Positions 1-36,283 of a stretch of 36,283 nucleotides of DNA are shown piece by piece; position 1 is the first letter of the stretch, and each line of letters starts with the position of its first letter. The translations under genes were made by a program, and so were the position numbers. The stretch covers positions 198,740 to 235,022 of the forward strand of contig NZ_CH672420.1 in NCBI RefSeq assembly GCF_000152905.1, read 5' to 3'. The notes below the pieces were generated by a model. It searched no databases, was not told the origin of the DNA, and worked only from the letters and a program-made list of their open reading frames with translations. This DNA comes from Nitrobacter sp. Nb-311A. Its GTDB lineage: Bacteria; Pseudomonadota; Alphaproteobacteria; Rhizobiales; Xanthobacteraceae.

Positions 1-1318
1 TCGCCGTCAGCCGCGCAACCACATCTTCCAGCGCGACATTCTCACGTGACCCGTCCTCGCGCCGCTTGATCTCGACCTTGCCTTCAGCAAGGCCCTTCGG
101 CCCCACCATCACCTGCCAGGGAATTCCGATCAAGTCGGCGGTTGCAAACTTCGCACCTGCCCGCTGATCGGTGTCATCGTAAAGTACGTCTATCCCCTTG
201 GCGGAAAGTTCACGATAGATTCGCTCGCATGCCGCATCAGTATCGCCGGCGCCTTGTTTCAGATTCAGGATCGCAACCCTAAACGGCGCAACCGCATCCG
301 GCCATTTGATGCCCCCCTCGTCATGACAGGCCTCGATAATCGCACCGACGAGACGGGACACCCCCACACCGTAGGAACCACCGTGGATCGGCTGCTCGAC
401 GCCGTCGGGACCGGTCACCAGCGTCTTCATCGAGTCGGAATACTTGGTGCCGAAATAGAAGATCTGGCCGACCTCGATGCCACGAGTATGAACGCGCCTT
501 TCTTCAGGAACCTCGCGCTCATAGCGCGGCCCGTCGTGAACGTCCTCCGTCGCGGCATAGGCCACGGTCCATTGCTTGACGATCGGCGTCAGATCGCCGT
601 CGTAATCCACATCCGTGCCGGGCACCGGAAGATCAAGAACATCCTTGTCGATATAAACGCCGGATTCTCCGGTCTCGGCGAGAACGATGAATTCATGACT
701 GAGATCGCCGCCGATCGGGCCGGTCTCCGCGCGCATCGGAATCGCTTTCAGTCCCATCCGGGCGAACGTGCGCAAGTAGGCGACGAACATCTTGTTGTAG
801 GAGCGCCGCGCGCCGGCTTCGTCGATATCGAAGGAATAGGCATCCTTCATGAGGAATTCGCGGCCGCGCATGACGCCGAAACGGGGACGCTGCTCGTCGC
901 GGAACTTCCACTGGATATGATAGAGGTTAAGCGGCAGGCTTTTATAGGAGCGGATGTAGCCGCGGAAGATCTCGGTGATCATTTCCTCGTTGGTCGGACC
1001 ATATAACAGCTCGCGCTTGTGGCGATCCTGAATCCGCAGCATCTCCGGCCCATAGGCATCGTAACGCCCGCTCTCGCGCCAGAGGTCCGCGAGTTGCAAC
1101 GTCGGCATCAGTAATTCGATCGCGCCGGCGCGGTTTTGCTCCTCGCGCACGATCGCCTCGATCTTCTTGAGCACCCGCAGGCCCAATGGCAGCCAGGCAT
1201 AGATGCCGGCCGCCTCCTGGCGTATCATGCCCGCCCGCAGCATCAGCCGGTGCGAGACGATCTCGGCTTCCTTCGGGGTCTCCTTCAGAATCGGCAGAAA
1301 AAACCGCGACAGTCGCAT
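1..1318 (-). CDS. proS: Prolyl-tRNA synthetase, 3' end cut by window
   Basis: Charges tRNA-Pro with proline in the cytoplasm (class II aminoacyl-tRNA synthetase). The reading frame starts at the ATG at 1318-1316 (protein begins [19 protein letters not shown]) and runs 439 full codons to the window edge without a stop. Visible family signatures are the GPTNEE stretch near residue 107, class II motif 2 ([17 protein letters not shown], about residues 139-155) and motif 3 ([10 protein letters not shown], about residues 313-322). The length of about 440 residues and the lack of the large editing insertion fit the short ProS type of alphaproteobacteria, so the stop codon should lie just outside the window. 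The gene lies downstream of the copper cassette on the same strand, after a 256-bp gap in which I see no gene. Confidence 0.97.
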
Positions 1319-1574
1319 GGGCAGGCCTGGAATCGCTTGGGGACACGGACGCAGGCAGTGAAACCGGATCGGACGGTAAAATACAAGGTCTGCATGACGA
1401 CAGGCCGCGTGAAAGCGCGGGGAATCTCACACGCCTGAAGCAGTTCAAGCACGTGGAGCGCGGTGGCTCCCTGAGTGTCCAAAATCCTACGATCAGCGGC
1501 TCCAGACCATTCCGGTCGGCCGGCGCGACTCCGGCGCGCGATTTCGGCCGACGATCATTGCGCGTGGAGCGGTC

Positions 1575-2105
1575 TCAGCGCCCCGCCTTCAGCCGGACCA
1601 CCGGCGCAGGCGTGCGCGGTTTGTCAGCCTGCCCCGCTTGCGGGATTTCGGTCCAGCGTTGGCTTCCCTGTTCGCATTCCTGCACGGCCGGGAAATAGAG
1701 GCTCTGGCCCGCCCGGTCCGGAAGCCGAACGACCAGGCCGAATGTGTCATAGAGGTTGTCGGGCAACGGACCGCCGCGCCAGACAACCTCATCCACGACA
1801 TCAGTGATGGTTTTTCCGTGTGGCCCTTGCGCCGGCGCCTTGAGCTTCCTGCTCTTGATTTCGACATTCCAGCCCGGCTTCATCTGCGGCTTCGCCGACA
1901 GAATGCCTTCCGGCAACTTGATCCGCAGCGCCGTGGTCGCGCTGCCGTTGCAGCCGTGCGGCACGGTAAAGGTGAGATGCGCGTAGCTGTCGGCGGGTGC
2001 ATCCGCCGGCTGGACCGTGACATGCGCCAACGCCGCGCTACACGAGACCATTGCTGCGGCCGCAGCGATGGCCGAACCGAGCCACGATCCTGACATACGC
2101 GTCAC
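1575..2105 (-). CDS. YcnI/DUF1775 copper-binding periplasmic protein
   Basis: A 176-residue protein with an N-terminal signal peptide (about residues 1-27, ending ALA) followed by a mature start HVTVQP. In the YcnI/DUF1775 family this N-terminal histidine ligates Cu(II), as established for Bacillus subtilis YcnI. The core contains the typical FTVPHGCNGSATTALRIKLP and KPGWNVE stretches, and the W at WRGG fits the conserved tryptophan region. The start is probably the GTG at 2105, which overlaps the stop of the upstream PCuAC gene in a GTGA arrangement. An ATG nine bases further in is the alternative. It is the last gene of a four-gene cassette with PCuAC, a TonB-dependent receptor and DUF2946, which supports a role in periplasmic copper handling. 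The exact function of the family is not settled. Confidence 0.9.
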   Translation of the reverse strand: MTRMSGSWLGSAIAAAAAMVSCSAALAHVTVQPADAPADSYAHLTFTVPHGCNGSATTALRIKLPEGILSAKPQMKPGWNVEIKSRKLKAPAQGPHGKTITDVVDEVVWRGGPLPDNLYDTFGLVVRLPDRAGQSLYFPAVQECEQGSQRWTEIPQAGQADKPRTPAPVVRLKAGR

Positions 2106-2626
2106 TTCTGGCCTCCGTCGTGTGAATGATCCGGCATCTTTTTCATCATCGCTCCGCCGGCCGGCGCGCCCGGCGCTCGGGCCCCGATACCTTCCACATC
2201 GAGCGTGACTGCCACGTTGCCGGCCTTTTCAAATTCGAGCGTGACCGGTACCTTCTCGCCCTTCTTGAAGGGATGCTTGAGACCGACCAACATCAGGTGA
2301 TAGCCGCCCGGCTCCAGCTTGACCGTCTTGCCCGGCTCGATGGTCAGGCCACCCTCGACTTGATGCATTTTCATCACGCCGTTAATGGTGCTCATCTGAT
2401 GAACTTCGAGCTTCCCGGCAGCATCGGTCGAACCGCCAACGAGTTTGTCAGCCACCTGGCCCTTGTTTTCGATGGTGAGATATCCACCACCAACCTTGGC
2501 GCCGCCCGCCGTGGCTCGAGTCCAGGGCTGGGAAATGACTAGATCGCCAACGCTGACGGATTCAGCGTGGCCCGGCGTCACCAGACCAAGCGCAGCGACG
2601 GCTACCACGGCCAACCATGATTTCAT
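2102..2626 (-). CDS. PCuAC-type periplasmic copper chaperone (DUF461)
   Basis: A 174-residue secreted protein: signal peptide about residues 1-21 (ends GHA), then a PCuAC/DUF461 cupredoxin-like fold. Copper ligands are visible as H76-x10-M87-x22-H110-x-M112, matching the family's H-x10-M-x21/22-H-x-M pattern for Cu(I). The C-terminus carries an extra Met/His tail (MMKKMPDHSHDGG) that may also bind metal. PCuAC proteins deliver copper to the CuA/CuB sites of cytochrome oxidases in the periplasm. The gene overlaps the YcnI gene by four bases and sits 94 bp downstream of the TonB-dependent receptor, so the products probably act together in copper uptake or delivery. The family call is firm; the specific client oxidase is not visible here. 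Confidence 0.93.
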   Translation of the reverse strand: MKSWLAVVAVAALGLVTPGHAESVSVGDLVISQPWTRATAGGAKVGGGYLTIENKGQVADKLVGGSTDAAGKLEVHQMSTINGVMKMHQVEGGLTIEPGKTVKLEPGGYHLMLVGLKHPFKKGEKVPVTLEFEKAGNVAVTLDVEGIGARAPGAPAGGAMMKKMPDHSHDGGQK

Positions 2627-2720
2627 GACATTCTCCTCTATGGTTCTGTCACAACAGGGATTGTTCGGTCAGTCATAGGCGCTCATCGGTCGAACAACGC
2701 CGATGGGCGCATACAGGCGA

Positions 2721-4928
2721 TCACCATCGCACCTTGAACCCAGCATAGACCGCACGCCCGAATCCGGGTTCAAACAATGGTGAATTGGCGTTGGCGCGAT
2801 CGATGATCGAACTGGAAGCGATGTAGGCTTTGTTGCCGATGTTGCGGGCCTCGATGTAGCCGGAATACCTGCCGCCGTCGTCAAAACCGGCCTTCAGTCC
2901 ATAAATCGCGTAAGCGTCAGTGCTCAGCGTATTGGCGCTGTCGGCATAATAGCCTTGCGGCACCCATTCGATATTCGGCCCCACGTAAAACCCGTTCGGA
3001 TGTTTGTAGAGCAGTTCGCCTCGGACGAAATGGCGCGGCGCTCCTGGCAACAGATTGTTGCCGAACACCGGATCATTGTCGAAACGGAAATCGTTAAAAG
3101 TGTAGGCGATGTTGAGCCAGAGCCGGTCCGGCCGATCACCGCGCACGAAAAGATTGCGGAAGATTGCAGCGCCTGCGCCGGCCTCGATGCCCTGATGCAT
3201 CGTGCGATCGGCATTGGTGACGTTGCAGTTACCGAACGCGCTGAACAGACACAGCAGTTCGTTGTCGATCTGCGCCCGGTAGTAAGTCACCTCCCAGGTG
3301 GCGTCGGGTCGCCGCACGCGCGTGCCGATCTCGTACGTCGTCGCGCGTTGCGGCCGAATGCTGGTGAAAGGAATGGTGGGAATCCCGGGACCATTCGCAC
3401 TCTCGCCGTAGCTCGGCACCTCGGCGCTTCGCGAAACGTTGGCATAGGCCTGCCAGGTCGGATCGATCTGCCACAACAGTCCACCTTTCGGACTCCACAG
3501 ATTGAACTCCGTCCGGCCCGACTGATCGCCGTCGCTGAGGAAGCGGTCCTGCCTGTTGCGCGTCGCGTAGAGAAACTGCGTGCCAGCGATCGCGGCGACA
3601 TTCGGCAGGAAATAGAAGGAATCCTCGACATAGACCGACGTGTTCTTCGAACGATCGATCGATGATGACACCAGCGCACCCTTTTGACCACCGGCGAGAT
3701 TGACCAACTGTTGATTGTCGATCCGCCCATTGAGTACATTGACGCCTGCGACCAGCCGGTTGCGGAAGCCACCGATCACGCGGTCATCGACCGCCCGCGC
3801 AAACGCGCCATAGTCCTGATAGTGATAATCAAGCCATTGGTAGATCGGATGCATCAGATGCCGGTCGACCCCGAACGCACCGAATTCCACCGTCGTGCTA
3901 TCGAACCGCATCGTGGTCTTGTTACCGATCCGAACGGTGTCGATGTTGCGCTGCCAGTCGCCTGTAAGGTTGTTCACAGCGGCGGTTTGAGGTGAAGTCA
4001 GCGCCGAAAACTTGCTGACGCTGCCGGGAATGCGTTGCCGCACATTGTTGGCGTTGAGATAGAACCGCGTCTCGACGTCCGGGGAGAACTGATAGCCGAC
4101 GTTTCCACTCAGGCGGTTCGCCTGGCCGAAGCTGTGATCGCGAAAGCCGTCGCTGCGCTGCGTTGCAGCGGTAATAAAACCGTCCCACGGACCGTTACTT
4201 CCCCCGGTTTTGGCCTGTAGCCGCCGGAAACCGAAAGCGCCGGCATCGACGCTGACGCCATTGATGAAGAGATCGCGACCTGACGGAGTTACAAAATTGA
4301 TGGCGCCGCCGAGGGAATTGGCGCCGAGGCGCAACGCATTGCCGCCCTTGAAGACTTCGACATACTTGTAAGCGGTCGGATCGATTTCCTGGAAGTCGCC
4401 GTAGCCGTCGGCCGTGTTGATCGGGATTCCGTCCATATAGAGTTGCACGCCGCGTAGATGGAAGTTTCGCGACAAGCCCGAACCGCGGATCGACAGCCGG
4501 GTGTCGTCGCCCCATTTCGGCTGAACGAACACGCCCGGTACGTAGTCCAAAATATCCTTGATGGTGTTGGAGACGGTCGAGTTCTTGTAGGCGTCGGCCG
4601 TCACCAGCGCGACGCCACCGGGCGTCTGCTGGATTTCCCGTAGCGCCTGCTGTGCGGTGAGGACCGTCAACGATCCGGGGACGGCTGCCGGAGCCGCAGC
4701 CTGTGACGGGACGGATTCCCGGCGCGCGGCCGGAACCGATGGGACCGCACTGCGCATCGCGCGCTTCGGTTGAGGTTTGTTGGGTTGGGCCGCCGTGATT
4801 GTTACCGCCGGCAGCGCGGTTCCGGGCACCGACTGCGCGAAAACGTCAAAAGGCCATAAAACCGCGAAGGTAGCCGCCAGCACACCGCCAAGCGCGCTTG
4901 CGCCGCCGCGGGCGAGATGAATAGACAT
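2721..4928 (-). CDS. TonB-dependent outer-membrane receptor, probably for copper
   Basis: A 735-residue TonB-dependent transporter. Residues 1-31 form a signal peptide ending DVFAQ, followed by a TonB-box-like LPAVTITA (about 38-45). The plug domain (about 100-220) includes VFVQPKWGDDTRLSIRGSGL and LYMDGIPINTADGYGDFQ. A 22-strand type beta-barrel ends in an aromatic residue (AGFKVRW), as expected for BAM-assembled proteins. These transporters use TonB/ExbB/ExbD energy to import scarce ligands across the outer membrane. The substrate cannot be read from the sequence. The adjacent PCuAC, YcnI and DUF2946 genes on the same strand point to copper or a copper chelate, while iron-chelate uptake remains possible. 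The ATG at 4928 is followed by a convincing signal peptide. Confidence 0.93.
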   Translation of the reverse strand: MSIHLARGGASALGGVLAATFAVLWPFDVFAQSVPGTALPAVTITAAQPNKPQPKRAMRSAVPSVPAARRESVPSQAAAPAAVPGSLTVLTAQQALREIQQTPGGVALVTADAYKNSTVSNTIKDILDYVPGVFVQPKWGDDTRLSIRGSGLSRNFHLRGVQLYMDGIPINTADGYGDFQEIDPTAYKYVEVFKGGNALRLGANSLGGAINFVTPSGRDLFINGVSVDAGAFGFRRLQAKTGGSNGPWDGFITAATQRSDGFRDHSFGQANRLSGNVGYQFSPDVETRFYLNANNVRQRIPGSVSKFSALTSPQTAAVNNLTGDWQRNIDTVRIGNKTTMRFDSTTVEFGAFGVDRHLMHPIYQWLDYHYQDYGAFARAVDDRVIGGFRNRLVAGVNVLNGRIDNQQLVNLAGGQKGALVSSSIDRSKNTSVYVEDSFYFLPNVAAIAGTQFLYATRNRQDRFLSDGDQSGRTEFNLWSPKGGLLWQIDPTWQAYANVSRSAEVPSYGESANGPGIPTIPFTSIRPQRATTYEIGTRVRRPDATWEVTYYRAQIDNELLCLFSAFGNCNVTNADRTMHQGIEAGAGAAIFRNLFVRGDRPDRLWLNIAYTFNDFRFDNDPVFGNNLLPGAPRHFVRGELLYKHPNGFYVGPNIEWVPQGYYADSANTLSTDAYAIYGLKAGFDDGGRYSGYIEARNIGNKAYIASSSIIDRANANSPLFEPGFGRAVYAGFKVRW

Positions 4929-5022
4929 GATGGTATACTATCCCGATGCCGGACTATCGCCCGGAGCGTTCGAACGGATTCGGATCGCCACAAATCGTAG
5001 CGATCGCTCGAAATATGCTGAA

Positions 5023-5391
5023 TCAGGAAATGCCGGGAGGGCCGCGCGCCTGCGCGTTGGAGCCGACCGCCGATGGCGCCAGGATGAAGGTCAGATCACG
5101 CCAGCGGACCGCGTTGGTAGTCCGCTCAACGTAGACAATGGAGGCTTGCGGGTCAGTTGTCGGTGTCGCGCTACTGTTGACACAGCATAACTTACAGCAA
5201 GCTCCGCCTGCCTCCTGATGGTCTGTCTGACTGTCTTGCGAAAGACTGCCATTGGCGGTGTGGGAACATATGGCGCCTGCAACCGGATCACCCGTGTTGC
5301 CCAGCGCCCGGCAAGCAGCGATCGGTGCGAAAATCTGCACCAGCATCGCAAACATGACGATTGGAAGAAGCCTTCCTAGCCGCCGTCGCAT
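5023..5391 (-). CDS. DUF2946-like exported protein with cysteine cluster
   Basis: A 122-residue protein with an N-terminal hydrophobic segment (about residues 8-27) that can act as signal or anchor, and a central cysteine cluster GGACCKLCCVNSS. This architecture fits the DUF2946 family, whose members commonly sit beside TonB-dependent receptors and copper genes in Proteobacteria. It is first in the cassette, 94 bp upstream of the receptor gene. The Cys pairs suggest transition-metal binding, but no reaction is known for the family. The C-terminal 35 residues (from about residue 88) are hydrophobic enough for a short membrane segment. Family assignment is by recognition of the layout and motif, not a search. 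Confidence 0.75.
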   Translation of the reverse strand: MRRRLGRLLPIVMFAMLVQIFAPIAACRALGNTGDPVAGAICSHTANGSLSQDSQTDHQEAGGACCKLCCVNSSATPTTDPQASIVYVERTTNAVRWRDLTFILAPSAVGSNAQARGPPGIS

Positions 5392-5458
5392 GATCCCCAG
5401 CCTTTCGCGTTGAGAGCTATCATGGCCGGAGTCGAGTGTCGAGCCGGGACTCTCAGAC

Positions 5459-5533
5459 TATAGCGTTTTCGAGCGAAGCTTGTCCTCGGGCTTGATCCGG
5501 AGGTGGAATCCGGTTCGCTCGAAAACGCGCTAA
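5459..5533. repeat. Palindromic dispersed repeat, Bradyrhizobiaceae type
   Basis: An inverted repeat with arms TAGCGTTTTCGAGCGAA (5461-5477) and its complement at 5514-5532, differing by a 2-base CG insertion. It would fold into a long hairpin just after the DUF1467 stop, so it may act as a transcription end or mRNA-stabilising structure. A half copy lies at 6290-6323. I recognise this GTTTTCGAGC-type element as a common dispersed repeat in this bacterial family. Confidence 0.8.
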
Positions 5534-5799
5534 ATACCCATCAGCCGTGACAGCCGCTCCACATTCAGCAGGCCTGAATAATACGCCCAGGCGGCGGCAC
5601 CATAGATCACCAATGAAACGATCGTAGTCCAGATCACTTTGCGGAGCATCAACGGCATCACCGGGGCCCCGGGATCGGTGCCCGGAGCATGCTCACCCTC
5701 TTCGTGCTGACTTCGGACGCCGAACGGCAGCATCAGAAACAGCGTTATCCACCAGAAGACGAAATAAATGGCAAAACCGGAGAAGATTGCGGAAAGCAT
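5530..5799 (-). CDS. DUF1467 family small membrane protein
   Basis: An 89-residue inner-membrane protein with two predicted transmembrane helices, about residues 5-27 (IFSGFAIYFVFWWITLFLML) and 54-75 (VIWTTIVSLVIYGAAAWAYY), joined by a polar loop with the conserved PFGVRSQ segment. This matches DUF1467, an uncharacterised alphaproteobacterial family usually encoded between methylmalonyl-CoA epimerase and proS. Its ATG overlaps the stop of the epimerase gene (ATGA, 5796-5799 region), which indicates translational coupling. Its function is unknown. Confidence 0.92.
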   Translation of the reverse strand: MLSAIFSGFAIYFVFWWITLFLMLPFGVRSQHEEGEHAPGTDPGAPVMPLMLRKVIWTTIVSLVIYGAAAWAYYSGLLNVERLSRLMGI

Positions 5800-6203
5800 C
5801 AGGATTGCTCGATCTCGACAAGCGCGCCGGAAAAGTCTTTCGGATGGAAGAAAAGCACCGGCTTACCGTGCGCACCAATCTTCGGCTCACCGTCGCCGAG
5901 AACGCGCGCGCCCTCCGCTATCAGGATATCACGAGTCGCGACGATGTCAGGGACCTCATAACAGACATGGTGAATACCGCCATCCGCGTTACGCTCGACA
6001 AACTTCGCAATAGGAGATGCCTCACCGAGCGGCTGAATGAACTCGATCTTCGTATTCGGCAGAACCGCAAACACCGTGATCACCCCATGCTCTGGCAGCG
6101 GCAGCGCCGCCGAGATTTCCGCGCCGAAGGCGACGCCGTAAATCTTTGCCGCCTTCTCGGCATCCCTGACCGCGATAGCCACATGATTGAGTCGACCCAG
6201 CAT
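5799..6203 (-). CDS. mce: Methylmalonyl-CoA epimerase
   Basis: Interconverts the (2R)- and (2S)-methylmalonyl-CoA epimers in propionyl-CoA metabolism, feeding methylmalonyl-CoA mutase. It belongs to the glyoxalase/VOC fold. From the ATG at 6203 the protein is 134 residues, the usual family length, beginning MLGRLNHVAIAV. Metal-ligand candidates are H7 in LNHVAI, the HH of GGIHHVCYE and the glutamate of ALVEIEQS. The frame stays open upstream to 6257. A GTG at 6242 with a strong GGAGG five bases before it would add 13 residues and is a real alternative start. The ATG at 6203 has a weaker AGGA upstream. The stop overlaps the DUF1467 start. Confidence 0.94.
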   Translation of the reverse strand: MLGRLNHVAIAVRDAEKAAKIYGVAFGAEISAALPLPEHGVITVFAVLPNTKIEFIQPLGEASPIAKFVERNADGGIHHVCYEVPDIVATRDILIAEGARVLGDGEPKIGAHGKPVLFFHPKDFSGALVEIEQS

Positions 6204-6289
6204 GTCATCCTGCAACGCAATGATTGGATTCGATTTCGCCACTGTCACCTCCGGCAATCACCGTCAGGGGGCGGCGTCAATCCGCTGCA

Positions 6290-6323
6290 CTATAGCGTTT
6301 TCGAGCAAAGTGGATACCGGTTC
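6290..6323. repeat. Half copy of the GTTTTCGAGC dispersed repeat
   Basis: TATAGCGTTTTCGAGCAAAG at 6291-6310 followed by tggataccggttc matches the left arm of the palindrome at 5459-5533 but lacks the pairing right arm. It lies in the 116-bp gap between rnj and mce, about 800 bp from the full copy. Confidence 0.7.
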
Positions 6324-6373
6324 AAATCAAATTCATTGAGCAACGCCTCTGATCCCTCGGAAGCGAAGGGGCT

Positions 6374-8047
6374 CTAGATCACCAGAACGTGAACGTAGCA
6401 GAGCGGCTTCTTACCCCACTCTTCCGCGACGGCTGCCCGCACGGCGCGACGCAATGACTCGGCCATTGCATCCGGATCGCGCCGCAGCGTTCGCGAGAAC
6501 CCTTTCGCCGTCGAGACCACCGTGTCGAAAACGATATCGTCCAGCACCTCGCCGGCCATGTTCTTTTCCGGTATGCCGACGAGATCGATTTCGGGATCCT
6601 CAACCAATTCGCCTTTGTCGGTGACTGCAATCGCCACGAACACGCAGCCGGCAAACGCCATGCGCCGCCGCTCCACGACCGCGCGAGATTTTGAATCCTC
6701 CAGGATGGCGCCGTCCTTGTAGAGCCGTCCTGACGGCAATTCATCGATGATGCCCGGCTCTCCAGGCCCGAGCCGTACCAGATCACCGTTCGTGCATATC
6801 AGGACTTTCGGCACGCCTGACGCACGCGCCAACCGCGCATGCTCGGAAAGATGCAAGGCCTCGCCATGCACCGGGATCAGCAGACGCGGACGAACCCAGG
6901 AGATCATGTCCCGCAGTTCATCGCAGCGTGGATGACCGGAGACATGAACCAGTTCGGTGCGATCGGTGATGATCTCGATGCCCTGGGCCACAAGGCCGTT
7001 GATGATCGCGCCGACGGCTTTCTCGTTGCCGGGAATGGTGCGTGAGGAAAAGATCACGGTGTCGCCACGGTTCAGCGTGACCTCCGGATGATCGTCCCTC
7101 GCGATTCGGGCGAGCGCCGCCCTTGGCTCACCCTGGCTGCCCGTGCACAGCGCCAATACTTTGTCGGGCGGGAGATGGCCATAGACATCGGCGCTGCGAA
7201 AGTCCTGCATCCCGTTCAGATGTCCGGTCTCGCGCGCGACCTGCACCACGCGCGCCATCGCGCGGCCGACCACCACGACTTCGCGCCCCGCTTCACGCGC
7301 GGCATCAGCCACGGCGCGCAGCCGCCCGACGTTGGATGCGAACGTCGTCACCGCAACCCGGCCCTTGGCCGCCTTCACCAGATCCGCGATGGTTCTTGCA
7401 ACCTCGGCTTCGGACGCCGACCTTCCGTCCCGCACCGCATTTGTGGAATCGCCGATCAGCGCCAGCACGCCCTCGTCGCCAAGTTCGCGAAAGCGTCGTT
7501 CGTCGGTCGGCGGACCGATGATGGGCGTCGGATCGATCTTCCAGTCGCCGGTGTGCACAACGATTCCGGCCGCCGTATGGATCGCAAGGGCATGGGATTC
7601 CGGGATCGAATGCGCCACCGGAATGAATTCGACGCCAAAGGGACCGACCTCGATGCGTCCTCCTGAGGGCACGACCGTCACCGGGATGTCCGGCGGATTG
7701 CGCTCGGCCGCGCATTTGGCCTCGAATAAAGCCGCGCTGAACCGGGTCGCGTAGATCGGGCATTTCAGACGCGGCCACAAATCGATGATGGCGCCGAAGT
7801 GATCCTCATGGGCGTGCGTCAGCACGAGGCCGACGAGGTTTTTTCGTTCCTGTTCGAGAAACCGGATATCCGGCATGATGAGATCAATGCCCGGCAAATG
7901 TTCCTCGTCGCCGAAGGATACGCCGAGATCGACCGCCAACCAGCTTCGCTGGTGACGATTGCCGATCCCGTAGATCGACAGGTTCATGCCGATTTCACCC
8001 ACGCCGCCAAGCGGGGCGAACATCAACTCATCAGGCCGCGCTATCAT
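6374..8047 (-). CDS. rnj: Ribonuclease J
   Basis: A 557-residue metallo-beta-lactamase/beta-CASP ribonuclease with 5'-exonuclease and endonuclease activity in RNA maturation and decay. The Zn-binding HAHEDH motif is at residues 78-83, preceded by the N-terminal PLGGVGEIGMN. Further signatures are GDSTNA, the beta-CASP segment CTGSQGEPRAALARIA, and HVSGHPRCDELRDMISWVRP with IPVHGE downstream. The length matches alphaproteobacterial RNase J. The ATG at 8047 overlaps the birA stop (ATGA), so it is read from the same message as birA and probably the end of the nuo operon. Alphaproteobacteria often carry both RNase J and RNase E. Confidence 0.97.
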   Translation of the reverse strand: MIARPDELMFAPLGGVGEIGMNLSIYGIGNRHQRSWLAVDLGVSFGDEEHLPGIDLIMPDIRFLEQERKNLVGLVLTHAHEDHFGAIIDLWPRLKCPIYATRFSAALFEAKCAAERNPPDIPVTVVPSGGRIEVGPFGVEFIPVAHSIPESHALAIHTAAGIVVHTGDWKIDPTPIIGPPTDERRFRELGDEGVLALIGDSTNAVRDGRSASEAEVARTIADLVKAAKGRVAVTTFASNVGRLRAVADAAREAGREVVVVGRAMARVVQVARETGHLNGMQDFRSADVYGHLPPDKVLALCTGSQGEPRAALARIARDDHPEVTLNRGDTVIFSSRTIPGNEKAVGAIINGLVAQGIEIITDRTELVHVSGHPRCDELRDMISWVRPRLLIPVHGEALHLSEHARLARASGVPKVLICTNGDLVRLGPGEPGIIDELPSGRLYKDGAILEDSKSRAVVERRRMAFAGCVFVAIAVTDKGELVEDPEIDLVGIPEKNMAGEVLDDIVFDTVVSTAKGFSRTLRRDPDAMAESLRRAVRAAVAEEWGKKPLCYVHVLVI

Positions 8048-8856
8048 GTTGCTCCGACCGAGGCTGCCGCGCCGAAATACACATCACCGGCGGAAACGGC
8101 CACTCGCTTGCCGTCGGAGGTCGCAACGATCAAACAGCCGTTTTTATCGATGGTATCAAACAAGCCGGATATCGTCGATGAATCAGACCGGATCGAAACG
8201 TGCTGACCGACCCCGGCCGCCCGGTCGAGCCACAGCCGCCTGATCCCGCCGAAGCCACGTCCCTCGTCCCAGATCGTCCGAAATTCAGTCCAGGCGTCGG
8301 TCAGCGCGCGAAACAAGTCTTCCGCACCGATGTCGATGCCGAGATCCCTCAACGCAACCGCCGGATACGGCATCCCCTCAGGAGCAGCAACGACATTGGC
8401 GCCGATGCCGACGACAACGGCCAAACGGTCGTGTTCGACGATTTCGGCCTCCAGCAGGATCCCAGCGAGTTTCTTCCCGTCTGCCAGCACGTCATTGGGC
8501 CATTTCAGATGAAACGTTACATTCTCCGAACCCGGAGACCTCATACGCGCTTCAAGGCTGACGGATCGCAGCGCAGCTTCGAGCGCCAACCCCGCCGCAA
8601 AGCTTAAGGTCGCCGCCACGGCGGGCGAGATGTCGATAACCTCAAGCACGCTGCATGCCAGATTGCCCGGAGGAGAGATCCAGCTACGCTGCCGACGACC
8701 ACGTCCCGCAGTCTGCTCCGCCGCAACCAGCCAGATCGGGCCGGTCTCGCCCGCTCGCGCACGCATCAACGCTTCGGCGTTGGTCGAGCCGATGCGATCG
8801 AAGACCGCCAGCCGGTAACCAGCCGATGCAGCTCGTGGACCGAGCGAAAATGCCAT
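8044..8856 (-). CDS. birA: Biotin--[acetyl-CoA-carboxylase] ligase
   Basis: Attaches biotin to carboxylase carrier domains through biotinyl-5'-AMP. The 270-residue protein has the BPL/LplA catalytic domain: STNAEAL (24-30), the biotin/adenylate loop GRGRRQRSW (51-59), GNLACSV and KWPNDVLADGKKLAGILLE. A C-terminal SH3-like domain ends near VAVSAGDVYFG. There is no N-terminal winged-helix domain, so unlike E. coli BirA it should not act as a biotin repressor. It starts 13 bp after the nuoN stop and overlaps rnj, an order conserved in this family of bacteria. Confidence 0.96.
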   Translation of the reverse strand: MAFSLGPRAASAGYRLAVFDRIGSTNAEALMRARAGETGPIWLVAAEQTAGRGRRQRSWISPPGNLACSVLEVIDISPAVAATLSFAAGLALEAALRSVSLEARMRSPGSENVTFHLKWPNDVLADGKKLAGILLEAEIVEHDRLAVVVGIGANVVAAPEGMPYPAVALRDLGIDIGAEDLFRALTDAWTEFRTIWDEGRGFGGIRRLWLDRAAGVGQHVSIRSDSSTISGLFDTIDKNGCLIVATSDGKRVAVSAGDVYFGAAASVGAT

Positions 8857-8869
8857 TCGAACAATGCCG

Positions 8870-10306
8870 TCAGAACAATGATTTCGCAGCCGCCGTGGCG
8901 GCGCTGACCAGAGGTCCGGGATACGCGAAGAACAGCATGTTGAAAAGCGCGGTCGCGGCCACTATCGAACGTAATTCGAGATGAACGGCGTCTGTCGCCT
9001 CGGCGCGCTCGTCAAAATACATCACCTTGATGACGTTGAGATAGTAGAATGCACCGACCACGCTGGTGATGACGCCGATCACCGACAGCGCAAACAGCCC
9101 GGCCTTGATGGCGGCGCTGAAGACATAGAACTTGGCGAAGAATCCGGCCAGCGGCGGAATGCCGGCCAGCGAAAACAGCAGCATGGCAAAGAAAAACGCC
9201 AGCAGCGGATTGGTCCGCGACAACCCCGCGAAATCACTGATCTGCTCCAGCGCCTGACCGTTACGGCTCATGGCGAGGATGACCGTGAAAGCCCCGAACG
9301 TCATCACGGTATAGATGACCAGATACAGCACCACGCCCTGCGCGCCCTCGACCGTGCCGGCGGCGAGACCGACCAGCGCAAAGCCCATGTGGCCGATCGA
9401 CGAATAGGCCATCAGCCGCTTGATGTTGCGCTGCCCGATCGCGCCGAAGGAGCCCAGCGCCATGGACGCGATCGCCACGAAAACCACGATCTGCTGCCAT
9501 TCGGCGACAACCCCGGAGAATGCCGTCAGCACCACGCGGGTGAACACCGCCATCGCCGCGATCTTCGGCGCCGAGGCGAAGAAAGCCGTGACCGGCGTCG
9601 GCGCGCCCTCATAGACATCGGGCGTCCACATATGGAACGGCACCACCGACACCTTGAAACAAAGGCCGGCCAGCAGAAAGACGATACCGAAGACGACGCC
9701 GATGCTGCCGCTCTTCGCGGCGGCCGCAATGCCGGCGAAGCTGACGGTTCCCGTGAAGCCATAGATCAGTGAAGCGCCGTACAGCAACATCCCCGACGCC
9801 AGCGCGCCAAGGACGAAATATTTCAAGCCCGCCTCGGTCGACTTCACATTGTCGCGGTTGCTCGCCGCCACCACGTAAAGCGCAAGGCTCATCAATTCGA
9901 GCCCGAGATACAGCATGATCAGGTCGGCCGCCGAAATCAGCACCATCATGCCGACAGTCGAAAGCATCACCAGAATCGCGAACTCGAACATCCGGCGGGA
10001 TTGGTCCTCAAGGAATTCCCGGGACAGAACGAGCGTTGCCGCGGACCCGAGCAAGGCAAGTATTTTCAGAAACCGGGCGAACTCATCGACGATGAAGCTG
10101 CCGCCGAAGGTAGTCAGCCTGCCACCCGGCAACAGATATTCAATCACGCCGGTCCCGATCAGAGCGCAGATAGCGAGGCCGGTCACGAGACCTGCTGCAC
10201 GCTGACCACACCATGCCCCGATCAAAAGCAACACCATCGCGGCAATCGCGAGCACGATCTCCGGCAAGACAGGAAGAAGTTGATATCCGGCGGCCTCAAC
10301 CATCAT
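8870..10306 (-). CDS. nuoN: NADH-quinone oxidoreductase subunit N
   Basis: A membrane proton-pumping subunit of complex I, related to Mrp antiporters. The 478-residue protein has about 14 hydrophobic helices. The antiporter-family signatures are visible: VPFHMWTPDVYEGAPTPVTAF in the middle, preceded by a lysine-bearing helix (LCFKVSVV), and the NIKRLMAYSSIGHMGF segment. The start could be either of two adjacent ATGs at 10306 and 10303. It follows nuoM by 25 bp and ends 13 bp before birA. The last complex I gene of the operon. Confidence 0.97.
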   Translation of the reverse strand: MMVEAAGYQLLPVLPEIVLAIAAMVLLLIGAWCGQRAAGLVTGLAICALIGTGVIEYLLPGGRLTTFGGSFIVDEFARFLKILALLGSAATLVLSREFLEDQSRRMFEFAILVMLSTVGMMVLISAADLIMLYLGLELMSLALYVVAASNRDNVKSTEAGLKYFVLGALASGMLLYGASLIYGFTGTVSFAGIAAAAKSGSIGVVFGIVFLLAGLCFKVSVVPFHMWTPDVYEGAPTPVTAFFASAPKIAAMAVFTRVVLTAFSGVVAEWQQIVVFVAIASMALGSFGAIGQRNIKRLMAYSSIGHMGFALVGLAAGTVEGAQGVVLYLVIYTVMTFGAFTVILAMSRNGQALEQISDFAGLSRTNPLLAFFFAMLLFSLAGIPPLAGFFAKFYVFSAAIKAGLFALSVIGVITSVVGAFYYLNVIKVMYFDERAEATDAVHLELRSIVAATALFNMLFFAYPGPLVSAATAAAKSLF

Positions 10307-10331
10307 AGCTCGTGTCCCTGACCTGCCGCGA

Positions 10332-11840
10332 TCATGGCAGCGCCGCCGCCTTGATGGCGGCGGTCGCGCTTGCGTAATTATTGACGAGATTTTGTACGGA
10401 AGCTGCCGAGAAATCGAGCACCGGCTTCGGATAAACGCCGAACAGAACCGTCAGCACCACAAGCGGCGCCAGCGTCAAACCCTCGCGGAACGTCAGATCC
10501 TTGATGGTCGCAAGCGACGGTTTGACCAGCGCACCGAACACGATCTTGCGATAGAGCCATAAGGCGTAAGCGGCTGACAGGATCACGCCGAGCGTTGCTG
10601 CTACCGCCGTAGGTATGCTGACCTTGAAGGTTCCGATCAGGGAGAGGAATTCTCCGACAAATCCGGAGGTTCCGGGCAGCCCGACATTGGCCATCGTGAA
10701 GACGAGAAACACCAACGCATAAAGCGGCATCCGATTGACAAGCCCGCCATAGGCCGCGATCTCGCGCGTATGCATTCGGTCGTAAACGACACCGACACAG
10801 AGAAACAACGCGCCCGACACGATTCCGTGCGACACCATCTGAAATACACCGCCGTGGATGCCCTGCATGGTACCGGCAAAGATTCCCATGGTCACGAAGC
10901 CCATGTGAGCCACCGACGAATAGGCGATCAGCTTCTTCATGTCCTCCTGCATCAGAGCCACAAGCGACGTGTAGACGATCGCCACGGCGGACAGCACGAA
11001 GACCAACGGTGCGAAGTCATGCGACGCAAGCGGAAACATCGGCAGCGAAAATCGGAGGAAGCCGTACCCTCCCATCTTGAGCAGGATCGCCGCGAGAATC
11101 ACCGAGCCCGCTGTCGGCGCCTCGACATGCGCATCCGGAAGCCAGGTGTGCACGGGCCACATCGGCATCTTGACCGCGAACGATGCAAAGAAGGCGAGCC
11201 ACGCCCACTTCTGCAAATTGTACGGGACAGCGGTTTGCATCAGCGTCGGGATGTCGGTGGTGCCGGCATTCCAGTAGAGCGCCATGATGGCCAGCAGCAT
11301 CAGAACAGAGCCGAGCAGCGTATAGAGAAAGAACTTGAAGGTCGCATAGACGCGGCGCGGTCCACCCCAGATCCCGATGATCAGGAACATCGGGATAAGG
11401 CCGCCTTCAAAGAACACATAGAACAGCAGCAGATCGAGCGCTGAGAAGGTGCCTATCATCAACGTTTCCAAAATCAGAAACGCCATCATGTAGGCGGGCA
11501 CGCGACGGGCAATCGATTTCCAGCTCGCGACGATACATAGCGGCATCAGCGCCGTGGTGAGAATGACGAACGGCAGCGAAATGCCATCAACGCCCATGTG
11601 ATAGCGAATGCCGGTAGCAAGCCAAGTCGCCTGCTCGACAAACTGGAATCCTGTATTGGCCGGATCGAAGCGATCAACCAGGATCAGCGACACCGCAAGG
11701 GTGACGATCGTGGTCCACAGCGCAATCCAACGCGCGGTTCTGTTGGCGGCTTCGTCGCCGCCGCGAGCCATCACGTAAATCAAAACCGCGCCGACCGCCG
11801 GCAGAAAGGTCGTGACAGACAGAATAGGCCAGGTCGTCAT
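10332..11840 (-). CDS. nuoM: NADH-quinone oxidoreductase subunit M
   Basis: An antiporter-like proton-pumping subunit of complex I in the inner membrane, 502 residues with about 14 helices. Conserved features include a glutamate in the [15 protein letters not shown] helix (the NuoM key Glu), a lysine in [20 protein letters not shown], the [18 protein letters not shown] loop and [15 protein letters not shown]. The start codon is two bases from the nuoL stop, so translation is likely coupled. Confidence 0.97.
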
Positions 11841-11842
11841 TC

Positions 11843-13909
11843 TTACTGGCCTCCCGAGAACATGAACCAGGTAATCAGCCCAGCGACACCCATCAGCATC
11901 GCGAACGCATAGTGATAAAGGTAGCCGGTTTGCAGCCTGACGACGTTGCGGGTGACATCGAGCACGCCGGCAGAGACGCCATCGGGACCAAATCCGTCAA
12001 TAACGAATCCGTCGCCCTTCTTCCACAAGAAGCGGCCAAGCCACTTCGCCGGACGCACGAAGATCACCTCATAAAGCTCGTCGAAATACCACTTATTGAG
12101 CAGAAACTGGTAAAGCATCGGGTGCTCGCGGGCGAGTTGGACCGGCACGTCGGGCCGCCGGATATAGAACAGCCATGCCACCGCAAACCCCAAAATCATC
12201 ATCGCCGTCGGCAGGAAGGCGATCGTCTTTGGAATGTGGTGCATTTCCTCAAGAATGTGCGGATGCATCTTCACGGATTCCCGGAAGAACTCTTCGACCC
12301 CGTGCCCGGTGAACAATTCCTTGAATGGAAAGCCCGCGAGGATCGAGCCGGCTGCTAGGATTCCGATCGGAATCAGCATCCAGGTCGGGCTTTCATGCGC
12401 AGCCTTATAGTGCGCCTGGTCGTGCGGCTTGCCGTGGAAAGTCTTGAAGATCAGCCGCCACGAATAGAAAGATGTCAGACCGGCGGCGGCCACGGTCATG
12501 AAGAAACCGTAGTATGCGAACGGATTGTGCGACACGTAGGCGGATTCGATGATCGCGTCCTTCGAAAAATATCCGGCGGTCAGCGGAAATCCCGTCAGCG
12601 CCAGCGTGCCGATCACCATAACGAAGTATGTATAGGGAATGCGATCCTTCAAGCCGCCCATATTGCGGATATCCTGCTCGTGATGCATCGCATAGATCAC
12701 CGATCCCGAGCCAAGGAACAGCAGCGCTTTGAAGAAGGCGTGTGTGAACAGGTGGAACATTCCGACGGTGTAGGCCCCTGCTCCCATTGCCACGAACATG
12801 TAGCCGAGCTGTGAGCAGGTCGAGTACGCCACGATGCGCTTGATGTCGTTCTGCACGAGACCGACCGTCGCCGCGAAGATCGCCGTCGTCGCGCCGATGA
12901 ACATCACGAAAGCCTGCGCGTCCGGAGACAGTTCAAACAACGGCGACAGCCGCGCCACCATGAACACGCCGGCCGTCACCATGGTCGCCGCATGGATCAG
13001 CGCCGACACCGGCGTCGGACCTTCCATCGCGTCGGGCAGCCAGGTGTGCAGCAGGAACTGAGCCGACTTGCCCATCGCGCCCATGAACAGCAGCAGGCAG
13101 ATCAACGTCAGGGCGTCGACGTCCCAGGCGAGGAAGTGGATCGTCTTTCCGGTCAGGCCCGTCGCCGCCGCGAAGATGGTATCGAAATCAGTGGAGCCGA
13201 CCAGCATGAACACCGCGAAAATGCCGAGCGAAAAGCCGAAGTCGCCGACGCGGTTGACCACGAACGCCTTGATCGCCGCCGCATTAGCCGATGGCTTCTG
13301 ATACCAGAATCCGATCAGCAGATAGCTTGCAAGGCCGACGCCCTCCCAGCCGAAGAACAGTTGGACCAGGTTGTCCGACGTTACCAGCATCAGCATCGCG
13401 AAGGTGAATAGCGACAGATAGCCGAAGAACCGCGGACGGTTGGGATCCTCGTCCATGTAGCCGATGGAATAGAAGTGCACCAGCGACGACACGGTAGTGA
13501 CGACCACCAGCATCACGGCCGTCAGCGTATCGACCCGCAACGACCAACCGACCTGAAGATCACCGGAGGAAATCCACGAGAAAAGCGCGATGCGTGCGTC
13601 GTGATGCATGAAGCCAACATCGATCAGCGTCATCCATGACAGGACCGCCGACACGATCAGCAGGGTCGTCGTGATCAGCTCAGCGGCACGCGAGCCCATC
13701 GCCGGCGGTTCGCTGACATGATGATCGTCGTGACCATGGGCGTCACCGTGCCCGTGTTCATCATGCGCAGCCGCCGCGTGAGCATGACCGTGATCATCGT
13801 GATGATCGACCGTATCACCGCTGGGATTACGCCAATGCGCGCCCACCAACGCAATCAGCGCGGCCAGAATCGCGCCGATCAGCGGCAAGAAGACGATTGC
13901 CTCGATCAT
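11843..13909 (-). CDS. nuoL: NADH-quinone oxidoreductase subunit L with His-rich loop
   Basis: The distal antiporter-like proton pump of complex I, with the long lateral helix at its C-terminus. From the ATG at 13909 (protein [13 protein letters not shown]) it is 688 residues. An upstream in-frame start at 13948 is less likely because it adds 13 polar residues and lies in a repeat. Core signatures are [51 protein letters not shown] (about residues 275-305) and [19 protein letters not shown]. Between the first and second hydrophobic segments is an unusual histidine/aspartate-rich stretch, residues 36-64, with 12 histidines in 29 residues. It probably faces the periplasm or cytoplasm as a loop. 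The gene sits between nuoK, across a repeat, and nuoM. Confidence 0.97.
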
Positions 13910-13922
13910 GCAGCTACCCCAT

Positions 13923-13994
13923 GGAGCATGATCCCGCAGCCAATGCATCCATTGGCCGGAGAAAGCCGGTCCTCACCTTTCCGGATCATGCTTC
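13923..13994. repeat. Palindromic repeat between nuoK and nuoL
   Basis: Outer arms GAGCATGATCC (13924-13934) and GGATCATGCTTC (13983-13994) are near-perfect inverted copies. An inner CCAATG...CATTGG palindrome lies around 13939-13954. The element fills the 83-bp gap between the nuoK stop and nuoL start, the only sizeable gap within the operon. I recognise the GAGCATGATC type as another dispersed hairpin element of Bradyrhizobiaceae. Confidence 0.75.
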
Positions 13995-14301
13995 AGCCCT
14001 TCATCAGATTGACGTCCTCAACCGCGATCGAACCGCGGTTGCGGAAATACACAACAAGAACAGCAAGACCGATCGCCGCCTCAGCCGCGGCGACCGTGAG
14101 CACCAGCAGCGTAAATACCTGTCCGACGATGTCGCCCAGGAACGCCGAAAAAGCCACCAGGTTGATATTGACCGCCAGCAGGATCAATTCCACCGACATC
14201 AGGATGACGATGATATTCTTGCGGTTGAGAAAGATGCCGAGCGTCCCCAGCGTGAACAGGATCGCGCCAACCGCCAGGTAGTGTCCGAGGCCGATCGTCA
14301 T
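13993..14301 (-). CDS. nuoK: NADH-quinone oxidoreductase subunit K
   Basis: A small three-helix membrane subunit of complex I, homologous to MrpC/ND4L. From the ATG at 14301 ([19 protein letters not shown]) it is 102 residues, the usual length. A GTG nine bases upstream is less likely because the ATG overlaps the nuoJ stop as ATGA. Conserved glutamates sit within helices 2 and 3 ([13 protein letters not shown] and [13 protein letters not shown]), as expected for the proton path. Confidence 0.97.
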
Positions 14302-14933
14302 TTCACCCACTCCGCCTGGTCGGCGTCCTGCAATCCTTGCCCCGAAGCGACCTGGCGAACGCTCATGGCCATCTCGGGAGTCCGGGCGTTCTGGACATTG
14401 ATATCCTGACGCTTGACACTGACCCTGTGTCGGAGCGTCAGCACAATGGCGCCGATCATGGCCACCAGCAGCACCATGCCGGCGAGCTGGAAATAATGAA
14501 TGTACTTCGTGTAGAGCACGAGACCGAGCGCCTCGGTGTTGCTGACGTCGCCCGGAATAGCCGCAGTGATCGATTTTGTAACCGTCGGATTAAGGGTCCA
14601 GCCCCCGACAACGAGCAGCAACTCCAGCAGAAAGATCGCCGCGATCACCAGACCGAACGGCAAGTATTCGAGAAAACCCTCGCGTAGTTCGGCGAAGTCG
14701 ACGTCGAGCATCATGATCACGAAGAGGAACAACACCGCGACCGCGCCGACATAGACCACGATGAGGATCATCGCGAGGAATTCCGCGCCCAGCAGAATGA
14801 ACAGACCGGCGGCGTTGACGAACGCCAGAATGAGAAACAGCACCGAGTGCACCGGATTGCGCGACGAGATGACCATCACGGCCGATGCAACGCACACGCC
14901 GGCGAACAGATAGAAGAACGCGGGAAGGATCAT
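14298..14933 (-). CDS. nuoJ: NADH-quinone oxidoreductase subunit J
   Basis: A five-helix membrane subunit of complex I (ND6 homologue), 211 residues. The N-terminus [31 protein letters not shown] and the [18 protein letters not shown] helix, with its conserved pi-bulge region, are typical. The C-terminal tail of about 45 residues is polar and less conserved. It begins 9 bp after nuoI ends and overlaps nuoK by four bases. Confidence 0.97.
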
Positions 14934-14942
14934 GCCCCTACC

Positions 14943-15431
14943 TCACCGATACGGCGCGTCGAGTTCGATCGCCTTTGCGATCTCGCGCTCCCAACGGTCG
15001 CCATTGGCGAGCAGCTTGTCCTTGTCATAATAAAGCTCCTCGCGGGTCTCGGTCGCGAATTCGAAGTTCGGCCCCTCAACGATGGCATCGACCGGACAAG
15101 CCTCCTGGCATAATCCGCAATAGATGCACTTCACCATGTCGATGTCGTACCGCACTGTGCGGCGGGTGCCGTCGTTGCGGCGCGGCCCGGCCTCGATGGT
15201 AATGGCCTGCGCAGGGCAAATCGCCTCGCACAGCTTGCAGGCGATGCAACGCTCCTCACCGTTCGGATAACGGCGCAACGCGTGTTCGCCGCGGAAACGC
15301 GGCGAAATCGGATTCTTCTCGAATGGGTAGTTGATCGTCGGTTTCGGTTTGAAAAAATACCGCATGGTGAGAAAGAACGCCGAGATGAACTCGGTCAGCA
15401 GGAGCGAACGGGCTGTTGCGTTGATACTCAT
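14943..15431 (-). CDS. nuoI: NADH-quinone oxidoreductase subunit I
   Basis: A peripheral subunit carrying clusters N6a and N6b in the electron-transfer arm of complex I. The 162-residue protein has two 4Fe-4S motifs: [12 protein letters not shown] (about residues 62-73) and [12 protein letters not shown] (about 101-112). The N-terminal amphipathic helix and the [14 protein letters not shown] segment that docks to the membrane arm are present. It sits 7 bp downstream of nuoH. Confidence 0.98.
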
Positions 15432-15438
15432 GACAACC

Positions 15439-16509
15439 TCAATTCGGCGCGATGCCAGCGAACTGCAATACGCCGGCCACGATCACCACCATCGCCAGCG
15501 ACAGCGGCAGGAACACCTTCCAGCCAAGCCGCATCAGTTGATCATAGCGGTAGCGCGGCACGATCGCCTTCGCCATCGCGAACAGGAAGAACATGAAGAA
15601 GAGTTTCAGCGAGAACCAGAAGACGCCGGGCACCCAGTTGAACGGCGGCAGGTCGACCGGCGGCAGCCAGCCGCCCATGAAAAGGATCGCGCCCATCGCG
15701 CACATGGTGGTTATCGCGACATACTCGCCGAGCATGAACAACAGATACGGCGTCGATCCGTACTCGACCATGAAGCCCGCGACGAGCTCGGATTCCGCCT
15801 CGACGAGATCGAACGGCGGACGATTGGTCTCAGCCAGGGCAGACACGTAAAACACCACGAACATCGGCAGAAGCGGCAGCCAGTACCAGTTCAGGAAGGT
15901 CAGCCACGGCAATCCGATCAGGCTGGCCAATCCGCGTGTATGTTGCGCCTCGACGATGGCGGAGAGGTTCAATGAGCCCGCGCAAAGCAAGACCGTGATG
16001 ATGACGAAACCGATCGACACCTCATAGGAGACCATCTGCGCCGCTGAACGCAACGCGGCGAGAAACGGATACTTCGAGTTCGACGCCCAGCCGCCCATGA
16101 TGATGCCGTAGATCGACAGCGACGAGATCGCGAAGATGTAGAGGATCCCGACATTGATGTCGGCGATGACCCAGTTCAGATTGACCGGGATCACCGCCCA
16201 CGCAGCCAGCGCCAGTACGCAGGAAACCAGCGGCGCCAGAAGGAACACGCCTTTGTTGGCGCCGGAAGGAATAATCGGCTCCTTCAGCACAAATTTCAGA
16301 AGGTCGGCGAACGACTGAAACAGGCCCCATGGTCCGACAACATTGGGACCTCGCCGGATCTGCACCGCAGCCCAGATTTTCCGGTCGGCGAGCAGAATGT
16401 AAGCGATCGCGATCAGCAGAACGACAAGCAGCAGCAAGCTCTGCGCCACCATCACGATCAGGGGCCAGAGGAAGTCCGTCCACAACGGCATTGCGAAGAA
16501 ATCGGCCAT
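15439..16509 (-). CDS. nuoH: NADH-quinone oxidoreductase subunit H
   Basis: The membrane subunit of complex I that forms the quinone-binding chamber with NuoB and NuoD, 356 residues with about eight helices. Signatures are [22 protein letters not shown] (about residues 41-62), the [15 protein letters not shown] segment and [20 protein letters not shown], whose acidic residues line the E-channel. I prefer the ATG at 16509 ([16 protein letters not shown]), six bases after the nuoG stop, over an ATG at 16560 that would lie inside nuoG. Confidence 0.97.
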
Positions 16510-16514
16510 CACGC

Positions 16515-18593
16515 TTACTCCGCTGCCGTCAGCATGCGACCCGACGCGAGCCGCGAGCATTCGGCCATCACAGCCGAGGCCCGCGCGATCGGGTTAGTCA
16601 GATAATAGTCGTCAATCGCAGCCTTGAACGGCGACTTCTCGATGCCGCCGCCCCTGCCGGCCAGATCCTTGATCGCGCGGCTATCGCCAGCCTCGATCTG
16701 GTCGATCCGCATCAGATGCGGCACTGTCTTGAACATCGCCTGCCGCAGTGCGGCCAGCGAGTCATAACCCAGGGTTGCGCCCAGCGTTTCGGAAAGCGCG
16801 CGAATGATCGCCCAGTCCTCGCGCGCCTCACCCGGCGGGAAGCTCGCCCGGTTCGTCATCTGGACCCGGCCTTCCGTGTTGACATAGATGCCGGTTTTTT
16901 CGGTATAGGCCGCGCCGGGCAAAATAACGTCCGCGCGGTGAGCGCCAGCATCGCCGTGGGTTCCGATATAAACGAGGAAAACGCCGTCCGGCACATTGAT
17001 CTCGTCTGCGCCGAGCGAAAACAGAACATCAAGCCCGTCCGGCGCCGTCATCCGCCCCGCGTTCAGGCCGCCCTTCCCCGGCGCGAAGCCGAGGTCCAGA
17101 GCGCCGACCCGCGACGCCGCATCATGAAGGACGGCAAACCCGTTCCAGCCGTCTTTTTTCAGCCCGCCAATATCAAGGGTGAGTTTGGCCGCCGCCGCAA
17201 GAATGGCCGCGCCGTCCGGCCGGGACGTTGCGCCCGCTCCGACCAGTACGATCGGATTGCTGGCATTCTTCAGCACGTCGCGGAACTTGTTCTTGCCCGC
17301 CGCGAGATCCGCAAGCGACTCCGGGCCGGCGCCGAGATAATCATACTCGTAGGTCAGGTCGGCTTTCTCTCCGATCACGCCGATCATGAGCTGACCCGTC
17401 CGCCAGCGCTTGCGAATGCGCGCGTTGAGGATCGCCGCTTCCTTGCGCGGGTTGGATCCCACGATCAGCAGCGCGTCGGCCTGCTCGATGCCCGCGATAG
17501 TCGGGTTGAAGATGTAGGACGCCCGCCCCCGCGCGGGACTGAAGGCATCGCCTCCCTGCACCGCGATGTTGACCGATCCGAGTTTCGACAGCAGGTCCTT
17601 AAGCGCGAATAATTCCTCGACGGCGGCAAGATCGCCGGCGATCGCGCCGATCCGCTTGCTATCGGCGCCCTTCACCTTCGCCGCGATCGCGGCGAACGCT
17701 TCAGGCCACGAAGCGGGGCGCAACGCGCCGTTTTCCCGAATGTAGGGGCGATCGAGCCGCTGAGTGCGGAGCCCGTCGACGATGTGGCGGGTTTTGTCCG
17801 AGATCCACTCCTCGTTCACGGCGCCGTTGAAGCGCGGCAGGATGCGCATCACCTCGCGTCCACGCGTATCGACACGGATGGCCGAGCCAACAGCATCCAT
17901 GACGTCGATGGATTGAGTCTTTCCGAGTTCCCAGGGCCGCGCGGCGAATGCATAGGGTTTCGACGTCAACGCGCCGACCGGACAGATATCAACGAGGTTG
18001 CCTTGCAATTCCGATGTGAGCGCACTTTCGAGATAAGTCGTGATCTCCATGTCCTCGCCGCGGCCAATAGCGCCCATTTCCGGCGCGCCGCATATTTCGG
18101 CGGAGAAGCGGACGCAACGCGTGCACTGGATGCAGCGGTTCATCGAGGTCTTGACCAGCGCTCCGAGATACTTGTCCTCGACCGCACGTTTGTTCTCGGC
18201 GAAGCGGGACGTATCGACGCCGTACCCCATCGCCTGATCCTGCAGATCGCACTCGCCGCCCTGATCGCAGATCGGGCAATCAAGCGGATGGTTGATCAGC
18301 AGGAATTCCATCACGCCTTCGCGCGCCTTCTTCACCATCGGCGAGCGCGTGGAGATCTGCGGCGGCTCCCCGTTTGGACCCGGACGGCAATCGCGCACGC
18401 CCCAGGCGCAACTCGCGACCGGCTTCGGACCGCCCTTCACCTCGACCAGGCACATCCGGCAGTTGCCGGCGATCGACAGCCGCTCATGATAACAGAAGCG
18501 CGGAATCTCGGCGCCCGCCGCTTCGCACGCCTGCAAGAGCGTATATTCTGCGGGCACGTCGATCTCTTTGCCGTCGATGATAAGCTTCGTCAT
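16515..18593 (-). CDS. nuoG: NADH-quinone oxidoreductase subunit G
   Basis: The large electron-transfer subunit of complex I, 692 residues. The N-terminal 2Fe-2S ferredoxin domain has C-x11-C-x2-C ([15 protein letters not shown]). A following His-Cys3 4Fe-4S site is [17 protein letters not shown], and next comes [16 protein letters not shown] with a downstream Cys near DICPVGAL. The C-terminal molybdopterin-oxidoreductase-like domain has lost its cofactor role, as in the mitochondrial 75-kDa subunit. The ATG at 18593 ([14 protein letters not shown]) begins the ferredoxin domain four bases after the nuoF stop. The upstream in-frame extension would lie inside nuoF and is not supported. Confidence 0.97.
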
Positions 18594-18597
18594 GGCC

Positions 18598-19923
18598 TTA
18601 CTCCGCCGCAACCATATGCGCGGGATCGAGGATGCCCTGATCGTCGCGGTCGGCCTTGTGCGAATACTGGTCGATGCGCGCCTCGATCTCATGCCGGAAA
18701 TGCGCGATCAGCCCCTGGATAGGCCACGCCGCCGCATCACCGAGCGCGCAGATGGTGTGGCCTTCGATCTGCTTTGTAACCTCGAGCAGCATGTCGATCT
18801 CGCGCTTGTGGGCACGGCCTTCGGCCATCCGGGTCAGCACCCGCCACATCCAGCCGGTGCCCTCGCGGCACGGCGTACACTGGCCGCAACTTTCGTGCTT
18901 GTAGAAATAGGAAATGCGCGCGATCGCCCGGATCAAGTCGGTCGACTTGTCCATGACGATGACGGCGGCTGTGCCAAGGCCGGAACGCAGCTTGCTCAGA
19001 CTGTCGAAATCCATCGGCGTATCGATGATCTGTTCGGCCGGCACCATGCGCACCGACGAGCCCCCCGGAATGACCGCCTTAAGATTATTCCAACCGCCGC
19101 GAATGCCGCCGCAATGGGTGTCGATCAACTCACGAAACGTGATCCCCATCGCCTCTTCGACATTGCAGGGACGCTCGACGTGGCCCGAAATGCAAAACAG
19201 CTTGGTGCCGACATTATTGGGACGGCCTATCGCGGCGAACCAGGCTGCGCCGCGTCGCAGGATGTCTGGCGCCACCGCGATGGACTCGACGTTATTCACC
19301 GTGGTCGGGCAACCGTAGAGACCGACATTGGCGGGGAATGGCGGCTTCAGCCGCGGCTGGCCTTTCTTGCCTTCCAGGCTTTCCAGCAGCGCTGTTTCCT
19401 CGCCGCAGATATACGCTCCCGCACCATGGGCGACGTACAGATCGAACGGGAAGCCGTGGATGTTGTCCTTGCCGATCAGCCTGGCCTCATAGGCCTCGTC
19501 GATGGCCGCCTGCAAGCGCTCTCGCTCGCGGATGAATTCGCCTCGTATGTAGATATAGCCGGCATGAGCGCCCATGCCGACGCCGGCCAGCAGGCAACCC
19601 TCGATCAACAGATGCGGATCGTGCCGCATGATCTCGCGGTCTTTGCAGGTCCCGGGCTCGGACTCGTCGGCGTTGACGACGAGATAGCTCGGTCGGCCGT
19701 CGGCATTGTCCTTCGGCATGAAGGACCATTTCATGCCGGTCGGAAATCCGGCCCCGCCACGGCCGCGCAAGCCAGAAGCCTTCATCTCGCTGACGATCCA
19801 GTCGCGGCCCTTGTCGACGATCGCCTTGGTGCCGTCCCATGCGCCACGGCGGCGCGCGCCGGCCAGCCGCCAGTCGTCGAGACCATAGAGATTTCGGAAG
19901 ATGCGATCCTTGTCGTCGAGCAT
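18598..19923 (-). CDS. nuoF: NADH-quinone oxidoreductase subunit F
   Basis: The NADH-oxidising, FMN-binding subunit of complex I with cluster N3, 441 residues. The NADH/FMN site is visible as [13 protein letters not shown] (about residues 54-66) and [20 protein letters not shown] (about 167-186). The N3 cysteines are in [15 protein letters not shown] (about 347-361), plus a later Cys in [12 protein letters not shown]. The ATG overlaps the nuoE stop (ATGA). Confidence 0.98.
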
Positions 19924-20678
19924 CAGGTTTTGCCCTTCTTGGTCGCGTCGTCGGCGGGCGGCTTCGGCACGGGACTTTCCCGCCGGCTTGCGGAGTCGGT
20001 CGGCTTCTTGGCGTCCGCATCCGTCAACGCCGGCTGCGCGCTTGCACGACGTCCGCCCTCGCCTTTCGCGGCCGCCGTATTCAACGTGGTCGGACCGCCG
20101 ACCGGCGCGGAAAACTGGCGGTCGATCTGGGGACCGGGCTTCGGCGGATTGCCGGAAGCGAACCCGTCCAGCACCTTGCCGAAGCTCTCCTTCGTCAGAT
20201 CCTCATAGGTATCCTTCCAGATCAGCACCATCGGCGCGTTGACGCAGGAACCGAGGCACTCGACCTCTTCCCATGAGAAATCGCCGTCCTTCGAAAGATG
20301 AAACGGCTCGTGGTGGATACGGCTTTTGCAGACCGCGAGGATGTCCTCAGCGCCCCGCAGCCGGCAAGGCGTGGTGCCGCAGACCTGGATGTGAGCCTTC
20401 TTGCCGACCGGCTGAAGCTGGAACATCGTATAAAACGTCGCGATCTCCAGCATCCGGATGTAGGGCATATCGAGCATGTCGGCCACGGCGCGGATCGCCG
20501 CCTCGGAGATCCAGCCGCCATGCTGCTCCTGCGCGCGCCACAAGATAGCGATGGCCGCGGACGCCTGGCGACCTTCCGGATATTGCGCGATCTGCTTTTT
20601 AGCCCATGCGAGGTTCTCCTCGCTGAAGGCGAAACTCTCGGGCTGCTGTTCTTTCGGTGCCAGGCGGCGAACGGACAT
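19923..20678 (-). CDS. nuoE: NADH-quinone oxidoreductase subunit E, long C-terminus
   Basis: A thioredoxin-fold subunit with the 2Fe-2S cluster N1a, 251 residues. The cluster cysteines lie in [15 protein letters not shown] and [12 protein letters not shown]. Beyond about residue 180 the protein continues for roughly 70 residues rich in Pro, Ala, Lys and Ser (for example SVP-type runs such as [20 protein letters not shown]). This tail is longer than in E. coli NuoE and looks disordered. The start ATG is 14 bp after the FkbM gene stop, the only interruption in an otherwise standard nuoD-E order. Confidence 0.97.
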
Positions 20679-20692
20679 CGTATTTTAGTCTC

Positions 20693-21658
20693 TCAATGAA
20701 CACGTTGCGACGCGGTCGCGTTCAGACGACGAAAACGATCTTGCCAGAATGCGCTCGAGGTTCCGAATACGTTGTATCCAACGTGGGAAGCGACCTTGAT
20801 GCGGTCCAGAATGGAGAGCTCGGTCAACGTCTCGAAACGGCCACTGGCCGGATCATGCACGATCAGATCTAGCGGCGTCTGCTCAAGAATATAGCGCGAT
20901 ACGGTGTGATTTCGGTCGTTGCCGTGCTCCTCGCAGAGGATGACGGCGTCGCCCTGCAGCACGCGGTCGCCGCCCTTGATGGCTTCAATCTCGACGCCTT
21001 CGACGTCAAGCTTGATGAGGTACTTGCCATCGGGGGAAATTCTGCCGTCGTCGAGCAGGTTGTCGAGCGAGAGCACCGGTACGCTCTCACCACCGGCATC
21101 GGCGCCGCCAGCGATGCTGAAAGCCTCATGCTTGGTGCCGGACAAACGCGCGATGCCGCGCGTCGCGCCGATCGCGCTCTGCACCGTCTCGAAGCGGTCG
21201 CCGTTGATCTTCGCGTTGTTTGAAAGCCTGGCGAAATTCTTCGATGACGGTTCGATCGCGATCGCTTTGCGCGACCCGAACGGCGCGCTGGTGACAAGCA
21301 CCGACCAGTAGCCGTAATTGGCGCCGCAATCGAGCAGCGTGTAGTCGACGTCGGCTGAGTTGCGAAACAGCAGCTCAAGCTCGTCCTCATACTTGAAAGA
21401 GCGATTAAGCAGCTTGCTCCAATAGCCGTCGCCATAGGGAAACGCGAACGTCGCGTCGGGATTGAGTTTGACGGCGATATCGCGCTCCGGCAACGTCTTG
21501 CGCAGCAGGTTGGCGCAACTGTTATAGCCGCGATGCGAAAATAGCGAGGACACTTTGGAGCCCGCCACCAGCGCCAGCGCAGCCGCGCGCTCCCAGGCAT
21601 TCGCGCCCTGAAGCACGCCGGAAGTTCGGTCAAACTGAATCGGCGGCTGCGCGATCAC
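20693..21658 (-). CDS. FkbM-family SAM-dependent methyltransferase within nuo operon
   Basis: A 321-residue protein recognised as an FkbM-type methyltransferase. SAM motif I is [13 protein letters not shown] (about residues 106-118), an acidic motif II-like [12 protein letters not shown] follows, and the family-typical [19 protein letters not shown] is near 207-225. FkbM enzymes usually methylate hydroxyl groups of sugars or polyketides. The substrate here is unknown. It starts with GTG at 21658, overlapping the nuoD stop in a GTGA arrangement, and ends 14 bp before nuoE. It is therefore embedded in, and probably co-translated with, the complex I operon. Its GC content looks like its neighbours, so it is not an obvious recent arrival. 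A role in complex I or quinone biology is inference only. Confidence 0.88.
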
Positions 21659-22863
21659 CGGTCAACCTCTCCGAACACGATATCGAGCGAGCCGAGAATG
21701 GCGGACACATCCGCCAGCAGGTGCCCCCTGCAGAGGAAATCCATCGCCTGCAGATGCGCAAAACCCGGCGCGCGGATCTTGCACTTGTAGGGCTTGTTGC
21801 TCCCGTCGGAGACGAGATAGACGCCGAACTCTCCCTTGGGCGCTTCCACGGCCGCATAGATCTCACCCGCCGGAACGTGGAAACCTTCGGTGTAGAGCTT
21901 GAAGTGGTGGATCAACGCTTCCATCGAGCGCTTCATCTCGCTGCGGCGGGGGGGAAAAATCTTGTTGTCCTCGACCGCCACCGGCCCCTGCCCGTCGGGA
22001 GCGCGCAGCTTGGCGATGCACTGCTTCATGATGCGAACCGACTGCCGCATCTCTTCCATGCGAATGAGATAGCGATCGTAGCAGTCGCCGTTCTTGCCGA
22101 TCGGAATGTCGAAATCCATTTCGGCGTAGCACTCGTAGGGCTGCGCCTTGCGCAAATCCCAGGCCGCTCCGGAGCCGCGAACCATGACTCCGGAGAAGCC
22201 CCATTCCCAGGCCTGTTTCAAAGTAACCACGCCGATATCGACGTTGCGCTGCTTGAAGATGCGGTTGGCGGTCAATAGCCTGTCGAGATCGGCGACAACC
22301 TGAAGGAACGGATCGCACCAGGCCTCGATATCATTGATCAGCTTTGGCGGCAGGTCCTGATGCACGCCGCCGATGCGGAAATACGCGGCATGCATCCGAG
22401 AGCCGGACGCGCGTTCGTAGAACATCATCAACTTCTCGCGCTCCTCGAAACCCCACAGCGGCGGGGTGAGCGCGCCGACGTCCATTGCCTGCGTTGTGAC
22501 ATTGAGAAGGTGAGAAAGTATGCGTCCGATCTCGCAATAGAGCACCCGGATCAGCTGGCCGCGCCGCGGCACCGCGATCCCCAGCAGTCTTTCGGCGGCG
22601 AGACAGAAGGCGTGCTCCTGATTCATCGGCGCGACATAATCGAGCCGATCGAAATACGGAATCGCCTGAAGATAGGTCTTTTGCTCGATCAGCTTTTCAG
22701 TGCCGCGATGAAGCAGGCCGATGTGCGGATCGACGCGCTCCACCACTTCGCCGTCCAACTCCAGCACCAGGCGCAATACGCCGTGCGCGGCCGGATGCTG
22801 CGGGCCGAAATTGATCGTGAAGTTACGCATACCGGGAGTTACGGCGCCAAGTGCTTCGTTCAT
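21655..22863 (-). CDS. nuoD: NADH-quinone oxidoreductase subunit D
   Basis: The 49-kDa type subunit of complex I forming the quinone site with NuoB, 402 residues. Typical features are [22 protein letters not shown] (about residues 18-39), [14 protein letters not shown], the [17 protein letters not shown] helix and the C-terminal DIVFGEVDR. The ATG overlaps the nuoC stop (ATGA). NuoC and NuoD are separate genes here, not fused as in E. coli. Confidence 0.98.
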
Positions 22864-23483
22864 CAGCTACCCGCCTTGCCGTCCATCGCCTTCTCATCAC
22901 CAGGCAGCGGATAGTCAGCGCCCTCCCAAGGTGACATGAAATCGAACTTGCGAAATTCCTGATTGAGACGCACCGGTTCGTACACGACCCGCTTCTCGGC
23001 ATCGTCGTAACGTACCTCCACGAAGCCCGTTAGCGGAAAATCCTTTCGCAGCGGATGTCCGTCGAAACCATAGTCAGTCAACAAACGCCGCATGTCGGGA
23101 TGACCGGTGAAGATCACGCCATAGAGGTCGTAAGCCTCCCGTTCAAACCAGTCCGCGCCAGGAAACACGTCGATCAACGAGGGCACCTGCGTGGTCTCGG
23201 AGGCGTACGCACGCAGGCGAATACGCGCGTTCAGCGCCGGGGACAGGAAATGATAGATCACATCAAAGCGCTTCTCGCGGCCGGGATAGTCGACCGCGGT
23301 CACGTCGATGATGTTGATGAAGCGACAGCGCTGGTCGTCGCGGATGAAGCGGGCGACCTCGACAATCTTCGCAGCCTCGACCGTCACGGTGAGTTGACCG
23401 AACGACATGGAATGTCCGGTGGCCGCGCCCGGAAGCGTGGCAACAATCATCTGGCCCAAGGCATCGAGCCTGCTCTCGTCCAT
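22863..23483 (-). CDS. nuoC: NADH-quinone oxidoreductase subunit C
   Basis: The 30-kDa type peripheral subunit of complex I, 206 residues, no cofactor. The family signature is in the C-terminal half: [44 protein letters not shown] (about residues 110-153). It starts 10 bp after nuoB ends and overlaps nuoD. Confidence 0.97.
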
Positions 23484-23493
23484 CCCTTAACCC

Positions 23494-24096
23494 TCAGCGT
23501 TCGATGGTTCCAACTCGCCGGATCTTCTTTTGCAGAAGCAGGATTCCGTAGAGAAGCGCCTCGGCCGTCGGCGGGCAGCCCGGCACGTAGACATCGACCG
23601 GCACGATGCGATCGCAACCCCGCACCACCGAATAGGAATAATGATAGTAGCCGCCGCCGTTGGCGCACGATCCCATCGAGATCACGTAACGCGGTTCCGG
23701 CATCTGGTCGTAAACCTTGCGCAGCGCGGGCGCCATCTTGTTGGTCAGCGTGCCGGCGACGATCATCACGTCCGACTGGCGCGGCGATGCGCGCGGCGCA
23801 AAACCAAAACGCTCGACGTCATAACGCGGCATCGACACCTGCATCATCTCGACCGCGCAGCAGGCCAGGCCGAAGGTCATCCACATCAGCGAACCGGTGC
23901 GCGCCCAGGTGATCAAGTCGTCGGCCGCGGCGACGAAGAATCCCTTGTCGGACAATTCGTGGTTGACCTCGAGAAAGTACGGATCGCCGGCGCCGACAGA
24001 CCGGCCTGTGCCGGGGTCCAGAATCGAGGTTCCCGCCGGACCCGAGACAGGGCTGCCGGTGTAAGCGGCCTTTGCCGTGGGAGAGTTCAATCCCAT
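23494..24096 (-). CDS. nuoB: NADH-quinone oxidoreductase subunit B
   Basis: Carries the terminal cluster N2 that passes electrons to quinone, 200 residues from the ATG at 24096 ([14 protein letters not shown]). Cluster cysteines are in [32 protein letters not shown] and [16 protein letters not shown]. The chosen ATG overlaps nuoA by 10 bases and has an AAGG-type ribosome site inside nuoA. An in-frame ATG at 24117 would add seven residues. The N-terminal 45 residues before [16 protein letters not shown] are variable and probably flexible. Confidence 0.96.
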
Positions 24097-24452
24097 TCGA
24101 GAGCGCCTTTCTTCCATTCATAGGCAAAACCGACCGTCAGCACTCCTAGAAACACGATCATCGACCAGAAGCCTGTCACGCCGAGCTTGCCGAACGTGAC
24201 CGCCCAGGGGAAGAGGAACGCCACTTCAAGGTCAAAAATGATGAAAAGAATAGCGACTAAATAAAACCGAACGTCAAACTTCATCCGGGCATCGTCGAAT
24301 GCGTTAAATCCGCACTCATAAGCGGAAAGCTTTTCAGGATCCGGCTGCTTGTATGCCACGACGAACGGAGCGATCAGGAGCACAGCGCCGATCACGGCCG
24401 CTATGCCGATAAACACCACAAGCGGAAGATAGTTCTGCAAAATGCCGCTCAT
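24087..24452 (-). CDS. nuoA: NADH-quinone oxidoreductase subunit A
   Basis: A three-helix membrane subunit of complex I (ND3 homologue), 121 residues and the first gene of the operon. The conserved loop [44 protein letters not shown] is present, with the Cys of the ND3-type loop. A purine-rich GAGGGGAA ribosome site precedes the ATG at 24452. Confidence 0.97.
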
Positions 24453-24759
24453 AGGCGCTTCCCCTCGCTGCGATGCTTACCTCGCAGATTTGTTGGAACT
24501 TTTGAGAGGCTTTAGCCTAGCAAAACAGGGGTGGCAAGATAGCCTATTTTGACGCACCCGGAACGGAGATTTTGCGGCTTGACATCATAGCATTAGACCG
24601 CAGCCGGGCCGCCCCCCTGCTGCCCGCAACCCAGGATCACGGCTCAAAATTAGACCCGATGAAACCATTTCGGGGATCCCGCGACGCCGAGCTGAAACAA
24701 ACCGGTTTTATTGCTCTTGCCCACGGACCACGAAGTGGCCGGGAGACGGGAGGCGAACC
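24453..24759. other. Intergenic region with probable nuo promoter
   Basis: No gene is apparent. The nuo operon must start here on the minus strand. One weak candidate promoter is TTGCCA at 24537-24532 with a 17-base spacer to TAAAGC at 24514-24509, about 57 bases before nuoA. The -10 match is poor, so this is tentative. On the plus strand a GGAGACGGGAGG stretch just before 24760 supplies the ribosome site of the next gene. Confidence 0.35.
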
Positions 24760-24954
24760 ATGAACCATTCGATCCAGAGCGCAGACCGCGCCACCCACCT
24801 GAAGATCGTGATTATCGCCCTGGTCGCAGGCGCCGTACTGACAACTTTCGGAACCTCCCTTCGCCCGAGCTCTAATTTCATCCAGACTGTTCACGTGACC
24901 AAGGCCGGACAACCGACGATGGTATCCAGTTCGCAAGCGTCACTCGTGAGATGA
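24760..24954 (+). CDS. Small conserved membrane-anchored protein
   Basis: A 64-residue protein with one hydrophobic helix (about residues 15-32, LKIVIIALVAGAVLTTFG) after the motif SADRATHLK and a short polar tail. I recognise this SADRxTHLKIV pattern as a small protein found repeatedly in Bradyrhizobiaceae genomes, of unknown function. A strong ribosome site (GGGAGGCG) ends five bases before the ATG. It is divergent from nuoA across a 307-bp gap. Confidence 0.8.
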   Translation: MNHSIQSADRATHLKIVIIALVAGAVLTTFGTSLRPSSNFIQTVHVTKAGQPTMVSSSQASLVR

Positions 24955-24964
24955 GCGGCCAAGG

Positions 24965-25276
24965 TCAGGCCGCGGAAAGCGTGGGAATGGCATCCAGTTC
25001 GGCGCCGATCTGTTTTTCGGCCTGCTCAAGATCATAAACGCGCTGCATGGCGAGCCAGATGCCAGGGCCGTTGCCGCACAGCTTGCCGATGCGAAGCGCC
25101 ATGGCGGCCGTAACAGGCTGCTTCTCGTCAAGAATGTCATAAAGCGTCTGCCGCGAGATGCCCAACAGCTTCGCGATTTCAGTCTTGGACCTTCCGAGTG
25201 CAGGAAGAACGTCCTCACGGAGAAGCTCCCCCGGGTGAGTAGCGGGGATGCCGCGCTTGATCGATCGCTTGGTCAT
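24965..25276 (-). CDS. higA: HigA-type antitoxin (XRE family), toxin partner decayed
   Basis: A 103-residue helix-turn-helix protein from the ATG at 25276 (MTKRSIKRGIPATHPGELL). The HigA signature HPGELLREDVLPAL (about residues 14-27) leads into the HTH KTEIAKLLGISRQTLYDILDEKQPVTA (about 32-58) and the NGPGIWLAMQRVYDLEQAE tail. HigA binds its own promoter and neutralises the HigB mRNA interferase. Upstream only a stub of the HigB reading frame remains, joined by the overlapping TGATG expected in a higBA operon. This copy is therefore an orphan antitoxin or a HigA-like regulator. Confidence 0.9.
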   Translation of the reverse strand: MTKRSIKRGIPATHPGELLREDVLPALGRSKTEIAKLLGISRQTLYDILDEKQPVTAAMALRIGKLCGNGPGIWLAMQRVYDLEQAEKQIGAELDAIPTLSAA

Positions 25277-25350
25277 CAGGGGTAATCCTCCAGGTCGATA
25301 TCGATGGACGTGGCGACGACGCCGGATGACATATCCCCGGTCACCGATTC
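25276..25350 (-). pseudogene. HigB toxin C-terminal remnant
   Basis: In the frame directly upstream of higA the minus strand reads ...VVATSIDIDLEDYP then TGA overlapping the higA ATG (TGATG). HigB toxins typically end in a (G)DAYxVDxEDYx-like tail. An in-frame stop at 25353-25351 closes the frame, so at most 24 codons survive. The rest of the toxin has been replaced by unrelated sequence holding a plus-strand reading frame. Only the short tail supports the call. Confidence 0.5.
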
Positions 25351-25858
25351 TCATAAGAAGGCCGCCAGACGACCTCCAATACCTGAGTCTTGGAAGACGG
25401 AGTTACCTCCTGTTCCGGATTATGTATCTCTGCCAGACGACGCGATCGGTACACCGATGGTAGAACTTTCAAATGGCGAGGTGGCGGTTGGGGGATGCGA
25501 TCGAGTGGACCCTGCAAAGCCCAGTCCCGGACGATGGCAAGATTTCCACAAGAGGGCCTGCGAGGGCACATTCGTTGAAATCAAGGATAAGCCAGGCCGG
25601 CTGTTGATGGTGCTACGGGCTCCAACGAGGGCACTTCGCGACCGCGGACGATTAGCTCCGTTAAGTGGGTCAGCAAATCTATTGATTATGGAAGATCGTG
25701 GAGCAAACCCTACGCACTTTGCGACGTTCTTGGCGATTGTTTATACAGCCCATCATCAATTTCCAACCTTATCTACGTCCCTAACTGCCGATTATACTGG
25801 ATTGGAAATATCATTTGATCTCGTCCTATCGGAAATCTACCACGTTACCCGCTCATGA
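25304..25858 (+). CDS. Hypothetical protein, unrecognised
   Basis: A 184-residue reading frame with protein-like composition but no family I recognise. It has proline-rich stretches near residues 24-50 (RRPPIPESWKTELPPVPDYV), a GRWQDFHKRACEGTFVEIKDKPGRLLMV region and no clear signal or membrane helix. The start is uncertain. The ATG at 25304 overlaps the HigB remnant on the other strand, and an ATG at 25456 is possible. It lies just upstream of the membrane protein at 26081 in a stretch less GC-rich than the nuo block, suggesting common acquisition. Confidence 0.45.
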   Translation: MDVATTPDDISPVTDSHKKAARRPPIPESWKTELPPVPDYVSLPDDAIGTPMVELSNGEVAVGGCDRVDPAKPSPGRWQDFHKRACEGTFVEIKDKPGRLLMVLRAPTRALRDRGRLAPLSGSANLLIMEDRGANPTHFATFLAIVYTAHHQFPTLSTSLTADYTGLEISFDLVLSEIYHVTRS

Positions 25859-26080
25859 TCGGCGAGATAGACCCTGAACAAGGGGCCTTTAAAAACCTCC
25901 CAACGCCCATCGACACATTGGGGGCTTCACTTTTTGACAGTCCAAACTTACAGCTTTCGAATTTCTCAACCTTCCCCGACGCGGACTCTTTGATTGTACT
26001 CCATCGGTTTGATCACTATGAGAAGTTTCTCCCCTTACATCATAGGGCTATCCTATCAATTGGTACAGGATCGAATTCAA

Positions 26081-27604
26081 ATGAAGTGGTCCAGATTGGC
26101 CGCAGTTTGCGCATCTGCCAGTCTAGTCGCTTTCGTTCTCTGGCTTTGCGGGCGCGGCTTTGAGTTTACGGACGAAGGATTTTATCTTAATTCCATAGCG
26201 TATCCTTGGGCTCAAGAGCGTGCCCACCTACTCTTTGGATTCGCATTTCATCCGGTATACCTTTTGGCGGCAGGCGACGTGGCGACTCTTCGTTACGTGA
26301 ATGTTGCAATGCTTTGGCTATGTGCCTCTGTAGCATTCTTCGCTGTCTTGAATGAATTGCCACCCAAGACTCATTTGCTCCACAGGTTGGCGCTTTCTGC
26401 TGCCTTAGGCGTGACGTCCTTCAACCTTTTTCTTCTTTGGCTTCCGACGCCATCCTACAATGCTCTTGCTTTGAGCGGCCTGCTACTGGCGACGGCGGGA
26501 GCTGTGATCTGTCGCGGAAGTCACAGCTTCTCTGCAGGACCAGTCATGCTAGGAATAGGCGGATATATAACATTCCTAGGAAAGATTTCATCAGCAGCTC
26601 TTCTGGCGCTAGTCGTGCTGGTCTACCTTTATCGACGTAAAGCGCCATGGCCGGCAGTGGCAATCGCAATAGGTGTTTCGACGCTACTATTGCTTGCAAC
26701 GGCAATGATGATCGACGGCTCCCTTCTCGCTTTTGTTGATCGGCTCCGCGGAGGGCTGACGCTGCTTCACGCGTTGTCCGACGACCATAACTTGTTGCGT
26801 TTGCTAAGACTTCAATTTCCCCAAATGGATATACTATCCGGTGGACTATTGGTTGGAATGACCGCTCTAGTGCTTGGAGCGGCTCTTAATTCGCGCAGGA
26901 CCTTCTCCTCGACCACAGCGTTACTGTTATCGATGCCGGCAGTTTACGCCTTCGGCACCGCCAATAATCCGTGGTACGCTGTTTCGATGGCAGCAGTATT
27001 TTTTGTCGCTGCTGCTGTTAGTATATCAGACTCCTTTGAGCGCATTCCTGCAATTGCTATATCATCAACCCTCATCACTGCAGTCTTGATCGGCGCCGTG
27101 GCTAGCAATCCATATCGCCAAGAGTCGTCGCTATTTTCGCAAGCATCGCCGACCAATCTTGGCGTTTTAACGTCACCCGAAGTTGCCGGTTATTTGAACA
27201 CTCTTGAGCAGGGTGCGACGAATGCAGGATTTACTAAAGGTACGCCTACCCTTGATCTCACCGGCGAGTTTCCGGGCACTGTCTACGCAATCGGAGGATC
27301 TTCTCCCGGCTCGGGTTGGCTGGTCTACGGATACCCAAATTCAGAGAGCTACATCGACGCTGCCCTGATGACTGCGAAATGCAGTGAAATTGGACAAGCG
27401 TGGATACTCGTCAAATCCAGCGCGCCTGACGGCGTCTACCCCTCGGTCCTCAATAAGCGCGGTCTCTCCGTCGCGGATTATGATGCAGTTGCGTCAGCTG
27501 AAACTAAAAACCTTCGTTGGGGAGATGAAGGCTTCGTGGTTCACACTCTTATGCGACCAAAGCCGCGACCAGACGAGAAACTGACGGATTGTGAGCGGGG
27601 ATAA
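26081..27604 (+). CDS. Multi-pass membrane protein, GT-C glycosyltransferase-like
   Basis: A 507-residue protein with about ten hydrophobic helices and a soluble C-terminal region of about 140 residues. After helix 1 (about residues 5-21) comes GRGFEFTDEGFYLNSIAYP, an acidic first loop (DEG) that resembles the D/E-containing first loop of GT-C transferases of the PMT/ArnT kind. This suggests, but does not prove, a lipid-linked sugar transferase. I chose the ATG at 26081 (MKWSRLAAVC). An upstream in-frame ATG at 25994 adds 29 residues that look less natural. Codons are markedly more A/T-ending than in the nuo genes, indicating horizontal origin. The neighbouring glycosyltransferase pseudogene at 33339-33980 may come from a similar surface-polysaccharide region. 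Confidence 0.7.
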   Translation: MKWSRLAAVCASASLVAFVLWLCGRGFEFTDEGFYLNSIAYPWAQERAHLLFGFAFHPVYLLAAGDVATLRYVNVAMLWLCASVAFFAVLNELPPKTHLLHRLALSAALGVTSFNLFLLWLPTPSYNALALSGLLLATAGAVICRGSHSFSAGPVMLGIGGYITFLGKISSAALLALVVLVYLYRRKAPWPAVAIAIGVSTLLLLATAMMIDGSLLAFVDRLRGGLTLLHALSDDHNLLRLLRLQFPQMDILSGGLLVGMTALVLGAALNSRRTFSSTTALLLSMPAVYAFGTANNPWYAVSMAAVFFVAAAVSISDSFERIPAIAISSTLITAVLIGAVASNPYRQESSLFSQASPTNLGVLTSPEVAGYLNTLEQGATNAGFTKGTPTLDLTGEFPGTVYAIGGSSPGSGWLVYGYPNSESYIDAALMTAKCSEIGQAWILVKSSAPDGVYPSVLNKRGLSVADYDAVASAETKNLRWGDEGFVVHTLMRPKPRPDEKLTDCERG

Positions 27605-27627
27605 GAAGGCAAAGATTGCGGGAAGAT

Positions 27628-27819
27628 TCACGGCGGCGTCAGAGACTCTGACACCATAACGACGCGCAGGTTTCCTGCGTCGCGCTCCGCCGCGACGTGG
27701 TCGAGAAATCCCGAGAAGACATCGGGCGAGATCGAGTAAAGGTCGTTCGGATCGTTAGTCGCTTTGTGAGCGACAACGTACCAGATCGACGGCGTCGGCG
27801 CGCTTATCAGGGAATCGAG
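27628..27819 (-). pseudogene. C-terminal remnant, polysaccharide deacetylase-like
   Basis: A 64-codon minus-strand stretch ending in TGA at 27630-27628 reads like the end of a real protein: SIWYVVAHKATNDPNDLYSI, SPDVFSGFLDHVAAERDAG and NLRVVMVSESLTPP. It is closed upstream by TAG at 27822-27820 with no start codon. The pattern of a helix (FxxFLDxV...) followed by a xLRVVxVxExL strand is typical of the C-terminus of polysaccharide deacetylase-fold proteins. The family call is tentative; that this is decayed coding DNA is more secure. Confidence 0.45.
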
Positions 27820-28063
27820 CTAATCGCATAGGTTCTGCATTGCACCGAGTCGGCACCGCTGGCAGACATCGCGCTCTTTCAACTCACGCAATATACGCAA
27901 GAACATCAAGTTTAACAGGCTCTTGGACTTTATTCCTCGCACCTCGCCCGAATTATTCTCAAGCTCATGAACCAACGCCACGGGGTGACGTTATCCGCCA
28001 AGCGTCGTCGACCCTGAGGGCCGACAGGACCAGTGGAACTCACGCCTCACAAAGGAGGCCGCG
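27820..28063. other. Intergenic stretch, nothing recognisable
   Basis: No supported gene, RNA or repeat was seen here. It may hold further decayed sequence from the element to its left and the promoter of the 76-residue protein to its right. Confidence 0.4.
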
Positions 28064-28294
28064 ATGGTCGAACGTAAGCGCCTCAGACAATCCAAGCCCT
28101 TAAAACAACGTCTCATGGAATTTGCTGAAGAGGTTCGTAATGAAGCGAATAGTCTGCCTCCCGGTGTCGAACAGAATCAGCTTCAAAAGAAGCTACGGCA
28201 GGCCGACGCCGCAGCCCGGATCGACGAATGGGCCAATTCAGCCGAACTACAGCCGCCCACCGATGATCGTAAGGTTCGAGTGGCCGGTCGGTGA
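28064..28294 (+). CDS. Small conserved hypothetical protein
   Basis: A 76-residue charged, soluble protein, mostly helical, with KPLKQRLMEFAEEVRNEANS followed by LPPGVEQNQLQKKLRQADAA and WANSAELQPP. This layout (LKxRL...LPPG...LLxKxRQAxxAxxxxEWxxSxxLQPP) recurs in small Bradyrhizobiaceae proteins of unknown function. A strong AAAGGAGG ribosome site lies just before the ATG. No operon partner is evident. Confidence 0.75.
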   Translation: MVERKRLRQSKPLKQRLMEFAEEVRNEANSLPPGVEQNQLQKKLRQADAAARIDEWANSAELQPPTDDRKVRVAGR

Positions 28295-28381
28295 GTGACC
28301 TGAGGTGGAAGATCTGCGCAGCTTCCGCTGGAAGGCCGCTCCTGCGGCGCGATTACGCCAGCTTCCTTGGCGAAGCGTGTC

Positions 28382-28416
28382 GAGTCGAATCGCGACGTGC
28401 ATATGAGTCGAATCGC
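28382..28416. repeat. Short direct repeat made of paired GANTC sites
   Basis: GAGTCGAATCGC occurs twice, at 28382-28393 and 28405-28416, with a 23-base period. Each copy holds two adjoining GANTC sites, the target of the CcrM adenine methyltransferase of alphaproteobacteria. Confidence 0.6.
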
Positions 28417-28450
28417 AAGATTGAAAGGGGGTCTAAGTATTTGAAAACAT

Positions 28451-28503
28451 TGGCGCGAGAGACGGGACTCGAACCCGCGGCCTCCGCCGTGACAGGGCGG
28501 CGT
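28451..28503 (-). tRNA. 3' fragment of a tRNA-Asp gene, probable att scar
   Basis: Read on the minus strand, 28503-28451 gives an anticodon arm CCGCC-CTGTCAC-GGCGG with anticodon GTC (28493-28491). A variable loop, a T arm GCGGG-TTCGAGT-CCCGT, the 3' acceptor strand and CCA follow. The 5' half (acceptor strand and D arm) is missing: the sequence beyond 28503 loses all tRNA pattern. It cannot be a working tRNA. A 3' tRNA piece from anticodon arm to CCA is the classic product of integration into a tRNA gene, with the element lying to the right. Confidence 0.75.
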
Positions 28504-28525
28504 CTTTCTAACATTTACAATGCAG

Positions 28526-28598
28526 TTTCTGACTCTTTCTTCGCCAAAACCCGGTTGGAAGCCCGATTTTCAGACTCCATTTTGGCAAGAGTCAGAAA
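28526..28598. repeat. Imperfect inverted repeat next to tRNA fragment
   Basis: The left arm TTTCTGACTCTT (28526-28537), a five-base TCTTC insertion and GCCAAAA (28543-28549) pair with the right arm TTTTGGCAAGAGTCAGAAA (28580-28598). All 19 arm bases match; only the five inserted bases do not. The loop is 30 bases. It could be a protein-binding site of an integrase/excisionase system, an operator or a terminator; I cannot tell which. Confidence 0.65.
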
Positions 28599-28671
28599 GT
28601 TTTTCAACGCCCCTCCCCAGGGCATGAGGGCCGTGCCAGTCGCGCTCAAGCGAGCCTGAGCGGATCTGGCA

Positions 28672-28893
28672 ATGTCAGGTATTCCCAGGGAGGCGCTGGC
28701 GCGCCGGCTGGCCTTTGTCGGCACCACCGGTTCCGGCAAGACCTACACCGCCAAAGGCGGCATCAAACGCAAGCTGAGGCAGGCGAGCGCGTCGTCGTCA
28801 TCGACCCGCTCGATGCGTGGGACTGCGGCTGGATGTCGCGGGAAACGTCCCAAGGGACGTGTGCGGGCCAGCGAGAGGGAGGGTCGCCAATGA
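28672..28893 (+). pseudogene. Truncated, frameshifted phage P-loop ATPase
   Basis: The frame from the ATG at 28672 begins MSGIPREALARRLAFVGTTGSGKTYTAKG, with a clear Walker A motif (GTTGSGKT). After about 28770 the frame turns into low-quality sequence, while the +1 frame reads EAGERVVVIDPLDAW, the strand expected next in HerA/FtsK-like ATPases of phages and mobile elements. One base has thus been lost or gained. After DPLDAW the rest of the ATPase, normally several hundred residues, is missing, and the next small gene follows. The gene is dead. Confidence 0.7.
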
Positions 28894-29180
28894 CAGCTCC
28901 CCTCCCTCGGCTCGAGCTCGCGGATCCGCGATCGCCCTTCGACGAAGCCACCATCGTCATCGATGGCCACGAGGAAGAAACCATCACCATCGAATGCACG
29001 GGCGCCAAGACGTTGGCCGCGCGCCTGGTCAAGCTCGTCAACAATCATGCCGCCGTCGTCGAAGCCCTGACGGCGGCGGTGCACGCCTTGCGTTCCTACG
29101 AGTACGGCAACGGGTCGACAGAGCTGGCCCGCTCGATCGCCGACCACTGCGAACAGCTCCAGAAAGGAACGGCCGCATGA
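28890..29180 (+). CDS. Small phage-type hypothetical protein
   Basis: A 96-residue soluble protein (MTAPLPRLELADPRSPFDEA) with no family I recognise. Its C-terminal half is predicted helical (KTLAARLVKLVNNHAAVVEA). A GGAGGG ribosome site lies just before the ATG at 28890. The stop overlaps the next start (ATGA), so it belongs to a compact run of small genes as is usual in phages. Confidence 0.7.
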   Translation: MTAPLPRLELADPRSPFDEATIVIDGHEEETITIECTGAKTLAARLVKLVNNHAAVVEALTAAVHALRSYEYGNGSTELARSIADHCEQLQKGTAA

Positions 29181-29386
29181 CTGACCTTCTGAACTTCCCT
29201 GCCCGGCACCAAGCGCTCTACGACGAGATCGCCCGATCGCATCCATCGCTGATGAGCGGCAAAGTATGGTGCAGTCGTTGCGGCCAGCCACGCCAGGTGG
29301 ATGCCGCGAAATGCCTGCGCGACGGCTGGCCCAAGTGCTGTGGCGCAACCGTGTCGCTCGATCAGCGGAATGAGGTACCGGCATGA
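29177..29386 (+). CDS. Small protein with cysteine-rich zinc-ribbon-like motif
   Basis: A 69-residue protein starting MTDLLNFPARHQALYDEIAR. Four or five cysteines, CSRCGQ...KCLRDGWPKCCG, form a likely zinc-binding knuckle. Small zinc-ribbon proteins of this sort are common in phage early regions. Its function is unknown. It overlaps both neighbours by four bases (ATGA). Confidence 0.7.
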   Translation: MTDLLNFPARHQALYDEIARSHPSLMSGKVWCSRCGQPRQVDAAKCLRDGWPKCCGATVSLDQRNEVPA

Positions 29387-29658
29387 GGCTGATCATCGAA
29401 GCCACCGGCACTATCGAGCGCGTCCATGGCATGCCGGCACGGGTCTGGAAAGGCAAGACCGAGAGCGGCATCGAGGTCACCTGCTGGATCCCGATCGTCC
29501 AGGTCCGGCGCGACGCCGACAGCAGCCAGTTCGAAAAGGAGCTGAAGGAAATCGAGGTCCTTCTCGACGACGGTCTGGCCGAGGCGATCCGGGAGTTAAT
29601 GCTGCCGGGGGAATCCTTCGCGGATGCGATCGATCGCCTCGCCGCCAGTCGGCATTGA
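29383..29658 (+). CDS. Phage-type hypothetical protein
   Basis: A 91-residue protein beginning MRLIIEATGTIERVHGMPARVWKGKTESG. The N-terminal half looks like a small beta domain, the C-terminal half is helical and acidic (FEKELKEIEVLLDDGLAEAI). I do not recognise a specific function. It overlaps the preceding gene by four bases, consistent with a shared operon. Confidence 0.7.
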   Translation: MRLIIEATGTIERVHGMPARVWKGKTESGIEVTCWIPIVQVRRDADSSQFEKELKEIEVLLDDGLAEAIRELMLPGESFADAIDRLAASRH

Positions 29659-29660
29659 TC

Positions 29661-29963
29661 GTGCCGCGCGATCGGAAAGTGCTAGAGGAAGAACTCGACT
29701 ATCTCGGTCCGGTCGCGATCGCGATGTTCGTCGATCTCGGCTGGATCCGGCAATGGCCGATGAGTTGGTCGAACGGCGGCCTGCGAGCGCTGGAAGGGCT
29801 CCTTTCAATATCTGCCCCTCGTAGACGTTTCGTGTCGGGGCCACAGGTTGCGGCGGGCGGATTCCCCTGCGGCATACTGGCCCGGCCGACGCGCCAGGAT
29901 CCCGGCCGGGACCAATATTCCGACGGCTCCTCAGCCGGATACGGCCCGTTAACCCCGGAGTGA
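29661..29963 (+). CDS. Possible hypothetical protein, GTG start
   Basis: From the GTG at 29661 a 100-residue frame begins VPRDRKVLEEELDYLGPVAI and AMFVDLGWIRQWPMSWSNGG, which looks protein-like. After about residue 50 the sequence becomes arginine/glycine-rich with no recognisable structure, so the 3' part may be decayed or the gene may have ended earlier. No clear ribosome site is seen, and it starts two bases after the preceding stop. Confidence 0.4.
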   Translation: MPRDRKVLEEELDYLGPVAIAMFVDLGWIRQWPMSWSNGGLRALEGLLSISAPRRRFVSGPQVAAGGFPCGILARPTRQDPGRDQYSDGSSAGYGPLTPE

Positions 29964-29992
29964 AATGGTGGACGCTCAAATGGACCGCCAAA

Positions 29993-30337
29993 ATGCCGAA
30001 AAAGGTCACGCGTCTCGACCTTTGTCGCGAATTGCTCGAGCTTCGCGCCAAGTATGCTGATCCCATCGACCGGATGGACGCGATCAAGAGCGAACTGAAG
30101 CTCCTCTCCCGAAAGGACGGCAAGTTCCGCGAAACCATCGCCGGCTTGGGATACGTCTCGGTCTCGCCCGAAACCCCAGAGCGGGTGGTCGGCGAACAGC
30201 CGGTGATCGACGTTGCCAACTGGCAGGGTCTGAAAGAGGCCCGGCGCGAAAAGCTCCTGGCCGACGGTCTGGTCTCGATCCAGCCGATCATCAAAGGCGC
30301 TTACTACGGCCGCGTCGACGTCAAGCTGCAGGCTTAA
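29993..30337 (+). CDS. Phage-type hypothetical protein
   Basis: A 114-residue protein from the ATG at 29993 (MPKKVTRLDLCRELLELRAKY). An in-frame GTG at 29960, overlapping the previous stop, would add 11 residues. The N-terminal half is a helix pair (IDRMDAIKSELKLLSRKDGK). The C-terminal half resembles gam-like or single-strand-annealing accessory proteins only in general shape, so I give no function. It is the last plus-strand gene before a terminator. Confidence 0.65.
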   Translation: MPKKVTRLDLCRELLELRAKYADPIDRMDAIKSELKLLSRKDGKFRETIAGLGYVSVSPETPERVVGEQPVIDVANWQGLKEARREKLLADGLVSIQPIIKGAYYGRVDVKLQA

Positions 30338-30380
30338 AAACGACAGTTCTCAGCTCGCCTTGCCGGATCCACAAACAAAA

Positions 30381-30413
30381 GCGCCGCCGGCGGATGCCTG
30401 CGGCGTTTAGTGC
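30381..30413. terminator. Probable bidirectional Rho-independent terminator
   Basis: AAAAGCGCCGCCGGCGG...GCGGCGTTTA contains a GC stem (CGCCGC paired with GCGGCG) flanked by A and T runs. It lies between the convergent plus-strand small genes (ending 30337) and the minus-strand lysis genes (ending 30465), so it can stop both transcripts. Confidence 0.6.
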
Positions 30414-30464
30414 ATAAAAATGGATAATGATGCATAATATGGAAAGGGGCCGCGAGGCCACATG

Positions 30465-30644
30465 TCATCGCCGTTCCTCCCTCAGCTCCTCCCGATCGAT
30501 CGCGCGCCGGATCTGGTCACGGTGAAACTCCTCGGTGCCGACGTAACGGCCGCGCGCGGGATCATAAGTCGAGGCAGGCTCGCCGCATCCGGTCAGCAGC
30601 AAGACCAGCACCGTCATGGCGCCACCGGCTAACCGCGCGACCAT
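30465..30644 (-). CDS. Small lipoprotein of the lysis region
   Basis: A 59-residue protein with a hydrophobic N-terminus and lipobox (VLVLLLTGC, about residues 12-20), then a short charged tail DQIRRAIDREELREERR. It would be lipid-anchored. It is the last gene of the minus-strand lysis cassette and overlaps the preceding membrane-protein gene by 16 bases. I chose the ATG at 30644 because the lipobox follows it at the right distance; a longer upstream frame has no signal peptide. Confidence 0.6.
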   Translation of the reverse strand: MVARLAGGAMTVLVLLLTGCGEPASTYDPARGRYVGTEEFHRDQIRRAIDREELREERR

Positions 30645-30859
30645 GCCGCGATCTTCGCCACCGACTCGCCGAACATCACGAAGCCGGCGAGAATGCCGAG
30701 CACGGTGATGATGACCCACTTCGCGAAAGTTCCAACTGTCCAGATCGCGGAAACGAGTCGGATGCCGTCGTTCAATGTCTTGATCTCATCCGGCCGCAGG
30801 TTGGTGAGGAATTCCTTCGTCGCCGGCGGAAGATCATCGAACCGCTTTGTCTCGCTCAT
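30629..30859 (-). CDS. Small membrane protein, holin-like
   Basis: A 76-residue protein with a polar N-terminus (FDDLPPATKEFLTNLRPDEIKTLNDG) and one transmembrane helix (about residues 47-68, WVIITVLGILAGFVMFGESV). It lies in a phage lysis cassette between the o-spanin-like lipoprotein and a small lipoprotein, so a holin or pinholin-like role is possible. A single helix alone does not prove it. Confidence 0.6.
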   Translation of the reverse strand: MSETKRFDDLPPATKEFLTNLRPDEIKTLNDGIRLVSAIWTVGTFAKWVIITVLGILAGFVMFGESVAKIAAWSRG

Positions 30860-31156
30860 TTAATCCTCACTCGATTCAATGATGTTGCCCGCCGCGCGCT
30901 CCTGCGCCCCGACCGCATGAAGCTTGTTGCGGCAGTCGGCGGTGACGGCGCGCTGTGCGGCCTCATAGCCGCCGGCGGCCGACCCCGCCTTGTTGCCGAC
31001 TGTTGCGGGATTCGGAGGCACCGCATCCCTCTTGCAGGTGAACGCGGTGGGCGGGAATTTCGGGCCGGAGACAGTGACCCTAACGGGCTCAGGCGCTGGT
31101 GCAGTGGCGCACCCGCCGAGCGCGGCGACTGCAGCCAGGATGAAAAAGCGGCTCAT
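30860..31156 (-). CDS. Rz1-like o-spanin lipoprotein
   Basis: A 98-residue protein with signal peptide and lipobox (FILAAVAALGGC, Cys at about 16), then a proline-rich stretch APAPEPV typical of outer-membrane spanins, and two further cysteines. The ATG overlaps the upstream i-spanin stop (ATGA). With that partner it would fuse inner and outer membranes in the last step of phage lysis. The call rests on lipobox, size and position. Confidence 0.7.
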   Translation of the reverse strand: MSRFFILAAVAALGGCATAPAPEPVRVTVSGPKFPPTAFTCKRDAVPPNPATVGNKAGSAAGGYEAAQRAVTADCRNKLHAVGAQERAAGNIIESSED

Positions 31157-31575
31157 TTCGGCGCCCCCAATCGCTTGCGCTCACGTGACCAGGCATCGAG
31201 CAGCACCTTCGGCACCGGGCCGTCATCCGCCGCCGGTGCCGCCTTGAGGATCGCGGTCTCTTGATTCTGGGCCCGCTCAGCGGCCAGTTTGTCAGCATCG
31301 AGTTTTGCCTGAGCCTTTGCCGCCTCGTTCCGCTGGCGCTCGATCTCCTCGCGATGCGCCTTCTCAGCGTCCAGATCGCGGGCAATGAGACAGGCCGGCA
31401 GGTCTCGCTCCGCGACGCTCGGCCGTCTGTCGCAGCCATATTTAACCTCGAGGGCGCGGTGCTCGGCCGAAAGAACATCGAATGCGCCGGCCTTCTGATA
31501 GAGGTTGGCCACATAGAGCGACACGCCAGCGACCGCGGCGGCGGCGACCAGGTAGGCGATGATCTTGATATTCAT
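31153..31575 (-). CDS. Rz-like i-spanin
   Basis: A 140-residue protein from the ATG at 31575 (MNIKIIAYLVAAAAVAGVSL). One N-terminal transmembrane helix (about residues 4-25) is followed by a long charged coiled coil (HREEIERQRNEAAKAQAKLD) and a C-terminal tail. This is the inner-membrane spanin layout. It overlaps the endolysin stop and the o-spanin start by four bases each, the expected gene order in a phage lysis cassette. Confidence 0.75.
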   Translation of the reverse strand: MNIKIIAYLVAAAAVAGVSLYVANLYQKAGAFDVLSAEHRALEVKYGCDRRPSVAERDLPACLIARDLDAEKAHREEIERQRNEAAKAQAKLDADKLAAERAQNQETAILKAAPAADDGPVPKVLLDAWSRERKRLGAPK

Positions 31576-32351
31576 CAGTTCACCTGCCTCTTGATCCACG
31601 CGCGCACGTTGCCCGGGCCCATGAAAAGCACGAACAGGATTACGATCAGCAACACGCCGCCAAACAGCACCGCGACCACCTGCCAGTCGGTCAGGTAGCC
31701 GAAGACGCCGAGTCCGGCGCCGCCAGAAAACCAGCCGGTGACGGCTTTCCACTTGCGGCGCAGCCACGAAGGTTTGGGCTCAGAGTCGATGTGCGTGTGG
31801 TCGCGGTCGGCGTGCAGGTCACTATCTGCGTCGGTCTCTGGCACGTCGAACAGTTTGACGGGTTTCACCCCCGGATACCCGCTGGCGTCGCAAAACTCGA
31901 AATGCATGGGATCGGTGCGACCGCGATAGTCGCCGCCCCACCTCGCACCCTGGCGCTTGAAGGCATTGATGACCGGCTGCGGCATGTTCCCGCGTCCCGC
32001 ACCGAGGCCGTTCTCCGCCGCATTCAGGTCGATCGCGGCGCCATAAGCATGGTTCGACCACTTGGTGGCGCTGCCACGCACCTTCCGAGGATTGTAGGTG
32101 CCGGCGTACTTCGAGATCCCGAGCGCGTCGATCCTGCGCTGATCGCGCCCGTAATACTCCCAGATTTCATCCAGCGCCGCCTTGAGAGCCCCGGCCGCCT
32201 TGCGGTGAAACCGGATGCGGCTAATCGGCTTGCCGTCGTAATACATCTGAAACGGCGGCACGACGTTGACGAGCTGGCGCTCGACGTCGGGTCCGGGCGT
32301 TCCGTAAAAGGCCAGAAGGTCAGCTTGATTGTCTCGCGGCCACTTGGTCAT
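31575..32351 (-). CDS. M15-family peptidase endolysin with C-terminal anchor
   Basis: A 258-residue peptidoglycan peptidase. The D-Ala-D-Ala carboxypeptidase-like M15 zinc site is visible: SNHAYGAAIDLN (H101, D108) and DPMHFEF (H151). The catalytic domain covers about residues 30-170. A hydrophilic His/Asp-rich linker (about 180-200, DADSDLHADRDHTHIDSEPK) follows, then a transmembrane helix near residues 223-245. Phage M15 endolysins are usually soluble, so the C-terminal membrane anchor is noteworthy. First gene of the minus-strand lysis cassette; a 163-bp gap separates it from higB. Confidence 0.85.
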   Translation of the reverse strand: MTKWPRDNQADLLAFYGTPGPDVERQLVNVVPPFQMYYDGKPISRIRFHRKAAGALKAALDEIWEYYGRDQRRIDALGISKYAGTYNPRKVRGSATKWSNHAYGAAIDLNAAENGLGAGRGNMPQPVINAFKRQGARWGGDYRGRTDPMHFEFCDASGYPGVKPVKLFDVPETDADSDLHADRDHTHIDSEPKPSWLRRKWKAVTGWFSGGAGLGVFGYLTDWQVVAVLFGGVLLIVILFVLFMGPGNVRAWIKRQVN

Positions 32352-32479
32352 AGGTTCTCGTCCCCGGAAAAAGAGGTTGGTTGGGCTCAGGTTTTGAGTG
32401 GATTGCGGGCGTGCCTACGCGCCGCGGTGAAGGATCAATGCCCGGTCAGGCCGCACGCCAGCGCCCCGTAAGCAATCTG

Positions 32480-32508
32480 TTGACATTCGTAAACCAGTTG
32501 CTTACATT
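32480..32508 (+). promoter_or_regulatory. Consensus promoter of higBA, leaderless
   Basis: TTGACA (32480-32485), a 17-base spacer and TACATT (32503-32508) form an almost ideal sigma-70 promoter. Only six bases separate the -10 box from the higB ATG at 32515, so transcription should begin at or next to the A of the start codon. A GTAA...TTAC pair around 32489-32505 overlaps the spacer and may be part of the HigA operator. Confidence 0.7.
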
Positions 32509-32514
32509 GATCGC

Positions 32515-32793
32515 ATGATCAGGACGTTTCGCAGCAAGGTGCTTGCTGACCTGTTTCAAACCGGCAGAAGCGCAAAGATCGACCAGAAGCTTCACAAGCG
32601 AATCCTTGTCCGGCTGGACCGCCTTGATGCTGTGACATCGGTCGATGACCTCAATCTGCCCGGATACAATTTTCACTCGCTAAAAGGCTTCGACCCGAAA
32701 CGCTACACGATCCACGTCAATGGTCCGTGGTGCATCACCTTCGAATTTCATGACGGCGATGCTTATCGCGTCGATTTTGAGCAGTACCACTAG
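32515..32793 (+). CDS. higB: HigB toxin (RelE/HigB-type mRNA interferase)
   Basis: A 92-residue RelE-superfamily toxin that cleaves mRNA on the ribosome. Family features are MIRTFRSKVLADLFQTG at the start, KRILVRLDRLDAVTSVDDL, the LPGYNFHSLKGFDPKRYTIHVN stretch and the C-terminal FEFHDGDAYRVDFEQYH. It is intact and full length. The antitoxin gene follows 12 bp downstream. Its promoter predicts a leaderless mRNA. Confidence 0.93.
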   Translation: MIRTFRSKVLADLFQTGRSAKIDQKLHKRILVRLDRLDAVTSVDDLNLPGYNFHSLKGFDPKRYTIHVNGPWCITFEFHDGDAYRVDFEQYH

Positions 32794-32805
32794 GGAGTCT
32801 CAGCA

Positions 32806-33114
32806 ATGTCCGAACATAAAGCCACCCGCAACAAGGACCGCTGCCCCTCTCATCCCGGCGCGGTGATCGCCGACATTCTGGACGATATCGACATCTCCAA
32901 GACGGAGATTGCCAGTAGGCTAGATCTGTCGCGCCAGCACCTCTATGATCTTCTTGCCGGCCGCAAGCCTCTTTCGCCTCAGGCCGCGGTCAAGGTCGCC
33001 AAGGCGCTTGGCGGCAGTCCGGAATCCTGGCTTCGCATGCAGGCAGCATATGATGCCTGGCATGCAACGCGAGAAGTAGACGTCAGCCACATCCGGCCGA
33101 TTAAGGCGGCGTGA
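32806..33114 (+). CDS. higA: HigA antitoxin (XRE family)
   Basis: A 102-residue helix-turn-helix antitoxin that neutralises HigB and represses the operon. It has HPGAVIADILDDIDISKTEIA (about residues 16-36), the HTH SRLDLSRQHLYDLLAGRKPLS (about 37-57) and the tail GGSPESWLRMQAAYDAWHA. It follows higB by 12 bp in the toxin-first order standard for higBA. Confidence 0.93.
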   Translation: MSEHKATRNKDRCPSHPGAVIADILDDIDISKTEIASRLDLSRQHLYDLLAGRKPLSPQAAVKVAKALGGSPESWLRMQAAYDAWHATREVDVSHIRPIKAA

Positions 33115-33133
33115 GCGCGATTTGGGTGTCGTC

Positions 33134-33379
33134 ATGGCTAGAAAGCTTCCGCCGATGCACCCCGGAGAAGTCCTCGGGGAGGAATTCCTTGTGCCGCTCA
33201 ACTTGTCGGCCGGCAAACTTGCGAAAGCCTGCGGCATTCCCCGCACCCGGCTAGAACGGATCGCCAATGAACAGATCGGAATTACTGCCGACACGGCCTT
33301 GCGCCTCGCCAAGGCTTTCGAAACAACGTTCGACGAGATCAGGCCGGCTGACCTCGATCGATGTCCTGGATCGTATTAG
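33134..33379 (+). pseudogene. Second HigA-like regulator, C-terminally truncated
   Basis: From the ATG at 33134 the protein begins MARKLPPMHPGEVLGEEFLV and keeps the HTH (AGKLAKACGIPRTRLERIANEQIGITADTALRLAKAF). After ETT, where HigA proteins normally continue into a P-x-F-W-L/M-N-L-Q segment, it changes to an unrelated tail FDEIRPADLDRCPGSY. The last part runs antisense over the end of a glycosyltransferase pseudogene. The true C-terminus has therefore been lost at a junction near 33330. The remaining HTH could still bind DNA. It lies 19 bp after the intact higA. Confidence 0.65.
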
Positions 33380-33980
33380 CCACCAGTCCGAGATTGGGTT
33401 CGACGGCTGTCGTGTATCCGCCGTCGTCGGGATCTGAGGGGATGATGTCAACGGCAGCGCGCCCACTGTCGTCGACCGTCACTACCGATCCGCGATGCAC
33501 ACTCCTATACAACTCCAACAGTCGCGCAGAATTCAAAATCGGATTAAAGTTCTTCTCTGCAAGTAGACGCGCGTTCTGCCCCATCTTTACGGATATCGCT
33601 CGGTTATCAGCGAGGTAGCAGATCGCCTCCGCGATTGCCTTAGGAGACTTTCAGGAATCGACAGACCTGTTTCGCCATGGACCAGCGTATCAGGCTTCGG
33701 GTTTTCAACCGCAACAATGCTCGGTCTCCCTGCGAATGCAGCCTCAAAAACAGGCCGCCCGGCAGCCTTGAGGTGTGAGGGAAATGCCAGAACATCGAAG
33801 GCGCTATATGCGGCCGAGATATCACGGGTAGGCCCAAGGAGATGAAAGCGCGCGCCAATCCCATACTCGCTTATCTTACTCACCACATCCGACCCGACAT
33901 TTTGAGCCAAACCGAGTGAACCCAATACTTTTGCTCTTAAACTGCGATCATTGCCCGTCATGCCGCCAACGATGGCGAAC
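33339..33980 (-). pseudogene. Glycosyltransferase family 4 gene, broken by frameshift and IS21
   Basis: The right part reads AIVGGMTGNDRSLRAKVLG..., RFHLLGPTRDISAAYSAFDV and LAFPSHLKAAGRPVFEAAFAGRPSIV, the C-terminal GT-B domain of a group 1/family 4 glycosyltransferase, up to HGETGLSIPE. There the frame shifts by one base (near 33640), and the next frame continues with KAIAEAICYLADNRAISVKM, GQNARLLAEKNFN and LELYRSV. The N-terminal half is absent because the IS21 element starts at about 33981. The left end has an odd extra tail. It would have made a surface polysaccharide sugar linkage. Confidence 0.8.
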
Positions 33981-34093
33981 TGTCATTCGGCATGCAAAAT
34001 TGACCCCGTAAGCCGGGGGATCGGCGTCCAAAATTGACCCCCTACAGGTTGGCTGTTGCGCTGCCTGCTTTGTCATGAAGCAGGTGGTCGGGG

Positions 34094-35593
34094 ATGCTGA
34101 TCGTGGAGACGATTGCGCGGATACGGCGCGAACACTTCATCAAGGGCAAGACGATCAAGGAGATCGCCCGTGACCTGAAGGTGTCGCGGAACACGGTCCG
34201 GAAGGTGCTGAGGTCGGGCAAGACCTTGTTCGAGTATGAGCGTTCGATCCAGCCGCGCCCCAAACTCGGGCGTTGGGCGGCGGAGCTTGATGAACTGCTG
34301 GCGGCGAACGCGGCCAAATCGGCTCGCGAACAGCTGACGCTGATCCGGATCTTCGAAGAGTTGCGCGGACGCGGCTATGACGGCGGCTACGATGCCGTAC
34401 GGCGTTACGCCAGGCGTTGGAGCAAGGAGCGCGGGCAATCGACCGCGGCGGCCTATGTTCCGTTGAGCTTTGCGGCGGGCGAAGCCTACCAGTTCGACTG
34501 GAGCCATGAGATCGTTCTCCTCAACGGCGTGACGGCGATCGTGAAGGTCGCTCATGTCCGGCTGTGCCACAGCCGCATGCTGTTCGTGCGGGCCTATCCG
34601 CGGGAGACGCAGGAGATGGTATTCGACGCCCACGACCGGGCGTTCGCACTGTTCAAGGGTACCTGCAGCCGCGGCATCTACGACAACATGAAGACGGCGG
34701 TAGAGACGATCTTCGTCGGCAAGGATCGCCGCTACAATCGCCGCTTCCTGCAGATGTGCAGCCACTATCTGATCGATCCGGTCGCCTGCACGCCGGCGTC
34801 GGGCTGGGAGAAGGGTCAGGTCGAGAACCAGGTCGGGCTGGTCCGGGAACGGTTCTTCACGCCACGGCTGCGGTTCAAAACCCTGGACGAGTTGAACGCG
34901 TGGCTTCTGGATAAGTGCATCGCCTACGCCAAGGCGCACCGACATCCAGAACTGGCCGAACAGACGGTCTGGGAGGTGTTCGAAGCCGAGCGGCCCAAGC
35001 TCGTTCCCTATGCTGGCCGGTTCGACGGATTCCACGCGGTGCCGGCATCGGTCTCGAAGACCTGCCTGGTGCGCTTCGACAACAACAAATACTCGGTCGC
35101 TGCCAGCGCCGTCGGGCGCCCGGTCGAAGTTCAAGCCTATGCCGATCGCATCGTGATCCGTCAGGACGGGCGCATCGTTGCGGAGCATCCGCGATCGTTC
35201 GGACGCGGCGAGACGACCTACAATCCCTGGCACTACGTGCCGGTGCTCGCGCGCAAACCCGGGGCCTTACGTAACGGCGCACCCTTCAAGGACTGGGTGT
35301 TGCCGGCCGCGATCGAACGGATCCGGCGCAGGCTCGCCAGCACCGACGACGGCAATCGACAGATGGTCGACATCCTCAATGCGGTGCTGACGGACGGTTT
35401 GTCGGCGGTCGAAGCCGCCTGCGCCGAGGCGATCGCTCATGGCGTTCATTCCGCTGACGTCGTTCTCAACATCCTGGCTCGCCAACGCGAACCCGCTGCA
35501 CCGGCCAACATTATGACGCCGGCGGCACTGACGCTCCGCCATGCGCCGATCGCCGATTGCGCCCGTTACGACAACCTCCGGAGGACCATCTGA
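34094..35593 (+). CDS. istA: IS21-family transposase IstA
   Basis: A 499-residue transposase. The N-terminal HTH ([21 protein letters not shown], about residues 19-39) binds the IS ends. The rve-type catalytic core has D135 in QFDWSHE, D197 in GIYDNMK and E244 in KGQVENQVG, with spacings of 61 and 46 residues that fit the IS21 DDE triad. The C-terminal beta-rich domain ([22 protein letters not shown]) is typical. It appears intact. The stop overlaps the istB start. Confidence 0.96.
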
Positions 35594-36283
35594 TGGAACG
35601 AACCCAAATCTTCGACGTCATGGGTGAGCTCAAACTCTACGGAATGAGGGCTGCGTTCGACGAGATCATGGCGACGGCCGTCAAGCGCCAGCACGAACCT
35701 CAGCACATCGTCGGCGACCTGCTCAGCGCCGAGATCAACGAGAAGCAGGCGCGGTCGATCAAGTACCAGCTCACCATCGCCAAGCTGCCATTGGCCAAGG
35801 ATCTCGATGACTTCCAGTTCGAAGGCACGCCGATCAATCAGACGCTCGTCAATGATCTCGCCGGCGGCGGCTTCATCGCCCAGCAGCGCAACGTCGTGCT
35901 CGTCGGCGGCACCGGCACAGGCAAAACCCACCTGGCCATCGCAATCGCCAGAAGCTGCATCCGATCCGGCGCCCGCGGTCGCTTCTACAACGTGGTCGAC
36001 CTCGTCAATCGCCTCGAGATCGAGACCCGTAACGGACGTCAGGGCCGGCTTGCCGAACATCTGACCCGGATGGACTTCATCGTGCTCGACGAACTCGGAT
36101 ATCTGCCCTTTGCCCAATCCGGCGGCCAGTTGCTGTTCCATCTCGTCAGCCGGCTCTACGAGCGTGCTTCCGTCATCGTCACCACCAATCTCGCCTTCGG
36201 CGAATGGCCCAGCGTGTTCGGCGACGCCAAGATGACCACCGCGCTGCTCGACCGGTTGACCCACCACTGCGACATCGTCGAAA
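35593..36283 (+). CDS. istB: IS21-family ATPase IstB, 3' end cut by window
   Basis: The AAA+ helper of IS21 transposition, which loads on target DNA and activates IstA. The first 230 residues are present with no stop. Walker [10 protein letters not shown] is at residues 105-113, Walker [13 protein letters not shown] follows, and the sensor region has [18 protein letters not shown]. The family length is about 245-265 residues, so only a short tail lies outside the window. Confidence 0.96.

Follow-up and report, generated by a model that had tools for sequence, protein, structure and literature searches.

An FkbM-family methyltransferase gene between nuoD and nuoE in the complex I operon of Nitrobacter and other Hyphomicrobiales

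A complex I operon is commonly understood as a set of Nuo subunit genes to which individual lineages have added unidentified frames. In the nuo operon of Nitrobacter sp. Nb-311A, such a frame encodes an enzyme that is under selection and has recognisable motifs; all nine sampled genomes of the genus and all 14 sampled from genus code g24 contain it. A link between complex I and a methyltransferase is known for NDUFAF7, which methylates Arg85 of NDUFS2, the mitochondrial counterpart of NuoD (PMC3829151, PMC9006661). Alphaproteobacterial homologues of NDUFAF7 are thought to do the same (PMC9006661). NDUFAF7 is the eukaryotic enzyme modifying a NuoD homologue that a preliminary description of the locus had invoked when it proposed a dedicated partner that modifies a complex I subunit, a quinone or a lipid or, alternatively, a hitch-hiking gene for surface sugars. 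The question at stake is whether bacterial complex I receives a second methylation, or whether a steadily expressed operon has come to house an enzyme of small-molecule or surface chemistry. As far as our searches of the open-access literature show, the nuoD-nuoE arrangement has not been reported.

The methyltransferase gene within the nuo operon

The window, by which we mean the whole stretch of 36,283 nucleotides that was analysed, contains a nuo gene cluster in which the methyltransferase gene is the sole non-nuo gene (most nuo names were recognised by eye). Its relevant features are:

8870..24452, minus strand: nuo gene cluster from nuoA (24452) to nuoN (8870); nuoD and nuoE identified by family models, the others by eye
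19923..20678, minus strand: nuoE (NF005724, 404 bits, 3.2e-121)
20679..20692, minus strand: 14-bp spacer from the methyltransferase stop to the nuoE start, read from the sequence
20693..21658, minus strand: FkbM-family SAM-dependent methyltransferase, 321 aa, GTG start; intact ORF with PF05050 and TIGR01444 matches and an AlphaFold2 model
20906..20932, minus strand: subfamily-specific EEHGNDRNH, residues 243-251 (H245, D248, H251), from the alignment
20990..21013, minus strand: KLDVEGVE, residues 216-223, the K-x-D-x-E-G-x-E motif shared with other FkbM proteins
21311..21331, minus strand: SAM-binding motif I, DCGANYG, residues 110-116; D110, G112, A113, N114 and G116 invariant in 24 aligned rows
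21655..21658, minus strand: GTGA overlap of the methyltransferase start with the nuoD stop, read from the sequence; equivalent overlapping start in 60 of 67 embedded loci
21655..22863, minus strand: nuoD (NF004739, 632 bits, 2.6e-190)

The family models for both flanks confirm the siting between nuoD and nuoE, and the 4-bp overlap of the GTG start with the nuoD stop can be read directly at 21658-21655. The compositional likeness to the neighbours noticed in the preliminary description was borne out as well: GC content (0.601), GC3 (0.752) and CAI relative to the other nuo genes (0.657) all lie inside the ranges of the 14 nuo genes (0.516-0.638, 0.639-0.818 and 0.555-0.709, respectively). Upstream of nuoA, the window also contains genes for an antitoxin-like HTH protein (24965-25354, minus strand, weak Pfam HTH matches) and a Peptidase_M15_4 protein (31578-32351, minus strand), which suggests a mobile or phage remnant.

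The assignment to the FkbM methyltransferases was upheld by scores above the curated cut-offs for Pfam PF05050 (54.2 bits, cut-off 22.7) and TIGR01444 fkbM_fam (70.8 bits, cut-off 37.7), by the intact SAM motif and the other family motifs, and by a class I Rossmann fold. At E≤0.01, PF05050 was the only Pfam family found, and PF02636, the NDUFAF7/MidA family, gave no match. SAM motif I and KxDxEGxE are invariant in 24 aligned members and are common to 12 generic FkbM proteins (from 13 loci tried), except for N114 (10 of 12) and D218 (11 of 12). The signature of the subfamily consists of W80, Y90, W118, G128, H177, H245-D248-H251, K288 and W305, each found in 0-4 of the 12 generic proteins. H245, D248 and H251 are kept in 31 of 31 rows embedded in nuo and in 16 of 16 paralogue rows, whereas they occur in one, four and none of the 12 generic proteins, respectively. 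The protein is an intact class I (Rossmann-fold) methyltransferase that belongs to a distinct FkbM subfamily.

The gene is under purifying selection, like nuoE: in comparison with five congeners (L002-L006; L, G and f are our codes for loci, genomes and families), dN/dS was 0.058-0.098 for the methyltransferase, 0.056-0.099 for nuoE and 0.017-0.043 for nuoD. Among the best 80 of at least 303 confirmed relatives in the genome_contigs collection, 67 are embedded in nuo and 13 lie outside. A possible start codon that overlaps the nuoD stop by 4 bp was present in 60 of the 67 embedded loci, with a median distance of 11 bp to nuoE. Because of these overlapping starts and the short distance to nuoE, the gene is likely translated together with the operon.

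Distribution and history

The preliminary description had proposed a survey of nuoD-nuoE content across Nitrobacteraceae; for a survey of the whole order, 397 genomes from 52 family codes were searched with a subfamily threshold of E≤1e-30 (all actual hits were below 1e-86). The subfamily was present in 31 genomes, and in 28 of the 397 the gene lies between nuoD and nuoE. The remaining 366 genomes lack the subfamily; for comparison, searches of all 397 detected nuoD in 383 and nuoE in 372. One metagenome-assembled genome (G370), which was counted as a carrier, has two nuoD genes, one with and one without the methyltransferase, possibly by contamination. A strain-specific insertion is ruled out by the spread of embedded carriers over eight of the 52 family codes (f1, f11, f16, f22, f25, f28, f35 and f41). 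Among 61 genomes, the own genome and 60 relatives, 45 contained some match at E≤0.001 and 19 a gene flanked by nuoD and nuoE; these 19 comprise all nine genomes of the window's genus (G000-G008), eight others of the family and two of other families. Among the named genera with an embedded copy are Bradyrhizobium, Tardiphaga, Afipia and Rhodopseudomonas. In a class sample, relatives were detected in three of 336 other genomes, all outside the order, with neither nuoD nor nuoE within the short flanks fetched; one of these relatives is fragmentary and lies at the end of a contig. A phylum sample of 200 genomes, many of which belong to the Hyphomicrobiales, yielded six matches, all within that order. 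Since the siting dates far back, recurs in several genera and families and involves a translational overlap, and since the gene is under purifying selection, an accident of a single strain, which the preliminary description had considered, is excluded.

Two f16 genomes (G216 and G392; loci L156 and L157) have further sequence between the methyltransferase gene and nuoE, which in L156 includes an XRE-like HTH frame recognised by eye. The carriers G205 and G303 contain second, solitary nuoD copies (L244 and L245) that are 85-89% identical to nuoD of the window, with neither nuoE nor the methyltransferase gene adjoining in the stretch fetched.

From the 366 genomes without a hit, 60 non-carriers were picked, 58 of which have both nuoD and nuoE. 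Their junction gap was at most 30 bp in 31 genomes, 31-200 bp in 12 and more than 200 bp in 15. Three junctions fetched separately contain Uma2-like frames (G084 and G099) and a PhnA-like frame (G290), all recognised by eye. The large gaps and varied passengers indicate an insertion-tolerant slot, which weakens the argument from position alone. Passengers seen by eye in the non-carrier loci L149, L151 and L152 are a PhnA-like and a membrane protein and Uma2-like frames. A small secreted protein of about 85-120 aa is encoded repeatedly at the junction; the loci, from no fewer than five family codes (f1, f16, f20, f24 and f28), are L017, where it follows the methyltransferase gene, and L179, L180, L195, L211 and L155. 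It has a signal-peptide-like start, an L-x-x-x-G/A-Y/F-type motif and a Cys pair; the pairwise similarity ranges from weak to clear (with E-values for the set of six only), and the one member tested had no Pfam match.

The subfamily tree comprised 50 rows, namely two outgroups and 48 of 119 distinct proteins, for which 67 were left after 90% thinning of the embedded proteins and 19 more were dropped by hand. The tree carries a long-branch warning (L166, L021, L165, L160, L020 and others), and its deepest forks among embedded copies are weakly supported. The nuo position needs five changes on this tree, at least four of them forced by well-supported branches, and again five once four rows (outgroups or long branches) were removed. 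The copies outside nuo branch from within the embedded ones, and a single clade of all nuo-embedded copies was rejected by the AU test (30 versus 16 rows). According to our count by hand, one insertion with four departures would suffice, while independent insertions would cost at least two more changes. The tree favours a history in which the gene would have been inserted once, long ago, and later departed to other operons, with nuo as the seemingly ancestral and long-retained position in this clade.

Identities between methyltransferases correlate with those between the concatenated NuoD and NuoE (Mantel r 0.80, 0 of 2000 permutations), also for the 11 rows outside f1, near-copies included (r 0.69, 0 of 2000). 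Restricted to the 216 cross-family pairs, the rank correlation disappears (-0.09), which indicates saturation of the signal there. Among 25 carriers, there was no sign of recent transfer between families: no cross-family pair exceeded 58% identity, and the pair of the window protein with L103, from an unassigned family, is among the highest. The slot holds copies down to 32% identity to each other. On the NuoD+NuoE tree of 25 carriers and the 58 chosen non-carriers, presence of the gene changes 11 times (nine forced), which may reflect many losses or old transfers, two histories that this tree cannot tell apart.

Copies outside nuo and the possible substrate

The own genome has six PF05050 matches in all, including a second copy that is 52% identical and lies amid transposase-like frames (by eye). 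The paralogues L032, L102, L104 and L105 have an ATP-grasp-like gene directly downstream or overlapping their end (weak PF15632/PF02786 matches at L032, L102 and L104, by eye at L105), and paralogue and ligase-like gene form a putative two-gene unit. Other paralogues (L112-L116, L118 and L161) lie with genes for a multicopper oxidase, TolC-like, DUF305 or OpgC proteins, not all of them at each locus; the oxidase, DUF305 and OpgC of L114 were identified by Pfam, all others by eye. Four plasmid records contain a copy. The three that were read in annotation (NC_015685.1, CP069301.1 and NZ_CP133114.1; L241, L242 and L243) are conjugative plasmids from Afipia, Bradyrhizobium and Rhodopseudomonas; in each, the gene belongs to a copper-resistance operon, a second setting for the enzyme. 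These operons encode OpgC in three of three cases; two have copC/copD, and two a GNAT protein with matches to Acetyltransf_6/FemAB. The OpgC partner of the paralogues also matches a general acyltransferase family. The signature residues are equally kept in the copies outside nuo, be it in copper-type operons or beside ATP-grasp genes. Glycan-gene neighbours were seen only for distant relatives: L165 (35% identical locally) lies beside a family 4 glycosyltransferase, and L035 (30% in the alignment, 34% by tblastn) in an exopolysaccharide-type cluster, where the one neighbour tested is an epimerase and the others were named by eye. At L158 (f24), sugar-epimerase-like genes were recognised by eye about 1.7 kb further on, which was not the case at L159, the other f24 locus.

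We give about an even chance to the explanation that the enzyme transfers a methyl group to a small, glycan-type molecule of the envelope, with the nuo operon as expression home and complex I not modified. SAM would donate the methyl group to a hydroxyl on a small molecule, for which a cell-envelope sugar or glycan, or a precursor of it, is the likeliest candidate; the nuo operon would provide steady, respiration-matched and NuoD-coupled synthesis, and complex I itself would probably not be altered. The settings of the relatives together with the active site point to a small molecule or envelope sugar rather than to complex I, and on the whole we find a small-molecule or envelope-glycan O-methyltransferase more probable than a complex I modifier. 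On the other side, the nuo position has seemingly persisted beyond what simple hitch-hiking would require. Embedded copies are flanked on either side by nuo genes and not by glycan genes, the plasmid operons have copper resistance as their function, and for most copies the neighbours were identified by eye. The surface-sugar hitch-hiker of the preliminary description finds partial backing in the neighbours of distant relatives and plasmid paralogues, although none of the relatives has a proven substrate. Decoration of periplasmic glucans (OPG), judged from co-occurrence with OpgC, was not borne out as a general role: OpgC was present in 19 of 19 embedded carriers of a first set and in six of nine of a second one (missing in G216, G392 and G102, with genomes 93-98% complete), compared to 24 of 42 and 24 of 31 genomes without embedded copy, the latter made up of 22 of 29 without the subfamily and two of two with a copy outside nuo.

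The methyltransferase could alternatively be a dedicated complex I partner that methylates a side chain of NuoD, NuoE or another Nuo subunit during assembly, co-translationally with NuoD. NDUFAF7 acting on NDUFS2 is a precedent (PMC3829151). The start overlapping nuoD, the selection similar to nuoE and the nuo linkage in 28 of the 31 subfamily genomes are as expected for such a partner, and to this extent the preliminary proposal is supported. However, relatives are not restricted to complex I loci, as evident from the 13 copies outside nuo among the best 80 of at least 303 and from the plasmid copper operons, and copies in unrelated operons keep the signature. Most genomes of the order have nuoD but lack the subfamily. 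A separate NDUFAF7/MidA-type (PF02636) gene was present in 61 of 61 genomes, carriers or not, including the own genome (G000:C10), so the FkbM gene is not its replacement. Nor does any NuoD or NuoE column track the gene: none combined invariance among the 25 carriers with conservation of less than 80% among the 58 non-carriers, in a comparison with low power (nine independent pairs) to which an invariant target is invisible. Position 360 of NuoD is Lys in 14 of 25 carriers and Arg in 58 of 58 non-carriers, for which the paired test cannot reach significance. Modification of a Nuo subunit by a dedicated partner appears unlikely to us.

The enzyme might also methylate a small molecule of the respiratory membrane, for instance a quinone-like, lipid or hopanoid-type compound, and thereby match membrane composition to complex I synthesis. 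Co-expression with nuo by operon position is consistent with this function, and the acyltransferase family of the OpgC partner could act on lipids. The nearest folds of the AlphaFold2 model (pLDDT 90.1, pTM 0.90) are catechol O-methyltransferases, which act on ring hydroxyls, but TrmR and a precorrin methyltransferase score almost as high; the comparison does not separate substrate classes, and fold likeness indicates no substrate. MidA/NDUFAF7 was not among the 50 structure matches listed, which carries no weight. No lipid or quinone biosynthesis gene was recognised by eye beside the copies examined, and we regard a target in the respiratory membrane as rather improbable. We judge it similarly improbable that the gene is a pure hitch-hiker whose place has no meaning beyond transcription. 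The wide junctions of non-carriers, some with small secreted-protein frames, the Uma2-like and PhnA-like frames of the junctions fetched separately, and the 11 changes of presence agree with such an origin, but the low dN/dS, the divergence of copies in the same slot, the retained overlapping start and the occurrence in all nine genomes of the window's genus argue against it. In a far-reaching scenario, the FkbM enzyme of Hyphomicrobiales, co-translated with NuoD, would methylate a subunit of complex I, or else the quinone or lipid around it, as a second, NDUFAF7-independent methylation. Copies that later reached copper-resistance operons would then protect or tune this envelope or respiratory target during copper stress; we consider this scenario quite doubtful.

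Relation to known systems

NDUFAF7/MidA resembles the enzyme described here as a SAM-dependent methyltransferase linked to complex I, but it belongs to another family (PF02636 versus PF05050) and is proven to act on complex I. The unidentified frames in the nuo operon of Paracoccus are likewise genes other than nuo within such an operon, but they differ in position and family. The copies in copper operons of Nitrobacteraceae plasmids (pOC167, pBAL398.3 and CP069301) are 45-47% identical over 94-96% of the length, and two of the three that were read overlap the following gene by 4 bp. Copies in copper-type operons of chromosomes or MAGs keep the signature residues as well. Unlike the embedded gene, the plasmid copies are partnered not by nuo genes but by OpgC and copper proteins, with GNAT/FemAB-type acyltransferases joining them in two of three. 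With the FkbM family, whose solved member 2py6 was the sole PDB chain matching the subfamily profile at E≤0.01 (E 0.0027), the window protein shares the family scores, the DxGANxG and KxDxEGxE motifs and the class I fold. It differs from the family in its own signature residues, and the subfamily is peculiar in its siting, with 28 of 34 matches in the order sample inside nuo.
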